The translations under genes were made by a program, and so were the position numbers. A DNA stretch of 64,000 nt from Deltaproteobacteria bacterium (GTDB lineage Bacteria; Desulfobacterota; Dissulfuribacteria; Dissulfuribacterales; Dissulfuribacteraceae): the NCBI GenBank assembly GCA_015494155.1, contig WGBU01000070.1, forward strand, positions 1 through 64,000. Reading direction: 5' to 3'. The notes under the pieces were generated by a model. The model saw only the letters and a list, made by a program, of their open reading frames with translations. It made no database searches and had not been told where the DNA came from. Positions 1-64,000 of this stretch are shown piece by piece. Within the stretch, counting starts at the first letter, position 1, and each line of letters opens with the position of its first letter.

Positions 1-224
1 CCTTGAGCCTTATTGGGGAAGGTTTTGACTGTGCGGGGCTGGACACCCTTTTCATTGTAAGCCCTATCAGGTTCAGTGGGCGTCTCATCCAGACAGTGGG
101 ACGGATATTAAGGCCCAAGGAAAGAAAGGAGCCCTTGATTTACGACTATCGGGATACAGAGGTAGGCGTGTTGGATTACCAGGCTAAGGCGAGGTCTAGA
201 GTGTATGAGCGGTTGGCGGCTTAA
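1..224 (+). CDS. Superfamily 2 DEAD/DEAH-type helicase, C-terminal fragment
   Basis: Only the last 74 codons are in the window; the gene enters from the left edge in frame 3. The fragment holds two helicase motifs of the RecA-like domain 2: GEGFD (motif V) near its start and QTVGRILRP (motif VI, arginine finger) around residue 32. This pairing is typical of type III restriction Res-subunit-like and related phage or defence helicases. The product would be an ATP-dependent nucleic acid translocase, but its substrate cannot be judged from the fragment. It ends in TAA 100 bases before a phage-type HTH gene on the same strand, so it may belong to a mobile or defence region. Confidence 0.75.
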   Translation, partial: LSLIGEGFDCAGLDTLFIVSPIRFSGRLIQTVGRILRPKERKEPLIYDYRDTEVGVLDYQAKARSRVYERLAA

Positions 225-324
225 AAGGTTGGCCCTGATTGTTTGCCAAGATAATGATAATAATCTATCGTAAAACCAAATGGATTCAATCGCTAAAATC
301 TATATTCTAAAGGAGGAACCAAGA

Positions 325-762
325 ATGGCTAGGACCAGGCGACCCAAAAGGACCAATGAACAAATCATGAAGGCTCTCGAAGCCACTGGTGGTGTCTTAG
401 TCCATACGGCCCAAAAGCTTCAAATGAGCCGTGACGGGGTGTGGAAACGGATCAAGAAGTCCCCCCAACTTCAACGGTTTTTCGAAGATGTCGTGGAATC
501 GAAGCTCGACCTGGCAGAATCGAAATTGATGGAGTTAGTGGAAGCAGGCAACCTGGGGGCGATTATTTTTTACCTCAAGTGTCGGGGCAAGCATCGAGGC
601 TGGGTTGAGCGTCAAGAAATGGTACATCAGGGGGATTTGACCATCCAGGTGGTACGGTATGCAGATGTCAGCAAAGGGTGTGAGTGCCAAGGAAACAAAG
701 ACTGTGGGTGTCAAAAAATTGACGATGTAACGGGAACTTGCGACACATTGGAAGCGCATTGA
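325..762 (+). CDS. Phage-type helix-turn-helix protein (small-terminase-like) with Cys-rich tail
   Basis: The start is the ATG at 325 because AAAGGAGG lies 8 bases upstream; an ATG at 280 in the same frame has no ribosome binding site. The 145-residue product has a basic N-terminus, then an HTH-like stretch around residues 15-45 in which a Gly-rich turn is followed by AQKLQMSRDGVWKRIKKSP. After that comes a helical part with LDLAESKL and GAIIFYLKCRGKHRGW. This layout recurs in phage and prophage DNA-binding proteins of the small-terminase or Hin-like type; that family link comes from memory of the pattern, not a search. The last 35 residues are odd: they hold CEC, CGC and a further Cys, which could bind metal. 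No other phage genes follow, so this may be a remnant. Confidence 0.6.
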   Translation: MARTRRPKRTNEQIMKALEATGGVLVHTAQKLQMSRDGVWKRIKKSPQLQRFFEDVVESKLDLAESKLMELVEAGNLGAIIFYLKCRGKHRGWVERQEMVHQGDLTIQVVRYADVSKGCECQGNKDCGCQKIDDVTGTCDTLEAH

Positions 763-795
763 CCACGCTTGATCCAAGGAAGGGGGACCAGACGA

Positions 796-1212
796 CTATT
801 TAAAGAGGGTAACTAGGGCCTTTATGAACGATTGGAACCCAGGATTGAAGATGGTAAAGCCTGCAAGCATGACGACCAAAAGCACTAAATAGCGCCTTTC
901 CATGTTGTGCTCAAGGCGTAAGAGGTCTTCCCTGGTGGCTGTATACTTGAGGGCCTCTTTGATTTGGGCTGTCTCTTCTTTAAGGCTTCCGATCTCCTCT
1001 TTGAGGTCCCCCTTGGTAACAAGCTCATCCTTGAGCCCTTCCCTGACTGCCTCCTCCACCTGGACCTTGACGACCGTCTCCCTTTCCTGGGCCTCTTTCC
1101 TTATGGCGCAAAGGGATTGCTCAATGGCCCTCACGACTTTCTCGGCCTGTTCTTTTTGGGGTATGGCCTCCTCGATGGCCTTTATGACATCGTAAGGGAG
1201 AGATACTGCCAT
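796..1212 (-). CDS. Coiled-coil protein with C-terminal membrane anchor (DUF1640/CCDC90-like)
   Basis: This 138-residue protein starts at an ATG preceded by AGGAGGA. Residues 1-105 are a long charged amphipathic helix with heptad character (KDELVTKGDLKEEIGSLKEE region), and residues about 108-135 form one hydrophobic segment (YLVLLVVMLAGFTIFNPGF) that probably anchors it in the inner membrane. This matches small bacterial proteins annotated as DUF1640 or CCDC90-like, whose function is unknown and which often sit near toxin-like or mobile genes. It converges with the HTH gene at 325-762 across a 33-base gap. I assign no function. Confidence 0.6.
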   Translation of the reverse strand: MAVSLPYDVIKAIEEAIPQKEQAEKVVRAIEQSLCAIRKEAQERETVVKVQVEEAVREGLKDELVTKGDLKEEIGSLKEETAQIKEALKYTATREDLLRLEHNMERRYLVLLVVMLAGFTIFNPGFQSFIKALVTLFK

Positions 1213-1500
1213 GTCTTCCTCCTACAATGAGAGTAGATTCTAGAACGGGGAAAGTCAAGAAGCCAGGGAAGGGCCATTGAGGCCATAGGAGGTTATCTAA
1301 GGCATTTACTAGACGAGGCAGAATCCCCAGTGATTGAAACGGTAAAAGGATTACGCAAGACACCAGTGGGGCCATAAAAGGGAGAAATCCCAGGCGGTGT
1401 TGAAAAGGCCATGTCACAGGGCATGGCCTTTGTTTTTTGGCATTGATTCAAGGTCCCCCCTAAAGGCGGAAAAATCCGTAAGGGTAGGAATAGGGTAGGA
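1213..1500. other. Intergenic region with possible gene remnant
   Basis: No start-bearing gene is visible here. On the plus strand a frame stays open from 1237 to the TAA at 1375-1377 (46 codons). It reads as plausible protein (for example EAIGGYLRHLLDEAESPVIE) but has no ATG, GTG or TTG in a sensible place and no ribosome binding site. A strong plus-strand terminator follows at 1404-1438, as if it once closed a gene. I read this as a decayed 3' gene end, or chance. Confidence 0.3.
1404..1438 (+). terminator. Rho-independent terminator, plus strand
   Basis: The arms AAAGGCCATG (1404-1413) and CATGGCCTTT (1422-1431) form a perfect 10-bp stem with an 8-base loop, followed by G and six T (1433-1438). 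No intact plus-strand gene lies directly upstream, so it may have served the apparent remnant at 1237-1377. Confidence 0.75.
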
Positions 1501-1538
1501 AAACTTAAAAGGGGTTACAACCTTTAAGCTGTAACCCC
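1501..1538 (-). terminator. Terminator of the initiator tRNA gene
   Basis: On the minus strand GGGGTTAC (1538-1531) pairs with GTAACCCC (1518-1511), followed by TTTTAAGTTT. It lies 10 bases after the encoded CCA of the tRNA, so the tRNA appears to be a single-gene transcript. Confidence 0.8.
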
Positions 1539-1548
1539 TTGATTTTCT

Positions 1549-1625
<77 letters not shown>

Positions 1626-1642
1626 GCTGATTTTGTGTCTCT

Positions 1643-1671
1643 TATATAATCAGCTTGAACTACTGTGTCAA
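1643..1671 (-). promoter_or_regulatory. Sigma-70 promoter of the tRNA-fMet gene
   Basis: On the minus strand TTGACA (1671-1666) and TATATA (1648-1643) are separated by exactly 17 bases. The predicted start near 1636 gives a short leader before the tRNA 5' end at 1625. This is among the best core promoters in the window. Confidence 0.85.
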
Positions 1672-1682
1672 GCGATTCAAAT

Positions 1683-2414
1683 CTAATGTGGAATAGCCAC
1701 AACCTCTATCTGCCCTATAGCTCCCATCTTTTCTCCCACAATAATGAGCCCTCCTGCCACCTCTTGTATCTCATCTATGACGGAAAGGGCCTTTTTGATG
1801 GATTTTTCCCCCTGCACCAGATTCCCTATACTAGTTGCAACGGCATCGGCAACCGAAGGGGATTTAGCCAAGATTGTTACGGCATCTGCCTTACCGAGGC
1901 TCAGAGAATGGCCAATAGTGCCAGATGAGGTACAAACCCCATGGATGCCATCGACCGGATCGATCCTTACCCCTATTCGCCCGCTAAACGGAGATAGACC
2001 TGCCCATATCCCCACTGTACATGGCCCATTCAGTGATATAAAGCAGTCCCCCCCATTTTCTACGATCACCTCCTCTGAACCTGCGTTTAAGAGCCCCTTG
2101 CCCACGTACTCTGCAATTGCCCCTGCTACAGAGGCCATTGGTCCCACTCCAGCCACCTTGGCAGCACTGAGCATTTCTCTCACGATCCTTGGGGCAAGGT
2201 CATCTATTGGAAGTGGTACCTTGGCGTGCAAAAACTCGGGGTGTTCTCTAATGTATCCCTCGATAGCGAGCCTTGATTCTATTACTAATCTCTCTGCCTC
2301 CTTCTCCAGCAAGGAGGTGCTCTGGATTAGAAGGTCTGTCTCCTTATACTTTACCCGAAAACGGACAAGGCGTTGGTGGTGTGAAAATGCCCTGTAATCT
2401 CTGGCTATTCCCAT
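1683..2414 (-). CDS. UPF0280 family protein (ApbE-like fold)
   Basis: This 243-residue protein carries the conserved blocks of the UPF0280 family: AGVGPMASVAGAIAEYVG around residues 88-105, then NGGDCFISL and the GVCTSSGTIGHSLSLGKADAVTI stretch. The family is related to ApbE-type flavin transferases and is known mainly from methanogens and sulfate reducers; its reaction is not established. The ATG overlaps the end of gpsA by 10 bases, so it is the last gene of the nikR-gyrA-gpsA unit and is probably translated by coupling. No signal peptide is visible, so a cytoplasmic location is likely. Confidence 0.85.
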   Translation of the reverse strand: MGIARDYRAFSHHQRLVRFRVKYKETDLLIQSTSLLEKEAERLVIESRLAIEGYIREHPEFLHAKVPLPIDDLAPRIVREMLSAAKVAGVGPMASVAGAIAEYVGKGLLNAGSEEVIVENGGDCFISLNGPCTVGIWAGLSPFSGRIGVRIDPVDGIHGVCTSSGTIGHSLSLGKADAVTILAKSPSVADAVATSIGNLVQGEKSIKKALSVIDEIQEVAGGLIIVGEKMGAIGQIEVVAIPH

Positions 2415-3430
2415 TCCGGTCGAAGTGGCCTGTCTAAGAGTGAGGTAACAGCCTCTTCGGGTCGCTTACCTTCATAGATGACCTGATAGACTGTACTGGA
2501 TATAGGCATTTCACATTGGAGCTTTACGCCCAGTTTATATATGGCCTTAGAGGTCTTCACACCTTCTGCCACCATAGTCATGGAAGATAAGATATTGGTA
2601 ATGTCTTCACCGTGTCCAAGCCTTAGTCCAACCTGCCTATTTCTACTCAAATCTCCAGTACATGTGAGCACAAGGTCTCCCAGGCCTGACAGGCCTGCAA
2701 ACGTAAGGGGACTTGCACCGAGCTTCACCCCAAGCCTCACGATCTCTCTGAGTCCCCTGGTGATAAGTGCTGCCCTGGCGTTCAACCCAAAGCCCATGCC
2801 ATCTGAGATCCCCACTGCAATGGCCAAGACATTTTTCACTGCGCCGCCCACCTCTACACCGCGCAAGTCCTCACTGGTGTAGGCCCTGAACGTCCCATAG
2901 GAAAGGATATCTTGTAAGGCCTTGGCCAAGTCGAGATTTTTAGATGCCACTGTAACTGCTGTAGGGAGTCCTTGCGCAACCTCTTTTGCAAAGCTAGGTC
3001 CAGACAATACTGCTATACTCTCTGAAATCTCTTTTCCCAGTACATCCTCAATCACTTCTGACATAAAGGCTAGGCTTTCGTTCTCCACACCCTTTGCACA
3101 GGATACATAGACCTTTTCAGCTACCCCTTGCCTGTCTAAGAGGCCCTTTACCTGGGTAACTATGGACCGCATCCCATGAGATGGGACTACAAGGAACAGG
3201 ATCTCACCAAATGAGATGGCCTCCTCAAGGGAACTTGTAAATTTTACACCTTCTGGGATGGTAACTCCAGGTAGATACTTGGGATTCTCACGTAGATCGA
3301 CCATTTGATCAATGAGTCCCTGGTCCCTACCCCAGAGCACACACTCCACCCCTGAGACACCGAGGTGCACCGCCAGGGCCGTGCCCCAGCTACCGGCTCC
3401 AAGGATGGTTATGCGTTTGCCTCTCCTCAT
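2405..3430 (-). CDS. gpsA: Glycerol-3-phosphate dehydrogenase [NAD(P)+]
   Basis: The enzyme reduces dihydroxyacetone phosphate to sn-glycerol 3-phosphate for phospholipid synthesis, in the cytoplasm. The N-terminal Rossmann motif GAGSWGTALA (residues 12-21), the GPSFAKEVAQGLPTAV block, and the GVEVGGAVKNVLAIAVGISDG region with the catalytic lysine are all present. Length (about 341 residues) is normal for the family. I prefer the ATG at 3430, two bases after the gyrA stop; a TTG at 3436 overlapping that stop is possible. Its 3' end overlaps the UPF0280 gene, so gyrA, gpsA and UPF0280 should be cotranscribed. Confidence 0.96.
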   Translation of the reverse strand: MRRGKRITILGAGSWGTALAVHLGVSGVECVLWGRDQGLIDQMVDLRENPKYLPGVTIPEGVKFTSSLEEAISFGEILFLVVPSHGMRSIVTQVKGLLDRQGVAEKVYVSCAKGVENESLAFMSEVIEDVLGKEISESIAVLSGPSFAKEVAQGLPTAVTVASKNLDLAKALQDILSYGTFRAYTSEDLRGVEVGGAVKNVLAIAVGISDGMGFGLNARAALITRGLREIVRLGVKLGASPLTFAGLSGLGDLVLTCTGDLSRNRQVGLRLGHGEDITNILSSMTMVAEGVKTSKAIYKLGVKLQCEMPISSTVYQVIYEGKRPEEAVTSLLDRPLRPEWE

Positions 3431-3432
3431 AA

Positions 3433-5877
3433 TCAATCTTCGGCTAGCCGTGCCACTGCTGCAATACTATCATCTTCGCTAAGTCTTATGAGTCTTACAC
3501 CTTGAGTGGCCCGACCTGTAGGCCTCACATCCCGTACAGGCAACCTAATGATGTGGCCAGACCGTGCCACCAACATCACCTCATCTTCGTCCCTCACATG
3601 CATTATGGCCACTACCTTACCAGTCTTTTCTGTTATCTTGAGATTTATAATACCCTTACCACCCCTTGCCTGGGTACGGTACTCACTCAACTCGGTGCGC
3701 TTTCCAAACCCACGCTCTGAAACAGTTAGCAGGGTCCCCTCGTCTTGGTCTATTACCTCCATACCTATGACCTCATCTCCCTCTTCGAGCCTTATGCCCC
3801 TAACTCCGGCGGCTATACGCCCCATAGGACGCACATCTGTTTCAGAGAACCTGATGCACAATCCCCCCTTGGTGCCCAATAATATATGGGAGGAACCAGT
3901 AGTGAGTTCAGCGGCTATCAATTCGTCATCCCCATTCACTGTGGCAGCAATGATCCCTTGGGGCCTGGGTCTTGAAAAGGCCTCGAGGCTCGTCTTTTTC
4001 ACAATGCCCTTTTTGGTTGCCATGACCACATAACGATCGCTATGAAATTCTCGGACTGGAATAACGGCAGTTATCCGCTCGTTTTCCTTGTGTTCGAGGG
4101 GAAGTAGATTCACCAGCGCCTTGCCTCTGGAGGCCCTTGAGGCCTCTGGTATCTCATGTACCCTGAGCCAATAGAGCCGGCCCTTATTACTGAAACAGAG
4201 GAAATAGTCGTGGGTCGATGCCACAAATAGCCTCTCGATAAAGTCCTCGTGTTTACTCGATAGCCCAGTGACACCCTTTCCGCCCCTCTTCTGGCTCCTA
4301 TAGAGGCTGAGAGGATTCCTCTTGATGTAGCCCTTATGAGACAGGGTCACCACCATGTCCTCTTCCACAATGAGGTCCTCAATCCTGAACTCTTTGACCT
4401 CATCTATGATTTGAGTACGCCTTGGGTCGCCATACTCCTCTTTTAATGAGATGAGCTCATGCTCGATTATCTCCATTACCTTGGCTTCGCTTGCAAGGAT
4501 CTCTTTGTATTCTGAAATGGCCTTTAAGACCTCTTCGTATTCCTTTACGATCTTCTCCCGCTCAAGGCCTGTAAGCCTCTGCAATCGCATGTCCAGTATG
4601 GCCTGTGACTGGACAGGTGTAAGACCAAACCTCTCCATGAGACCTGCCTTGGCCTCCTGTGGGGTCTTAGACCCCCTAATAAGGGCAACGACCTCGTCTA
4701 GATTTTCTATGGCCTTTTTCAGCCCCTCCAGGATATGGGCCCTTTCCTCGGCCTTTTTGAGTTCATATCTGGTACGTCTTACTACAATGGTCTTTCTGTG
4801 TTGCAGAAAGTGATCCAAGAGTTCCTTTAGATTCATGAGTTGAGGTGCGCCATTTACAATGGCGAGCAAGATGATACCAAAGGAACTCTCCATTAATGTG
4901 TGCTTATAAAGGTGATTCAAGACCACCTCTGCCACCCCATCCTTCTTCAGCTCTACCACGATCCGTATTCCATCGCGGTCCGATTCATCCCTCACCTCAT
5001 GGATGCCTTCTATCTTCTTTTGCTGGCTGAGAAGTACAATCTTTTCAATGAGTTTGGCCTTATTTACCTGATACGGGATCTCTGAAATCACAATGAACTC
5101 GCGCCCCTTCCGTGGCCTTTCTACTGTGGCCCTTGCCCTTATCTTGATTATCCCCTTTCCGGTCTCATATGCCGCCTTAATGCCAGAGCGGCCACAGATG
5201 AAGGCAGCAGTAGGGAAGTCTGGGCCTGGCACAAACTCCATGAGCTCTGCCACACTGATATTGGGGTTGTGGATCATAGCCACTAGGGCATCGACGATCT
5301 CTCCTAGGTTGTGTGGCGGGATGTTAGTAGCCATTCCCACTGCAATACCCGCTGCGCCATTTATGAGCAGATTGGGCACCTTAGATGGGAGGACTACTGG
5401 CTCCATGAGAGAGTTGTCGTAGTTGGGGACAAAGTCAACTGTGTCTTTATCGATGTCTGCCATCAGTTCGTGGGCCAATTTTTTAAGACGTACCTCAGTG
5501 TACCTCATGGCTGCTGGCGCATCGCCATCAATGGACCCAAAGTTCCCCTGTCCATCGATGAGTGGGTATCGCATGGCAAAATCCTGGGCCATCCTCACAA
5601 TGGTGTCATAGACAGCGGCATCTCCGTGGGGGTGGTACTTACCTATAACATCGCCCACGATCCTGGCGGATTTTTTATATGGTTTATTGTAGTCGTTTCT
5701 GAGCTCGTGCATGGCATAGAGTATGCGCCTGTGGACAGGCTTTAGGCCATCCCTTACATCGGGAAGGGCCCTACCTATGATGACGCTCATCGCATAGTCT
5801 AGATAGGACTTCTTGAGCTCAGCGGCAATGTCACAAACGTCGGTCTTCTCCTTAAAAAGCTCGCCTTGTTCTGGCAT
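3433..5877 (-). CDS. gyrA: DNA gyrase subunit A
   Basis: This is the DNA breakage-reunion subunit of the gyrase A2B2 complex. The catalytic tyrosine is Y126 in AAMRYTEVR, and the C-terminal half has the six-bladed beta-pinwheel with a perfect GyrA box QKRGGKG, which separates it from ParC. Length (814 residues) is normal. The quinolone-resistance region reads [13 protein letters not shown], so the position equal to E. coli Ser83 is Ala87, while the Asp87 equivalent (D91) is kept. The gene lies 18 bases downstream of nikR and abuts gpsA. gyrB is not in the window. Confidence 0.98.
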
Positions 5878-5895
5878 GGAACGTGTGCCTCCAAT

Positions 5896-6330
5896 CTAAC
5901 TAAGTGTTTCGCCTGTGGTGGTCATGGTGAGAGTACAGTGTTTTACGCCCTTGAGTGCCTTTAATTTGTCTGCCAGAGAGCGAAGCTCACCAGGCATCCC
6001 TTTAACTATTGCTACTTCAAGGCAATTGTGATGGTTGAGGTGTACGTGCTGGGACACTATGACCATGTCGGGAAATGCGTGTTGAATATCCAGTATGGAA
6101 TCTACCAATTCACGCTTGTGGTGGTCATAGACATAGGTGATGGTACCTACGACGACCCGGTCGCCAAATTCCTCTTCCCATTCCCTACTGACCAGCTTTT
6201 CGCGGATGAGGTCTCGGATGGCCTCGGATCTATTCTTGTATTGCTTTTCCCTTATGTAATTATCAAAGGACTCGATGAGGTCTGAGGGAATAGAGATACC
6301 AAACCTTGTTATAGACGTCTTTGTAGCCAT
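5896..6330 (-). CDS. nikR: Nickel-responsive regulator NikR
   Basis: This 144-residue protein has an N-terminal ribbon-helix-helix DNA-binding domain (TRFGISIPSDLIESFDNYI, residues 8-26) and a C-terminal ACT-like nickel-sensing domain. The square-planar Ni ligands are all present: H84 of one subunit with H95, H97 and C103 of the other (HVHLNHHNC). NikR usually represses nickel uptake and sometimes regulates urease or hydrogenase genes; no nickel transporter or hydrogenase is in this window. The start codon lies inside a 17-bp inverted repeat and no Shine-Dalgarno sequence is visible. It is followed by gyrA after 18 bases, an unusual partner. Confidence 0.96.
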   Translation of the reverse strand: MATKTSITRFGISIPSDLIESFDNYIREKQYKNRSEAIRDLIREKLVSREWEEEFGDRVVVGTITYVYDHHKRELVDSILDIQHAFPDMVIVSQHVHLNHHNCLEVAIVKGMPGELRSLADKLKALKGVKHCTLTMTTTGETLS

Positions 6331-6362
6331 TTGTGGGTTTTTTTACCACAAATGGCTACAAA
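6320..6362. promoter_or_regulatory. 17-bp perfect inverted repeat spanning the nikR start codon
   Basis: TTTGTAGCCATTTGTGG (6320-6336) is the exact reverse complement of 6346-6362, with a 9-base A/T-rich centre. The nikR ATG (6330-6328) is inside one arm. It could be an operator for NikR autoregulation or an mRNA hairpin that hides the start codon. No T-run follows the stem on the minus strand, which argues against a terminator for the secretin gene upstream. Confidence 0.75.
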
Positions 6363-6375
6363 CTGCAACAAATCA

Positions 6376-8190
6376 CTACATATTTGACGCAAGATGTTTG
6401 ACTATACGGGGGCGCAATAAGATGATGAGTTCCCTCTTGTTGGTATATTCCCGCATATTCTTAAATGCATTACCTATAAGTGGTATGTCTCCTATTATTG
6501 GCACCTTGGACTCCTTATTTCCCTTGATCTCATCGATCAGTCCGCCGATTATCAGAAATTCACCATCCTTTACCTTGGCCATGGTGCTCATCTCCCTAAG
6601 ATTTACCCTGGGGAGCCCCACCTCGCTCTCTGCACCCCTGGAGCCAAAACTCCTGTACTCTATAGGTTCCTGGAGCTGTGAGGTCACTGGTGTGAGCTGA
6701 AGAACTACCTCATCGTCGTCTGCTATCTGTGCTACCACTGAAAACCCAAGTCCTGACAGTATGCTCTTGGTGTCCACTGTATAGGTAATTATACCTGTCT
6801 CAGAGTCCACGGTGGACTCAACACTGTCTATATATCGTACACTCTCACCCACAGTAAGCATGGCGGGCTGTCCATTTAAAAGAGAAAGTTTTGGATTGGA
6901 CAACACCTTCACCTTTCCATATTCGTTTAGTGCATTTAGGAAGAGGTCAAAGGTCTTGTCTGCCATGGTGACCCTACTGATGAACTTGATGCCATCGGTG
7001 GGATATATGGCCCCATTATCACCAAAGACCACATTGAAGTTAAATCTAGAGTCTTTGAGGAGATTGGTCCAGTCCACTCCAAGGGAATGGGTCCTTTCAA
7101 GCCGTACCTCTATTATCTTTGCCTCGATGATCACCTGTTTGGCCAACTCATGTTTCAGTGTATTAATATAGGATTCTACCTGTCTCAGCATGGAGTGTGG
7201 GGCAGTGACAGTGATTATTCCCAGTGGCTTGTCGATGGTATAGAAGAATCCTTCATGGCTCCTTGTGGACCTCACTGTGGCCGCTCCCCGTTGTTGTGCA
7301 GTGCTTGAACGCGAGATCCCTTCTGCAGCTAGGGCCCTATCCACACAGAGTGCCTGTTGGGCGGGTCTCGATGGGTATTGGCGCCTACAGGCCTCCCTGA
7401 TCTGCATCTCTCGTTGCCTTGACACATCTCGCGATGTAACCAGTGGTGCCTGGGTCGTGGCGAGATTGAGGATCTTGTCGAGATTCATACTTATGGTGTG
7501 CCATATATCCAATTGAGTGCCGTCATGTTCTAAGGACACTGTACCCCGCACCATGCCCTGGGCAGTCTCTTCACTGCCCAAGAGGTCTCCACCCACACTC
7601 GACTGATAATTGCCGTTTAAGAATGGGGCAGGGATGTAAAACCTCTCCGTGTCCTTGTAGCCTACTACGATGGTATTCTCTTTGACTCTATAAAAGTAAT
7701 CTTGTTGTCTTAAGAGATTGTCCAAGGCCTCCCAAAAGTCCTCGTCTGCCTTAATGTGTACCTCTACAGGGGCCTCTTGATCCACGTCGCTAGCGAAACT
7801 CAGGGAAAAGCCCTTGATCTCTACAAGTTTCTTAAGGACTTCCTTGAGGGGCACTGGTCCACCCTCTGAAGACATATCTGCCCCAACCTTTAGCTCTGGT
7901 AGCCCTGTGGAGGTCTCCTTTATATCCACCTCTTTTACCTTAAAAGAGGGGGTCCATTCCACCTGTGGTATGATGAAATGATCACCTTTGGAAGAGAGGG
8001 GCCTTGCCCGTGTTACCTTTCTCTCACCCACTTGATTTGTTGGGGGTGTCTTGGCGATTTCCTGCGCCACTTCCTTAGATATGTCATCGCTACTGCCCTG
8101 TTGCACCGGAGCAGCACACCCATAGAAGAGCATCATAATTCCCAAAAGACCCAATCTCACATATTTGGAAATATCCATGGTCACCCCCAT
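6376..8190 (-). CDS. Type IV pilus / MSHA-type outer-membrane secretin (MshL/PilQ-like)
   Basis: The 604-residue product should form the outer-membrane pore through which the pilus exits. A lipoprotein-type signal (GIMMLFYGC) ends near residue 25. An STN-like domain follows around residues 105-185 (VPLKEVLKKLVEIKGFSLSF). The C-terminal secretin homology domain covers roughly residues 320-600, with the VIIEAKIIEVRLERTHSLGVDW block and VPIIGDIPLIGNAFK near the end. A loop between the domains holds two cysteines (REACRRQYP and QALCVD) that could form a disulfide. It is the last gene of the pilMNOP cluster, 8 bases after the STN-TPR gene. An internal ATG at 8178 with GGGGGTG upstream is an alternative start. 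Sequence style is closer to MshL than to classical PilQ, so I give no symbol. Confidence 0.88.
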   Translation of the reverse strand: MGVTMDISKYVRLGLLGIMMLFYGCAAPVQQGSSDDISKEVAQEIAKTPPTNQVGERKVTRARPLSSKGDHFIIPQVEWTPSFKVKEVDIKETSTGLPELKVGADMSSEGGPVPLKEVLKKLVEIKGFSLSFASDVDQEAPVEVHIKADEDFWEALDNLLRQQDYFYRVKENTIVVGYKDTERFYIPAPFLNGNYQSSVGGDLLGSEETAQGMVRGTVSLEHDGTQLDIWHTISMNLDKILNLATTQAPLVTSRDVSRQREMQIREACRRQYPSRPAQQALCVDRALAAEGISRSSTAQQRGAATVRSTRSHEGFFYTIDKPLGIITVTAPHSMLRQVESYINTLKHELAKQVIIEAKIIEVRLERTHSLGVDWTNLLKDSRFNFNVVFGDNGAIYPTDGIKFISRVTMADKTFDLFLNALNEYGKVKVLSNPKLSLLNGQPAMLTVGESVRYIDSVESTVDSETGIITYTVDTKSILSGLGFSVVAQIADDDEVVLQLTPVTSQLQEPIEYRSFGSRGAESEVGLPRVNLREMSTMAKVKDGEFLIIGGLIDEIKGNKESKVPIIGDIPLIGNAFKNMREYTNKRELIILLRPRIVKHLASNM

Positions 8191-8198
8191 TTTAATGC

Positions 8199-9407
8199 TT
8201 ATTCCCCCTTCTTATCGGTCCTTTCTGTGAGCTCCTTTAGTTTTGACCGTGCAAAGGCCTTCATATTAGGTGGGATCTCCTCCCCTCCGTTCACCACAGT
8301 GACGTACTGGGCAGCGGCCTTGTCTTCCTCGCCCAAGGCCTCGAAGCTCCTAGCCTTTAACAGTATTGACTCTGGAGTAATGGGATATCGGGCCTCAATC
8401 CGATTGAGAATCCTTATGGCGTCCCTATATCTGGCATTTGCATACAGAAAGACAGCGTAGTTGTATAGCGTCTCATAGCTGGCGTCTGGAGAAGAAACTG
8501 CCCTCTCAAAATAGTTGATTGCCTCATCGTTTCTGCCCATCCTTGCCAAGGCCACTGCTGCAATAGATGATGCCTCACTGTCTTTTGGATCGATCTGAAG
8601 GGCCATCTTGGCATAATTGAATGCCTGCAATTCTTCCCTTGCCTTCCCCAGCGATAATGTTGCAATACGCTTTAAAAGATCTTCGTTGTCTGGCCATAGC
8701 TTGGCAGCCTCCTTGTAGAGGGCGAGTGCGGCCTTTATATTGCCAGAGGCCTCCTTTTCTTTTGCCTTGCTTAGGAGCGAACGGGCCTTTTCCACTGCCT
8801 CGAGAGAGGTCTTTAGGGAATACCCCTTCTTCACTACAAGATCAGACCCCTTCTTAATCTCTGGGATGATGAGTTCTGGGCTTTTCTTCACTTCAAGGGC
8901 GCCCTTGTTTGCCGCCTCCTCACCAGCACCCCAGGCCACCTTTTTCCCGGTAGGAAAGATCATGATGGTGTTAAACTTTTCAATGCTAGAAAGGCCCTTT
9001 AGACTCTTTATGACGTCCAGTACAAACGTCCAGGGCACGTCCTTTAAGGCCAGCGTTACAGTGCCCGACACGGATTCGTCCACTACTATGTTTTTTCCAC
9101 TTATCTCACCCAGTAGCCTGAAGACATTGTGGAGGTCCATCTTGTAGAAATCCACACTAATATGTTTTGCCTCTTTCTCAGGGGCCTCTTTTCCGCTAGT
9201 TCCGCTCAGCTTATCAAAGGGCGAAATGGCCTTTTCCTTGGCCTTCGTTGTTGTCACGTTCTTCGAGGCCTCACCTTTTGTGCGGCTCTCCAACTCTGCC
9301 AACCAATGATCTACATCAAACGACTTCATCTTTGCCAAAGTGGCATTGGGGATCAGTCCTGTCACAGTAAGGCCCAAAAATAATACCAATAGAATTACCT
9401 TCTTCAT
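8199..9407 (-). CDS. Exported secretin-N-domain (STN) plus TPR protein
   Basis: This 402-residue protein has a Sec signal peptide (residues 1-25, ending ATLA). A PilQ-type STN or secretin N-domain sits at about residues 85-160 (ISVDFYKMDLHNVFRLLGEI, then SGTVTLALKDVPWTFVLDVI). Its C-terminal half (about 205-395) holds several TPR repeats such as ALALYKEAAKLWPDNEDLLKRI and DEAINYFERAVSSPDAS. It has no secretin pore domain. Its start overlaps the pilP stop (TAATG) and the secretin follows after 8 bases. I infer that it is a periplasmic scaffold or pilotin-like partner that supplies an extra N-domain ring below the secretin. Confidence 0.8.
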   Translation of the reverse strand: MKKVILLVLFLGLTVTGLIPNATLAKMKSFDVDHWLAELESRTKGEASKNVTTTKAKEKAISPFDKLSGTSGKEAPEKEAKHISVDFYKMDLHNVFRLLGEISGKNIVVDESVSGTVTLALKDVPWTFVLDVIKSLKGLSSIEKFNTIMIFPTGKKVAWGAGEEAANKGALEVKKSPELIIPEIKKGSDLVVKKGYSLKTSLEAVEKARSLLSKAKEKEASGNIKAALALYKEAAKLWPDNEDLLKRIATLSLGKAREELQAFNYAKMALQIDPKDSEASSIAAVALARMGRNDEAINYFERAVSSPDASYETLYNYAVFLYANARYRDAIRILNRIEARYPITPESILLKARSFEALGEEDKAAAQYVTVVNGGEEIPPNMKAFARSKLKELTERTDKKGE

Positions 9408-9967
9408 TATTCTTCCTCCGGGTGGAGTAAAAGCACTCTCTTTCTTGGAACCATATTTCCCTCAATATCTTCGACTACTTCTGTAACTACTACCCTGTCT
9501 GGGAAAATCGCCGTGACCTTTCCATTGTTAAGTCCAATCCTATCCCCTAGCCTTATGGTATAGCCGATACCTGATGAATCCTGTGCCATTGCAATAGCAC
9601 CGTCTCCCTCAAGTTCTACTACGCCCACAAGGGTGAGCTGTCCAACATCCAGGCACTCCAGTGGTGTATGACATACCTTTGAGAGGGCCTTTTTAAGCGA
9701 TGCCTTTCCCGAGGCCTTCTTCGAAGGATGTCTTCTCACAGCCGCCTGGATGAAAGGCCTAAATGGATCGGGCTTGCCACTGGCCTCGTACCTATATGTA
9801 GATCTCTTGAGCAATCTCTCCAACCTCGCCTCAAGCTCCTTTAAGTGAACACCCGTCACCTTCTGGGCAGGCGCTTTACCCGTCTTACCATAGGCACACG
9901 GATAGCCAATTAAGATCATGAAACCGAGGCCAATTACCAACACTTTTAAGATACCTTGCCTTAACAT
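9407..9967 (-). CDS. pilP: Type IV pilus assembly protein PilP
   Basis: The 186-residue exported protein has an N-terminal hydrophobic signal (residues about 8-27) and a PilP-type beta domain in the C-terminal half (LTLVGVVELEGDGAIAMAQ, then YTIRLGDRIGLNNGKVTAI). The phrase GKPDPFRPFI near residue 65 is characteristic of PilP. In other bacteria PilP joins the PilN-PilO heterodimer to the secretin across the periplasm. Here the signal ends with a Cys (GYPCAYG) that could be lipidated, although the lipobox is imperfect. It lies 22 bases after pilO and overlaps the next gene by one base. Confidence 0.88.
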   Translation of the reverse strand: MLRQGILKVLVIGLGFMILIGYPCAYGKTGKAPAQKVTGVHLKELEARLERLLKRSTYRYEASGKPDPFRPFIQAAVRRHPSKKASGKASLKKALSKVCHTPLECLDVGQLTLVGVVELEGDGAIAMAQDSSGIGYTIRLGDRIGLNNGKVTAIFPDRVVVTEVVEDIEGNMVPRKRVLLLHPEEE

Positions 9968-9989
9968 GTGCTGCTCCTAGGACCAATCA

Positions 9990-10769
9990 TTAACGCCTAC
10001 GTCGCCTCTTACGGGCCTTACCCTTTTTGGCCCTGGCCTTCTGTTCTGCCTCTGTAAGGAATCTATAAGTCACTGCAGTACAGCTCGTATTTATTATCCA
10101 TACAGGCCCCCTGTCCTCGGCAGCGACCTCGCCTCCACTATTATTTGAAGTAGAAGCAGGTACAGCACTCACAGCCTTGCTGCCAGATGGAGTGGATGAT
10201 GATGCTGTTTGGCTCCAGATCTCTCGCTGCTTCTTTGCCCCTCCCATGGAGACATTTCTGATGTGTACGATCCTTGCCATTCGACTCACCTTGTCGAAGA
10301 ATCTCATGGTGTTGTGAAATGGCCCCCTGATGCTCAAACGCACGGGTATTTCTGCATAAAAATCCTTCTTTACCTCGCCACCTGGGCTAAAAGATAGGAA
10401 ATCCAGGTGTTCTTCATTGCCCAGGGAGGAAATCTCAGTGAGGATTGCAGGTATGTCTTTTGACTCTGGGAGTAGCTTAAGGGCCTTTTTTAGCACCTTG
10501 TCCATTTCCTTGAGTTCTGCCTCAAGCTGCGGGATAGTCTTGGCCTTTTCCTGGAGGATCCTCACCTCTTGCTTCAGTTTTGGGATCTTGCCTGAAATAG
10601 TGTCGAGCTCTTGTAGCCTGGGTGCGAGGAAGAGGAACCAGAACGCCACACATGGGGCAGCAAAGGCTATGAGGCAGATCACAAGCTTTTGCCAAAGTGG
10701 CATCAAATATACGCTCTGCTCTAGATCGGCCAAGAACTTCGTATTGGACTTCAAAAAATTTAGCTTCAT
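9990..10769 (-). CDS. pilO: Type IV pilus inner-membrane protein PilO
   Basis: This 259-residue bitopic protein has one transmembrane helix at residues about 27-50 (VICLIAFAAPCVAFWFLFLAP), a periplasmic coiled coil (about 55-100) and a ferredoxin-like PilO domain (about 105-175). It pairs with PilN to form the alignment complex. The C-terminal tail after residue 185 is low-complexity, with Ser/Thr-rich stretches, and ends in a run of Arg and Lys, which is longer and more basic than usual. pilN ends at the base before its start codon. Confidence 0.9.
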   Translation of the reverse strand: MKLNFLKSNTKFLADLEQSVYLMPLWQKLVICLIAFAAPCVAFWFLFLAPRLQELDTISGKIPKLKQEVRILQEKAKTIPQLEAELKEMDKVLKKALKLLPESKDIPAILTEISSLGNEEHLDFLSFSPGGEVKKDFYAEIPVRLSIRGPFHNTMRFFDKVSRMARIVHIRNVSMGGAKKQREIWSQTASSSTPSGSKAVSAVPASTSNNSGGEVAAEDRGPVWIINTSCTAVTYRFLTEAEQKARAKKGKARKRRRRR

Positions 10770-11342
10770 CTATCCCTTGTCCTTAACATCCTGTGTCTTT
10801 TTTTCCCGCAGGCCTAGAGAGAGGCCAAACTCCATGAGTTCTTTTCCCATGATCTTCTTCTTCCTAGTCATGGATAACGAGACCGATGCCACCATAGGAG
10901 AGTGCTCTAGCCGCCTCATGAAGAGGGCCACTGTGTGGTTGTCCAATGCCACACCAGAGAGTGACATCTTTGTTCCTGAAAGGTTCATCTTAGTCAGCCA
11001 CACCCTGTCAATAGGCATTGCAGTGACCACCTCGTCAAAGGCCCTTACTGTAAAACTCCTTCCCCGCTGGAGTTTCTCAATGGAGGTAAACTTGTTCTCT
11101 ATTTCCTTTCTCTTCTTATTTACTTGGGCAATCTTTTTGTTCACAAAGGCCAGTTGCCTCTTTTGCTTTTCCAGGGCAGCAATCTCGTCTCGTTTTGACA
11201 CCAACTTTCCTTGGACTGTAATGCCCACCGCCAGGAGCACTGAAAGCAACAAGAGCAAAGTCAAAAAGAATACAGATATCTGCCTTCTTACCGCCTCTTT
11301 CCTGCGCCATTGTCTTACTGGTAAGAGATTGACCTTAATCAT
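10770..11342 (-). CDS. pilN: Type IV pilus inner-membrane protein PilN
   Basis: The 190-residue protein begins with the short cytoplasmic PilN motif (MIKVNLLPVR), which in other systems inserts into a groove of PilM. A transmembrane helix follows at about 22-45, then a coiled coil (KRDEIAALEKQKRQLAFVNK) and a ferredoxin-like fold. Its ATG overlaps the pilM stop by 4 bases, showing translational coupling. Confidence 0.93.
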   Translation of the reverse strand: MIKVNLLPVRQWRRKEAVRRQISVFFLTLLLLLSVLLAVGITVQGKLVSKRDEIAALEKQKRQLAFVNKKIAQVNKKRKEIENKFTSIEKLQRGRSFTVRAFDEVVTAMPIDRVWLTKMNLSGTKMSLSGVALDNHTVALFMRRLEHSPMVASVSLSMTRKKKIMGKELMEFGLSLGLREKKTQDVKDKG

Positions 11343-12418
11343 AGTTCCTCAGTCCTAAGTGCTAAACCTGTGGCTATGGCAAACTGCGGGGCCACTGCAT
11401 AGAGATAGTCTCGGTCTATCTTGTCTTCCTTCTCAACCCTCTTAAATGGATCGAAACGCTTTGTCTCTAGGCCTGTCACATCCTCAAAGATGTCGCAAAT
11501 ACCTTCTAGGAGGGAACTTCCGCCAGACATCCATATACACTTTGGAAACTCCTCTGGACTTGCATTGGACTTAAAGAATTCGACTGCCTTTCTCACCTCA
11601 TGTGCCCAGCTATCCACTATTTCACGCACAATAGAGGACACATCAGATAAGATGGCCGGATCGTCACTACCCTTGATCTTTATGGTCTCTGCGTCTGAGT
11701 AGTCGATCCCCAAGGTCTCGGCAATGGTCCTGGTGATCTGTTGCCCCCCTACAGACATGTCCCTAGTGAAAAGTGGCATCCCATCCTTCACTATACTGAA
11801 GGTACCCATGCTTGCACCTAGATCCAAGAGCACAACACTTTCTGAAGACGTACCCATTGCCCCTTCAAAGGCATTTCCTATGGCAAAGCCGTCTACATCG
11901 ATTACCGCAGGCCTAAGCCCTGCATTCTGGAGGAGTTCTGCATAGGAGTCCACCACCTCTCTTTTTGCTGCCACAAGAAATATCTCGCTCTCCATGGTGC
12001 CTTTGGCAGTGCGTGCCTCCCCGATCACATTGAAGTCCAGATATACCTCTTCGATCTCAAAGGGGACATAGTTTTCCGCCTCAAAGATTAGATTGTCTTC
12101 GATCTCCCTCTCGTCACTGTATGGGACATTTATCTTTTTCACAATCACTGAGTAGCCAGAGACAGATGTGGCAGCACGCCTAATCTTGGGCTGGAGGTTT
12201 TGGATCAACGTCTTTAATGCCTCTTCCAGCGCCTCTGGATCCTTGATAGCACCTTCTTGAATGGCATTTCGAGGGACCAGGGCCCGCCCGATCCTACGGA
12301 GTACCCTTGAGTCGCCATTTGTGCCAAATTCCACCACCTTCAAGGTGTGGGAGCCTATGTCTACGCCTATAAGTGGCCGTGCCTTTCTCTTGAAGAACTT
12401 GTTTCTGCCAAATTTCAT
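11339..12418 (-). CDS. pilM: Type IV pilus assembly ATPase-like protein PilM
   Basis: This 359-residue actin/FtsA-fold cytoplasmic protein shows GVDIGSHTLKVVEF (phosphate 1, residues about 18-31), VVLLDLGASMGTFSIVKDG (phosphate 2) and WMSGGSSLLEGI (adenosine-binding region near residue 295). PilM binds the PilN N-terminus on the cytoplasmic face of the pilus machine. It heads the pilMNOP-STN/TPR-secretin operon; GGAG lies 6 bases before the ATG. The 214-base gap to the divergent lepA gene should hold promoters for both directions. The extension and retraction ATPases and pilins are not in this window. Confidence 0.94.
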   Translation of the reverse strand: MKFGRNKFFKRKARPLIGVDIGSHTLKVVEFGTNGDSRVLRRIGRALVPRNAIQEGAIKDPEALEEALKTLIQNLQPKIRRAATSVSGYSVIVKKINVPYSDEREIEDNLIFEAENYVPFEIEEVYLDFNVIGEARTAKGTMESEIFLVAAKREVVDSYAELLQNAGLRPAVIDVDGFAIGNAFEGAMGTSSESVVLLDLGASMGTFSIVKDGMPLFTRDMSVGGQQITRTIAETLGIDYSDAETIKIKGSDDPAILSDVSSIVREIVDSWAHEVRKAVEFFKSNASPEEFPKCIWMSGGSSLLEGICDIFEDVTGLETKRFDPFKRVEKEDKIDRDYLYAVAPQFAIATGLALRTEEL

Positions 12419-12632
12419 AACACTCCAAGCTCTGAATAAGATTTCATTTGACCATTAACAAAAAAATATATATAAACCTCCATCGATTCCTAGACCTAGT
12501 TTATCGGTATCTGGGTTGACTATCGGCACATAACACTTTTTTCTTTACACAAAAAAAAACTTTTTGCATATTCCATGCCTTGTACATACTTTTAGAACCT
12601 GAACAGCTATGTGAATCGTAAAAGGTATAGCC

Positions 12633-14432
12633 ATGTATAATATCAATAAAATCAGAAATTTTTCTATAATCGCCCATATCGATCATGGTAAAAGCACCCT
12701 CGCAGATCGGATACTCGAATTCACTGGTGCAGTAACCGATCGATTAATGAAACAGCAATTTTTGGACCAAATGGACATAGAGAGGGAGCGGGGTATCACC
12801 ATAAAGGCCCAGACAGTTCGTTTGAATTACCATTCCAAGGACGGTGGGGACTATATTTTGAATCTCATAGACACTCCTGGACACGTGGATTTCTCTTATG
12901 AAGTCTCAAGGAGTCTCGCGGCCTGTGAGGGTGCACTGTTAGTGGTGGATGCGACCCAAGGGGTCGAGGCCCAGACCCTTGCCAATTGCTATCTTGCCAT
13001 AGAAAACGATCTCGAGATCATTCCAGTACTCAACAAGATCGATCTTCCAAGCGCAGACCCAGAGCGGGTAAAACAGGAGATCGAGGATGTAATCGGGCTT
13101 GATGCACAGGATGCCATACTGGCGAGTGCCAAGGAGGGTATTGGCACAGAGGAGATCCTTGAGGCCATTGTAAAAAAGATTCCACCCCCTAAGGGAAGTA
13201 TTGATGCCCCATTACAGGCGCTGATATTTGACTCATGGTTCGACCCCTACAGGGGTGTAGTAGTCCTGGTACGTATCGTAAATGGAACTATTCGGCCTGG
13301 CATGAAGATCAGGATGATGGCAAGCAATCACACATATGAAGTGGATATTGTGGGTGTCTTCACCCCTGCCCTCACCAAAAAAGATGCACTCCGCTCTGGA
13401 GAGGTAGGCTTTATCACCGCTGCCATCAAACAGGTCCGAGACGTCCAGATTGGGGATACCATCACAGAGGACAAGAGGCCTGCGGCCTCTCCCCTACCTG
13501 GATTTAAGCCGGTTAAATCCATGGTCTTTTGCGGGCTCTATCCTGTGGATTCTGGCCAATATGAACAGTTGAAGGAGGCAGTGGAAAAGCTCTGGCTAAA
13601 CGATCCGGCATTCACCTTTGAGCCCGAGCAGTCTGCCGCCTTGGGCTTTGGTTTTAGGTGTGGATTCCTGGGACTCCTCCACATGGAGATAGTAAAGGAA
13701 AGGCTCGAAAGGGAGTTTGAACTCACACTCTTAAGCACTGCTCCAAGTGTCTCGTACAAGGTGGTCTTAAAAGACGGCACTGAGACAGAGATCCAAAATC
13801 CTGCCCAGATGCCCCCTCCAGACAAGATAGATGCCATCATGGAACCAATAGTGAGGATGGAGATCTATGTGCCCAAGGACTATATCGGCGCTGTTATGAA
13901 GCTGTGTGACGAGAAGAGGGGTAGGCAACAGGACATGAAGTACCTCAGCCAAGACAGGGTGCTCTTGACCTACGAACTACCCTTTAATGAAATAGTCCTA
14001 GACTTTTACGACAAGCTAAAATCTGCCACAAGGGGCTATGCCTCAATTGACTATGAATTCGCAGGCTACAGGCCCGCCGACATGGTGAAGATGGACATCC
14101 TCATAAACAAGGTCCCGGTAGACGCGCTGTCTGTCATAGTCCACAAGGACAAGGCATACTACAGGGGAAGAGAGCTCGTGGGGAGACTGCGCTCTGTCAT
14201 TCCAAGGCAGCTCTTCGAGGTGGTCATTCAGGCCGCCATTGGATCCAGAGTCATCGCCAGAGAGAGGATTGCCCCATTGAGGAAAGACGTGACAGCAAAG
14301 TGTTACGGTGGCGATATCACGAGGAAGAGGAAACTTCTTGAGAAACAGAAGGAAGGAAAAAAACGGATGAAACAAGTAGGCAGAGTGGAAATTCCACAAG
14401 AGGCCTTTTTAAGTGTGCTCAAAACCGATTGA
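12633..14432 (+). CDS. lepA: Elongation factor 4 (LepA), ribosome back-translocation GTPase
   Basis: The 599-residue GTPase has the G1 motif AHIDHGKS (residues 14-21), the G2/switch ERERGITI, G3 DTPGH (80-84) and G4 NKID (133-136). The LepA-specific C-terminal domain follows ([20 protein letters not shown] near the end), which excludes EF-G. It acts on stalled ribosomes in the cytoplasm. It heads the plus-strand run with lepB 43 bases downstream, the common lepA-lepB pairing. Confidence 0.98.
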
Positions 14433-14475
14433 AACTCCTTGATTTCCTCTAAAAAGGGCGCTAGACTCCTAGAAA

Positions 14476-15123
14476 ATGTTTACAGAACACACCCAAAAAG
14501 AAACCGTTCAGCGGTCGTGGCAGGCCATAGTTTGGGAATACACCCAGGCCATTGTCATAGCCCTCATACTCGCCCTCTTTATCCGCACGTTCTTTGTCCA
14601 GGCGTTTAAGATACCATCTGGCTCCATGATCAAGACCTTGCTTATAGGCGACCACATCTTGGTGAATAAGATGGCCTACGGTATCAGAAACCCCATAACT
14701 AGAAATTCTTGGGTAGAGTTTTCCACGCCCAAGAGGGGTGATGTCATAGTGTTCATCTACCCAGTGGACAGGTCCAAGGACTTCATAAAACGTGTAATCG
14801 GTATCGGGGGCGATATTGTGGAGATCAAGGACAAAAAGGTCTTCGTAAATGGACACCTCTTTCCTGATCCACCAGGGGTCCAACATACAGATCCAAGGAT
14901 ATTGCCTGCAAGCATACAGCCCAGAGACAATTTTGGGCCAGTCATCGTGCCCAAGGGATATCTCTTTGTCATGGGAGACAATCGTGACCAGAGCTATGAC
15001 AGTCGTTTCTGGGGTTTTGTACCAGTGAGGGATGTAAAGGGAAAGGCCTTTATCATCTACTGGTCGTGGGATTCAGAACACTTCAGACCAAGACTTGGTA
15101 GGATCGGCCACCTGATCAAGTAG
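14476..15123 (+). CDS. lepB: Signal peptidase I
   Basis: This 215-residue inner-membrane serine protease removes signal peptides from exported proteins. One N-terminal transmembrane helix spans about 22-42. The catalytic serine is S50 in IPSGSM, and the general-base lysine is K105 in FIKRVIGIGGD. The conserved box E motif GDNRDQSYDSRFWG lies near residue 172. Length is at the short end of the family, as in many non-enteric bacteria. It lies between lepA and the ftsB-like gene, with 2 bases to the latter. Confidence 0.96.
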   Translation: MFTEHTQKETVQRSWQAIVWEYTQAIVIALILALFIRTFFVQAFKIPSGSMIKTLLIGDHILVNKMAYGIRNPITRNSWVEFSTPKRGDVIVFIYPVDRSKDFIKRVIGIGGDIVEIKDKKVFVNGHLFPDPPGVQHTDPRILPASIQPRDNFGPVIVPKGYLFVMGDNRDQSYDSRFWGFVPVRDVKGKAFIIYWSWDSEHFRPRLGRIGHLIK

Positions 15124-15125
15124 CC

Positions 15126-15458
15126 ATGAACAGGGCCAGGATAAGGACACCTAGTGTAGGTACCAGGCGATACTCCAAGGGGAGTACAAATCTGAAGGAA
15201 CGCCTGCTGGCTGTCATAGTTTTAATCCTCCTCATATGGGTGACTGCCGGGCCTTTTGGTCTCTTTAGACTCTATCGTTTGAAGGAGGAGCGAAGCGAAC
15301 TCAAACTAAGAAAAGAAGAGATCAATAAGAGGATAAGCTCCCTCAAAGATGAGATCGAAAGCCTCACTACCAATAGAGAGCTCCAGGAAAAGCTAGTAAA
15401 AAGTGAGCTTGGTTGGGTGAGGGACAATGAACTGCTCTATATTTTTAGGGATAAATAG
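15126..15458 (+). CDS. Septum formation initiator family protein (FtsB/DivIC-like)
   Basis: The 110-residue protein has a basic cytoplasmic N-terminus, one transmembrane helix (about 28-50) and a periplasmic coiled coil (LKLRKEEINKRISSLKDEIE). It ends with a short FtsB-type tail (KSELGWVRDNELLYIF). FtsB joins FtsL and FtsQ at the division septum. The basic 25-residue N-terminus is longer than that of E. coli FtsB. It starts 2 bases after lepB. Confidence 0.85.
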   Translation: MNRARIRTPSVGTRRYSKGSTNLKERLLAVIVLILLIWVTAGPFGLFRLYRLKEERSELKLRKEEINKRISSLKDEIESLTTNRELQEKLVKSELGWVRDNELLYIFRDK

Positions 15459-15472
15459 AAGGCTAGGCCAAT

Positions 15473-15700
15473 ATGTTGAAATTGAAGGACATAAGGGCAT
15501 TCAAGGATTATCTGAAGAGTGGTGAGTGGGAAGAACACTTTGACTATAGGACACCAGATGGCCAGGGGGAGATGTTAGACCTCATAGAAGAACTCTTTGA
15601 ACTCTGTGAGATCGCAGACGATATCCTTACAAAAAAACTCTACAAGAATATGAGTGGTGAGGGTGGAGAAGAAGAACCACCCAAGATGAGTACACTATGA
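15473..15700 (+). CDS. Small acidic protein of unknown function
   Basis: I do not recognise this 75-residue protein. It is strongly acidic, with a predicted helical middle (GEMLDLIEELFELCEIADDI) and a disordered tail. It follows the ftsB-like gene by 14 bases and overlaps the next gene by 4 bases (ATGA), so it is probably a real operon member. It has no signal peptide or membrane segment. Confidence 0.6.
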   Translation: MLKLKDIRAFKDYLKSGEWEEHFDYRTPDGQGEMLDLIEELFELCEIADDILTKKLYKNMSGEGGEEEPPKMSTL

Positions 15701-16080
15701 TCAGGACAAAGATGCACATAAAATATGCAAGGTTGAACCTACAAGAGGCAGAGACCGCCATACAGGAGAGTGAGTTTGAGAGGGCACTTTCAAAGTGCAG
15801 GGACAGTGCCATATCCCTTGTGAAGGCCATCAAAGAGGCTGTTCCAAGGGAGAATCTGTGTCTCGATCCAGTGGACATGAAAAAATTGAAGAGACTGGCA
15901 CTGGACCTAATGGACTCTGAGGCCGCAGCAGACAAGCTCATAAACACCATCTCGGGTATATTAAAGGAGGCCGAGAGGATAGGACCTTCTAGGATAGATG
16001 CAGAAAGGCTCCTTTCCCTAACTGGTGAGGCTTTTCACATGGTGCACGACCTCTTTGCCCCATCACTTCCAGAGGTGTGA
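15697..16080 (+). CDS. Small all-helical protein of unknown function
   Basis: I do not recognise this 127-residue protein. It appears fully alpha-helical, with an N-terminal pair of amphipathic helices (ARLNLQEAETAIQESEFERA, then SKCRDSAISLVKAIKEAV). That pattern resembles HEPN-like or TPR-like helical hairpins, but I see no catalytic R-x4-6-H motif, so I would not call it HEPN. It overlaps the 75-residue gene upstream by 4 bases. Confidence 0.6.
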   Translation: MIRTKMHIKYARLNLQEAETAIQESEFERALSKCRDSAISLVKAIKEAVPRENLCLDPVDMKKLKRLALDLMDSEAAADKLINTISGILKEAERIGPSRIDAERLLSLTGEAFHMVHDLFAPSLPEV

Positions 16081-16154
16081 TCTAAAAACTTCACACAATA
16101 GAGCCCCTGACTTTTGAATTGCCAATTTTGCCTTAAAGTGTTATTTCAATCACC

Positions 16155-16589
16155 ATGATTGCCTTTGACCTCTTCTGTGAAAACGATCATGTCTTTGAGG
16201 CATGGTTTAAGGACAGAGACACCTATGAGGAGCAGTCCAGGCGTGGCCTCATCGAGTGCCCCATCTGCGGGAACAACAATATAAAGAAGAGGCCGTCCCA
16301 GTTTGCCATCATGAAGGGCGGTAAAAGGGAGGCACAGGGAGAGGGCCTTAGCGAACGGGATGCTGCCATAGAGGTCCTCAAGCGCATCCATTCATACGTT
16401 ATGAAAAATACAGAGGATGTGGGGACCAAGTTTGCAGAGACAGCCCTTAAGATGCACTACGGTGTGCTCGAGCCCAAAAACATAAGGGGCGTTGCCACAG
16501 AGGAGCAGGAGAAGATGTTACAGGACGAGGGAATTGACTTCTTCAAACTCCCTGTCTTGTCAAAACAGCGTGGAGAAGGGGATTCATAA
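16155..16589 (+). CDS. DUF1178 family protein
   Basis: This 144-residue protein matches the DUF1178 pattern: an N-terminal MIAFDLFCENDHVFEAWF block, a CPICG knuckle near residue 36 following the earlier Cys8, and a C-terminal KFAETALKMHYG plus IRGVATEEQEK block. The family probably binds zinc, but its role is unknown. It lies 3 bases before the SlyD-like gene on the same strand. Confidence 0.9.
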   Translation: MIAFDLFCENDHVFEAWFKDRDTYEEQSRRGLIECPICGNNNIKKRPSQFAIMKGGKREAQGEGLSERDAAIEVLKRIHSYVMKNTEDVGTKFAETALKMHYGVLEPKNIRGVATEEQEKMLQDEGIDFFKLPVLSKQRGEGDS

Positions 16590-16592
16590 CCC

Positions 16593-17123
16593 ATGGGCGA
16601 AAAGCTGGAGATACGTATAGAAAAAGGCCACTGGGTGGTGATGGAGTATGAAGTACGCCTTAAGAGCGGCAAGGTGGTAGATTCATCGCAGAAGTCTGGG
16701 GGACCAGTGGCCTTTGTATGTGGAAATGGCGACTTTCCACAGCCTGTTGAAGAGGGGATCATAGGCCTTGGGCCAGGAGAAAGGAGGCTAATCCTTGTGC
16801 CACCACAGTTCACATATGGCCCCTACGACCCGAAAAAGGTGTGCCTTGTGGCATCTGAGCGCATTAGGGACACCGTGGAGATGGGAAAGGTAGTAAAGGC
16901 CCCTGACGAGTTTGGCATAAAAAGGCCCGCTGTGGTGCGGGCAGTATGGGAGGGGGCTATAATGCTCGATTTCAATCACCCACTGGCAGGCCAGACCCTG
17001 CACTTCGAGGTCTTCATAAAAGAGGTCAGACCCACCCGCCCAGAGACTAAGCACATAGATGCCCAAGATTCAAACGGGTCAGATGGTAGAGACGTCATTT
17101 TAAAGCATAGTGAGTTCGCATGA
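16593..17123 (+). CDS. SlyD-like FKBP-type peptidyl-prolyl isomerase
   Basis: The 176-residue protein starts its FKBP domain with the SlyD-style strand WVVMEYEVRLKSGKVVDSS, followed by GNGDFPQPVEEGIIGLGPGER, where FKBPs have their core active-site loop. An inserted IF-like region (about 85-125) is followed by the last strand LAGQTLHFEVFIKEV. Unlike E. coli SlyD it has no His/Cys-rich metal tail. It probably acts as a cytoplasmic folding helper. Its stop overlaps the mqnE start by 4 bases. Confidence 0.85.
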   Translation: MGEKLEIRIEKGHWVVMEYEVRLKSGKVVDSSQKSGGPVAFVCGNGDFPQPVEEGIIGLGPGERRLILVPPQFTYGPYDPKKVCLVASERIRDTVEMGKVVKAPDEFGIKRPAVVRAVWEGAIMLDFNHPLAGQTLHFEVFIKEVRPTRPETKHIDAQDSNGSDGRDVILKHSEFA

Positions 17124-18217
17124 TGGAGAATATCTTTAAGAGGGCTGGCCTCGGTCACATCTACGAAAAGGTCATTTCAGGCCAAAGGCTTTCAAAAGAA
17201 GACGGTCTCACCCTGTTCAATACGCCAGAGCTCCCACTTGTTGGCTACCTAGCCAATATTGTCCGTGAGAGGGAAAATGGCGACAAGACCTATTACATCT
17301 ATAATCAACACATCAATTACTCCAATGTATGCAAAAATCTATGTAAGTTTTGTGCATTTGGCAGGGAAAAGGGTGCAGAAAAGGCCTTTGAGATGACCCT
17401 TAGTGACATTGAGAATGAGGTGCGTGAAAGGCTCGATGAGCCCATAAACGAGATCCACATAGTTGGTGGGTGCCACCCAGACCTCCCTTACGACTTTTAT
17501 ATGGAGATGCTAAGGCGCATAAAGGCCATTCGTCCAGAGTGTCACATACAGGCATTTACGTGTGTAGAGATCGCCCACATCGCAGAAGTTGGAAAACGCT
17601 CTGTCGAAGAGACCCTAAGGGACCTTGTGGATGCTGGGCTAGGCTCCATCCCAGGTGGCGGGGCAGAGGTCTTTAGCCCCAGGATACGGGAGAGGCTCTG
17701 TCCTGAGAAGTTGAGTGGTGAAAAATGGCTAGAGGTGGCAAAGACCGCACATCGGATGGGCATAAAGTCCAATGCCACCATGCTCTATGGCCATATTGAG
17801 ACAGTGGAAGAGAGGTTAGACCACCTGATCGCACTTAGAGACGCACAGGACGAGACAGGTGGTTTCATGTGTTTCATTCCACTCTCTTTTCACCCGAAAA
17901 ATACTGGGCTCGAGAGCATCTCCCCCACAGGTGGTGTGGATGACCTTAAGACCATTGCTGTGAGCAGGCTCATCCTAGACAATTTTCCCCACATAAAGGC
18001 GTATTGGGTGATGCTGGGAAAGAAGGTGGCCCAGATAGCACTATCCTTTGGTGCAGACGACCTTGACGGCACAGTACTTGAAGAGAAGATCACCCATATG
18101 GCTGGGGCAGAGAGTGAAAAGGCGCTTTCTCGAAATGAGATAGAACATATCATCCGTACTGCAGGGCGCATACCAGTGGAAAGGGACACCCTGTATAACG
18201 AGATTCACCATGGCTGA
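17120..18217 (+). CDS. mqnE: Aminofutalosine synthase (radical SAM)
   Basis: The enzyme joins 3-(1-carboxyvinyloxy)benzoate to S-adenosylmethionine to give 6-amino-6-deoxyfutalosine in the futalosine menaquinone pathway. The radical SAM cluster motif is C71-x3-C75-x2-C78 (CKNLCKFC), preceded by the family block NQHINYSNV. The later GLGSIPGGGAEVFSPRIRE stretch is typical of the MqnE/MqnC pair. Length (365) is normal. It overlaps both neighbours and starts the mqnE-mqnC-deaminase-mqnA run. Confidence 0.95.
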   Translation: MMENIFKRAGLGHIYEKVISGQRLSKEDGLTLFNTPELPLVGYLANIVRERENGDKTYYIYNQHINYSNVCKNLCKFCAFGREKGAEKAFEMTLSDIENEVRERLDEPINEIHIVGGCHPDLPYDFYMEMLRRIKAIRPECHIQAFTCVEIAHIAEVGKRSVEETLRDLVDAGLGSIPGGGAEVFSPRIRERLCPEKLSGEKWLEVAKTAHRMGIKSNATMLYGHIETVEERLDHLIALRDAQDETGGFMCFIPLSFHPKNTGLESISPTGGVDDLKTIAVSRLILDNFPHIKAYWVMLGKKVAQIALSFGADDLDGTVLEEKITHMAGAESEKALSRNEIEHIIRTAGRIPVERDTLYNEIHHG

Positions 18218-19292
18218 TACGGCGACTTGTGTGGAAGAGATAACAGAGAAGGTCCTCTCTGGTGAGAGGATTGATGAAGGCGAGGCCCTCACCCTATTCG
18301 AAGATACAGGGCTTGCCCAGCTTGGGCACCTCGCCAATGAGGTGAGAAAGCGCCTCCATCCTGAGCCCATAGTCACTTATGTAATAGACAGAAATATCAA
18401 CTACACCAATATCTGTGTATCAGGCTGCAAGTTCTGCGCCTATTATAGGGCACCTGGGGAGCCTGAAGGGTATGTACTCGACGAGGATACACTTAGAAGA
18501 AAGATAGAAGAGACCATCTCACTTGGTGGTACCCAGATCCTACTCCAAGGTGGCCTACACCCCGACCTCTCAATAGAGTATTATGAGAGGCTCTTTGGCT
18601 TTATAAAGGACAATTTCAATATCCACATCCATGCCCTGAGCCCACCAGAGGTAATACACATATCCACTCTTACTGGACTTGGCATTCATGAGGTACTTAA
18701 AAGGCTTCAGGCTGCAGGGCTTGATTCCATCCCCGGTGGCGGGGCAGAGATCCTCGTGGACAGGGTGAGAAAGATCATCTCCCCCAGGAAGGCGTCGGCC
18801 TCCCAGTGGCTCCAGGTAATGGAAGAGGCCCACGGGCTTGGGATGCGCACCACGGCCACTATGATGTTTGGTCATGTGGAGACGAGAGAAGAGCGCATAG
18901 AACACCTCTCACGCCTAAGGGACCTCCAGGACAAGACAGGAGGATTTACGGCGTTCATACCTTGGCCGTTTCAGCCCAAAAACACCGCACTCCCCATGCA
19001 GGAGTCTACTGGCGAGGAGTACTTACGCACACTGGCAGTGTCGCGCATATTTCTCGACAATTTCGCAAATGTCCAGGCATCTTGGGTCACCCAAGGGCCA
19101 AAGGTGGCCCAAATAGCCCTCTACTTCGGTGCCAACGACTTTGGGAGCACCATGATAGAAGAAAACGTGGTGGCAGCAACAGGCGTTGCCCACAGACTCT
19201 CTGAGCAAGAGATGAGGCGTCTCATCGAGGAGGCAGGTTTTAGGCCGTGTCAACGTCTCATGGATTATACGCTGGTGGAGTCCAAGGGTTAA
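18210..19292 (+). CDS. mqnC: Cyclic dehypoxanthine futalosine synthase (radical SAM)
   Basis: The enzyme cyclises dehypoxanthine futalosine, the third step after mqnA and mqnE chemistry. The cluster motif is C69-x3-C73-x2-C76 (CVSGCKFC), preceded by VIDRNINYTNI and followed by YYRAPGEPEGYVL, which is the MqnC rather than MqnE signature. The GLDSIPGGGAEILVDRVR block is shared with its paralogue upstream. Length (360) is normal. It overlaps mqnE by 8 bases and precedes the deaminase by one base. Confidence 0.95.
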   Translation: MADTATCVEEITEKVLSGERIDEGEALTLFEDTGLAQLGHLANEVRKRLHPEPIVTYVIDRNINYTNICVSGCKFCAYYRAPGEPEGYVLDEDTLRRKIEETISLGGTQILLQGGLHPDLSIEYYERLFGFIKDNFNIHIHALSPPEVIHISTLTGLGIHEVLKRLQAAGLDSIPGGGAEILVDRVRKIISPRKASASQWLQVMEEAHGLGMRTTATMMFGHVETREERIEHLSRLRDLQDKTGGFTAFIPWPFQPKNTALPMQESTGEEYLRTLAVSRIFLDNFANVQASWVTQGPKVAQIALYFGANDFGSTMIEENVVAATGVAHRLSEQEMRRLIEEAGFRPCQRLMDYTLVESKG

Positions 19293-19293
19293 C

Positions 19294-20547
19294 ATGTCCC
19301 AGGTAAAGGTAGTAATCCATAGTGCGCCGTGGGTCCTCCCCATCTCAAGGCCGCCTATAAGAGAGGGTGCCATTGCCCTCTTTGAGGGACGTATTGTGGG
19401 CGTGGGTCATGGCCAAGATCTCAGGCTAAAATTCCCAGGTCACGAATTCCGCTTTCACCCAGACTCCATTTTAGTGCCATCCTTTGTAAATGCCCACTGT
19501 CACCTGGAGCTATCCCCATTGAAGTGGCGCCTTACCCCCACTGCCTCTCTCACCTCGTGGGTGAAAGAACTGGTCAAGGCAAGAAGCACCATTGGGGCAG
19601 AGGAATGGGTGCCTGCCATAAAAGAGGCCATCAACGAACTGGTCGAGGGCGGCACACTGGTAGTAGGAGACGTGGGTAACACAGGGCTTGTACCGTCTAT
19701 CATGATGGAAGAGGCAGATGATTGGCCCCTCTCAGGCATCCACTTCCTTGAGATCATCCAGCCAGAGATGCCCTCAGATGGCGATCCAGAGTTGACAATC
19801 ATGAATGAGGAGGCACCACTCATTGAAAGGGCCTTTCCTATGGAAATCACCCTGTCTCCCCATGGTGTACACACTGTCCATGCCTCAATCCTTAGTGCCA
19901 TAAAGAAGAGGGCACAGGAACGGGGGCTCCCATTTACGTTACACGTAGCAGAATCGCCGGAAGAAATGGAATTTCTCATAAGGGGCGAAGGCCCTATGCT
20001 CGAACTCCTCCAACACCACGGCCGCGACACCTCGAGGCTCTCTATCCCCAACAAGGGTCCTGTCCACTTCTTGGAGGAGCTCGATCTTTTAGACCAAACG
20101 AGCCTCCTCGTACACTGTGTGCAATTGAGCGATGACGAGCTCGATATCATTAAGAAAAAAGGGGCAAATATATGTCTTTGCCCTAGGAGCAATACCTTCT
20201 TGGGGGTGGGAGAGCCCCCCCTTCAAGAGATGGTGAGACGCGGGATCAATTGTGCCATAGGCACAGATAGCCTCGCTAGCAACGACAAGCTCGATATCTT
20301 TTCTGAGATGACCGCCCTAAAGAGGATTGCGCCAGAGGTACCATCTGGCACCATCCTCAAAATGGCAACCCTCGGGGGCGCAAAGGCCCTGGGGCTAGAG
20401 AGTCGTTTTGGTTCCCTCGAGTTAGGAAGGTGTTCCCCTGTAGTGGCCCTACAGCTTCCCCACATCCCCCATACTACAAAGGATGTAGAGGAGGCCATTG
20501 TGACAAGCGGGACTCGACACGCCTTTCAAATCGAGATCATAAGGTAA
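19294..20547 (+). CDS. mqnX: Amidohydrolase, probable aminodeoxyfutalosine deaminase
   Basis: This 417-residue amidohydrolase-superfamily protein has the metal-binding HxH in FVNAHCHLELS (H68, H70), later histidines in TLHVAES and LLVHCVQLS, and the catalytic aspartate in IGTDSLASND. Position inside the mqn run points to 6-amino-6-deoxyfutalosine deaminase, which makes futalosine; the family is also related to chlorohydrolases and guanine deaminases. If so, this organism uses the deaminase branch and needs a futalosine hydrolase (mqnB) elsewhere. Its stop overlaps the mqnA start (TAATG). Confidence 0.85.
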   Translation: MSQVKVVIHSAPWVLPISRPPIREGAIALFEGRIVGVGHGQDLRLKFPGHEFRFHPDSILVPSFVNAHCHLELSPLKWRLTPTASLTSWVKELVKARSTIGAEEWVPAIKEAINELVEGGTLVVGDVGNTGLVPSIMMEEADDWPLSGIHFLEIIQPEMPSDGDPELTIMNEEAPLIERAFPMEITLSPHGVHTVHASILSAIKKRAQERGLPFTLHVAESPEEMEFLIRGEGPMLELLQHHGRDTSRLSIPNKGPVHFLEELDLLDQTSLLVHCVQLSDDELDIIKKKGANICLCPRSNTFLGVGEPPLQEMVRRGINCAIGTDSLASNDKLDIFSEMTALKRIAPEVPSGTILKMATLGGAKALGLESRFGSLELGRCSPVVALQLPHIPHTTKDVEEAIVTSGTRHAFQIEIIR

Positions 20548-21404
20548 TGACACTCAAGGTTGGTATCGTCAACTTCATCAATACGGCCCCATTCTATGAA
20601 CCATGGAAGGATATTGGGACACCAGAGGGCTGGAGCACAGTAGAAGGGGCTCCATCTAGGCTAAACACCCTGTTAAAGGAAGGAAAGATCGACGCAGGCC
20701 TAGTCTCATCCCTCACCTATGGGGAGCACCCCGACGATCTTGTCATCTTGAGGGACATCTCCATAAGTGCCAAAGGGCCTGTAAAGAGCGTCTTGCTCCT
20801 TAGCCCATTTGACATACGAGGGCTTGGCCAAGCAAAGGGCCCCACCACCATAATCGTCACCCCTAAGTCAGCCACATCTGTCATGTTACTTAGAATTATC
20901 CTCGAGGTCTTTTACTTCAAAGAGTATGGAAGGGACTTTGTCTTTAGACAGGGTGGATTCTCCCAGGCAGAGCATCATGACCTACCATATCTTTCCATAG
21001 GCGACGAGGCCCTTACCCTCGCGAAAGTTCACCATTTTGGCCATGTCTATGACCTTGCGGAACACTGGATAGAGAAGACCGGACTCCCATTCGTCTTTGC
21101 AGTAATGGCCGTAAGGAAGGAGGTGGCCAAAAGATTTCCAGAAAGGCTTAAAGCACTCTACCAGCACATAAGGCACTGTAGAGAGATTGGCCTAAAGAGG
21201 CTTGGAGAGATTGGCAGTGAGGTGTCAAAACGCATCCCCATGACGCCCAGCGAGTGTCTTTGCTATCTCGAGGGGATCGACTATGACCTGAGTAAGAGAA
21301 AAGAGCAGGGGCTCATCCAATACTATACGTATCTAAATGAGCTGGGCGTCATTTTGAAGACGCCCAGCCTCAAATTCTTTCCAGAAAAATCCAATTATTC
21401 ATAG
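20547..21404 (+). CDS. mqnA: Chorismate dehydratase
   Basis: The enzyme removes water from chorismate to give 3-(1-carboxyvinyloxy)benzoate, the first futalosine-pathway step. I place the start at ATG 20547, overlapping the upstream TAA, because LKVGIVNFINTAPFY is the usual MqnA N-terminus. The periplasmic-binding-protein-like fold is seen in EGAPSRLNTLLKEGKIDAGL and in LPYLSIGDEALTL. Length (285) is normal. Its last 10 bases overlap the 3' end of gltX on the other strand, and a 10-bp hairpin sits in its last coding part. mqnD is not in the window. Confidence 0.94.
   Translation: MTLKVGIVNFINTAPFYEPWKDIGTPEGWSTVEGAPSRLNTLLKEGKIDAGLVSSLTYGEHPDDLVILRDISISAKGPVKSVLLLSPFDIRGLGQAKGPTTIIVTPKSATSVMLLRIILEVFYFKEYGRDFVFRQGGFSQAEHHDLPYLSIGDEALTLAKVHHFGHVYDLAEHWIEKTGLPFVFAVMAVRKEVAKRFPERLKALYQHIRHCREIGLKRLGEIGSEVSKRIPMTPSECLCYLEGIDYDLSKRKEQGLIQYYTYLNELGVILKTPSLKFFPEKSNYS
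21341..21368. other. Perfect 10-bp hairpin inside the mqnA 3' coding end
   Basis: GCTGGGCGTC (21341-21350) and GACGCCCAGC (21359-21368) are perfect complements around an 8-base loop. The hairpin lies within mqnA codons and 27 bases beyond the gltX stop on the minus strand. Neither side has a clear T-run, so it may protect 3' ends or slow polymerase rather than terminate. Confidence 0.6.
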
Positions 21405-22891
21405 AGGGCCCCACACTCCTTCAGCCTTCTTACCACCCTGTCTTTACCAATAAGTACCATGCAATCAAAGATACCAGGGCCCTTCAATTGTCCAGTTATC
21501 ACGGTCCTGATCCCATTTATTATGATCCCTGGTTTTACGCCCTTTTCATCACAATATGCCCTCACTACCTCCTCTGTGGTCTCGAGGGTCCATGAATCGA
21601 CGGAGTCTAGCCGCTCTCCTAGCTCTGGCAACAACTCCTTGAGCTCTGGGTGCTTGTGAATATTTTTCTTTAGCGCCTTTTGATCATACTCGAATTCGTC
21701 TGAGAAATAGGCCCTCCCTGGCCCAATAAAGTCCTTTAGGGTGTGAAACCTGGTCCGGATGAGGTCTATGGTCTTAAGGAACCAGTCGCGTCTTTCTCCT
21801 TTATATGCCTCATCCCACAGGCCTGCATCTCTTAACTCCTTTTCCACATATCCTGCGAGCTCTTCTACTGGTATGGTGCGAAGATAATGGGCGTTTATCG
21901 ACAGGGCCTTTGGATCTGTGAAGAACTTCTTGACCTTTTCCTTGTCATCAGGATTGAAATTGAAGACTGCATTCGCCTTGCTTATCCCCTCAAGGGAAAA
22001 GGCCTCGATGAGCTCTTCCTTGGAGAAGATCTCACGATTGTCAGACGTATGCCATCCGAGTAGCACCAAAAAATTCACCAAGGCCCATGGTAGGAAGCCA
22101 TGTTCCCTGTAAAATTGTACACTCACTACCTCCCCATGGGTACGCTTTGAGATCTTGCGCTTTTTGGGGTCGAGGGTAAGGGGCATATGGGCAAAGACAG
22201 GTGGGGTGGCACCCAAGGCCTCATAGAGTAGGATCTGCCTTATGGTGTTTGCCATGTGGTCCTGGCCCCTAATGATGTGGGTGATCCTGTCCCTTATATC
22301 GTCCACTACATTACATAGGAGATAGAGAGGCCTACCATTAGAGCGTACGATGACGAAGTCCTCTATCTCTGAATAGTCCTTCTCGATCCTCCCGAGCACC
22401 TTGTCGTCATAACCTATCTTTCCACTCCTTTTGGGCACCTTAAAGCGGATGACGTAAGGAAGCCCCTTGGCCTCCCTTTCACGCACTTCTTCAGGGGTTA
22501 GATTGCGGCAGGTCCCATCATAGCCCACCGTGCTCCTCTTCTCCTTTAAGGCCATCTGCCGCTTCTTTTCAAGCTCTTCCTTGGTGCAAAAGCACTTATA
22601 AGCCTTCCCCTCCTCGAGGAGCCTCTGGGCCACGTCAACGTGTTCCTGGTGAAACTCGCTCTGAAAATAGGGGCCTTCGTCCCAGTCGAGCCCAAGCCAC
22701 CTTAGGCCGTCTAATATGCCCTCTACAGACTCCTTTGTGGAACGCTCCACGTCTGTGTCTTCTATACGCAGTATGAACTTGCCCTTGTGTTTTCTCGCAA
22801 AGAGCCAGTTGAAGATGGCAGTCCTGGCACCACCTATGTGTAGATAGCCTGTGGGGCTAGGGGGGAATCTAACGATTACTTCACCAGCCAT
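21395..22891 (-). CDS. gltX: Glutamyl-tRNA synthetase
   Basis: This class I synthetase charges tRNA-Glu. The HIGH motif is HIGG (residues 18-21, in PPSPTGYLHIGGARTA) and the KMSKS-type motif is KISKR (about 237-241). The C-terminal helical anticodon-binding domain follows. Length (498) fits the family. It lies 39 bases after glnS on the minus strand and converges with mqnA, overlapping by 10 bases. Confidence 0.97.
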   Translation of the reverse strand: MAGEVIVRFPPSPTGYLHIGGARTAIFNWLFARKHKGKFILRIEDTDVERSTKESVEGILDGLRWLGLDWDEGPYFQSEFHQEHVDVAQRLLEEGKAYKCFCTKEELEKKRQMALKEKRSTVGYDGTCRNLTPEEVREREAKGLPYVIRFKVPKRSGKIGYDDKVLGRIEKDYSEIEDFVIVRSNGRPLYLLCNVVDDIRDRITHIIRGQDHMANTIRQILLYEALGATPPVFAHMPLTLDPKKRKISKRTHGEVVSVQFYREHGFLPWALVNFLVLLGWHTSDNREIFSKEELIEAFSLEGISKANAVFNFNPDDKEKVKKFFTDPKALSINAHYLRTIPVEELAGYVEKELRDAGLWDEAYKGERRDWFLKTIDLIRTRFHTLKDFIGPGRAYFSDEFEYDQKALKKNIHKHPELKELLPELGERLDSVDSWTLETTEEVVRAYCDEKGVKPGIIINGIRTVITGQLKGPGIFDCMVLIGKDRVVRRLKECGALYE

Positions 22892-22930
22892 GTTCAGTAT
22901 CTCACTCCTTTTTCAGTTGTACTCTCGAAT

Positions 22931-24640
22931 CTAGTTTGAAAGACGACGTCTTACCTTCTCCCACGTATCCTTCAAGGTGACAATCCTATTAAATACCAAG
23001 GCATCTGGCCTTGAATCCTTGCTGTCCAGACAAAAATACCCATTTCTCTCGAATTGGTACCTCTCCCCAACCTTTGCCTCCACTAGACCAGGTTCTAGCT
23101 TACAACCCTTGAGGGTGACCAAAGAATCTGGATTGAGGAATTCAGTGAAGTGTCTCCCATCCTTCGCGCCATCTGGATTGGGGACGTTAAACAACCTGTC
23201 ATACAGGCGCACCTCTGCGTCCACTGCATGTCTTTGAGAGACCCAGTGGAGGGTGGCCTTTACCCTCCTTCCGTCTGGGGCATTTCCACCCTTTGTCTGG
23301 GGGTCATAGGTACATCTCACCTCTATTATCTTGCCAGAGGCGTCCTTCACCACGTCTGTACACCGGATGAAATATGCGTAGCGAAGCCGCACCTCGCGCC
23401 CAGGTGCGAGCCTGTAAAACTTCTTAGGCGGATCTTCCATAAAGTCTGTCTCTTCTATATAGAGGACCCGTGAAAAGGGCACAAGGCGTGTGCCCTGCCC
23501 CATGTCTTCTGGATTGTTGATACATTCGAGCTCCTCTGTCTTGTCCTCTGGGTAGTTTTCAATCACTACCTTAAGGGGCCTTAGTACCCCCATTCTCCTT
23601 GGGGCAGTCTTGTTGAGTTCATCCCTTATGCAGTGCTCGAGGAGTGCAATGTCCACGATGCTGTCCCTCTTGGCCACTCCTATCCTCTTACAGAACTCTC
23701 TTATGGCAGATGGCGGTATCCCCCGGCGTCTAAGGCCAGAGATGGTGGGCATCCGCGGATCATCCCATCCATCGACTATGCCTCTGTCTACCAGTTCCTT
23801 GAGCTTTCTCTTGCTCATCACAGTATAACTCAGGTTAAGGCGTGCAAACTCAATCTGCTGCGGGTGGCACGGGACATCCAGTTGATCCAAGATCCAGTCG
23901 TATAGTGGACGATGGTCCTCAAATTCCAGGGTACAGATGGAGTGGGTAATGCCCTCTATTGCATCTGAAAGGCAGTGGGCAAAGTCGTAGGTTGGGTATA
24001 TGCACCACTTGTCGCCTGTCCTGTGATGTGAGGCATGGAGGATCCTGTATATGACAGGGTCACGCATATTTATGTTCCCAGAGGCCATGTCTATCTTGGC
24101 CCTCAACACCCGTTCGCCCTCCTTAAACTCGCCGCGCCTCATGCGCTCGAATAGATCTAGATTCTCCTCCACACTCCTGTTCCTGTATGGGCTCTCCTTG
24201 CCAGGTTCTGTGAGTGTGCCCCTGTACTCCCGTATCTCTTCAGGGCTAAGGTCGCAGACAAATGCCTTCCCCTTCTTTATGAGTTCTACTGCATATTCAT
24301 AGAGTCGGTCAAAATAGTCTGAGGCAAAATAGAGGTGCTCGCCCCAATCGTATCCAAGCCACCTCACATCCTCTTTGATGGACTCCACAAACTCCTCTTC
24401 TTCCTTGAGTGGGTTGGTATCGTCGAAGCGCAGGTGGCAACGCCCTCCAAACTCCTCGGCCAGGCCGAAATTCAAGACAATGCTCTTGGCATGACCTATG
24501 TGTAGATAGCCATTGGGTTCTGGAGGAAACCTGGTGATGACTGTGGTGTGTTTTCCGCTCCTAAGGTCCTCTTCTATGATATCCTTAATGAAGTTTGGTG
24601 GGACTTTTTCCTGGGACTTGGCACCTTTCTGGGCTGTCAT
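22931..24640 (-). CDS. glnS: Glutaminyl-tRNA synthetase
   Basis: This class I synthetase charges tRNA-Gln directly. It has [14 protein letters not shown] with HIGH at residues 47-50, the LRFDDTNP block, the VMSKRKL signature near residue 287 and the two C-terminal beta-barrels of the GlnS type ([15 protein letters not shown] onward). Length (569) is normal. Having glnS suggests, but does not prove, that the GatCAB route for Gln-tRNA is not needed here. Confidence 0.97.
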
Positions 24641-24655
24641 CTTTAAATTCCTCCA

Positions 24656-24695
24656 TTTTAAAAAGCCGCCCCACTATTACAGCAAGGCGGCTTTT
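24656..24695 (-). terminator. Terminator after the sat transcription unit
   Basis: AAAAGCCGCC (24661-24670) pairs perfectly with GGCGGCTTTT (24686-24695). On the minus strand the stem is followed by a T-rich run, 35 bases after the stop of the small gene downstream of sat. Confidence 0.85.
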
Positions 24696-24729
24696 ATGAC
24701 AAGTGAAATATGGTCTTAGTTACAGACTA

Positions 24730-25086
24730 TTAGTCAATCTCTGGGGCGGGCAGGAATTCAGACTCCTTGGCTGCCAGGTCCTTGATCTCAGCAGACTTCT
24801 CCAGCACTGCCAAGACCGCATCGTCACCAAGGGACTTCTTTGCCACTACCTGATGGTAAAGCTCCCTCAAGAAGGCGACTGGTACGTCGGTGATGGCGTT
24901 CCTTGAGTCTGTCCTAGCAGTGTCAAACTCCTGGAGCACCTTGTTCTTAGTATCCTCAGAAACGTGTACCTCTACAAGCTTAAGCTCGCCGGCGAACCTG
25001 TACTTGATCTGATCGCCCAAGCCAGCCTCCTGGATGGCCTTCAAACGGCCCTCGTCAAGCAAAACATCTATGAAATAATCTGCCAT
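24730..25086 (-). CDS. Small conserved-looking protein downstream of sat, function unknown
   Basis: I do not recognise this 118-residue protein. It is acidic and mixed alpha/beta in appearance, opening with MADYFIDVLLDEGRLKAIQE. A strand-like LKLVEVHVSEDTKNKVLQEF part and a helical C-terminus follow. It has no Cys, signal peptide or membrane helix. Its ribosome binding site (GGAGGTAAAAAAAATG) is near ideal and codon use looks like that of sat. It starts 29 bases after the sat stop and is followed by a terminator, so it should be cotranscribed with sat and made in quantity. Confidence 0.75.
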   Translation of the reverse strand: MADYFIDVLLDEGRLKAIQEAGLGDQIKYRFAGELKLVEVHVSEDTKNKVLQEFDTARTDSRNAITDVPVAFLRELYHQVVAKKSLGDDAVLAVLEKSAEIKDLAAKESEFLPAPEID

Positions 25087-25115
25087 TTTTTTTACCTCCT
25101 CCGAACAAATTTATT

Positions 25116-26474
25116 TTAAAGATCCTTGAGATCTACTTCGAGTTCTTTCTCTTTGTTGATCACATACTTCTCGTTGCAGAATGGGTAGTTGAAGTGCTTC
25201 CACCACTTGACCACCACCTTGAATACCTCTGGACGCATGATGATGCTTGGTGGCTGCACACCCTGAGCGACCATACCGCGGAGGAAGCTACCACTGAGCT
25301 TTTCCCTTTCATGACCGCAGGTCTCACTGTATGCCATCTCTTTACAGGTGGGGCAGAAGGAGAATTCCCTCATGTTCTGAGGCCTGATCTCAAGTCCATA
25401 GGGTACATCAGTGGGTGGTGCTGGGAAGCCAAAGCTTGGTATTCCCTCGTTCCAGAGTATCTGGGTGGACCACTTATCATAGTATTCACCCACAGCAGCA
25501 TGGTCACGGCCAAACATGTGGTGAGTACAACCCATGTTCTGACGGATGATACCATGGAGGAGGCTCTCCAATGGGTTACCATAGCGCATATCCCACAGAC
25601 AGATGGTGGGCAGATGACGTGAATTCTTGATGTATCCACCTGTGTTCACTGCCTCATGGCCTTCGACTATAGCCTCGTCTGGATAGTCACCGCGGCGCTT
25701 CACACCGATGATGGCGTTCACCAAGATGCCGTGGCATGGTTCAAGATCGCCTGTGAATGCGGCGTTCTTCATGAGGAACTCGTGACCGACGTGGGGCACG
25801 TTACGGGTCTGGTGATTGATGACTGTCCTCCAGCCCCTCTTGTCGAACTCCTCTCTTGCCTTTCTTGGTGGATACCAGAAGCGGTCGAATGGTGGGCGGA
25901 AGATGGGCTCGTTGATGATGGTGTACTTACCAGCGAGTACGATGGGGTTGAGGCTCTTATAGATGACCCAACCAGGGTGCTTTTTATTGAATTTTTCCCT
26001 GACGACCTCTGGATTGTCCTCTGGGGTACCAAAGGTCTTGTCTGCCAGCTCTTCTGTATCTGAAATCTCCCAAACCTCCTCGATGTCCAAGATGGCGAAG
26101 GGTTTGCCCTTGAGGTTTAAGACCAGCCTGTCACCAGAACCTACTCCTAGCTTCTTGAAATCCTCTTTGCTGATATCGAATACCAGTGGGTACGGGAAGA
26201 TCCACTCGTTGAGGAGTCTCCTTTCCTTTAGGATCCTTTCAACTTCTGCCTGAGACATGGAACCTTCAACAGGGCTGAAGAACCCATAGCAGATACTCAT
26301 GATCTCGCGATAGACATTCCTCACAGGGACCTCAGACTCATAGTGTAGCGTGGGCTTGATGTCGTATGTGGGGCAACCCTTGATCATCTTCTTGGCACGC
26401 TCGGGGTCTCTCACGACGCGCTCGACAAGTCTGCCTCCATGAGGCAATGGCCTTTTAATTAAAAAACGTGACAT
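25116..26474 (-). CDS. sat: Sulfate adenylyltransferase (ATP sulfurylase), dissimilatory type
   Basis: The enzyme activates sulfate to APS, or makes ATP from APS and pyrophosphate in the reverse direction. The start is ATG 26474, with AAGGAGGT 8 bases upstream; the frame extends to 26543 but lacks another site. Key motifs are HQTRNVPHVGHE (residues 221-232, the QxRNxxHxxHE active site) and GRDHAAVGEYYDKW. A Cys/His cluster FCPTCKEMAYSETCGHE near residue 390 should bind zinc, as in dissimilatory homologues. Length (452) is normal. A promoter lies at 26524-26552 and a palindromic operator at 26498-26515. apsAB and dsr genes are not in the window. Confidence 0.97.
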   Translation of the reverse strand: MSRFLIKRPLPHGGRLVERVVRDPERAKKMIKGCPTYDIKPTLHYESEVPVRNVYREIMSICYGFFSPVEGSMSQAEVERILKERRLLNEWIFPYPLVFDISKEDFKKLGVGSGDRLVLNLKGKPFAILDIEEVWEISDTEELADKTFGTPEDNPEVVREKFNKKHPGWVIYKSLNPIVLAGKYTIINEPIFRPPFDRFWYPPRKAREEFDKRGWRTVINHQTRNVPHVGHEFLMKNAAFTGDLEPCHGILVNAIIGVKRRGDYPDEAIVEGHEAVNTGGYIKNSRHLPTICLWDMRYGNPLESLLHGIIRQNMGCTHHMFGRDHAAVGEYYDKWSTQILWNEGIPSFGFPAPPTDVPYGLEIRPQNMREFSFCPTCKEMAYSETCGHEREKLSGSFLRGMVAQGVQPPSIIMRPEVFKVVVKWWKHFNYPFCNEKYVINKEKELEVDLKDL

Positions 26475-26497
26475 TCGGACACCTCCTTGGTTTTTTA

Positions 26498-26515
26498 ATA
26501 ATGAATATTCATTCA
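26498..26515. promoter_or_regulatory. Palindromic operator upstream of sat
   Basis: The site reads ATAATGA-ATAT-TCATTCA, with a perfect 14-bp core AATGAATATTCATT (26500-26513). It lies 8 bases downstream of the predicted -10, about +3 to +20, so a bound protein would block initiation. The same half-site TGAATGA and 4-base spacing recur upstream of atpZ and atpF'. Confidence 0.75.
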
Positions 26516-26523
26516 GGAAAAGC

Positions 26524-26552
26524 AGAATAGCACAAGAAATCATCCATTACAA
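26524..26552 (-). promoter_or_regulatory. Sigma-70-type promoter of sat
   Basis: On the minus strand TTGTAA (26552-26547) and TATTCT (26529-26524) are spaced by 17 bases. The start would fall near 26517, giving a leader of about 43 bases that ends in the strong sat ribosome binding site. Confidence 0.6.
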
Positions 26553-26568
26553 GGGAACAAATTTCAGG

Positions 26569-26603
26569 TTTTGTTAAATTTTATACGTGAAAATTTAACA
26601 AAA
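26569..26603. repeat. 14-bp perfect inverted repeat upstream of the sat promoter
   Basis: TTTTGTTAAATTTT (26569-26582) and AAAATTTAACAAAA (26590-26603) are perfect complements around ATACGTG. It lies between the nrfD terminator and the sat -35, at about -52 to -86. The arms contain TTGTTAA and TTAACAA, which equal Rex half-sites, but 16 bases apart instead of 4. Confidence 0.7.
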
Positions 26604-26627
26604 AATGGGGGCATGTGCCCCCATTTT
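26600..26627 (-). terminator. Terminator after the nrfD-like gene
   Basis: AAAATGGGGGCA (26602-26613) and TGCCCCCATTTT (26616-26627) form a 12-bp stem, with a T-run on the minus strand. It lies 22 bases after the nrfD-like stop and separates that gene from sat. Confidence 0.85.
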
Positions 26628-26649
26628 CCAATAGTATTGGGAAGTCGCT

Positions 26650-27837
26650 CTATGCGTCTTTCGAAGGGGTATTGAATACTATCTCACCAAATAGAAAGAG
26701 GGTGAACGCAAGGGCGATCCCGCCTAGAAGCATCATATTTTCATGGAGGGATGGGGTATAGCTAAAGTATTGTGGTAGGTTTACGATGTTGTATTTGTGG
26801 AAGTGGGGGACGAGTTGGCCCACTATGACCAGGTCGTAGTATTTGAAGAATATCCCCACAAGACATACGAGCCCTGCCGTTGATAAGGCCGTGAGCCCCT
26901 TGGCCCTTGACACGGCCAGGATGATGAAGGGGATGACTACTGCCAGGGCCACCTCGCCAAACCAAAAATTAGTGGAATAGTCACCCTGTACCAGATAGAC
27001 CAAGGCCTCTGGATTCTGGCTCAGGCTGGGATTGTAGCCAAGATACGCCTTCCAGCCAGTGAAGACCGCTGAAATGGCGAGCAGTACCATCATGAGCTTG
27101 CCAACTGCGCTCAAGGCCCTTGTGATGGTGGCATCTGGCTCCTCGCCCCTTACCTTGTAGGCAAACCAATTGAAAAAGAGGACAGCACTACAACCAAGGA
27201 GTGTGGCATATGTGAAGAAGTAGAGGGGCATATATTGCTCAACCCAGAACTGCCTAGAGGCCACCAGCGACATATCGGCCTTCATGTTGAGGTTTGCAGC
27301 ACTCACTGCGATTAGTGCAATGGTGCCAAAGATGCGGGCCATTTTGTAATTTCCCCTGTGGAGCATGAGGAAATTGATGGCAAGCACCAAGAGGTAGCTG
27401 CTGTAGATGGTGCTCTTCCACCAGATATTGGATTCTGGATGGGGACTCAGCACGGCATAGATGGGCACGCGCCAGGGGTTCTCCAGTTCTAGTGATATGC
27501 TCATGAGGGCACAGGCAATGGTAACGATTGCAAGGAGCACTGTGCGCTTTACTATAGGTTTAAAGACCTCAATACCAAATACCTGTCCCAAGGACGCAAC
27601 GATGGTGAGCCCTGTGGAAAGACATGCAAAGAATGCGTATCCAGAGATGAGAATACCCCAAGGCACTTCTCTCGTGGTGCCAAAGACATGGTCATGGCCC
27701 ACATACATGGCGTGGAGCGCAAAAGAAATACCCACTGCAGTTAGGGCGCCAAAGGCCAGCATGAGGTATATTGCAAAGGTTGGTGCCTCTACACTACTGA
27801 CCCTGGTCTCTGCTGTGAACGAGTTGGTTTTGGACAT
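26650..27837 (-). CDS. NrfD/PsrC-type membrane protein, solitary
   Basis: The start is ATG 27837 with AAGGAGGT 7 bases upstream; the open frame reaches 27903. The 395-residue protein has about nine transmembrane helices and the NrfD-family look, including FKPIVKRTVLLAIVTIACAL, then SPHPESNIWWKSTIYSSYL. Such proteins bind menaquinone on the membrane face and normally pair with an iron-sulfur subunit and a catalytic subunit. No such partner is encoded within 5 kb on either side, which is unusual. The neighbour downstream on the same strand is sat, but a terminator lies between. Its substrate is unknown; a quinone-linked role in sulfur respiration is inference. Confidence 0.85.
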   Translation of the reverse strand: MSKTNSFTAETRVSSVEAPTFAIYLMLAFGALTAVGISFALHAMYVGHDHVFGTTREVPWGILISGYAFFACLSTGLTIVASLGQVFGIEVFKPIVKRTVLLAIVTIACALMSISLELENPWRVPIYAVLSPHPESNIWWKSTIYSSYLLVLAINFLMLHRGNYKMARIFGTIALIAVSAANLNMKADMSLVASRQFWVEQYMPLYFFTYATLLGCSAVLFFNWFAYKVRGEEPDATITRALSAVGKLMMVLLAISAVFTGWKAYLGYNPSLSQNPEALVYLVQGDYSTNFWFGEVALAVVIPFIILAVSRAKGLTALSTAGLVCLVGIFFKYYDLVIVGQLVPHFHKYNIVNLPQYFSYTPSLHENMMLLGGIALAFTLFLFGEIVFNTPSKDA

Positions 27838-27874
27838 AGCGAACCTCCTTAAAATCAACTTGAAGTTTATGATT

Positions 27875-27903
27875 ACAATAACAAGATATTGATAGAAATG
27901 CAA
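27875..27903 (-). promoter_or_regulatory. Promoter of the nrfD-like gene
   Basis: On the minus strand TTGCAT (27903-27898) and TATTGT (27880-27875) are spaced by 17 bases. The predicted start is near 27868, about 30 bases before the ATG. Confidence 0.6.
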
Positions 27904-27905
27904 TA

Positions 27906-27923
27906 AAAAAATAGCTATTTTTT
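27906..27923. promoter_or_regulatory. 18-bp perfect palindrome upstream of the nrfD-like promoter
   Basis: AAAAAATAGCTATTTTTT is self-complementary and ends 3 bases upstream of the -35, about -38 to -55. That position suits an activator or upstream-element binding protein. It lies in the divergent gap with uvrB, so it could serve either gene. Confidence 0.5.
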
Positions 27924-28003
27924 AGTATCATAATAAATTGTAAAGATAAGCTGAATTTTTCATTTTCATATGTGAGAAAACAGTCAAATAGGTGTTAGAA
28001 AAA

Positions 28004-30019
28004 ATGGAAAGTAGAATTTTTAAGTTACACGCACCGTTTAGGCCTAGCGGAGATCAACCCAAGGCCATAGAGGCCCTATCGAAGGGATTAAAAGAAGGGG
28101 CTCCCCACCAAATACTCCTAGGAGTAACGGGCTCTGGAAAGACCTTTACCATGGCTAACATTATCGAAAGATGTGGCCGTCCCACCCTAATAATAGCGCC
28201 AAACAAGACCCTTGCCGCACAGCTCTTTGGAGAATTGAAGTCCCTCTTTCCTGAAAACGCTGTGGAATATTTTGTCAGTTATTACGACTATTATCAGCCA
28301 GAGGCCTATATCCCACAGTCAGATACCTACATAGAGAAAGACGCCTCAATAAATGAGTTCATAGACAGACTGAGACACAGCGCCACAAGGGCCGTGTTGA
28401 CCCGGCGAGACGTCATAGTTGTGGCCAGTGTCTCTTGTATCTATGGTCTTGGCTCACCAGAAGAATATGAAGAGATGCACCTCTTTTTGAAGAGGGGAGA
28501 CACGAGGACCAGGGAAGAGATCATAGACCACCTGATCTCCATGCTATACCAGAGAAACGACGTCAACCTCAAAAGGGGGCAGTTCCGGGTAAGGGGAGAT
28601 GTCATTGATATATTTCCATCCCATGAAGAGGACAGGCTTGTTAGAGTGGAACTCTTTGGAGATGAGATAGAAGAACTCTCCTATGTGGACCCTTTGACTG
28701 GAAAGCGGATTGGCGAGGTCATGAGCACACTCATCTACCCCACTAGCCACTATGTCACTACAAGAGACAGGCTAAAGCGTGCCATAGAGACGATCAAGGC
28801 CGAGCTAGAGGAGCGGCTCAGGGTCCTACGGAATGAAAAGAGGCTAGTTGAGGCCCAGAGGCTCGAGGAGAGGACCAGGCTTGACCTCGAGATGCTTGAA
28901 GAACTGGGTTACTGTCCTGGCATAGAAAATTACTCAAGACACCTGTCTGGAAGAAGACCTGGCGAACCGCCCCCGACCCTTTTGGACTATTTTCCAGAGG
29001 ACTTCATTGTCTTCATAGACGAAAGCCACATCACAATCCCCCAGTTGAGGGGCATGTACAGGGGAGACAGGTCCAGGAAACAGACACTTGTGGAATATGG
29101 CTTTAGGCTACCCTCTGCCCTAGACAACCGCCCCCTTACATTCGAAGAGTTTCAAAGGGCAGTGCATCAGGTGATCTACGTATCTGCCACACCAGGGCCT
29201 TATGAGCTTGAGGTGGCCAGAGGACATATCGTAGAGCAGATCATCCGTCCAACCGGGCTCCTAGACCCTGAAATGGTGGTACGCCCTGCGAGGAATCAGG
29301 TAGAAGACCTAGTAGGTGAGATCCAGGAACGCATCAAACTAAATGAGCGCGTCTTGGTGACCACTCTCACCAAGAGGATGGCAGAGGAGCTCACAGACTA
29401 TCTAAACGACCTTGGCATACGTGCGCAATACCTTCACTCAGACATCACAACTGTTGAGAGGAGCAAGATCATACAGGAATTACGCCAGGGCGTCTTTTAT
29501 GTATTGGTGGGCATAAACCTCCTAAGGGAAGGGTTAGACATGCCAGAGGTCTCTTTAGTGGCAGTCCTGGATGCAGATAAAGAGGGCTTTTTGAGGTCGG
29601 AGCGATCACTCATCCAGACTGCTGGGCGTGCTGCCCGAAACGTCCGAGGAATGGTGATACTCTATGCGGATACGGTCACAGAATCTATGAAAAGGGCGAT
29701 TGAAGAGACGAATAGAAGACGGGAGATCCAGTCCGCATACAACGAAAGACATGGTATAAGCCCGAAAGGCATAAAAAAAGCGAAAGAAGAGGCGCTCTTT
29801 GCACTCTTTGAATCTGAGGAGGGGACAGCAGATACTAAACTGAAGGAACCAGAAGTGGGCTACAGACATGGAGAGATGTCTGAGAAGGCGCTTAGAGAGC
29901 TACTTGAAAGAATCGAGAAGGACATGCATGAAGCGGCATCGCAACTGGACTTTGAGAGGGCGGCAATCTTGAGGGATCAATACCTCGAACTACGCACCAG
30001 GCTATCTGAAACAGTGTGA
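28004..30019 (+). CDS. uvrB: Excinuclease ABC subunit B
   Basis: UvrB is the damage-verifying helicase-like subunit of nucleotide excision repair. I use ATG 28004, with AGGTG upstream, over the GTG at 27992. Walker A is GVTGSGKT (residues 40-47), the DNA-clamping beta-hairpin is [12 protein letters not shown] near residue 92, DEXX-box and motif VI elements are present ([14 protein letters not shown]), and a C-terminal UVR motif for UvrC binding lies in the last 35 residues. Length (671) is normal. uvrC and a full-length uvrA are not in the window, although a shortened UvrA relative is at 34157. Confidence 0.98.
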
Positions 30020-30028
30020 GACATCACA

Positions 30029-30080
30029 TTTTTCCAAAAAACTGGAAAAATTTTTCCAAAAGTCTGGAAAACTGGAAAAA
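30029..30080 (+). terminator. Tandem terminator-like inverted repeats after uvrB
   Basis: TTTTTCCA (30029-30036) and TGGAAAAA (30043-30050) form an 8-bp stem followed by TTTTT. A second copy with similar arms (30051-30058 with 30065-30072 or 30073-30080) follows at once. The first works as a plus-strand terminator on paper. The repeated TTTTCCA/TGGAAAA units are symmetrical, so they may also serve the convergent PilZ gene. Confidence 0.6.
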
Positions 30081-30097
30081 TCAATCAATAATAATTT

Positions 30098-30571
30098 TCA
30101 TTTACTTGTCACCATGTGGAGCAGTTTATCCTTGTGTTCCTCATATACAGAGGGTGTAAAGGCAAGCCCCACCTCATACCAGCCCTCTAAGAAACTCGGC
30201 CTGGTCCACCGCACACATGCGGTGACATTCATGGGCGACTTTTTGTCTTCTCCAAAGAGCCAGAAGTCATAGCATTCTCCCTCGATGAATGAATCTGCCA
30301 CCATCACCCTCATCCCACCCAGACTAACATCTACTGTAAAACAGTTGGGATGTTCGGGGGACGTCTGTGTGGCACAAGGTACTATCTTCCTGGTTCTCGT
30401 GTACTTTCTCCGATCTTCTTGTTCACTTCGGCCCGACAATTGGTATTGTTTGTAGCGTACACACTCGGTATAGCGGGCCATACAATAGTGTTCTTTATGG
30501 ATGCTAAGGGGGATATACATCCCATTGTCTGGGATCAAACATATATCGTCAGAAAAAAATGGGCACGACAC
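30098..30571 (-). CDS. PilZ-domain protein with N-terminal Cys module
   Basis: The 157-residue protein starts at GTG 30571 (AAAGGGA upstream). The N-terminal 40 residues carry four cysteines (C3, C11, C30 and C37) spaced like a small metal-binding module. A PilZ domain follows from about residue 50: the c-di-GMP motifs are DRRKYTR and, 25 residues later, DVSLGGMRV. The strand GWYEVGLAFT near residue 135 is typical of the barrel. PilZ proteins convert c-di-GMP into changes in motility or surface properties. It converges with uvrB and shares no operon that I can see. Confidence 0.88.
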   Translation of the reverse strand: MSCPFFSDDICLIPDNGMYIPLSIHKEHYCMARYTECVRYKQYQLSGRSEQEDRRKYTRTRKIVPCATQTSPEHPNCFTVDVSLGGMRVMVADSFIEGECYDFWLFGEDKKSPMNVTACVRWTRPSFLEGWYEVGLAFTPSVYEEHKDKLLHMVTSK

Positions 30572-30673
30572 GATACTTTTCCCTTTAAAAATTAGTTAGA
30601 TTAACGTTATTACTATAGTAAAGTAGGATCGAAATTTGACATGCCAAAAATGTGCCAAATGGCGAGACAGGAG

Positions 30674-32227
30674 CTATCTTTTAAATTTCTTTGGATCTAT
30701 GTTGTACTGACGCAGTTTAACGTATATAAGCGATTTGCTTATGCCAAGGCGGGATGCCGCCTTAAGTGTATTCCCATTGGAACTCTCCAAGGCAAAACGG
30801 ATCAGTTGCTCTTCTATAAATGCTAAAGAATCCTTTAGCGGCATCTTGCGGAGCTTCTCCTCTAGGCCAGGCCGCACCCGATGGGATGGATTGTGCTCCT
30901 GCATCATTTCCTGTACCTGGGAAGACTTGGCCTCAAAGACTATGTCCTCAGGTCTAAGCTCGTTATCCTTGGCAAAGATCATGGCCCTAAGGAGGACATT
31001 CTTTAACTGCCTTACGTTTCCAGGCCAATTGTACTGTAGCAATTTATCCCTCACATCTGCTGAGATGAAGTCTATCGGCTTGTTGAGCCTGGTCCTATAG
31101 GTCTTGATGAAATTGGTGGCCAACAGGATGATGTCCTCTGTCCTCTCTCGAAGGGGTGGAATGTGTAGATTAACCACATTTAGCCTATAAAACAGGTCCT
31201 CCCTAAAGCGTCCCTTTTTAACTGCCTTTTCAAGATCGACATTGGTGGCAGCTATGACACGCACATCCACCTTTAAGGCCTGTTCTGCACCCACCCTGTG
31301 AATCTCTCCAGTCTCGAGTGCGCGTAGGAGTGCAACCTGCATCTTTGGAGAGATATCACCAATCTCGTCGAGGAAGAGGGTGCCCTTATCTGCCAACTCG
31401 AATTTGCCCTTGTGACGTCCAACAGCTCCTGTAAAGGCCCCCCGTTCATGTCCGAACAATTCACTCTCCAAGAGGCTCTCTGATATGGCCGAACAGTTGA
31501 CCTTTATAAAAGGCCCAGCACTCCTGGGGCTCAAGTGGTGTATGAGGCTTGCCACCAACTCCTTGCCAGTACCACTTTCGCCGGTGACGAGCACTGTAAG
31601 GTTAGTAGGGGCTATCATCTGGATCTGGTGACGTATATTTTGAATCTGTTCACTACAACCTATGAATCTATCGAGGATCTCTCTCTTTTTTACCTGATCC
31701 TCTAGTTTGTCCACCTCGAGGAGCAGCCTCTCTTTAAGCCCGTCAATATCCTTCAACTCCTCGATCTTGCTCCTGATCTCCTGGGACATGAACTCGTTCA
31801 GGCGCTTTAAGCGCTCCTCAAGTTCCTTTCGCTGGGTATCGTCCCTCATCACCAAGAGGGCGAGGTGCTCGTTCTTATATCCTTTGAAGGGGACTGCGGA
31901 TATCTCTACATGTCTATCCCTTATCTGTTTCTGAAAAAGCCGACCTTCCCATGAACCCTCCATGACGGCCCTCAAGGGACAGTCATCTGTACATGCATGT
32001 CTCCTTCCCATGAAGACCTGATAGCATGACTGACCCAATATGCCTTTCCAGATGGATGCGGCACTCTTATTCATGTACTCCACGGTAAAGTCTTCCCTTA
32101 TGAGGACGACAAACTCACTCATACAGTCTAGTAAGGCTGCAGTATTCTCACGGATGCGCTTTGCATCGGTCTGGAGGGCCTTTACTACCTTATCGTCGTG
32201 AAGTTGCGTCATCACACCTATTGGCAT
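30674..32227 (-). CDS. Sigma-54-dependent transcriptional activator with PAS sensor
   Basis: This 517-residue regulator has an N-terminal PAS domain (about 35-130), a coiled-coil linker, and an AAA+ domain with Walker A GESGTGKE (216-223), the sigma-54 contact loop GAFTGA (263-268) and Walker B LFLDEIG (284-290). A C-terminal Fis-type HTH follows (NTLKAASRLGISKSLIYVKL). The PAS domain has C68, C79 and C83 in a C-x10-C-x3-C layout that could sense redox or hold a cofactor. It is not a two-component receiver protein. Downstream of an outer-membrane barrel gene by 28 bases, it may control that gene. Its signal is unknown. Confidence 0.92.
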   Translation of the reverse strand: MPIGVMTQLHDDKVVKALQTDAKRIRENTAALLDCMSEFVVLIREDFTVEYMNKSAASIWKGILGQSCYQVFMGRRHACTDDCPLRAVMEGSWEGRLFQKQIRDRHVEISAVPFKGYKNEHLALLVMRDDTQRKELEERLKRLNEFMSQEIRSKIEELKDIDGLKERLLLEVDKLEDQVKKREILDRFIGCSEQIQNIRHQIQMIAPTNLTVLVTGESGTGKELVASLIHHLSPRSAGPFIKVNCSAISESLLESELFGHERGAFTGAVGRHKGKFELADKGTLFLDEIGDISPKMQVALLRALETGEIHRVGAEQALKVDVRVIAATNVDLEKAVKKGRFREDLFYRLNVVNLHIPPLRERTEDIILLATNFIKTYRTRLNKPIDFISADVRDKLLQYNWPGNVRQLKNVLLRAMIFAKDNELRPEDIVFEAKSSQVQEMMQEHNPSHRVRPGLEEKLRKMPLKDSLAFIEEQLIRFALESSNGNTLKAASRLGISKSLIYVKLRQYNIDPKKFKR

Positions 32228-32255
32228 GTTCCTCTCCCCAAAAAGACGACCCTTA

Positions 32256-33608
32256 TTATATGATTATTCTAAGTCCTATATAGACCTCGCTATTTGTGTC
32301 GTAGAGGTCAAAATAGGACCCCTCATCCCCATAAATTGAATGTATGCCAAAAAGGATATAAAGATTATCCCTTGGCTTCCAAGTCAATTCAGGATTAACA
32401 TACCACATCTCATTGGCCAAGCTGTAAAAACCAGTCAAGGAAAGGTCAAACCTCTCCTCCCAGAAGGTCCAATCAAATTTTAATGTAAACCCCGTATCCA
32501 CTCTTGGATCGAACATAATGTTCTCATCATATGCATCTATTAGCTGCTGAAAAAACTGCATATTTAGATACAAATTGTCTTCAAAAAACCTGTCTAGTCC
32601 AATTATATATTGAAAATAGCCTTTTTGACAGTAAGAAAAATTATTTTCAAGAAATACCCTCCCAGTGTGGTATACTGCCTCCCCCCTAAGGCCCCACGAG
32701 CCAAGCGTTGTATCAAACTCTAGCCCAAACATGCTATCTCTAGGATACTCAACCCCTACAGAAAGATCACTTAGATAAGGGAGTAGTTGGTAAAGGCCCT
32801 TTAAGCGCTCCCCATCAGTGATTACATCTACGGTGATGCCTGGGATTTTTGGCGCCTTCAGTGCAGGATATGGTGAGCGATCATGGAGATAGAGGTAGCT
32901 AAGAGCAAGGTCGATGTCGTGGATCTGAAAGCTCCATCTCATGCCCAATTCAATGTCTCGTAGGCTATAGGTCAGGTGATCTTCATCTACTTTTATCTTG
33001 ACTGGACCATGAGCGAATGTGTCAAGATAATGTCTGAATACCGCCCAGTCTGTGTCAAAATAATCTCGCTTGTGGTGATTTCCCTTGGGCGATACAATAA
33101 ACTCCAGAGTCTGCCCGCCCCTATACACCTTTAGTTGTGCCATGGGTATTGGTCTTTTCCTCTGGTCCAGGTCCATGAAGACCAGTTCCCTCAAGTCCTG
33201 GGGGTTTAGCTCATCTACTGGACTAAATTCATCGGCCTTACCCCAGGAGACTATCATATTTCCTAGACTAAATTCAAAGGCATCCCTTTTAAACTTAATA
33301 TAGGAGTCCCAGAGCTTGACCTCCTTCTGGTCCATGTCATTATCTGAATTCTTTGCATAAATATAGTCACCCTTCATAGAGAGCTTGGCATTAAACACAC
33401 CTTCTCTTTCCAGTTCCAGTTGGGGTCTTATGATGAGACGACCAAATGAGGTATCCTCCTCTCCGCCGTCATCTCTAAGATCCGTTGCTCCCCGTATGGA
33501 GATCTCATTCTTGAGCGAGTATTCCAGTGGCTGCGCAAAGCTACTGCCCCATATGGCCATTGTGAGAAAAAAGATATTGAGAAAAATAATCAATTGTGGA
33601 CCCTTCAA
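32256..33608 (-). CDS. Outer-membrane beta-barrel protein, DUF1302-like
   Basis: The 450-residue protein starts at TTG 33608 with GGAGG upstream and has a signal peptide ending near SSFAQ (residue 26). The mature part is rich in alternating amphipathic strands with aromatic girdles, and contains WGKADEFSPVDELNPQDLRE near residue 122, a pattern I associate with DUF1302-type barrels. It ends in Ile, not the usual aromatic residue. I infer a porin-like role for an unknown solute. It precedes the sigma-54 activator gene in the same direction; I found no clear GG-N10-GC promoter just upstream. Confidence 0.75.
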   Translation of the reverse strand: MKGPQLIIFLNIFFLTMAIWGSSFAQPLEYSLKNEISIRGATDLRDDGGEEDTSFGRLIIRPQLELEREGVFNAKLSMKGDYIYAKNSDNDMDQKEVKLWDSYIKFKRDAFEFSLGNMIVSWGKADEFSPVDELNPQDLRELVFMDLDQRKRPIPMAQLKVYRGGQTLEFIVSPKGNHHKRDYFDTDWAVFRHYLDTFAHGPVKIKVDEDHLTYSLRDIELGMRWSFQIHDIDLALSYLYLHDRSPYPALKAPKIPGITVDVITDGERLKGLYQLLPYLSDLSVGVEYPRDSMFGLEFDTTLGSWGLRGEAVYHTGRVFLENNFSYCQKGYFQYIIGLDRFFEDNLYLNMQFFQQLIDAYDENIMFDPRVDTGFTLKFDWTFWEERFDLSLTGFYSLANEMWYVNPELTWKPRDNLYILFGIHSIYGDEGSYFDLYDTNSEVYIGLRIII

Positions 33609-33644
33609 GAGATCGCCTCCTATTTTTTAGTAAAACACCACCCA

Positions 33645-33917
33645 TTAAAGGGCATCAAGAAAAAGCAGTACCTCCTTCAGGTTAAATATAATAAAAAGGA
33701 ACATCACAACCTCAAAAAATGTGTAAAATCGACGGAACAATCTGGCCTCGCCCCAGTATCCCTGTAGGTAGAGCCACTCGTATCGAGACCTACAGAGGGC
33801 ATGGAATAGTATGCACACAGATATGGCAAGGCCGAGGGCAGGGGTCAACTTTACCCCTTTTAGGGCATAAATATATGAGAGATTGCACTCTGATGTCAGG
33901 CAGAAAAGATTCCACAT
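33645..33917 (-). CDS. Small membrane protein of unknown function
   Basis: I do not recognise this product of up to 90 residues. It has two hydrophobic helices (LGLAISVCILFHALC and FFEVVMFLFIIFNL) separated by a charged, aromatic loop with RSRYEWLYLQGYWGEARLFRR. The ATG at 33917 has no ribosome binding site; a TTG at 33848 with AAAGGGG 5 bases upstream would give 67 residues and is perhaps the true start. It sits between the barrel gene and selC and might be the remnant of a larger membrane protein. Confidence 0.45.
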   Translation of the reverse strand: MWNLFCLTSECNLSYIYALKGVKLTPALGLAISVCILFHALCRSRYEWLYLQGYWGEARLFRRFYTFFEVVMFLFIIFNLKEVLLFLDAL

Positions 33918-34004
33918 GGGTATACCCGTTTGGGAGTTTTGTGCTTATATCTCTTTTATCGACAAGGGAGAACTTTTTGTGAAATGGGAGAAGGACAAAA
34001 AAAA

Positions 34005-34102
34005 TGGCGGAAGCGCATGGGAATCGAACCCACCCACGGGGCTCCTCACCCCGTGCACCGGATTTGAAGTCCGGGAGGGCCACCAGCGCCCTTTCCGCTT
34101 CC
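34005..34102 (-). tRNA. selC: Selenocysteine tRNA (anticodon UCA)
   Basis: The 98-base reverse complement has every tRNA-Sec hallmark: an extended acceptor stem starting GGAAGCGG, anticodon loop GACUUCAAAUC, a long variable arm with a GC-rich stem (ACGGGG and CCCCGU), the T-loop GGUUCGAUUCC and an encoded CCA. Its presence means the organism makes selenoproteins, such as formate dehydrogenase or NiFeSe hydrogenase, encoded outside this window. selA and selB are not seen here. Confidence 0.96.
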
Positions 34103-34109
34103 AAAAAAA

Positions 34110-34138
34110 TTTTTAAAGATTCCTTACGCCTTTGTCAA
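34110..34138 (-). promoter_or_regulatory. Promoter of selC
   Basis: On the minus strand TTGACA (34138-34133) and TAAAAA (34115-34110) are spaced by 17 bases. The -10 ends only 7 bases before the mature 5' end of the tRNA, so transcription would begin almost at the mature end. The -35 lies 18 bases from the divergent UvrA-like start codon. Confidence 0.6.
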
Positions 34139-34156
34139 GTTAAAAGCGTTTGAGAC

Positions 34157-36466
34157 ATGAAATTAGAACTAAAGGGCATATATAAAAACAACCTAAAGAT
34201 AGACGTATTGGAGCTACCTTTAAACAAAATCATCTTTTTGACTGGTCCGTCTGGTTCAGGAAAATCCACCCTTGCACGAGACGTCCTTTATAGAACAGGG
34301 AGAAGGCTCTATCTGGAATCGTTGGGGCTTGAAGAAGGGGGGCCTTTGGTACAGTTTGAGGATTCAGGGGTTGAACAAATAAAGTCACTGCCCCCAACAG
34401 TGCTCCTTGACCAGATACCTGAAAGGGTATCGAGTAGTAGGGAGGTCGGCCACTTCACAGGGCTCCTTCCCTCTCTAAAGCTCATCATGGCCCTTAGTGG
34501 CACGCCATTTTGCCCAAAGTGCCATGTCCCGATCCCCATCCATACATTGAATGATATAAAAAAGGAAATCATGTCTCTCGAAAAGGGTACTAGGCTCACC
34601 CTTACAACCCCCCTGCCCAAATCGATCCAGATGCTACAACCCAACGAAAGGATTAAATGGATCATCTCCCAGGGCTTTGTCAGGGTCCAGATAGGTCAAG
34701 ATTTTGTCCTCCTGGAGGACCTTGACAACATCGATGAAGGAGACCTCGAGGGGATGACAATAGTCATAGACCGGATCGTATTAAAGGATTCTGCTTCTGC
34801 CAGAGTGTACGAGGCAGTGAGGTTGGTGGAGTCATTAGAATCCAAGGTCTTGAAGGCCTTTATAGGGCGTGGGCCCGACAGGGTATTCACATTTTCACTG
34901 GACCATACCTGCCCAAAGTGTCTTGAGACATATCCAAAGCTCTCATCTCGTACCTTTTCCCCTAGAAATCCTACATTCCAGTGTAAGGTATGCCAGGGAC
35001 ATGGCTGTAAGTCATGCGCTAATACTGGTCTTGGAACCTATTCAAGGGCAGTCAAATTAGGGGGAGCACGCTTTGAGGACCTATATCAAATGACCATCAA
35101 GGAGCTAGACAGCTTTTTGGCCACTACGTTAAAGGCAAGTCAACATAGTGATGAGGTGGCAACGAATTTATTAGTCGGCTTACGCAAGAGGCTACAGACT
35201 CTAAAAGGGGCTGGATTGGGTCATCTTGAGGTCTCACGGCCCCTAACGGCCATATCCAGAGGCGAATTCCAGCGGCTAAGGCTCTCCACACAAGTAAATC
35301 TAGGTATCTCTGGGACTCTCGTCATCCTCGATGAACCCACAACTGGGCTCCACCCCAAAGACTTCCACTACATTATAAACCTTATAAAGGGCCTAAGAGC
35401 GCGTGGGAACACTGTAATAGTGGTAGAGCATGATGAGGCCATCTCGAATCATTGTGACTGGGTACTCCAATTGGGACCAGGGAGTGGTAGGCATGGTGGT
35501 AGGATCATTTTTAACGGCCCCCTCGATGACTATGACATGGCAGGTGATGAGGGGCTGCCAACTCCTTTTATAAGAACGAAATCTGGCCCCACCTCATTCC
35601 AACTGCTTCAGGCCACTCAACACATAGATATTCCACTTGGAGGCCTGACCTTCATCACAGGTGTATCTGGATCTGGGAAGACGAGATTCCTCGAAGAGGT
35701 CCTTGCCCCAAGGTTAAAGGAGGCTGGCATAACTGTCGATCATCTTAGCCAGTCGCCCATAAGGGGGAACAAATGGGCCATTTTGGCCACTTTCCTCGGG
35801 ATCTTTACACCAATACGTGAGATCTTTTCCAAGACTAAGGGGGCAAGATTGAGGGGATTCACACCCACCATATTTAGCCTGGCAAAGGACGGAGGAAGAT
35901 GTCCGACGTGTAAGGGGACGGGCCAAGGCTTACTCGATCTTGACGAAATCCCTCAGTTGGAGGTCCCTTGCCCTTCCTGTGGCGGACTTAGATACAAAGA
36001 GGACGTACTAACGTGTCAATTCAAGGGAAAAAGCATCGTGGACGTATTAAACCTTACAGTAAAGGAGGCAGTGGGCTTCTTTTCTAGATTCCCCCGTATT
36101 CGGCGGCCCTTAGAGGTGCTTCAGGACTCAGGCATGGGGTACCTCACTCTTGGACAACCACTTAGTAGCCTTTCAGGTGGAGAGGCCATGAGGCTAAGGC
36201 TGGGTACACTCTTTTCAAAAGAACTCCAAAGGACCAGTGGGTTAAAGGACCATGCACTCTTACTCGACGAACCCAGCGCCGGCCTTTCAAGCGAGGATGT
36301 GCTCGTATTGGTGGACCAGTTGATGAGTCTTAGAAAGATGGGGCTTACCGAGGTGGTGATAGACCATGAAGAGGCAATAAAGGCTGTTGCAGACCTGGTG
36401 GTAGAATTTGGGCCTGGAGATAGACCCTTGGGGGAAAATATTGTGAGTTTAGAGAGACGCTTTTAA
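34157..36466 (+). CDS. Shortened UvrA-like ABC ATPase paralogue
   Basis: This 769-residue protein has the double-ABC layout of UvrA: Walker A motifs GPSGSGKST (about residue 31) and GVSGSGKT (about 503), and Walker B motifs LVILDEPTTGLHP and LLLDEPSAGLSS. The Zn knuckles CPKC near 116, CPKC with CKVC-x5-CKSC near 253-290, and CPTC with CPSC near 585-615 are UvrA-type. It is about 170 residues shorter than normal UvrA. Its first ABC signature reads AISRGEFQRL where UvrA has SGGE; the second (SLSGGEAMRL) is intact. It is probably a DNA-binding ATPase, but whether it works with UvrB in repair or has another job is open. It lies beside selC. Confidence 0.82.
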   Translation: MKLELKGIYKNNLKIDVLELPLNKIIFLTGPSGSGKSTLARDVLYRTGRRLYLESLGLEEGGPLVQFEDSGVEQIKSLPPTVLLDQIPERVSSSREVGHFTGLLPSLKLIMALSGTPFCPKCHVPIPIHTLNDIKKEIMSLEKGTRLTLTTPLPKSIQMLQPNERIKWIISQGFVRVQIGQDFVLLEDLDNIDEGDLEGMTIVIDRIVLKDSASARVYEAVRLVESLESKVLKAFIGRGPDRVFTFSLDHTCPKCLETYPKLSSRTFSPRNPTFQCKVCQGHGCKSCANTGLGTYSRAVKLGGARFEDLYQMTIKELDSFLATTLKASQHSDEVATNLLVGLRKRLQTLKGAGLGHLEVSRPLTAISRGEFQRLRLSTQVNLGISGTLVILDEPTTGLHPKDFHYIINLIKGLRARGNTVIVVEHDEAISNHCDWVLQLGPGSGRHGGRIIFNGPLDDYDMAGDEGLPTPFIRTKSGPTSFQLLQATQHIDIPLGGLTFITGVSGSGKTRFLEEVLAPRLKEAGITVDHLSQSPIRGNKWAILATFLGIFTPIREIFSKTKGARLRGFTPTIFSLAKDGGRCPTCKGTGQGLLDLDEIPQLEVPCPSCGGLRYKEDVLTCQFKGKSIVDVLNLTVKEAVGFFSRFPRIRRPLEVLQDSGMGYLTLGQPLSSLSGGEAMRLRLGTLFSKELQRTSGLKDHALLLDEPSAGLSSEDVLVLVDQLMSLRKMGLTEVVIDHEEAIKAVADLVVEFGPGDRPLGENIVSLERRF

Positions 36467-36469
36467 AAG

Positions 36470-36503
36470 AAAAAAAGGCCTGGGCTCATTCATGCCCAGG
36501 CCT
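36470..36503 (-). terminator. Terminator of the F0 operon
   Basis: AGGCCTGGGC (36476-36485) pairs with GCCCAGGCCT (36494-36503) around an 8-base loop, and on the minus strand runs into a stretch of T (36476-36470). It lies 30 bases after the atpE stop and also abuts the convergent UvrA-like gene. Confidence 0.9.
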
Positions 36504-36532
36504 ACTGTAACCATCGTTATCTCACGGCCTCA

Positions 36533-36928
<396 letters not shown>

Positions 36929-36961
36929 TTATATATTTTTGGCCTTCTTCCCACAGTTATA

Positions 36962-37678
36962 TTAGTGTCCCTCTGCCATGGCCTCTACTGAGTACACTAT
37001 AGAGAGGACGAAGAAGATGAATGCCTGAAGCAGGCAGACGAGGACACCTAGGAACATGATTGGCAAGGGAGCAAGGTATGGCCCTGCCAACATGAACAAC
37101 AGTCCAAGTAGTATCTCTTTTGAGACCATATTACCAAAAAGTCGGATGGAGAGTGAGAGGATCCTTCCGATGTGGCTGAATATCTCAATGGGGAACATCA
37201 TAGGTGCCATCCAGGGGATCGGCCCCATGAAGTGTTTTATATAGCCAAAGCCATGGAATCTTATACCAAGGATGTGGTAGAGGGCTATGGAAATTGCCGT
37301 ACAGCCCAATGTAACATTGAGGTTGGCCGTGGGCGACATGAATCCAGGGATGAGCCCCATGTAATTGCCCACAAGAATATACAACATGAATGTGGCCATA
37401 GTTGGGAGGATTATGAGGGTCTTTCTCTTGTCGTGGGTCTGCTCGTCTATAAAGTCCTCCACCCACTTTACAAACATCTCCATGAGGTTCTGGACACCCT
37501 TAGGGATCATTTCCAACTGGCGGGTGGCCAGAAGTGCCAATACCACACAGATCCCCATGGCCAGATAGCTGTATTGCATGTGTGGCGCAAGTGCCTGCGC
37601 CAAAACGCTCTGACCGCCATGTGCAGGCAGCCCCAGTGCATCAAGTATGATACTCAAAAAAAGCAGTGGATGTTCCAT
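36962..37678 (-). CDS. atpB: ATP synthase subunit a
   Basis: This 238-residue polytopic stator subunit carries the ion half-channels. The essential arginine lies in ILSLSIRLFGNMVSKEI near residue 180, and the last helices contain LQAFIFFVLSIVYS. It starts after atpI with a 5-base gap and is 54 bases upstream of atpE. Length is normal. Confidence 0.96.
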   Translation of the reverse strand: MEHPLLFLSIILDALGLPAHGGQSVLAQALAPHMQYSYLAMGICVVLALLATRQLEMIPKGVQNLMEMFVKWVEDFIDEQTHDKRKTLIILPTMATFMLYILVGNYMGLIPGFMSPTANLNVTLGCTAISIALYHILGIRFHGFGYIKHFMGPIPWMAPMMFPIEIFSHIGRILSLSIRLFGNMVSKEILLGLLFMLAGPYLAPLPIMFLGVLVCLLQAFIFFVLSIVYSVEAMAEGH

Positions 37679-37683
37679 CAGTC

Positions 37684-38094
37684 CTATGCCTCCTTCACCC
37701 TGAACTTGTAGGCAACCATGCCTAATACGAGGATATAAAAGTTGACTACCCCCACAGAAAGGCCCACAAAAAGCCCTATGGGGGAAAAGTATTCCCTAAA
37801 GAACAAAAAGGACACTGTAACGCAGAGGGCTATTAGGGCCATCCTCACAGACATCCCTCCAAAGTAAGCGGCCATTGAGCCCCAACGCACAGCACGTCTA
37901 CAATCCTTTTCCAACCCTATTGAATTGAGGCCGCTGATGGTACCACCAAGAAGGATACCCGTGGCCGCCTCATTGGAATAGAGAAAGGAGGTGACTAGTG
38001 CAAGGAGTGCCATGGAAAGCCACCCTGCCCCTATAAAGAACCTTATAAAGTCCTCTTCTAGCTCACCCCTTAAGATTTGAACTAATCCCTTCAT
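37684..38094 (-). CDS. atpI: ATP synthase assembly protein AtpI
   Basis: The 136-residue protein has four predicted transmembrane helices (about 18-38, 40-60, 75-95 and 100-125) and lies in the usual place before atpB. AtpI helps c-ring assembly or stability in other species. It is diverged and recognised mainly by position and topology. The start overlaps atpZ by 4 bases. Confidence 0.8.
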   Translation of the reverse strand: MKGLVQILRGELEEDFIRFFIGAGWLSMALLALVTSFLYSNEAATGILLGGTISGLNSIGLEKDCRRAVRWGSMAAYFGGMSVRMALIALCVTVSFLFFREYFSPIGLFVGLSVGVVNFYILVLGMVAYKFRVKEA

Positions 38095-38375
38095 TCGCCC
38101 TTTTGAGCCCCCTCTCCCGAAGGCCCCTCATCCCTATTCGCCTCTTTACTGAAGCGCTTGGTCATAATAAAAAAATTCTTTATCCCCCCTCCAATGCCAA
38201 ATAGCAGAAAGAGGAGAGTAAGCCATGGGTATGTCTTGCCGTCAAAGACCTTGACATCTAGCCAATATCCAGCAAGCACCCCGGCAAAGATGGAAAACAC
38301 TATGGAAAGAGCTATGGTCGAAGCCACGCTAAGGCTTCTAAATAAATCTCCTAGCTCTTTCTTTATGTTCCCCAT
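38091..38375 (-). CDS. atpZ: AtpZ/AtpI-type F0 accessory protein
   Basis: The roughly 94-residue protein has two transmembrane helices (VASTIALSIVFSIFAGVLAGYWLD and LTLLFLLFGIGGGIKNFF) joined by a short loop, the AtpZ layout, and a hydrophilic Lys/Glu-rich tail. Homologues form a complex with AtpI that imports Mg2+ or Ca2+ for ATP synthase in other bacteria. I use ATG 38375; a TTG lies just upstream. No good ribosome binding site is visible. It is the first gene of the F0 operon. Confidence 0.8.
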   Translation of the reverse strand: MGNIKKELGDLFRSLSVASTIALSIVFSIFAGVLAGYWLDVKVFDGKTYPWLTLLFLLFGIGGGIKNFFIMTKRFSKEANRDEGPSGEGAQKGE

Positions 38376-38413
38376 CAATTAAACCATGGTCATCCGATCT
38401 GGCATGTGCCCAC

Positions 38414-38437
38414 TGAATGACCATTCATTCTGAATGA
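38414..38437. promoter_or_regulatory. Palindromic operator upstream of atpZ, with a third half-site
   Basis: TGAATGA-CCAT-TCATTCT (38414-38431) has the same half-site and spacing as the sat site, and a further TGAATGA overlaps at 38431-38437. It begins 9 bases after the predicted -10, nearly the same offset as at sat. Confidence 0.75.
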
Positions 38438-38440
38438 TAA

Positions 38441-38469
38441 CACTTAGCACAGCCCTATCCATCTGTCAA
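38441..38469 (-). promoter_or_regulatory. Promoter of the atpZ-I-B-E operon
   Basis: On the minus strand a consensus TTGACA (38469-38464) is followed after 17 bases by a weak -10, TAAGTG (38446-38441), which has an extended-type TG upstream. The start would be near 38434, leaving a leader of about 60 bases. Confidence 0.55.
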
Positions 38470-38477
38470 TCTAAAAA

Positions 38478-39767
38478 CTACGATAGTTCACCTAGTGCCT
38501 CGTAGGCGGCAGAAATGGTGTTCTCAATGTCCTCAAGATCGTGGGCAAGGGAGACAAAGGCTGCCTCGAATTGGGATGGGGCAAGCCATACGTTTAGATC
38601 TAGCATTGCCCGAAAGAAGGCACCGTATTGATCGGTATCAGATGATAGGGCCTCTTCAAAATTGGTGACAGGCCCTGTCTTTCCAAAGAATGTAGTCATC
38701 ATGGAGCCAATTCTCTGGACCGTGCAGCTTATGCCCCTGTCTGCGGCCACCTCATTCAGCCCCTCCTCGAGCCTTGAGGCCTTTTCTTCTAGCGCCTCAT
38801 AGGTGCCAGGCCTCATCAATATATCCAGGGTAGCAAGCCCAGCGGCAGTGGCCAGGGGGTTTCCAGAGAGTGTCCCTGCCTGGTACACTGGACCCTCAGG
38901 GGCGATCATGTCCATTATCTCCCTCTTTCCACCATATGCCCCCACAGGGAGTCCACCACCGATGATCTTCCCAAGACATGTGAGGTCTGGGATCACTCCA
39001 AAATATTCCTGGGCACCGCCAAGACCAAGCCTGAATCCTGTAATCACCTCATCAAATATGAGAAGTATGTCGAGTTCTTCAGTCCACTTTCTCACGGTCT
39101 CCAGGTACCCTTCTTTGGGCAAGATTACTCCCATATTGGCTGGAACTGGCTCTACTATGACTGCAGCCAGGTCCTTGGCCTCCTTGTCCAAGACCTGCCT
39201 CAGGGCATCTAGGTCGTTAAAGGGGATGGCTATGGTGTTGGCAACGATCTCTTCTGGGACCCCTGGGCTCCCTGGAATCCCCAGGGTGGCCACTCCAGAA
39301 CCGGCCTTTACTAAAAAAGAATCTGCATGACCATGGTAACAGCCATCAAACTTCAATATCTTCTTTCTGCCAGTAAACCCCCTGGCCAGACGAATGGCGC
39401 TCATGGTGGCCTCGGTCCCAGAGTTTACCAGCCTTACCTTTTCAATGGATGGGACCAGTTGAGTGATGCGCTTTGCGAGTTCTACCTCTCGCCAAGTAGG
39501 TGCCCCAAAGCTCGTACCCAACCTAAGGGCCTCTTCCACCATGGCTACCACATGCGGATGGGAGTGTCCTAGGATCATCGGGCCCCAAGAACAGACATAG
39601 TCTATATAGAAATTCCCATCCTCATCATATATGTAACAGCCTTGGGCCTCTCGGACGAACGGTGGATCACACCCCACAGATTTACAAGCACGAACTGGGC
39701 TATTTACACCCCCTGGGATGTATTCTTTGGCCTGTTCAAAAAAGGAGTTGGATAAAGTGCGCCCCAT
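38478..39767 (-). CDS. hemL: Glutamate-1-semialdehyde 2,1-aminomutase
   Basis: This PLP enzyme makes 5-aminolevulinate for tetrapyrroles such as siroheme, haem and cobalamin. It has the GSHemL blocks [13 protein letters not shown] (residue 20 on), [20 protein letters not shown], the [12 protein letters not shown] block, [14 protein letters not shown] and the lysine region [17 protein letters not shown]. Length (429) is normal. It is on the minus strand between the F0 operon and a NapH-like gene and seems to be its own unit. Confidence 0.97.
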
Positions 39768-39857
39768 GTCTGGCCTCCTCGAAGTTCAAGTTTAGGCCAT
39801 GATAACAATAAAGCCATAGGACTGGCAAGAGAGAGGTTTGGAGGAGGGCACTCTGGA

Positions 39858-40850
39858 TCAATAGCTGGGGTGGGCAAAGCCCTCCATCACCGCATAAAAT
39901 CTCTTGAAAATGTCTATGGGAACCATTGTCTCCCAGTGCCCTGTAGCCATTGCCACCAACCATGCCACTTCGAAAAGGGCCACTGCCAAAAGGGGCACCC
40001 AGAGGGGATTGAGCCTATAGTGCCCGAGGCGTGGGAGGAGGCACCCCTCCTTTGGACAGACAGAGACACACTCTTCACATCCAATACAGTCTGGGTCCCA
40101 CACACTTTGCCTTTTATCTACTGGAATCCCAGCGGGGCACACCCTACGACAGCGTTTACAAGAGATGCACTTTTCCTCGTCACGTACTATTCGAAGGGGT
40201 CCAATCATGGCCAAAAGACCAAGTAGTGCCCCGTATGGACAAAGGTATCTACACCAGAAATTGCCTATGAAGACTGAGGCCACTACAATCCCACCAATTA
40301 CCAAAAGAGTGGTATTAGATGGCGCCAGGAAAAATTGGAGCATCTTTGCATCCACTGCCACATTGTATGGACTATTAATAAATGCCTCGATGGCATGAAG
40401 ATCCATCTTAATGAAGATCACATATATAAAAAAGGCCATGAGGAGATATTTTGGAATCGACAACACCCAACCTACCCAGGGCCTTACTGAGATAGAGAGG
40501 CGAAGAGTGTGCCCCATCCTTTCTACGAGGTTTGATATAAAGCCCACAGGACATATCCAGCCGCAAAATGCCTTTCTAAACAGAAAAGAGATGGTGAGGA
40601 TTGCCAACAGGATTGTCAACCCTGCAGGGTGTACCATGTCGTAATTTCCAGTGAGGATGAACCTCTTCAGCCCAAGGAGGGCACTTATTGGGAGGAATGA
40701 CTCTACCCCAGGCGGTCTTGGGTGGAAATCTCCACTCCCACCAATGGCCCAGGAATAAAAGAGATAGAATTCATAGCCTATATAGAGAGAAAAAACGAAA
40801 AATAGGCCCTGGACAAGCGGCCTTATAAATCTCAAATATCCATACTTCAT
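39858..40850 (-). CDS. NapH/CcoG-like membrane polyferredoxin
   Basis: This protein of about 330 residues has five or six transmembrane helices, two CxxxCP motifs at the membrane face (CGWICPVG and CRYLCPYG) and two C-terminal [4Fe-4S] motifs (CISCKRCRRVCPAG and CIGCEECVSVCPKEGC). The layout is that of NapH and NosR-type electron carriers that pass electrons from quinol to a periplasmic partner. No reductase partner is adjacent, so its pathway is unknown. I prefer the ATG at 40850 (MKYGYLRF, AGAGGG just upstream); a GTG at 40880 is possible. Confidence 0.85.
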   Translation of the reverse strand: MKYGYLRFIRPLVQGLFFVFSLYIGYEFYLFYSWAIGGSGDFHPRPPGVESFLPISALLGLKRFILTGNYDMVHPAGLTILLAILTISFLFRKAFCGWICPVGFISNLVERMGHTLRLSISVRPWVGWVLSIPKYLLMAFFIYVIFIKMDLHAIEAFINSPYNVAVDAKMLQFFLAPSNTTLLVIGGIVVASVFIGNFWCRYLCPYGALLGLLAMIGPLRIVRDEEKCISCKRCRRVCPAGIPVDKRQSVWDPDCIGCEECVSVCPKEGCLLPRLGHYRLNPLWVPLLAVALFEVAWLVAMATGHWETMVPIDIFKRFYAVMEGFAHPSY

Positions 40851-41025
40851 AGGCCCTCTCTTACCGATACCATTGGTCACACACGCTAAATTGCCTCTGG
40901 TCTCCAGTGCTTACTCAGTCCTTGCCAGCAGTTAATACCACACTCGTAAAGCGATTCATTGACTAAGATCAAGAAATCAGTTTTCCTATATAACCTAACT
41001 AAAATAATTTAAGGAGCATTATAAG

Positions 41026-42441
41026 ATGCCCACTATAAAATTCCTGGGTGCAGCACAGACAGTCACTGGCTCTTGCCATCTCCTTTGCTTTGGGAGGGAT
41101 CGGTTCCTGCTAGATTGTGGCCAGTTCCAGGGCCCTTGGCACATTGAAAAGAGGAACTACGAGCCCATTGGGGTCTATCCAGCCACCCTGTCAGGGGTGA
41201 TACTGAGCCATGGCCACCTGGACCATTGTGGGCGCATCCCTCTCTTGGCCAGGCTTGGCTTTGATGGACCAGTTTACTGTACTCCCCCTACAAAAGACAT
41301 CTCTATGCTCATCCTCATGGATTCTGCCCATCTCTTAAAAGAAGAATTCCTATGGAAAAAAAGACGCCTCGAGCGAGTCGGCATAGAAGCCAAAGAGCCC
41401 CTCTATAGCGCTGAGGATGTGTGGTACTGCCACGACAATTTTTCAAGACCTGTTGACTATGGAGAACGCGTAAGAATCTCCGAGAGATTGGACCTCACCT
41501 TTCACCCAACAGATGCTGGGCATGTGCTGGGTTCATCCCAGGTCTATCTGGAATATCGCCCCAAGAGGGGCAGGCCGCTTAAGATCCTCTTCAGTGGAGA
41601 CCTGGGGGATGGTGGCAGACCTGTGGTAAACGACCCCACACCACCTGAAAAGGGGGTAGATGTCCTGATAATGGAATCTACCTACGGAGATAGGATGCAC
41701 AGGTCCTATGAAGACTCAGTGGCAGAATTTAGAGAGGAGGTGATGAGGACGATCAAGAAAAAGGGCACTGTCCTCATACCCACTTTTGCCTTAGAACGTG
41801 CCCAAGAGATCCTCTATCACCTGGGGCAGATGAAGAGGGAAGGCCTTCTCTCGAGACATATACCAGTATTCCTCAATAGCCCCCTGGCCATAAATATCAC
41901 CAGGGTCTTTCAAAAACACTGTAATTATTGTGACAAGGAGGTGATCGATGAGATCAGGCGAAAAAGGTCCCCATTCATATTTCCAGGCCTACAACTCACA
42001 GAGACCGCCGAAGAATCAAGGATGATACACAGTGTGCCCTCTCCCAAGATCGTCCTGGCGGGCTCTGGCATGATCACAGGTGGCAGGATCAAACATCATC
42101 TAAAGCACAACCTGTGGAAGGACAATACCACTGTAATCATAGTCGGATACCAGGCATCAAATACCCTTGGGAGGCAGTTGGTGAATGGGGCCAAGACCGT
42201 AAAGATCTTTGGTGAAGAGATCAAGGTACGGGCGCGGATAGTCACCATAAACGGATTTTCTGCCCATGCAGACAAAGGGCACCTGCTCCGCTATGCAAAG
42301 GCAGTATCGCCAAAGAAGATCTTTCTAGTCCATGGCGAGCCAGAGACCCAGCGCCATCTAAAAAGGTCGCTAAATGGTGTGTTACCTAGGACCGAGGTGG
42401 TGATACCAGAATTTAAGTCTGAGCATCCACTAGCACCCTGA
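41026..42441 (+). CDS. MBL-fold beta-CASP ribonuclease/exonuclease
   Basis: The 471-residue protein has the metallo-beta-lactamase motif [12 protein letters not shown] (about residue 63), further metal ligands in [11 protein letters not shown] and the FSGDLGD strand, and the beta-CASP domain with [12 protein letters not shown] and [10 protein letters not shown]. The C-terminal [15 protein letters not shown] and LVHGEPETQ blocks complete the active site. Such enzymes process RNA, like CPSF73 and TTHA0252. AAGGAG lies upstream of the ATG. It ends overlapping tyrS by 29 bases on the opposite strand. Confidence 0.93.
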
Positions 42442-43630
42442 GGTAGCGCCTTTTGCCGAGCTTTATCACGGCCTCTGGTGGCGTGAACGAGACCTCTTCT
42501 TGAGAGACCTTTTGGCCATCTATCTTCAACGCCCCTTGGCGTATGAGGCGCCTTCCTTCTGAGGCACTAGAACAGAGGCCATGCGCCTTTAAAAAAGAAG
42601 GCAGATACACCTTTTCCCCCTGATTGACCCGTGCCTCAGGGATGTCGTCGGGGATCTTCTTCTTGGAGAATTGCTCGATGAATGCCTCTTTGGCCCTCTT
42701 GGCCTCTTCTTCACCATGGTAACGGCCTACAAGCTCCATGGCGAGATCCATTTTCACATCCCTTGGATTGACCTCTCCCCTCTGGATCAGCCCCCTAATG
42801 CCCTCGATTTCCTCCATACTCTTTTCACTCAAGAGCTCAAAGTATCTGAACATCAGTTCGTCAGATATGGACATGAGTTTTCCAAACATCTCCTTTGGGG
42901 GTTCTGTTATGCCCACATAGTTTCCAAGGGACTTACTCATCTTGTGTACACCGTCGAGCCCCTCCAAAAGAGGCATTGTGATTACTACTTGAGGCTCCTG
43001 ACCATATTCACGTTGAAGGTCTCTGCCTACTAGTAGATTAAACTTCTGATCAGTACCCCCCAGCTCAACGTCTGCCCGAAGGGCCACTGAATCATAGCCC
43101 TGAATGAGTGGATAGATGAATTCATGTATGGCAATGGGTCTACCTTCCTGGAACCTCTTTTTGAAGTCGTCACGTTCCAACATCCTGGCCACAGTATGCT
43201 TTGCACACAGACGAATGAGATCAATGGCCCTCATCTCGTTCATCCAGCTACTGTTAAAACACACCTTGGTCTTTTCTGGGTCCAGGATCTTGAAAATTTG
43301 CTCCTTATATGTCCTGGCGTTTTCCTCCACCTCTTCAGGTGTGAGGGCAGGCCGCGTCTCGTTTTTACCAGTGGGGTCCCCTATAAGGCCTGTGAAGTCG
43401 CCGATCAAAAAGATGACCTCATGGCCTAGGTCTTGAAAGTGCTTCAACTTCTGTATGAGTACGGTGTGTCCTAGATGGAGGTCTGGGGCCGTGGGATCAA
43501 AGCCCGCCTTTACCCTGAGGGGGCGCCCCTCGTTGAGGCTTCTTCGAATCTTTTCCTCAAGCTCCTTTTCGTCGATAATCTCTACGGCGCCACGCCTGAT
43601 TAGTTCCATCTGTCGGTTGATTTCATCCAT
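42413..43630 (-). CDS. tyrS: Tyrosyl-tRNA synthetase
   Basis: This class I enzyme charges tRNA-Tyr. The HIGH motif appears as [18 protein letters not shown] (about 46-63) and KMSKS as [11 protein letters not shown] (about 230). A C-terminal S4 RNA-binding domain covers about 340-405. The length and HLGH form place it in the TyrZ-like branch. It follows rny by 24 bases on the minus strand. Its last codons overlap the convergent beta-CASP gene. Confidence 0.97.
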
Positions 43631-43654
43631 TGTATGAACTCCCTTCCACCACCT

Positions 43655-45214
43655 CTATTTGGCATATTCCACTGCCCTGGTCTCGCGAATCACAGTGACC
43701 TTGATCTGACCAGGATAACTCAGTTCACTCTCAATCTTTTTGGCCACATCCCTGCTAAGGAGAAGTGCCTCCTCGTCTGAGACCTTCGAGCTCTCAACCA
43801 TAATCCTGATCTCACGTCCTGCCTGGATGGCATAGGATTTTTGCACCCCAGGGAAGGAGCGTGCAATATTCTCCAGGTCCTGGAGCCTCTTTACATAGGT
43901 CTCGAGCATCTCTTTTCTGGCACCGGGTCTAGCCCCAGAGAGGGCGTCTGCTGCCTGTACAAGCACTGCAATCTCGGTCTCTGGCTTTACATCTTCGTGG
44001 TGGGCTGCGATGGCATGGACCACATCCTCACTCTCACCATATTTCCTTGCTATGTCTGCACCGATAAGGGCGTGTGGCCCCTCAACCTCGTGATCCACGG
44101 CCTTTCCAAGATCGTGTAACAGGCCTGCCCGCTTTGCCTTCTTCTCATCCAGCCCCAGTTCAGCTGCCATGATACCGGCCAAAAAAGCCACCTCAACAGA
44201 GTGCTGGAGCACATTTTGGGCAAAACTCGTACGGTATTTCAACTTCCCCAAGAGCCTTACGAGCTCTGGATGGATTCCATAGACACCTACGTCGAAGGTG
44301 GCCTGTTCACCAGCCTCTCTAATGGTGACATCCAGTTCCTTTTCCACTTTCTGAACTACTTCTTCAATCCTGGCTGGATGTATCCTCCCATCTGCCACCA
44401 GACGCTCCAGGGCGATCCTGGCCACTTCTCTCCGGATGGGATTAAAGCCTGACAAGAGCACTGCCTCTGGCGTATCATCGATTATTAGGTCAACACCCGT
44501 GGCGGCCTCTAGGGCACGAATGTTTCTCCCTTCTCGACCGATTATGCGCCCTTTCATCTCATCGCTTGGAAGTGCAACAACAGAGACCGTCCTCTCTGCC
44601 ACAAAGTCACCAGCATACCTAGATATAGCCAGTGAAATGATCTCCCTTGCCTTCTTCTCTGCCTGTTCTCTAGTCTCTGTCTCAACCTTTTTCAGTAAAC
44701 GTGCAGCATCTTGGCGTATGTCTTGTTCTACCAGTTTAAGTAGGTGCTCCTTTGCCTCCTGCTGGGTCATGTTGGAGATCTTTTCTAGTTGTGCCTTTGC
44801 CTCTGCCCTTATGGACTCGAGTTCCTTTTCCTGTTCGTGAAGTCTCGTCTCTACTCCCTTTAATGCCGTCTCTTTCTCGAGGATTTCAATCTCTTTTCTA
44901 TCGATTAACTCCTGTTTCTTGTCAAGCTGGACCTCTTTTTGCTGAAGTCTCTTTTCTAGGGTATTTAACTCCCGTTTTTTCTCCTTTATCTCCTCTTCTG
45001 TCTCTTTACGCAGTTTATAGGCATCTTCTTTGCCCTGGACCAGGGCGTCTTTTTTGATGCGCTCTGCCTCTTCCCTGGCCCTTGAGATGAGGAGCTCCGC
45101 CTCCTTTTGGTGTTGGGCAATATCAAACCTGGCGCTCCTCTTACCAATTGTAATTCCAATCGCAACGCCAATACCAAGACATACAAGACCCGTTATCAGG
45201 TAAACAATCTCCAT
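43655..45214 (-). CDS. rny: Ribonuclease Y
   Basis: RNase Y is a membrane-anchored endonuclease that starts mRNA decay. An N-terminal transmembrane helix (about 3-25) is followed by a long coiled coil to about residue 195, a KH domain with [15 protein letters not shown], and an HD domain with the metal motif [13 protein letters not shown] choose ATG 45214, because GGAGGTG is 9 bases upstream; the GTG at 45226 lies inside that ribosome binding site. Length (519) is normal. It stands downstream of the 6S RNA gene. Confidence 0.97.
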
Positions 45215-45534
45215 TTCGGGTGTCACCTCCCATTGCTATTGAGGATGGCCACACCCCAATGCCCATATTATGGGTCCTTCCTGAGCTCCATACCGGTCCA
45301 GGTGGAAATAAAAAGAGTTTTTTGTGATGAGACTAAAAGTCTAGACGATATCTAAGAACTAATTCTTATTTTTTTATTGATTAAACAATTCTTCAAACTT
45401 TTATATATCCTATCTGGTCCCCAAGCGTAACCAGAAAAATTAGTCTCAGTAGCCTAAATAAGATCTTCTCCTTTTATTTCCAGCCTAGCACCGAACAAAA
45501 AATATATAAGAACCCAGATTGGGGTTATAGCCTC
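45215..45534. other. Long leader / intergenic region between 6S RNA and rny
   Basis: No gene is seen in these roughly 320 bases. It is A/T-rich and should hold the rny promoter. A weak stem AACCC/GGGTT (45511-45526) followed on the minus strand by a T-rich run could end 6S transcription, and a short CTGGT/ACCAG hairpin lies near 45415-45435. I see no riboswitch that I recognise. Confidence 0.4.
45504..45526 (-). terminator. Weak terminator after 6S RNA
   Basis: On the minus strand AACCC-loop-GGGTT (45526-45511) is followed by CTTATATATTTTTT. The stem is only 5 bp, so confidence is low. Confidence 0.35.
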
Positions 45535-45727
45535 AAAATACCCCCGCTTGTGCCGTGTCTACAGGGTTCATTGAACCTGACAGAGTCAGGTGGGTGTCTC
45601 ATCCGCAAGGCATCAGACAGGGCTGTTATCCCCGTCATCAGCCAGCGAAGCGGAGACCCCCTTGTATGGGGTGTTGGCTCAACGAACTTCCTGTTTGATC
45701 ACGGTCACAGCAGGGGAACCGCTTCAC
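45535..45727 (-). ncRNA. ssrS: 6S RNA
   Basis: The reverse complement folds as one long closed rod: 5' CCCC-GCUGUG-CCGUG near 45716-45700 pairs with 3' CACGG-CACA-AGC-GGGG near 45562-45541. The central part aligns by eye with E. coli 6S RNA, including UGAGCCAACACCCCAUAC, then CUCCGCUUCGCUGG, GCCUUGCGGAUGAGAC, and the GGUUCAAUGAACC hairpin opposite the bubble. 6S RNA binds housekeeping RNA polymerase as an open-promoter mimic in stationary phase. It lies directly after zapA, its usual neighbour. End points are approximate. Confidence 0.85.
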
Positions 45728-45788
45728 AAGTTTATTTTAATATACTACATTTGTGCAAAAACGCAAAAAGCATTTTTTAGGTGTGAAT

Positions 45789-46061
45789 TCAACTGGTTGG
45801 AAGTTTTTTTAAGAGATTCTCTACCCTGTGCTCAAAGGCGGTGAGTTCCTTTTTGGCCAGAAAATAGTCCTTGGCCACTGAAAGTACAGTAAGCACAATC
45901 TGTTTATGGGCAGGAAGTCCGGGGTGTTCTTTGACTATCTGTTCAGCTACCTGCTCCACGTAGGACACAATGTGCTTGAGATCTACCTCATCTGTCTGCC
46001 GTTGGGACAGATAATAGGTATGACCAAAGAATTCAAGTCTTACCTTTTGGCCCTGCTGCAC
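45789..46061 (-). CDS. zapA: Cell division protein ZapA
   Basis: The 90-residue protein binds and bundles FtsZ at midcell. It starts with RLEFFGHTYYLSQRQTDEVDLKHIVSYVEQVAEQI, the ZapA N-terminal domain, followed by a short coiled coil (about 50-85). It follows the ZapB-like gene by 9 bases and is followed by 6S RNA, an arrangement seen in many Proteobacteria. Confidence 0.88.
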   Translation of the reverse strand: MQQGQKVRLEFFGHTYYLSQRQTDEVDLKHIVSYVEQVAEQIVKEHPGLPAHKQIVLTVLSVAKDYFLAKKELTAFEHRVENLLKKLPTS

Positions 46062-46070
46062 TAGGTTACC

Positions 46071-46385
46071 TTAGAAGAGTGGCTTTTCGCCCGATGCCCC
46101 CTCTTCCACCACTATGTCAGGCCCTGAGTCATCCCGGCCCTCAGGGTCGGCCTCTGTAGTTGGAGAAGGGGCCTCAGAGGAAAGGCCCTCTATCTTGTCC
46201 AATATGGACTTTATCTTCCCAAGTGCCGCCTCCTTCTGGGACTCAAGCTCCTGGACACGGCCCCTTACCTCGCTTAGTTCCCTCTCAAGGGCCCTTTTCT
46301 CCTCCTCCAGGGTATTGATCCTAACTAGTAGCCCATCGACCTTTTTTTCTAATAGTATTATGAGATCCTGTTCCATAGATATCAC
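46071..46385 (-). CDS. ZapB-like coiled-coil cell division protein
   Basis: The 104-residue protein has a continuous coiled coil at residues 5-65 (LLEKKVDGLLVRINTLEEEK onward) and an acidic, probably disordered tail with a GEKPLF end. Position before zapA and the 60-residue coiled coil suggest ZapB, which bridges ZapA-FtsZ to chromosome-organising factors. It overlaps the glmU-like gene by 4 bases. Confidence 0.7.
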   Translation of the reverse strand: MISMEQDLIILLEKKVDGLLVRINTLEEEKRALERELSEVRGRVQELESQKEAALGKIKSILDKIEGLSSEAPSPTTEADPEGRDDSGPDIVVEEGASGEKPLF

Positions 46386-47350
46386 TCCTCGCTCATCATT
46401 GTATATGGTGGAAGGTGCGCACCTTTTTGAATGGTCACATTCTCAATGTAAGAAAACGCACCTATAATAGCACCTTTTCCTATGCGCGTCTTCCCCTTTA
46501 TGACCGCAAATGGACCGATCACTACGTCATTTTCAATCTCTACCTCACTACCAATGAATGTTGACGTGGCCATTTGGAGCGTAACACCATTTTCCATGTG
46601 GCGCCTTCGAATCCTTTCTAACAAGACCGCCTCTGCCTTTGAAAGATCGAGCCTTGAGTTTACACCGAGTGCCTCTGTGGAATCCTCTACTTCATAGGCA
46701 CCAACCCTAAGACCAGCATCCTTCAATATTCCAACAAGATCCGTGAGATAATATTCACCCTGTCTGTTTTTATTGTCTATCTTGTCTAGGAAGTCAAATA
46801 ACAGTCTATTTTCAACCAAATAGGTCCCTGTGTTAACCTCTTTGATCTGCCTCTCCTCTGGGGTTGCGTCCTTTTCTTCGACTATACGAAGGACTGTGCC
46901 ATCAGTTGAACGGACAATCCGCCCATAACCAGTAGGTTCGTCAAGGGAGGTAGAGAGTATTGTAAGGTGATTTCTATTATCCCTATGAGACTTGTAAAAT
47001 GCCGATATGGTATCTCTTCTAAAAAGGGGCATGTCTCCACACATGATGAGAGAGTGTCCTACATTTTGGTCTAAGAGAGAAAGGGCGCAGGAGACGGCAT
47101 GGCCAGTGCCAAGTTGCTCCTCCTGCCTAACAGAGCTAACACCAAAGGCGCTCAGATAGGCCTCTACAGCCTCACTACCATGACCTACTACGACGACAAT
47201 GCGCTGGCATGACAGTCCCCTTAGGAGTCGTAATGGATAGTAAATAAGGGGTTTATCAACCAAGGTATGGAGCACCTTTGGGAGGCTGGAGCGCATACGC
47301 GTTCCCTTGCCTGCAGCAAGTACTATTGCTGTACAATCTCTTAGAGACAT
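46382..47350 (-). CDS. GlmU-like N-acetylglucosamine-1-phosphate uridyltransferase with short hexapeptide domain
   Basis: The 322-residue protein has a complete nucleotidyltransferase domain: AIVLAAGKGTRMRSSLPKVLH near the N-terminus, LGTGHAVSCAL, CGDMPLF and the EVNTGTYLVENRLLFDFL block. The left-handed beta-helix is only about 80 residues, so the acetyltransferase half of full GlmU (about 450 residues) is missing. The next gene follows with a 4-base overlap and no trace of the missing part, so this is not a fresh frameshift. It probably makes UDP-GlcNAc from GlcNAc-1-P, needing a separate acetyltransferase. The start is ATG 47350; a TTG at 47380 falls in the preceding terminator. Confidence 0.85.
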   Translation of the reverse strand: MSLRDCTAIVLAAGKGTRMRSSLPKVLHTLVDKPLIYYPLRLLRGLSCQRIVVVVGHGSEAVEAYLSAFGVSSVRQEEQLGTGHAVSCALSLLDQNVGHSLIMCGDMPLFRRDTISAFYKSHRDNRNHLTILSTSLDEPTGYGRIVRSTDGTVLRIVEEKDATPEERQIKEVNTGTYLVENRLLFDFLDKIDNKNRQGEYYLTDLVGILKDAGLRVGAYEVEDSTEALGVNSRLDLSKAEAVLLERIRRRHMENGVTLQMATSTFIGSEVEIENDVVIGPFAVIKGKTRIGKGAIIGAFSYIENVTIQKGAHLPPYTMMSEE

Positions 47351-47366
47351 TTTGCCCTCAATAGTC

Positions 47367-47396
47367 AAAAAAAAGGGCAAGCCTATCTGCTTGCCC
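47367..47396 (-). terminator. Terminator of the F1 operon
   Basis: GGGCAAGC (47375-47382) pairs with GCTTGCCC (47389-47396) and is followed on the minus strand by eight T (47374-47367). It lies 28 bases after atpC and 16 bases before the glmU-like start codon. Confidence 0.9.
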
Positions 47397-47424
47397 TCTG
47401 TTTTCCTATATCCTTTTTTTACGC

Positions 47425-47844
47425 TTAGTGGCCAGACTCTTTTGCCACCTTTAGGCGTGTGAGTGCCCTCTGAAGTGCTGCCTTAGCGCGTGCCTCGTCT
47501 ATTTCCGCCCGTCCTGCAGCCGCCTCCTGGAGCCTCTTTTCAGCCCGTTCCTTGGCGCGAAGGGCGCGTTCCACATCTATCTCCTCGGCCCTTTCAGCAG
47601 CCTCTGCCAGGACCGTCATCTTATTATTGGAGACCTCACAGAAGCCTCCACTCACAGCATATCTGGCGACATTTCCATCATTTGACACCCTCATTTCACC
47701 TATTTTTAGAGAGGCCAGTAAGGGTGCGTGATTGGCCATGACGCCGAACTCGCCATCCTCTCCAGGGGCTGTGGCGAGGTCGACCTCCTCACTCACTACC
47801 AGTCTGCTCGGTGTCACGACTTCTAATACCAGTTTGTTTGCCAT
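47425..47844 (-). CDS. atpC: ATP synthase subunit epsilon
   Basis: The 139-residue subunit has the N-terminal beta-sandwich (LVLEVVTPSRLVVSEEVDLATAPGEDGEFGV) and a C-terminal helical pair that can block rotation in other species. It ends the b'-b-delta-alpha-gamma-beta-epsilon operon, 15 bases after atpD. Confidence 0.96.
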   Translation of the reverse strand: MANKLVLEVVTPSRLVVSEEVDLATAPGEDGEFGVMANHAPLLASLKIGEMRVSNDGNVARYAVSGGFCEVSNNKMTVLAEAAERAEEIDVERALRAKERAEKRLQEAAAGRAEIDEARAKAALQRALTRLKVAKESGH

Positions 47845-47859
47845 AGCTCTTACCTATTG

Positions 47860-50180
<2,321 letters not shown>

Positions 50181-50196
50181 GTTCTTTCCCCGCTAA

Positions 50197-51723
50197 CTAC
50201 TTGATATTACGATTGGCCTTGAACTGCTGCACGAAGTCTGAGATCGTCTTATTCATCTTCTTATCCAGGGCGTCATCAATGGCCTGTTTGTCTCTGAGCT
50301 CCTGGAACACATCGGGCTTTTCCTTTTCGATATAATCGTACAGTTCCTTTTCAAAGTCTTGTAGTACGTCCACTGGTAGCTCGTCCAGCAGGCCACGGGT
50401 ACCAGCGTAGATTATCGTGACCTGTTTTTCCATGGGCAGAGGCTGATACTGTGGTTGCTTTAGGATCTCCACTAGTCTCTCACCCCTACGGAGCTGCTGC
50501 TGTGTTGCTTTGTCGAGGTCGCTACCGAACTGAGCAAATGCTGCAAGCTCCCTGTACTGCGCCAAATCGAGGCGGAGTGTACCGGCGACCTGCTTCATGG
50601 CCTTTACCTGGGCAGCACCTCCAACCCTGGAGACGGAAAGACCGACGTTAATGGCAGGGCGCACACCAGCGAAGAATAGTCCTGGCTCCAGGTAAACCTG
50701 GCCATCTGTAATGGAAATCACGTTAGTTGGAATATATGCTGACACGTCACCCTGCTGGGTCTCAATAATTGGAAGTGCTGTGAGACTGCCAGCACCCAGG
50801 TCATCATTTAATTTTGCTGCCCTCTCTAGGAGCCTAGAGTGGTTGTAGAAGATGTCACCAGGATATGCCTCACGTCCTGGCGGACGCCTGAGGAGTAGTG
50901 ACATTTCCCTGTAGGCCACAGCCTGCTTTGACAGGTCATCATAGATGATGAGGGCGTGTTTACCATTGTCGCGGAAGTACTCTCCCATGGCACATCCTGA
51001 AAATGCGCTCAGGTACTGGAGTGACGCAGGTTCACTTGCACTGGCTGCAACAACTGTAGTGTAGTCCATGGCGCCATGCCGCCTGAGGGCCTCGACAACC
51101 AAGGCCACTGTTGCCTGCTTTTGGCCAATGGCTACATAGATACAATAGACATCAGTGTCCTTCTGAGCCAGTATGGCATCGACGCCAATGGCTGTCTTAC
51201 CAATCTGACGGTCACCGATGATCAACTCGCGCTGGCCGCGGCCAATGGGTGTCATGGAGTCGATGGCCTTCAGCCCTGTGTAGCAGGGTTCGTGCACTGG
51301 CTTTCTCTCGATAACACCAGGTGCCTTCATCTCGATCCTGCGGTACTCTGAGGCATTTATGGGGCCCTTTCCATCAATGGGGTTTCCAAGGGCGTCTACG
51401 ACGCGCCCCAGAAGGGCCTCACCCACGGGCACCTGGGCGATCTTGCCAGTACGCTTGACCAGGTCGCCTTCCTTGATCTGTGTACAGTCACCCATGACTG
51501 CCACACCGACGTTGTCCTGCTCAAGGTTAAGGGCAACCCCCATAATGCCACCAGGGAACTCCAGGAGCTCCATGGCCATGCAGTTCCTCACCCCATAAAC
51601 ACGGGCAATGTTGTCACCTACGGACAGCACTGTACCCGTTTCGGCGAGGTCTATCTTTTTCTCATAGTCCTGAATCTGTTTCTTGATTATGTCACTTATT
51701 TCTGCTGCTTTTATCTGTGCCAT
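50197..51723 (-). CDS. atpA: ATP synthase subunit alpha
   Basis: The 508-residue non-catalytic F1 subunit has the P-loop GDRQIGKT near residue 170 and the alpha-type [30 protein letters not shown] block with the arginine finger region [15 protein letters not shown]. Its start overlaps the atpH stop by one base. Confidence 0.98.
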
Positions 51724-52274
51724 TATCCGAGTTCACCCCTCCCTATGGATTCTTTGAAGCCTTGTAGTTGGCTCCTTATACTGCCATCCCATACCATGTC
51801 GCCGATGTGGGCTACCACGCCGCCGATAATGGCTGGGTCTTCTTCCAATTCCAGGACAACGTCCTTGCCCGTGACCTTTGCAAGCATTTCCTTTAGCTTT
51901 CCCTTGAGGTCGTCGGGCATTGGCACGGCCGTCTTCACAACCGCGCGGACAACTCCCATCTCTTCGTCCATGAACTCCTGATAGTGCTTCTGGATGGCCT
52001 TTATAGCCTGGATGCGCCTCCTCTCTACGAGGAGTTGCATGAATTTGGTTAGTTCTTCACTTGCATTGACAGCTTTGAGGATTTCTTCGACGATCTGCGA
52101 CTTCAAGTCTGGAGGAAACACCGGACTTTCCAGCGCCTCTTCCACCTCTGGCTCTGACGCCAGATAAGAGACTATCGCAGAGAGTTGGTCGGCAAACTCC
52201 TCTAGCTTCCCTGCCTCTTTGCCAATGGCAAAGAGCGCCCTCGCATATCTTCTGGCAACGATTGAGCTAATCAA
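51723..52274 (-). CDS. atpH: ATP synthase subunit delta
   Basis: This 183-residue stator subunit connects the b/b' stalk to F1. It starts with [22 protein letters not shown], the usual N-terminal helix bundle, and ends with [26 protein letters not shown]. It overlaps both neighbours by a few bases. Confidence 0.95.
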
Positions 52275-52969
52275 TTCTTGGTCACCACCTTTTCTAAGTA
52301 TTCACTGATGAGCTTATGATGATCTTGCTCAGTCAGGTTTTTCCTTATTATATCTTCAGCCATCTTTACTGCTAGGTCGGCCACTTCTTGCTGGAGCTCG
52401 TGGCGCGCCTTCTCAAGCTCTTGCTGCACAAAGAGTTCGGCCTGCGCCTTAATACGCTCCGCCGCCTCTTTTGCCTGTTGAATGATCTTCTCTTTTTCTG
52501 CCTCACCTTGCTGGATAAAGGTATTTAGGATGCGCTCTGCCTCTTTGTCCATCTTGGCAAGCTTCTTTTCATATTCAGCATACTTCCGTTCTGCCTCCTT
52601 CTTCTTTTCATCTAGTTCCTTGAAGGAGTTCTCTATCTCTTCGGTTCGAGATTTAAGGGCGTTGGCGACAGGGGCCTTCAACAACTTTACTAACACAACC
52701 ACCAGGATGGCAAAATTGAGACAGTGCCAGACGAAGTTCATCACCTGTCCGTGGGTGAGTCCGTGGTGCTCCCCGTGTGCCGCAGCACCGGCTTCTCCAT
52801 GGGTGGCATGGGCAGCTGCCTCACCCCCAGCCTCACCATGGTGTGCCATGGCACTTTCATGGTGCACCCCAGCACCCTCCTCCACAGCAAATGTAGAGGC
52901 AACCGACATGGGCCATCCGCTTACGATTATGGCAGTTAATACAATTCCCAAAAGACTCTTTAGGTTCAT
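52271..52969 (-). CDS. atpF: ATP synthase subunit b with exported His-rich extension
   Basis: The 232-residue b subunit has an added N-terminus: a signal-like hydrophobic stretch (residues 5-28), then about 45 residues rich in His, Ala, Gly and Glu (GVHHESAMAHHGEAGGEA, then THGEAGAAAHGEHHGLTHGQ). The normal b transmembrane helix (about 83-103) and the long stalk coiled coil follow. The His-rich arm should face the periplasm and holds about ten His, so it could bind metal. Whether the leader is cleaved is unknown. It directly follows atpF'. Confidence 0.93.
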   Translation of the reverse strand: MNLKSLLGIVLTAIIVSGWPMSVASTFAVEEGAGVHHESAMAHHGEAGGEAAAHATHGEAGAAAHGEHHGLTHGQVMNFVWHCLNFAILVVVLVKLLKAPVANALKSRTEEIENSFKELDEKKKEAERKYAEYEKKLAKMDKEAERILNTFIQQGEAEKEKIIQQAKEAAERIKAQAELFVQQELEKARHELQQEVADLAVKMAEDIIRKNLTEQDHHKLISEYLEKVVTKN

Positions 52970-53395
52970 TTATATTGCCCTCCCCAGGAGCTTCTGAGCA
53001 ATCTCCATCGCAAAGGCCTCTGCCTGCGCCTTCAGCTCTGCCCTCGCTGCCTCCACTTGGGCAGTGAGCTGGCCGAGCAACTCTTGCTTCTTCTGCGATG
53101 CCTCCTTTGTACTCTCCTCGATCAAGGCCTTTTCCTCCTCCCTGGCCTGGGCCTTGAGCTCCTCCCTCTTCTTCATCCCCTGAGAACGGGCACTAGCCAA
53201 TTTGGCATTAAAGTTCTCAAGGAGTTGATCTGCATTGCGCTCAAACCGTTCGGCCTCCTCCTTGATAGCGGCCATTTTGGACTCACGCTCTTGCAGCATC
53301 TGTCGAATGGGCTTGTAGAGGAGAGAATTAAGGACCACAATCAGGATGAGCATGCCTATTATCTGGAACCAGATAGAGGCGTCTATTGTTATCAT
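52970..53395 (-). CDS. ATP synthase subunit b'
   Basis: The 141-residue second b-type subunit has an N-terminal membrane helix (WFQIIGMLILIVVLNSLLYKPI) and a long stalk helix. It lacks the exported extension of its neighbour. The b/b' pair implies a heterodimeric stator, as in other Desulfobacterota and phototrophs. It is the first gene of the operon. An operator and a promoter lie 57-118 bases upstream. Confidence 0.93.
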   Translation of the reverse strand: MITIDASIWFQIIGMLILIVVLNSLLYKPIRQMLQERESKMAAIKEEAERFERNADQLLENFNAKLASARSQGMKKREELKAQAREEEKALIEESTKEASQKKQELLGQLTAQVEAARAELKAQAEAFAMEIAQKLLGRAI

Positions 53396-53451
53396 TGCCT
53401 GCCTCCCAACCTAATTTTTCTTAAATCCCTTTGTATATCAGACAATTAAAA

Positions 53452-53469
53452 AAAATGAACAATCATTCA
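53452..53469. promoter_or_regulatory. Palindromic operator upstream of the atpF' operon
   Basis: The plus strand reads AAAATGA-ACAA-TCATTCA: one perfect TGAATGA half-site (minus strand) and one diverged half-site, with 4-base spacing. It falls about +10 to +27 from the predicted start, downstream of the -10, as at sat and atpZ. Confidence 0.7.
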
Positions 53470-53484
53470 TTTTTTCAAAAAATG

Positions 53485-53513
53485 CTTTTACTCCATTATT
53501 TCCCCTATGTCAA
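53485..53513 (-). promoter_or_regulatory. Promoter of the atpF'-F-H-A-G-D-C operon
   Basis: On the minus strand TTGACA (53513-53508) and TAAAAG (53490-53485) are spaced by 17 bases; the start would be near 53478. A second, weaker candidate (TTGTTC 53462-53457 with GATATA 53439-53434, 17-base spacing) would put the operator on its -35. Confidence 0.6.
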
Positions 53514-53530
53514 TGCCTTTTAAGAAAAAA

Positions 53531-54172
53531 TTATTTACCGCGCACATTCCCCCAGATGATTTTATGCAATTGAAAACCCAGCCTTACAGGGAGCCTGTCC
53601 TCAATAATCCATTGAGCAAGCTCTCCAATATCCATCATACCCCAGGCAGGGGAAAAGTATACATTAGTGAAATTTTGAAGCCCGTGTCTTAGGGTCTTTG
53701 ATCGGGCAAACTCAAAGTCCTCTCTGTTAGTAATCACAAACTTGATGGCATCGTTTCTGCTGAGATAGCGCAGGTTTTCAGGCACCCAGGAGGCATTACT
53801 CCCGCTTCCAGGGGTCTTCCAGTCCACTGACTTTGACACATACTTTGGGACATCTGATAGCGACAGACTCCCGTTTGTCTCAAGGAGCACCTTTGCCCCA
53901 AGGTTAGCCAATTCTGCCATGAGATCGTACACCGGCCTTTGAAGCAATGGCTCTCCACCAGTCAATTGGACCAAGCGCACCCTTGAGGCCTTCCATCTCG
54001 CCACTAATTCCTGGCGAGAGAGTTCTTCGCCCTTCTCCCATGCATAGGCCGTATCACAGTAGGAACAGCGCAAATTGCACCCACTGAGCCTTATGAAGAA
54101 ACAGGGCTGGCCTACGAAAATGCCCTCACCTTGAAGACTCAAAAAGGTCTCAGAGACCTCTAGGGCCATCAT
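53531..54172 (-). CDS. queE: 7-carboxy-7-deazaguanine synthase (radical SAM)
   Basis: The enzyme makes the deazaguanine core of queuosine from the QueD product. Its cluster motif is C32-x3-C36-x2-C39 (GCNLRCSYCDTAY), and the N-terminus SLQGEGIFVGQPCFFIRLSG is diagnostic. I choose ATG 54172, overlapping the queD stop as ATGA; a TTG at 54181 is in frame. Length (213) is normal. Confidence 0.95.
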   Translation of the reverse strand: MMALEVSETFLSLQGEGIFVGQPCFFIRLSGCNLRCSYCDTAYAWEKGEELSRQELVARWKASRVRLVQLTGGEPLLQRPVYDLMAELANLGAKVLLETNGSLSLSDVPKYVSKSVDWKTPGSGSNASWVPENLRYLSRNDAIKFVITNREDFEFARSKTLRHGLQNFTNVYFSPAWGMMDIGELAQWIIEDRLPVRLGFQLHKIIWGNVRGK

Positions 54173-54543
54173 TCTTCCCAATAAGTTACGCCAGTCTTTG
54201 GGGTCTCACACACTGTGACCCGATCTATCCTCACGCCATCAAAGGGGGCAAGTCCTGTTTTCACCTGCTCGTAGATAAAACGGGCGATGTTTTCACTGGA
54301 TGGATTTCGCTCTTTAAAGGCGGGATGTTCGTTGATATTCGTATGATCGAGCTCATCCAATACCCGATCTACTATTCTTTTGAGGTCTCTAAAATCTATC
54401 CCTACATCAATATCATTCAGTCCTGCGGTCCTCACATATACCCGCACAATCCAGTTGTGCCCATGGAGGTGTTCGCAGTTACCTGGATAGTCCCTGAGAT
54501 AATGGGCTGCTGCAAAATCTCTCTCCACAAAGACCTCATACAT
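54169..54543 (-). CDS. queD: 6-carboxy-5,6,7,8-tetrahydropterin synthase
   Basis: The 124-residue enzyme converts 7,8-dihydroneopterin triphosphate in queuosine synthesis. The zinc ligands H14, H27 and H29 and the catalytic C23 are seen in FAAAHYLRDYPGNCEHLHGHN. It is coupled to queE by a 4-base overlap. queC and queF are not in the window. Confidence 0.95.
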   Translation of the reverse strand: MYEVFVERDFAAAHYLRDYPGNCEHLHGHNWIVRVYVRTAGLNDIDVGIDFRDLKRIVDRVLDELDHTNINEHPAFKERNPSSENIARFIYEQVKTGLAPFDGVRIDRVTVCETPKTGVTYWEE

Positions 54544-54563
54544 GCTATCCGTCTCCTTTTTGT

Positions 54564-55292
54564 CTATTTTGTCTTTTGTACGGGCCTTGGACCAAAGATT
54601 GCTTGACCAACTCGCACAATTGTTGCCCCTTCTTCTATAGCCACACTGTAGTCATTACTCATACCCATACTGAGATGAGGAAGATCGAGCCCCCCACCAA
54701 ACTTGCCTACAAGCTCATCCCTCAAGAGTCTGAGTGCCTTAAACCATGGCCTTGCACCCTCTGGTTGAGGCGAGTACTTGGTGATGGTCATAAGGCCCAT
54801 AAGCCTTACCCTACTAGGGCCGACCCTTTTGAGTGCCTCGATGAAGAAATCCCTCAGTTCTTCAGGGTGGAGCCCAGCCTTTCCGGGGTCTTTAGAGATG
54901 TTGACCTGGACAAGGCAATTTACAGTCTTATTGATCTTGGATGCCTGATATACCACCTTCTCCAAGAGAGGTATCGAATCTATGGTCTCGATCCAATCAA
55001 AATATCTAACTGCCTGCTTTACCTTATTCTTCTGAAGGTGACCGATGAGATGCCACTCTAGGGAAATCCCCTTTGATCTCAGTAAATCAATCTTTTTCAC
55101 TGCCTCTTGGACATAATTTTCACCAAATACATTTAACCCCAAGTGGGCTGCCTCTTCCACCCTTTCCGCTGGGAACCTCTTTGAGACAGCAACGAGCTTC
55201 ACCTCTTTGGGGGACCTCCCCGCCCTTTCGCATGCCTCTTTGATCTCTTGCCTCACCCGTTCTATGCGGTCTTTAAGGGTTGACTCACTCAT
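54564..55292 (-). CDS. YggS-family PLP homeostasis protein
   Basis: The 242-residue protein has the PLP lysine in LVAVSKRFPAERVEEA (about K38), the FGENYVQEAVKKI block and the phosphate-binding tail LSMGMSNDYSVAIEEGATIVRVGQAIFG. PLPBP proteins buffer free PLP in the cytoplasm. It follows maf by 6 bases and precedes queD by 20 bases. Confidence 0.95.
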   Translation of the reverse strand: MSESTLKDRIERVRQEIKEACERAGRSPKEVKLVAVSKRFPAERVEEAAHLGLNVFGENYVQEAVKKIDLLRSKGISLEWHLIGHLQKNKVKQAVRYFDWIETIDSIPLLEKVVYQASKINKTVNCLVQVNISKDPGKAGLHPEELRDFFIEALKRVGPSRVRLMGLMTITKYSPQPEGARPWFKALRLLRDELVGKFGGGLDLPHLSMGMSNDYSVAIEEGATIVRVGQAIFGPRPVQKTK

Positions 55293-55298
55293 TTCCCA

Positions 55299-55931
55299 TC
55301 ACCTTGGGGTTACTATACGGTGCTTTAGAAAAAGGTCCACTACCTCACGCAGGGGCAGGCCCACCACATTTGTATAGGAGCCCTCTATCCGATCCACCAT
55401 AAATGCACCTAGACCCTGGATGGCATAGCTTCCAGCCTTGTCCAGTGGTTCTCCTGTGGCTACATAGGCCTCTATGAGTCTATCGGAAGGCCTAGAAAGC
55501 CATACCTTAGAGGTCACCACGAACTCCTCTTCTATAAACGGCCCTTGAGGGGGACCTGGCCCCAATAGGCAACATCCAGTATGTACAACATGCATCCTCC
55601 CCGCTAGAGACTTTAGCATCTCAACGGCATCTTCTGGCCCCTTGGGCTTTCCGATGATCTCATCGTCAAGGACCACTATGGTGTCCGCTGCAAGAATCCA
55701 TCCAACTTCTCCTTCACGCTCCCTTACATTCGTAGCCTTGAGGCGGGCAAGCCTCAGGGCATACTCTTTAGGTACCTCACCCCCCATACGCCCTGGTTCC
55801 TTTAAGGAGCTGGGGGCAACGACAATATCGAGACCTAGGGATTCCAAAAGATCCCGTCGCCTAGGTGACTTTGAAGCGAGGATTATGGGTTGAGCCTGTC
55901 GAAAAGGGCCAGGGCATTTCTTGTGGTACAA
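55299..55931 (-). CDS. maf: Maf-family nucleoside triphosphate pyrophosphatase
   Basis: The roughly 210-residue protein hydrolyses unusual or excess NTPs. It has ILASKSPRRRDLLESLGL, the catalytic ADTIVVLDDEIIGKP and the C-terminal IEGSYTNVVGLPLREV. The start is uncertain: the only start-like codon before ILASKSP is TTG 55931, which would make it overlap tatD by 49 bases with a Pro-rich N-terminus. Confidence 0.92.
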   Translation of the reverse strand: MYHKKCPGPFRQAQPIILASKSPRRRDLLESLGLDIVVAPSSLKEPGRMGGEVPKEYALRLARLKATNVREREGEVGWILAADTIVVLDDEIIGKPKGPEDAVEMLKSLAGRMHVVHTGCCLLGPGPPQGPFIEEEFVVTSKVWLSRPSDRLIEAYVATGEPLDKAGSYAIQGLGAFMVDRIEGSYTNVVGLPLREVVDLFLKHRIVTPR

Positions 55932-56665
55932 CTCGCTACCTCCTTAAGATCCATAGACTTCAATCGGGCCACCTCCTCGGCCACATACCTCACATAGAGC
56001 GGCTCATTGGTCTTTCTCCTAAAAGGTACTGGTGCGAGGAATGGACTGTCCGTCTCCACCAGTAGCCGATCTATGGGACACTCCTTGATGAGTCCTTGCA
56101 CCTTGCTAGCTCCCTTAAAGGTCACTATACCAGAGCAAGATATGTAAAATCCTATATCTAAGGCGGTTTCAAAGAGTCGCCTCCCACCAGAAAAGCAGTG
56201 TATCACCCCTTTTATTCCTGTGCCGGCCAGGTCCTTTAATATATCTACAGTGTCGTCATCTGCATCTCTTGTATGCACTATAAGGGGCAGGCCAGTTGTT
56301 AGAGAAAGCTCGATCTGGAACAAAAAGACCTTCTTCTGTAGGTCTTTTGGCGAATACTCTTTGGCGTAGTCAAGTCCTGTCTCACCAATGGCTACAAATT
56401 GTAACTGGTCCAAAAGCTTATAAAGATGTGCTTTGAGCGAGGGGCTGAACCGTTTTGCATCATGAGGGTGAAGCCCGAGGGTGGGATAAACTATAGATGG
56501 AAACCTGGCCGAAAGCTCTCCTGCCCTACGCGATGACTCTTCGTCAATACCTACAGAGACCATTTTGTATACCCCACCCTTTAGGGCCCGCTCGATGACT
56601 GCCTCTAGATCTTTTGCATACTGTGGGAAGTCGAGGTGACAGTGTGAGTCTATGAGTTGTACCAT
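55883..56665 (-). CDS. TatD-family metal-dependent hydrolase
   Basis: The 260-residue protein has the metal-binding IDSHCHLDFP at the N-terminus, IGETGLDYAKEY, PLIVHTRDADDDTV, GVIHCFSGG and LLVETDSPFLAP. TatD proteins are 3'-5' DNA/RNA exonucleases with a TIM-barrel fold. It starts at the base after the histidine kinase stop and overlaps maf. Confidence 0.95.
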   Translation of the reverse strand: MVQLIDSHCHLDFPQYAKDLEAVIERALKGGVYKMVSVGIDEESSRRAGELSARFPSIVYPTLGLHPHDAKRFSPSLKAHLYKLLDQLQFVAIGETGLDYAKEYSPKDLQKKVFLFQIELSLTTGLPLIVHTRDADDDTVDILKDLAGTGIKGVIHCFSGGRRLFETALDIGFYISCSGIVTFKGASKVQGLIKECPIDRLLVETDSPFLAPVPFRRKTNEPLYVRYVAEEVARLKSMDLKEVASCTTRNALALFDRLNP

Positions 56666-58102
56666 CTACCCAACCATTCCACCCTGTGGGAGTACAATCC
56701 TCATGGTATTTCCCCCCATTTTGTTCCTGAATAGGGAAAATGTCCCGCCGTGGAGCTCCACGATCTGCTTGGCAAGACTCAAACCAAGCCCAAGTCCAAG
56801 GATCTCCCTTGGGCAGTGACCTGCATCACTTTTAGAAGTGTGGAGCTCGTGCGATAGTGGATCACCAGAGTCTGAGATCTCCACCTCAACGCCACTCGGA
56901 CATGGCTTTGCAGTGACTATGAGTATACCACCTCGGCCCATGCACTTCAGTGAATTGTGTATGAGGTGATAGAGGGCCTGTTGAAAATGCCCTACATCGA
57001 GCATGAGATAGGTATCGTCTGGAATATTAATGGAAAAGTGTCCCTCGATCTCCCGCTCTTCTAGATCGATGGATATGACCTTGAAGAGGGTCTCTAGGAC
57101 CGTCCTAATCTTTACCCGTTCTGGTTCAATATCTGGGCCGTCCGCAAACGAGAACAGGCCATCTATAGTGCACTCTATCTTTCTAGCGCCTTCCACGATC
57201 CTGGAGGCGATCTTGCGCATATCCTGGTCACTGGACCGCCTTTCAAGGAGTCTTGCCAGCCCCCCAACGGCACTCAGTGGATTTTTTATCTCGTGAAGCA
57301 CTCTGTCGGCGATCAGACCCAGTTCTGCGGTCTTCTCCACATGTGCCAGCCGCCTTCTGCTGGCAGCCATTTCCCGTGTCAGGCCCTCCAGTTCTGTGAT
57401 CTTGGATCTTAGCAGTGCACACATCCTGGCCTTGGTGAAGGCCATGGAGGAAATGGTAGTGAGCAACACAAGGAATTCGAGGTTCGTCTCCTCAATGGGG
57501 TGCTTCAAGATATGGTTGTCACATACAATGACACCATAGTTGTGTGGTCCTGTGGCCACTGGGGCTGCTGCAAGAGGCCCATCAGAAAGTGGCCAATCTT
57601 GATCTACTGGGACCTTTTCTACCACTATTGGTCTCCGTTCTCTGAGTGCCCTCACAAGAAAGTGTGCGGGATCATCGAGCGGGACCTCAATCGATCGCAC
57701 CAACCGATTTAGTGGGTGGGCCTCATCATAGAAGTGCCCTTTCATCTCTTCCAACATCTCAAAGAGGGTGAGAGGCCTGTTCCTGAGTTCTTCCCATATG
57801 ACCGTCGCCTCTTGGGCATCCCATGGCCCCACAGAAAGGTCACCACAAAGGGCGTTCTTTCTCCTATTCATGGTGAACCAAAATGCCCTGTTAAATCCAA
57901 GCCCCTCACCAGCTGTAGTGCCAATTAGGACTGCCTTCAGTATCTCTAAGGCATCGTTCTTCTCCAGGAACTCTATATTGAGCTTTTGGGCGAGCTCCAG
58001 AAAAAAAGAGAGCCTGGTCTGCTGGCTTGCGATCTCCGTCTTTAGGGAATCGAGCTTTCTCAGGCAATTATTGTCATTTATGATTATGTCAGTATTATCC
58101 AT
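56666..58102 (-). CDS. Orphan GAF-type sensor histidine kinase
   Basis: The 478-residue protein has an N-terminal coiled coil, a GAF-like domain (about 30-225) and a HisKA/HATPase core. The phospho-acceptor is H270 (RVLHEIKNPLSAVGG), the N box is HLIHNSLK near residue 385, and G boxes read ISDSGDPL and LGLGLGLSLAKQIVELHGG. No transmembrane helix is seen, so it should sense a cytoplasmic signal. No response regulator is adjacent. It has a distinctive VPLDDPAHFLVRALRERRPI stretch in the GAF part. Confidence 0.9.
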   Translation of the reverse strand: MDNTDIIINDNNCLRKLDSLKTEIASQQTRLSFFLELAQKLNIEFLEKNDALEILKAVLIGTTAGEGLGFNRAFWFTMNRRKNALCGDLSVGPWDAQEATVIWEELRNRPLTLFEMLEEMKGHFYDEAHPLNRLVRSIEVPLDDPAHFLVRALRERRPIVVEKVPVDQDWPLSDGPLAAAPVATGPHNYGVIVCDNHILKHPIEETNLEFLVLLTTISSMAFTKARMCALLRSKITELEGLTREMAASRRRLAHVEKTAELGLIADRVLHEIKNPLSAVGGLARLLERRSSDQDMRKIASRIVEGARKIECTIDGLFSFADGPDIEPERVKIRTVLETLFKVISIDLEEREIEGHFSINIPDDTYLMLDVGHFQQALYHLIHNSLKCMGRGGILIVTAKPCPSGVEVEISDSGDPLSHELHTSKSDAGHCPREILGLGLGLSLAKQIVELHGGTFSLFRNKMGGNTMRIVLPQGGMVG

Positions 58103-58122
58103 TCAAAAACCTTCTTTATCTC

Positions 58123-58151
58123 TTGACACATATTGCGCCAACGGTCATAGT
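58123..58151 (+). promoter_or_regulatory. Promoter of the small exported-protein gene
   Basis: TTGACA (58123-58128) and CATAGT (58146-58151) are spaced by 17 bases. The predicted start is near 58158, giving a leader of about 70 bases that holds a hairpin. Confidence 0.65.
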
Positions 58152-58174
58152 ACCACGTAATGGGAAACATTGAA

Positions 58175-58202
58175 GCCCAAACCTCAGACTCAGAATTTGG
58201 GC
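58175..58202 (+). promoter_or_regulatory. 5'-leader stem-loop
   Basis: GCCCAAA (58175-58181) and TTTGGGC (58196-58202) pair perfectly around a 14-base loop in the predicted leader. The strong ribosome binding site AAAGGAGGG follows 10 bases later. It may stabilise the transcript. Confidence 0.5.
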
Positions 58203-58228
58203 AAAAAACCTAAAAGGAGGGCATTATT

Positions 58229-58435
58229 ATGCGTTCAAGGATTACATCAATCGTCGTTGCCATCATGATGACAGTGGGGATGGCAGGGGTAGGTTATGCT
58301 GCCAAGTGCAAAGGCACTGTAGAGAGCATTGACGGCGGGAAAATGGTAATCCAGCTTAAGGGCAAGTGCAAGGCCAAGGCTGGTGACGAAGTTAAGATCA
58401 AGACAAAGAAGAAGGCCGCAGTAGAAGGTTGCTAA
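58229..58435 (+). CDS. Small exported basic protein of unknown function
   Basis: The 68-residue precursor has a Sec signal peptide ending at GYAAK (residues 1-25). The mature part of about 44 residues is rich in Lys and has three Cys (AKCKGTV, KGKCKAKAG and the C-terminal EGC). It looks like a compact beta domain with CKGTVESIDGGKMVIQLKGK, somewhat like small OB-type folds. It has its own promoter, leader hairpin, near-ideal ribosome binding site and terminator, so it is probably expressed strongly alone. I assign no function. Confidence 0.8.
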   Translation: MRSRITSIVVAIMMTVGMAGVGYAAKCKGTVESIDGGKMVIQLKGKCKAKAGDEVKIKTKKKAAVEGC

Positions 58436-58464
58436 TAACTTAAGTGTAGACTAGTTTGTGAAGG

Positions 58465-58495
58465 GGGTAGCCCTATGGGGCTACCCTTTTTATTT
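58465..58495 (+). terminator. Terminator of the small exported-protein gene
   Basis: GGGTAGCCC (58465-58473) pairs with GGGCTACCC (58478-58486) around TATG and is followed by TTTTTATTTT. It lies 30 bases after the stop and touches the convergent rpe 3' end. Confidence 0.9.
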
Positions 58496-59169
58496 TACCC
58501 TGCCTGGGCCAATGCCCTGAGTGTGTCGATTTCTTCCTTGTAATCCCCTTTTTCAAATATGGCCGACCCTGCCACAAAGATCTCTGCCCCTGCACGAGCG
58601 ACCTCTTTTATTGTATCCCTATTGATGCCTCCATCCACCTCTATGGGTATGTTGAGACCTAGGCTAGAGATGAGGACTTTAAGCTCCTTTATCTTTTCGA
58701 GTGAGAATTCAATGAAGCTCTGCCCGCCAAAGCCCGGATTAACGCTCATTATCAGGCAATAGTCCGCTGCCCGAACCACATCTTTTACTGCACTAACAGG
58801 TGTACCGGGGTTCAACACCAGCCCAGCCCGGGCCCCCAGGTCTCTGATGGCGCAAAGGGTCCTGTGTATGTGTGGACAGGTCTCGTAGTGTACAGAGATC
58901 CAATCTGCCCCTGCCTTTTTAAATTCTTCAATATAGCGCTCTGGCTGTTCGATCATGAGGTGACAATCTACAGGGAGCCCTGTGGCTGCCCTGACCGCCC
59001 GCACCACCAGGGGACCAATGGTGATATTTGGGACAAAGTGGCCATCCATGACATCCACGTGTATCACATCTGCCCCTGCACCTTCGACTGCTCTAACCTC
59101 TTCAGCGAGCCTTCCAAAATCTGCAGATAATATCGATGGGGCGATTTGGATCTGTCTTTTCTCCTTCAT
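58495..59169 (-). CDS. rpe: Ribulose-phosphate 3-epimerase
   Basis: The 224-residue TIM-barrel enzyme interconverts ribulose 5-phosphate and xylulose 5-phosphate. It has IAPSILSADFGRLAEEV, VIHVDVMDGHFVPNITIGP, VDCHLMIEQPERYIEEF, MSVNPGFGGQSF and EVDGGINRDTIKE, the full set of family motifs. I choose ATG 59169; a GTG lies just before it. Confidence 0.97.
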   Translation of the reverse strand: MKEKRQIQIAPSILSADFGRLAEEVRAVEGAGADVIHVDVMDGHFVPNITIGPLVVRAVRAATGLPVDCHLMIEQPERYIEEFKKAGADWISVHYETCPHIHRTLCAIRDLGARAGLVLNPGTPVSAVKDVVRAADYCLIMSVNPGFGGQSFIEFSLEKIKELKVLISSLGLNIPIEVDGGINRDTIKEVARAGAEIFVAGSAIFEKGDYKEEIDTLRALAQAG

Positions 59170-59262
59170 CACTTATAGACCGTCCTTCTGTTAAATTTAT
59201 TGGCAATCTAAAAAGATTGCACTAATATCTACTCAAATCCCCACTGGGTCAAGGAGGGAAAG

Positions 59263-60456
59263 ATGATAGCCCAAAAAATGCTCTCATTCATGGAAAGGGC
59301 CTCTTGGATCAGAAAGATGTTCGAAGAGGGGGCGAGGTTAAAGGAAATTCATGGGGCGGACAAGGTATGCGACTTTAGCCTCGGCAATCCAGACCTGCCT
59401 CCACCTACCGAGTTCGACAAGGCACTCGTAGATGAGGCCCAACGGACAGGCCCAGGAGTACACAGCTACATGCAGAATGCAGGCTATATGGATGTACGGT
59501 CCCGTGTGGCAGACCAGGTGGAAAGGGACCATGGGCTCCGCCCTGATCCAAACCATGTCATCATGACGTGTGGGGCAGCAGGTGGTCTCAACTGCATATT
59601 CAAGGCCATCCTGGACCCAGGGGATGAGGTGATTACACCAGCACCTTTCTTTGTAGAGTATGGCTTCTATGTAGACAACCATGGGGGAAAGCTCGTACCA
59701 GTCAAGGCGAAAGAGGACTTTTCACTCGATCTCGACGCCATAGAAGCTGCCATTGGTCCAAACACCAAGGCCATACTCATAAATTCTCCGAACAACCCCA
59801 CTGGGTGCGTCTATTCAAAAGAGTCTTTAAAGGCACTAGCAGAGATCCTGGAGAAGAAATCTTCTGAACTAGGTCGAGTCATATATCTCGTGAGTGATGA
59901 ACCATATAGGCGGCTTGTCTTTGACGGAGAAGAGGTGCCCGGCCTCTTCGACCTCTATGGGCCCACCATCATCACCACCTCCTTCTCCAAGGACCTCTCC
60001 ATACCTGGAGAGCGCATCGGGTATTGTGCCATAAACCCCAGTTTTGAGGGCAAAGACCAGCTCGCAGGGGCCATGACCTTGGCCAACAGGATCTTGGGTT
60101 TTGTAAATGCCCCAGCCCTTATGCAGCGTGTGGTCTCAAAGGTACTGGGCAAGGTGGTGGATGTAGGGGTCTATCAGAGGAGGAGAGACCTCTTTTCAGC
60201 GATCCTTGAAGAGGCAGGCCTTCAATTCGAACTCCCAAAGGGGGCATTCTACTTCTTCCCAAAGACCCCCATTGAGGACGACAAGGAGTTTGCTGCCATC
60301 CTCCAAGAAGAGTTGATCCTCTCAGTACCAGGCTCTGGTTTTGGCTGCCCAGGCCATATCAGGATCGCATTTTGCGTGGAGGAAGAGGTGATCGAAAGAT
60401 CGAGGGAGGGATTCAAGAGGGCAGTGGAAAAGGCACTGTCGAAGGGGGGGAGTTGA
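59263..60456 (+). CDS. Class I/II PLP aminotransferase (AspC-like)
   Basis: The 397-residue enzyme has the family blocks SLGNPDLPPPTEF, INSPNNPTGCVYS, YLVSDEPYRRLVFDG and the PLP lysine in TTSFSKDLSIPGERIGY, plus the C-terminal arginine region GHIRIAFCV. It is a fold-I aminotransferase whose amino acid substrate cannot be fixed by eye. AAGGAGGG precedes the ATG. It converges with rsmB with a 5-base gap. Confidence 0.93.
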   Translation: MIAQKMLSFMERASWIRKMFEEGARLKEIHGADKVCDFSLGNPDLPPPTEFDKALVDEAQRTGPGVHSYMQNAGYMDVRSRVADQVERDHGLRPDPNHVIMTCGAAGGLNCIFKAILDPGDEVITPAPFFVEYGFYVDNHGGKLVPVKAKEDFSLDLDAIEAAIGPNTKAILINSPNNPTGCVYSKESLKALAEILEKKSSELGRVIYLVSDEPYRRLVFDGEEVPGLFDLYGPTIITTSFSKDLSIPGERIGYCAINPSFEGKDQLAGAMTLANRILGFVNAPALMQRVVSKVLGKVVDVGVYQRRRDLFSAILEEAGLQFELPKGAFYFFPKTPIEDDKEFAAILQEELILSVPGSGFGCPGHIRIAFCVEEEVIERSREGFKRAVEKALSKGGS

Positions 60457-60461
60457 CCTCT

Positions 60462-61841
60462 TTAGGCCTTGCCTATGAGTGCCACAAAAAACCCATCGGT
60501 CTCTGGGGGTAAACACCTCAAAAAGCCCTCTTGGGTAATGAACTTTTCACAGTGCCCCATGTTGGGCAAGACCTCACTTATATCTAAGGGTATGGCCCCT
60601 TCTTGGCCCTCTAAAAACGCCCTTATGAGTTCGCTTGTCTCTTCCTTCTCATAGGTACAAGTGGCATAGACCAGGCGTCCATTGGGCCTTAGCCACTTAA
60701 ATACGTGGGAAAGGAGTCTTAGTTGAAGTCTAGATAGAGAATCTATGTCGCCGGGTCTCCTGTTCCACTTTATGTCTGGATGGCGCCTTATGATCCCAAG
60801 CCCTGAGCAAGGGGCATCCACCAGGACCTTGTGAAATTGCCCTCTTAGATCGCCTGTATAGTTCAACACATCTCCATCTCGTGGTAGAATCACCTTTGCC
60901 TTCACTCCCAGGCGCTCTAGATTGGACCTCAGAAGTTGACGCCTCGACAAAGATGGTTCAAAGGCCCATATCTCGCCACTTCCACCCATGAGTTCACCAA
61001 TATGGGCGGTCTTTCCACCCACGCCTGCACATGCATCCAAGACACACTCGCCTGGCCTTGGGTCAAGGCAATACCCTACGAGTTGGGCTGCCTCGTCTTG
61101 GACTGCAAAGAGGCCCTCGTCGAACCCAGGAAGCACCCTTGGGTCGCACCTATCCTCTACTATCACGCTAGAAGGGCTGCACAGCCCCTCCCTGGCCACA
61201 TAACCAGATGCCTTGAGGCGTCTCAAAAAGACGCTCCTTTTGACCTTTTGGAAATTGACCCTAAGGGTGAGGGGTGGACGCTCGTTGTTTGCCTTTAAGA
61301 TCCTTTTGACCAACTCCTGGTCCATGGCCCTTGACCATCTTTCCACCATCCATTGAGGGTGGGAATACCTTAGGTGTAGAGGAAGACTGGGGATGACTTC
61401 ACCTAAGAGCTTGTCACGCTCCCTCGCAATCCCCCGAAGGACCGCGTTCAATAGCCCACTAAGGCGCCCAAGGCGGGTCTTTTTTAGCGCCTCCACTGTC
61501 TCATTGATGGCTGCATGGGGTGGAATAGAGTCGAGCATCAAGATCTGATATGCCCCGATGAGCAGAAATGACTGGACTATTGAGTTTGGGTACTTCTTGG
61601 ACCTTAGCCTCTCCCTTATCAACCAGTCCAAGAGGAGAAGCCACCTCACTGTCCCCACCACCATCTCGTGGACAAGGGCACGATCCCGCTGGTCCAACCC
61701 CAATGGCCCTACCTCATCTTCTATGTACTCTCCAAGGGGTAAACGCCTGGAAAGTGGCGTCGAGAGCCATGCACCAAGTGCCTTCCCTGCAGCAAGCCTT
61801 GTTCCAAGGCCCTTAGCGCTACTAGGCCTTCCCAAATACAC
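60462..61841 (-). CDS. rsmB: 16S rRNA m5C967 methyltransferase
   Basis: The 459-residue enzyme has an N-terminal NusB-like helical domain (about 10-150) and a C-terminal RNA methyltransferase domain. SAM motif I is LDACAGVGGKTAHIGELM. The two catalytic cysteines lie in DAPCSGLGIIRRHPD and VYATCTYEKEE. The start appears to be GTG 61841, 20 bases inside the end of fmt. The fmt-rsmB order is common. Confidence 0.95.
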   Translation of the reverse strand: MYLGRPSSAKGLGTRLAAGKALGAWLSTPLSRRLPLGEYIEDEVGPLGLDQRDRALVHEMVVGTVRWLLLLDWLIRERLRSKKYPNSIVQSFLLIGAYQILMLDSIPPHAAINETVEALKKTRLGRLSGLLNAVLRGIARERDKLLGEVIPSLPLHLRYSHPQWMVERWSRAMDQELVKRILKANNERPPLTLRVNFQKVKRSVFLRRLKASGYVAREGLCSPSSVIVEDRCDPRVLPGFDEGLFAVQDEAAQLVGYCLDPRPGECVLDACAGVGGKTAHIGELMGGSGEIWAFEPSLSRRQLLRSNLERLGVKAKVILPRDGDVLNYTGDLRGQFHKVLVDAPCSGLGIIRRHPDIKWNRRPGDIDSLSRLQLRLLSHVFKWLRPNGRLVYATCTYEKEETSELIRAFLEGQEGAIPLDISEVLPNMGHCEKFITQEGFLRCLPPETDGFFVALIGKA

Positions 61842-62790
61842 TCCCTTTGGGGATTGGATTTCCCCTGATGAAGGCCTCTACAGCCATGCGCCTTTTACCA
61901 GGCCATTGGACCTCTTTTACCAAGATGGCTCCGCTACCTGTCCAGATGGTGAGCCCTTTATTTGAGACATCTATTATCTCGCCTGGGACAAAAGGACCCT
62001 CGATCTCTTGTCCATGGACCAATCTTGGTGTGAAGAGTCTGACCCTCTCATCCCCATAGGTGGTATATGCCCCAGGGACGGGATCAAATGCGCGAATCTG
62101 CCTATGAATTACCTGGGCACTCTGCCCCCAGTCGATCTCAAGCTCTTCCTTTCTTATGGGTGGGGCATAGGAGATGCCCTCTTTTGGTTGTTCCCTCGGT
62201 TGGAGTTCGCCTGTCAATATGCCATGGAGGGCCTCTATTAAAAGCCGTGCCCCAAGGGCGGCCATCCTGTCGTGAAGTTCGCCAAAGGTCTCGTTCTCCC
62301 CTATTTTAAGCCCCTCCATGAGGAGTATTGGGCCTGTATCCATACCCTCATCCATCTCCATGATGGTTATGCCGGTTTGGCGTTCGCCCTCCAGGATCGC
62401 CCTCTGGATGGGGGCTGCCCCCCTAAACTTTGGGAGAAGCGAACCATGGACATTGACTGGCATGATGCGGGCACACTCTAAAAGGGGCCTTTTTAAGATC
62501 TGGCCGTATGCAGCCACCACCAAGAAGTCTGGGCCCATTCCAGCCACTTCCTGTATGAACATGGGATCACTGGCCCTTTCTGGCTGAAGCACCCTAAGCC
62601 CCATCTCAAGGGCCAATTCTTTAACAGGTGAGGGCCTTAGCCTCCTACCCCGCCCGCGAGGCCTATCTGGTTGAGTGACCACTGCCTCTACCTTAAAGCC
62701 CGCATCAAGGAGTGACCTTAGGGACGGGACCGCAAATTCAGGGGTCCCCATGAAGACTATCTTGGTCTCTTCTGGTTTCAGATTACTCAT
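61822..62790 (-). CDS. fmt: Methionyl-tRNA formyltransferase
   Basis: The 322-residue enzyme formylates initiator Met-tRNA using 10-formyl-tetrahydrofolate. It has IVFMGTPEFAVPSLRSLL, NVHGSLLPKFRGAAPIQRAI and the GITIMEMDEGMDTGPIL block. Its start overlaps def by 8 bases and its end overlaps rsmB. Confidence 0.97.
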   Translation of the reverse strand: MSNLKPEETKIVFMGTPEFAVPSLRSLLDAGFKVEAVVTQPDRPRGRGRRLRPSPVKELALEMGLRVLQPERASDPMFIQEVAGMGPDFLVVAAYGQILKRPLLECARIMPVNVHGSLLPKFRGAAPIQRAILEGERQTGITIMEMDEGMDTGPILLMEGLKIGENETFGELHDRMAALGARLLIEALHGILTGELQPREQPKEGISYAPPIRKEELEIDWGQSAQVIHRQIRAFDPVPGAYTTYGDERVRLFTPRLVHGQEIEGPFVPGEIIDVSNKGLTIWTGSGAILVKEVQWPGKRRMAVEAFIRGNPIPKGSVFGKA

Positions 62791-63289
62791 CCTTTGGCCT
62801 TATCTTAGCCCACTTTTTCTTAAACAGGGTCTTTTTTACTGGAGAGAGCCTATCTACAAAACAGATCCCATTTAGGTGATCTATTTCATGTTGCAGACAC
62901 TTTGACAAGAGCCCTCCCTGGGCCTCGATCTCCACCTCACGGCCTTCGCGATCAAAGGCCTTTACGAGTATGGACTCTGCCCTCCTTATCTTCGCCCCAT
63001 AACCTGGTACACTCAGACACCCCTCTTCTCCCACCATCTCACCTACGGCCTCCACGATCCTGGGATTTAAGAGCACCATTGGGTGTTTACCCCGCTTATC
63101 ATCTGTCTCACAGTCGAAGACTATGACCTGGATAGGTTCTCCCACTTGGTTTGCCGCAAGACCGACACCTTCTGCCTCATACATGGTCTTTATCATGTCG
63201 TCTATGAAGCGTTGGAGGGCCCCGTCGATATTACGCACTGGCTCTGAGACCTTCTTCAATATTTCGTGTGGATAAATAAGTACCTTCAT
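62783..63289 (-). CDS. def: Peptide deformylase
   Basis: The 168-residue metalloenzyme removes formyl groups from new proteins. The three active-site motifs are GVGLAANQVG (41-50), EEGCLSVPG with ligand C91, and QHEIDHLNG with H134, E135 and H138. It heads def-fmt-rsmB and is divergent from the DUF434 gene. Confidence 0.97.
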   Translation of the reverse strand: MKVLIYPHEILKKVSEPVRNIDGALQRFIDDMIKTMYEAEGVGLAANQVGEPIQVIVFDCETDDKRGKHPMVLLNPRIVEAVGEMVGEEGCLSVPGYGAKIRRAESILVKAFDREGREVEIEAQGGLLSKCLQHEIDHLNGICFVDRLSPVKKTLFKKKWAKIRPKDE

Positions 63290-63346
63290 AGGACTCGTTC
63301 TAAAAAATGATACAAAAATCCCCTTTATTTTTTTAAAATAATATAA

Positions 63347-64000
63347 ATGTCTCCTATGCCAAAGTCACGAAATTTTCTCGTAAGGATGGATAGACTAAGG
63401 GCAGCAGCACCTGAATTGCGCTATCTCCTCACGCGAGGCTATCCAAGAAAGTCCTCTGTAGAGTTCATTGGCAACCACTATCAACTGACAAGGGACGAGC
63501 GAAATATCCTGTTTAGGGGCGTCTTCCCAAGGGCCATTGCCCAGGCCATCAAGGCAAACAGGGTCACACCAGGGGCCATCTGCGGCAAGGAGTTGTTTGT
63601 GGATGGATACAATGTAACCATCACGCTTGAAAATGCCATGAAGGGTCACCCCATCATCAGGGGAAACAATGGCTTTATTCGGGACATATCTGGCACATTC
63701 AGGGGGTTTAGACAATCTGACCTCACGGAAGCTTGCTGGAGAGAGATCCTGCGCCTCCTCACCCAGTACAGACCAGGCCTCACCACTGTCCTTCTGGACA
63801 AACCCTACTCAAAGAGTGCTCAGTTGGCTAGATCCATAAAGATATGGATGGAGGAATACTCCATTCAGGGCCAGGTCTTGTTGTCTCAAAGGGTGGATTT
63901 TAAGCTAAAGAATGCCCGTGGTGTAAGGGCCACCTCAGACTCAACAATACTCATCCGAGGTGGCCCATCTCTTGATCTAGCAGGTCATATTGCCATACGA
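63347..64000 (+). CDS. DUF434 domain protein, 5' part
   Basis: The frame is open from the ATG at 63347 to the window edge (218 codons) with no stop, so the gene continues to the right. It matches the DUF434 pattern: ELRYLLTRGYPRKSSVEFIGNHYQLTRDERNILFRGVF, then a PIN-like block with LFVDGYNVTITLENAMKG and FIRDISGTFRGF. The family occurs in archaea and deep-branching bacteria; the DGYN-type acidic block hints at a nuclease-like fold, but function is unknown. No clear ribosome binding site precedes the ATG; ATG 63356 or 63386 could be used. Confidence 0.75.
   Translation, partial: MSPMPKSRNFLVRMDRLRAAAPELRYLLTRGYPRKSSVEFIGNHYQLTRDERNILFRGVFPRAIAQAIKANRVTPGAICGKELFVDGYNVTITLENAMKGHPIIRGNNGFIRDISGTFRGFRQSDLTEACWREILRLLTQYRPGLTTVLLDKPYSKSAQLARSIKIWMEEYSIQGQVLLSQRVDFKLKNARGVRATSDSTILIRGGPSLDLAGHIAIR

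Follow-up and report, generated by a model that had tools for sequence, protein, structure and literature searches.

The window, meaning here the whole 64-kb stretch of DNA that was analysed, carries on its minus strand a gene for the nickel-responsive regulator NikR, placed between a secretin gene and gyrA, and a long palindrome lies across the start of this gene. The features of the locus are as follows:

1509-1540, minus strand: hairpin of 11 bp beyond gpsA and the UPF0280 gene, from an inverted-repeat scan; putative terminator.
3433-5877, minus strand: gyrA, by profile matches, 18 nt downstream of nikR.
5896-6330, minus strand: nikR, encoding a nickel-responsive ribbon-helix-helix regulator of 144 aa (NCBIfam NF003381, 183 bits against a cut-off of 105; Pfam NikR_C and RHH_1).
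6320-6336, minus strand: 3' arm of the palindrome, CCACAAATGGCTACAAA, holding the nikR start codon and the larger part of the M-A-T-K codons.
6337-6345, minus strand: loop, TAAAAAAAC, with an in-frame TAA (6345-6343) and a candidate extended -10 hexamer, TAAAAA (6345-6340, TGG before it); possible promoter.
6346-6362, minus strand: 5' arm of the palindrome (in the nikR sense), TTTGTAGCCATTTGTGG, within the pilQ-nikR gap.
6329-6353, no strand assigned: inner dyad ATTTGT-N13-ACAAAT, the sole part of the palindrome common, as a dyad, to the nearest relative.
6376-8190, minus strand: secretin gene (PilQ/MshL type), by profile matches, upstream of nikR.

By its profile matches, the gene is a true nikR. 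Its ATG occupies 6330-6328 on the minus strand, 12 nt downstream of the in-frame TAA, and no further ATG, GTG or TTG occurs ahead of the conserved ITRFG motif. The annotated ATG is thus the sole ordinary start candidate, and a later ordinary nikR start is not available before ITRFG. No Shine-Dalgarno-like run precedes the ATG, as originally reported. This is unremarkable, since such a run was found before nikR in just 5 of 28 relatives by a crude 4-mer test, which misses runs of the AGGT type. No sign of leaderless genes was seen in this genome among 67 open reading frames without a Shine-Dalgarno sequence, a weak test that relies on crude start calls and mechanically defined frames.

The palindrome arms (6320-6336 and 6346-6362) are complementary at 17/17 positions around a spacer of 9 nt, in the minus-strand order TTTGTAGCCATTTGTGG-TAAAAAAAC-CCACAAATGGCTACAAA, and the nikR ATG lies inside the second arm; the 17-bp perfect inverted repeat containing the start codon, first noticed by reading of the letters, is therefore confirmed, with arms that are 100% complementary. 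It is unusually long and exceeds chance expectation. Among 250,579 bases of the same genome (the 64-kb window and 186,579 further sampled bases), no other perfect inverted repeat with a 3-30 nt spacer is as long, the runner-up having 14 pairs, and in six first-order Markov simulations of 250,579 bases each the longest arm was 14, reached once. Exact arm copies in the 2.38-Mb, 201-contig assembly are limited to the two palindrome arms, making the palindrome single copy, and one-arm matches with two to three mismatches occur at 15 further places. Copies near nickel-transport or hydrogenase genes had been proposed as a check and were not found: none of the 15 inexact matches lies on the contigs that carry the nikM operon (C171), the operator at the TonB receptor (C189), NiFe-hydrogenase matches (C47 and C105) or Prismane-family matches (C21 and C175). 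As separate observations, a NiFe-hydrogenase large-subunit match on one of these contigs (G000:C47:43851-44348; L135) contains one in-frame TGA, possibly a selenocysteine codon or a frame break, and two adjoining perfect hairpins of 14 and 11 bp at 26569-26627 of the window are probably a terminator pair.

One role suggested for the palindrome was that of a non-canonical operator at which NikR represses its own gene. The N13 spacing of CATTTGT-N13-ACAAATG equals that of the delta-proteobacterial NikR operator, for which the published consensus is GTGTTAC-[N13/14]-GTAACAC (PMC545781), and both are inverted repeats at a nickel-related gene with inner half-sites 13 bp apart. The half-site sequence differs, however, CATTTGT matching GTGWTAC at 2/7 positions (by eye), and the recognisable operators of this genome (G000) lie elsewhere. 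Predicted operators of the type GTGWTAC-N13-GTAWYAC stand before nikK-M-L-Q and before a TonB receptor gene. The first, GTGATAC-N13-ATATTAC (G000:C171:195-221; L105 195-221), is upstream of nikK-nikM-nikL-nikQ, the products of which are a DUF4198 protein, CbiM, a protein of 203 aa that matches no Pfam family and is taken for NikL, and CbiQ; a corresponding site is present in the nearest relative, G002, which represents a second genus, and a related one in G001. The second (G000:C189:2792-2818; L131 1501-1527) has two mismatches to the pattern and is found where a gene for a TonB-dependent receptor begins. A predicted site in G002 precedes a receptor with the same Pfam families and a closely similar sequence, and the predicted site at the receptor suggests nickel-regulated uptake across the outer membrane. 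G002 also has a predicted NikR operator (C7:8660-8686; L103) about 300 bp upstream of a gene for a CbiK-family protein whose N-terminus resembles a signal sequence.

A loose form of the operator pattern matched less often than its reversed control, and a tighter one was adopted in its place. This tighter pattern occurs at two places in G000 (each strand counted) and its control at two forward and one reverse, so the bare count is not in itself significant, and the support for these operators comes from their position at nickel-uptake genes and from the sites in G002 and G001. A matrix built from seven sites, with G000's own included so that the G000 operator score is in-sample, scores the operators at 25-37 bits, against -1.3 for the best-scoring stretch at the nikR start. 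Across the nikR upstream regions of 29 relatives (-300 to +60, with strands assigned by hand and L006 and L030 scored on the right strand), the best score is 16.3 bits, from a site within pilQ at -279 in L012, and no other exceeds 6.7; a recognisable NikR operator does not appear to accompany nikR in the members of the order examined. With same-genome operators that differ in sequence and sit at nickel-uptake genes, and with no site of operator strength at nikR in the relatives, self-repression through the palindrome is very improbable. The position of nikR directly upstream of gyrA (window 3433-6330) is an old arrangement in the order, present at 26/30 loci, with pilQ found upstream at 13/30 (some loci stop at contig ends). 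Despite this old adjacency, a NikR site at the palindrome fails, and no evidence was found for the suggested link of nickel to gyrase expression.

Comparison among relatives separates an old inner part of the palindrome from private outer arms. A nikR gene was found in 80/119 genomes searched, from which 30 loci were taken, the window's own included; a search for named near relatives yielded three loci, none closer than 78%. NikR of G002 is 83% identical to that of the window, and G002 is the only locus with an upstream region alignable to it. The runs ATTTGTGGTAAAAA and ACAAATGGC are identical in the two, the outer arms differ, and G002 retains the inner ATTTGT-N13-ACAAAT core alone (6-bp arms), set within a conserved block of 14 nt. 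An identical run as long as ATTTGTGGTAAAAA arose in 0/20,000 shuffles. Given that this block is identical although synonymous differences in nikR are saturated between the two genomes (pS 0.85, pN 0.12), it is probably under constraint, and the pN value indicates that NikR is under purifying selection and presumably expressed. The repeat, the absence of which from near relatives was to speak against the original prediction, is in large part absent there: the outer arms are missing from G002, and the inner 6-bp arms persist. No comparable repeat over the nikR start was seen at the other 28 loci, with the upstream sequence of three rows left unused in this comparison (L006 and L030, read on the wrong strand, and L019, which has an N). 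In L004, from another family, an 8-bp dyad, TCTCGTAA-N17-TTACGAGA, brackets the -10 element of its nikR promoter; it lies 33-65 nt before the first aligned codon and may be due to chance.

The conserved block may represent an extended -10 element (TGG-TAAAAA) together with the start codon, and thus a promoter and start region. TTGACA lies 18 nt before TAAAAA in G002, the window has a poor -35, and a consensus promoter scan reported no minus-strand promoter at the block in either. The same conservation could reflect a DNA operator of another dimeric regulator, as ATTTGT-N13-ACAAAT overlaps the putative promoter and the start, where a bound protein would block nikR-gyrA transcription. Both half-sites are identical in two genera, set around a partly different spacer and between different outer flanks, which is operator-like, but neither G000 nor G002 has a second exact copy of the motif, and a promoter -10 region with a start codon also explains its conservation; such an operator is unlikely, though a serious rival. 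Among known regulatory sites, the CIRCE element of HrcA is, like the palindrome, positioned near a start. Its sequence, TTAGCACTC-N9-GAGTGCTAA (PMC545781), shares the N9 spacing of the palindrome but agrees with the nikR inner arm at 0/9 bases (by eye). CIRCE, Rex and CRP/FNR sites were all rejected by eye on spacing or sequence.

The left and right arms pair at 17/17 positions in the window and at 9/17 in G002, and the crossed combinations give 13/17 (G002 left with window right) and 11/17 (window left with G002 right). These counts are compatible with a homogenising event in which one arm was copied onto the other, with a single outgroup leaving the direction unfixed. The palindrome may accordingly be a by-product, in which a template-switch (quasipalindrome) mutation perfected a short imperfect dyad that has no selected function, NikR being made in adequate amounts. 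The outer arms are private to G000, which has eight more pairs than G002, the occurrence in one genome means that no covariation set can be built, and a single template-switching event can produce a perfect stem, according to PMC8794818. There too, a perfect stem corresponds to a short, imperfect one in a relative; those hairpins differ in belonging to RNA genes rather than to an mRNA start, and here the direction of change is inferred. Against an inconsequential origin, the change falls precisely on the start codon, within a conserved block, and ought to affect translation strongly there, and with G002 as the sole alignable locus its direction cannot be polarised. The by-product explanation is doubtful, though it carries considerable weight.

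At the RNA level, the palindrome region is predicted to fold with -29 to -30.7 kcal/mol (z = -5.05, equalled by 0/200 shuffles), and the unpaired probability of the nikR AUG in this fold is 0. The nikR start region reaches -28.1 kcal/mol, compared with a mean of -13.7 (sd 5.0, lowest -27.6) for 46 crude open reading frames of the window, a mechanical set that takes the first start per frame, so that some of its strongest folds may be false starts, and that has a length limit above nikR; the nikR start regions of 29 relatives range from -3.1 to -26.4 kcal/mol. A hairpin hiding the start codon, the second role originally suggested, is thus upheld as a prediction only, with the AUG fully paired at about -28 kcal/mol, and is plausible. 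No such stem can form in RNA that starts at 6345 (the first loop base; -4.0 kcal/mol) or at 6338 (-2.7 kcal/mol). For G002, the predicted RNA fold is no more stable than those of shuffles (z 0.01), and the AUG there is also mostly paired in an 80-nt fold; as the strong stem is present in one genome, selection for the hairpin lacks support. Rfam 15 gave no match over the gathering threshold and three sub-threshold matches (two microRNA models and one Termite-leu).

The hairpin begins 13 nt past the secretin stop codon (6378-6376), which itself lies 45 nt before the nikR ATG. This pilQ-nikR gap of 45 bp is the shortest among the 13 loci with pilQ upstream, the others measuring 94-425 bp. A T-run terminator is present in the gap at 9/12 of the other loci, and TTGACA or TTGACT at 8/12; the window has neither. 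The same scan found no T-run terminator in the gap upstream of nikR in G002, L004 and L010. Such proximity to pilQ, and the terminators in the same gap of most pilQ-adjacent relatives, would suit a 3'-end element of the pil mRNA, either a terminator without a U-run or a stem that stabilises the message behind pilQ. However, neither strand has a T-run after the hairpin, and terminator scans list none at the palindrome, in keeping with the earlier opinion that a plain terminator is unlikely. Moreover, the stem contains the nikR start, and gyrA follows close behind with no promoter of its own identified. The chance that the hairpin serves as a pil 3' end is slim. The transcription unit of nikR and gyrA plausibly ends at the 11-bp hairpin at 1509-1540.

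The strong hairpin coincides with the conserved start-proximal core and with the short, terminator-free gap behind pilQ. The preferred reading, held tentatively at a probability of about 0.38, is that the palindrome functions in RNA, as a lineage-specific hairpin that silences nikR on read-through mRNA from the pil cluster. In a transcript beginning upstream, which in practice would be pil-cluster read-through, the arms would pair into the 17-bp stem, burying the nikR AUG and keeping NikR translation low, and gyrA, gpsA and the UPF0280 gene downstream would still be transcribed despite the stem. A transcript of nikR's own, from the putative TGG-TAAAAA promoter, would start within the 3' arm at approximately 6334-6330, lack the stem, and be translated with little or no leader. 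If there were no such short transcript, the stem could shut nikR off wholly. The perfect arms were perhaps made by template switching during replication.

A similar arrangement protects the transposase gene of IS10/Tn10 from external promoters: read-through RNA folds the translation start away, and translation proceeds from RNA that the element's own promoter starts beyond the 5' arm. The nikR locus is alike in that the start region is predicted to be paired in the long RNA, and any RNA begun in the loop would have no stem. It differs in that nikR is a chromosomal regulator gene, the stem is longer and perfect, the AUG itself lies in the arm, and the internal promoter is only a candidate. Among the papers listed for NikR with leaderless or inverted-repeat topics, none showed the arrangement seen at nikR. 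A more far-reaching version of read-through silencing is distinctly unlikely: a promoter nested in the loop would separate nikR's own leaderless, translated mRNA from a folded, silent pil read-through mRNA, gyrase would be driven from the pilus operon without an excess of NikR, and the inner dyad of the two genera would be the ancestral switch.

If the hairpin works as proposed, it would constitute chromosomal insulation from read-through by start-codon pairing, acting on a metal regulator that is joined to gyrase. The locus also corrects the tempting idea that a palindrome overlapping a regulator gene's start serves as that regulator's own operator: the likely NikR operators of this genome can be named and lie elsewhere.

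Follow-up and report, generated by a model that had tools for sequence, protein, structure and literature searches.

A FadR-like TetR-family protein as a candidate switch for sulfur and energy metabolism genes in an order of sulfate reducers and sulfur disproportionators

The regulation of the core pathway in sulfate reducers is little known outside Desulfovibrio, in which Rex and HcpR have been implicated. Rex, an NADH-sensing repressor, represses sat in D. vulgaris (PMC7531388, citing Christensen 2015 and Ravcheev 2012), and its regulon appears to include other sulfate-reduction and ATP synthase genes. HcpR, a CRP/FNR regulator, is predicted to have sites before sat and apsAB of Desulfovibrio, but dsrAB is not included (PMC545781). 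In addition, a TetR-type repressor with a palindromic operator has been proposed for the sulP clusters in Desulfobacteraceae, where it would control a sulfate transporter cluster locally rather than a pathway-wide regulon, and it was not shown to be FadR-like (PMC11887813). In Bacillus, FadR (YsiA) of the TetR family represses five beta-oxidation operons and is released by C14-C20 acyl-CoA (PMC4525379). No paper describing a FadR-type regulon for dissimilatory sulfate reduction was found in the literature searched. In this study, a palindrome of the FadR box type was found at the promoters of sat and both ATP synthase operons, and the comparative evidence suggested that one FadR-like regulator probably controls these and most other sulfur and energy operons in the order.

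The window was the whole 64,000-nucleotide stretch analysed (contig WGBU01000070.1, positions 1 to 64,000), and its features are listed in Table 1 together with the relevant features on other contigs of the same genome (G000, 2.38 Mb). The first-pass annotation had proposed that sat, atpZIBE and atpF'FHAGDC share a TGAATGA-N4-TCATTCA operator just downstream of a 17-spaced promoter, and this was confirmed: the three palindromes lie 8-15 bases downstream of such promoters. However, strict matches to TGAATGA-N4-TCATTCA were 12, 13 and 12 of 14 positions, and the better shared core was TGAAT-N4-ATTCA. The statistics depended on how the motif was written. The 18-mer with up to 3 mismatches was not above chance in the window (6 against 3.95 expected) and gave mostly noise in the genome (104 against 34 for the reversed control). 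In contrast, the conserved part TGAATG-N5-TCATT occurred exactly 3 times in the window, only at these three promoters, against 0.08 expected, and 0 of 100 shuffles reached 3. In the whole genome it occurred exactly 5 times, the other two being at the fadR-like gene and a sulfur-transporter ORF. The first-pass annotation had found no other such site in intergenic DNA, but one further weak core was present between pilM and lepA, which was probably due to chance. The simple sigma-70 scan did not call the proposed promoters (the consensus scan was inconclusive for atpZ), but for atpF' the TTGACA-N17-TAAAAG pair was conserved in nearly all the genera aligned.

Table 1. Coordinates of the operators, predicted promoters and genes. 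Positions refer to the window unless a contig or locus is given.
Location	Strand	Feature	Sequence or basis
12433..12446		weak core in the divergent pilM/lepA intergenic region	TGAATAAGATTTCA, 1 mismatch
24730..25086		DUF6955 gene directly downstream of sat	function unknown
25116..26477	-	sat, sulfate adenylyltransferase	start ATG at 26477 behind AAGGAGGTG; TIGR00339, 417 bits; relatives align from residue 1 of this start, and the longer ORF start at 26543 is not supported by homologues
26498..26515	-	operator at the sat promoter, 8 bases after the -10	TGAATGAATATTCATTAT, containing the perfect palindrome AATGAATATTCATT and a TGAAT-N4-ATTCA core on either strand
26524..26529	-	predicted -10 of sat	TATTCT
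26547..26552	-	predicted -35 of sat	TTGTAA, 17-bp spacer
36962..38378	-	atpZ, atpI, atpB	PF09527, PF03899, TIGR01131
38414..38431	-	operator at the atpZIB(E) promoter	plus strand TGAATGACCATTCATTCT
38441..38469	-	predicted promoter of atpZ	TTGACA (38469-38464), 17 bp, TAAGTG (38446-38441)
47425..53395	-	atpF' and the downstream ATP synthase genes (atpFHAGDC by order and length)	ATP-synt_B, F0F1 subunit B' for the first gene; ORF list for the rest
53452..53469	-	operator at the atpF' promoter	TGAATGATTGTTCATTTT
53485..53513	-	predicted promoter of atpF'	TTGACA (53513-53508), 17 bp, TAAAAG (53490-53485)
contig C98, 919..936		operator of the fadR-like gene	TGAATGAATATACATTCA, one mismatch, behind TTGACA
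contig C98, 994..1581		fadR-like TetR-family gene	starts 57 bases after its operator
locus L306 (contig C152), 2240..2797		small RsbRD_N-domain gene leading the dsrMK operon

The genome encoded only two TetR proteins, and one of them was FadR-like. It matched FadR of B. halodurans and B. subtilis (phmmer 1.6e-37 and 1e-35), with the PDB FadR entries 5gp9 and 3whb among the best hits. The TetR_N domain PF00440 scored 51.8 bits against a cut-off of 24, and the YsiA-like C-terminal domain PF08359 scored 95.2 bits against 21. Furthermore, the recognition helix VADGTIYLYF was identical to that of both Bacillus proteins, and the LRQS motif was shared. However, the NCBIfam FadR score of 192.1 bits was 8 bits below the equivalog cut-off of 200, and the protein was accordingly called FadR-like. 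Orthologues (74-94% identity) occurred in nearly all genomes of the order. A palindrome was present in the promoter of 30 of 30 orthologues examined, 28 of which carried the TGAATGA-N4-TCATTCA box with at most 1 mismatch and the other two with 2 and 3.

The distribution of the element in related genomes was in agreement with a shared operator for a FadR-type TetR regulator, as the first-pass annotation had suggested, but the regulon was much wider than the three operons named. One-mismatch 18-mers fell before dsrAB, aprBA-qmo, dsrMK with an RsbRD_N leader gene, nuoA, Mn-pyrophosphatase, fhs and a divergent sat; the gene names were read from the translations, and several were confirmed by HMM. 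The RsbRD_N gene at the head of dsrMK, in this genome and in relatives, may point to a stress-type switch. Sites inside the phosphate-permease ORF (loci L280 and L289) and in loci L291, L292, L300, L305 and L308 were judged coding or chance. A matrix trained only on the fadR promoters scored >=10 upstream of atpF' in 22/29 genomes (76%), dsrA in 21/30 (70%), divergent sat in 11/20 (55%), nuoA in 13/30 (43%) and atpZ in 9/30 (30%). The corresponding values were 0.3-1.3% in shuffled controls and 1 of 94 other intergenic regions, and that one lay in the atp locus of the related genome G002. This matrix under-counted the targets because it was trained on the double site. The aprB gene looked negative in most genomes because aprBA follows sat in one operon there.

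The spacing was tested with TGAAT-Nn-ATTCA for n = 0 to 12, and only n = 4 was strongly and generally enriched, whereas n = 8, the 18-mer of the first-pass annotation, was strong mainly in fadR promoters. With at most one mismatch, the n = 4 core was present upstream of fadR in 29/30, dsrA in 29/30, nuoA in 27/30, atpZ in 24/30, atpF' in 42/43 and divergent sat in 16/19, with about 0-2 expected; under stricter position limits the count for atpF' was 39/43. In the related genome G012, a core with one mismatch lay closer to the atpF' start. The genomes compared are related, so the counts are not independent. The perfect 18-bp FadR box TGAATGAATATTCATTCA contains two n = 4 cores offset by 4 bp. 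Moreover, in the related genomes G007 (TTACTGAATGCATATTCAGTAA) and G012 (ATGAATTATTATTCATT) the fadR promoter itself had only the n = 4 core, which ties the core to the regulator and, with the spacing scan, merges the TGAATGA-N4-TCATTCA and ACTGAAT-N4-ATTCAGT forms into one. The double box might be read by two dimers; the PDB entries 5gp9 and 5gpc share six chains, which is compatible with this inference but proves nothing.

In 19 genera, the arms of the atpF' operator were 100% and 99% identical, while the central four bases were 64% and the flanks 46-59% identical. Outgroup genomes with 57-61% FadR or none lacked the operator. Related genome G022, which lacks fadR, had no atpF' operator and no dsrA core and kept only degenerate sites at nuoA and aprB, whereas its sister G032 had fadR and the atpF' operator, although its dsrA and nuoA sites were also weak (2 mismatches). 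There were exceptions: genomes G009 and G016 had fadR but no atpF' site, and G035 and G045 had the site but no fadR was found in these MAGs, which are 95% and 55% complete. In the genome under study, the window plus 20 stretches (441 kb, some chosen because they held hits) contained nine exact cores. All of them lay upstream of sulfur or energy genes, namely sat, atpZ, dsrA, a YeeE/YedE-type sulfur transporter, nuoA, the dsrMK operon, dsrC, a class III cytochrome c and ppaC. In addition, aprBA was preceded by ACTGAGTGGCGATTCAGT, one mismatch from the core, 8 bases after TTGACA-N17-TATAAG.

The sat operator itself was lineage-specific. The sat of the window was of a Thermosulfurimonas-like type, and nearly identical copies in G001, G002, G025 and G035 shared the promoter but not this operator. 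The -35 and -10 were kept in the near-identical sat loci L018, L019 and L131. In L018 and L019, about 25-45 bases upstream of sat, the operator position was taken by a different palindrome, TTCCGTATCC[AG/TA]TACGGAA, suggesting that another regulator took over this promoter. Most of the order used a divergent sat (about 30% identical) that heads sat-aprBA and has its own operator. G025 lacked the divergent sat of its genus but kept before aprBA (contig C87; L278, 3047) the box TGAATGAGCATTCATTTA, identical to that before the divergent sat in G037 (contig C138). A core was also present at the window-type sat of G009 (TGAATGGGAATTCATT). Thus the operator appears to have been acquired independently at an incoming sat gene, which is a sign of selection, but this rests on two genomes.

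The best explanation, held with fair confidence, is that the palindromes are operators of the FadR-like repressor encoded on contig C98, a dimer of which would read TGAAT-N4-ATTCA. The operators usually lie just downstream of the -10, where a bound repressor would block initiation or clearance. The regulator would then repress its own gene and, in this order, sat, aprBA, dsrAB, dsrC, dsrMKJOP, pyrophosphatase, complex I and both ATP synthase operons, although binding, the direction of control and the ligand are inferred from sequence. By analogy with Bacillus FadR, long-chain acyl-CoA would lift repression and tie energy-gene expression to acyl-CoA supply, but this ligand is tentative and somewhat less likely than not. 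If it holds, membrane-lipid or carbon status would directly set energy conservation. Compared with Bacillus FadR, the protein has the same domains, recognition helix and box type and a box in its own promoter region, but the operators here sit mostly as single N4 cores at genes of sulfate activation and reduction, complex I, pyrophosphatase and ATP synthase. It is more likely than not that a regulator of fatty-acid degradation has been rewired in the entire order into the master repressor of the dissimilatory sulfate-reduction pathway, complex I and ATP synthase, with operators gained afresh at a horizontally acquired sat gene and lost where the regulator is lost. It would also be a clean case of regulator replacement and operator turnover.

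Among the ALTERNATIVES, a second, unidentified regulator sharing the core was the serious one, although it was considered unlikely. In that case, the FadR-like protein would bind only the N8 box of its own promoter, while the other regulator would bind TGAAT-N4-ATTCA at the energy genes and at fadR. The N8 form was indeed strong mainly in fadR promoters (28/30 exact) and the N4 form at the energy genes, and the two palindromes differed in letters when aligned on their centres. However, every perfect TGAATGAATATTCATTCA box contains N4 cores, nearly all fadR promoters held the N4 core and those of G007 and G012 held only that, and the loss of the atpF' operator went with the loss of fadR in G022. 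Moreover, sat, atpZ and atpF' in the window satisfied both forms with few mismatches. Chance or passively inherited promoter sequence was highly improbable, even though the loose 18-mer was not enriched in the window and related genomes share promoters, because the arms were invariant while the central bases and flanks varied at atpF', the sites were enriched over shuffles and control regions, and operators recurred at non-orthologous sat genes.

Rex and HcpR did not fit, and both were regarded as very unlikely. The genome has one Rex, and the targets seem to overlap with the Rex regulon of Desulfovibrio. However, the Rex box, probably TTGTGAA-N4-TTCACAA, differs in letters and by 2 bp in spacing. 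Rex was also patchy in this order, while the fadR-like gene was nearly universal; no Rex was found in the f2 genomes and in others such as G001, G005, G008 and G040-G042 that keep the operators. The sites of HcpR have TGA-N6-TCA spacing (TTGTGA-N6-TCACAA or ATTTGACC-N2-GGTCAAAT), whereas the spacing here was TGA-N8-TCA, and HcpR was disfavoured on spacing and letters, without a search for CRP/FNR genes in these genomes.

The order is probably Dissulfuribacterales, since a locus labelled Seep-SRB2 carried the same element upstream of sat as G028 of this order and Seep-SRB2 is placed there (PMC10553843), although this naming is inferred. The order appears to include partners of methane-oxidising archaea (Seep-SRB2) and obligate sulfur disproportionators, for which the evidence names a candidate master regulator, its operator and a testable regulon of about a dozen operons. 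The switch of targets may be older than this order. In the same phylum, the outgroup genomes G050 and G058 had fadR beside etf-like or hydroxyacyl-CoA dehydrogenase-like genes; the box beside beta-oxidation genes in G050 (TGAATGACCGCTCATTCA) fitted the N8 box but not a full N4 core. In G046, of another order, perfect 18-bp boxes lay between sat and aprBA, before a cbiA-like/dsrC pair and at fadR itself, and a one-mismatch box lay near an rnfC-like gene of an rnf-like operon. In G048, perfect or near-perfect boxes lay near genes resembling, from their translations only, CODH/ACS, Rnf, hydrogenase/NuoE-type and succinyl-CoA synthetase genes, and a related regulator may control other energy pathways elsewhere in the phylum.
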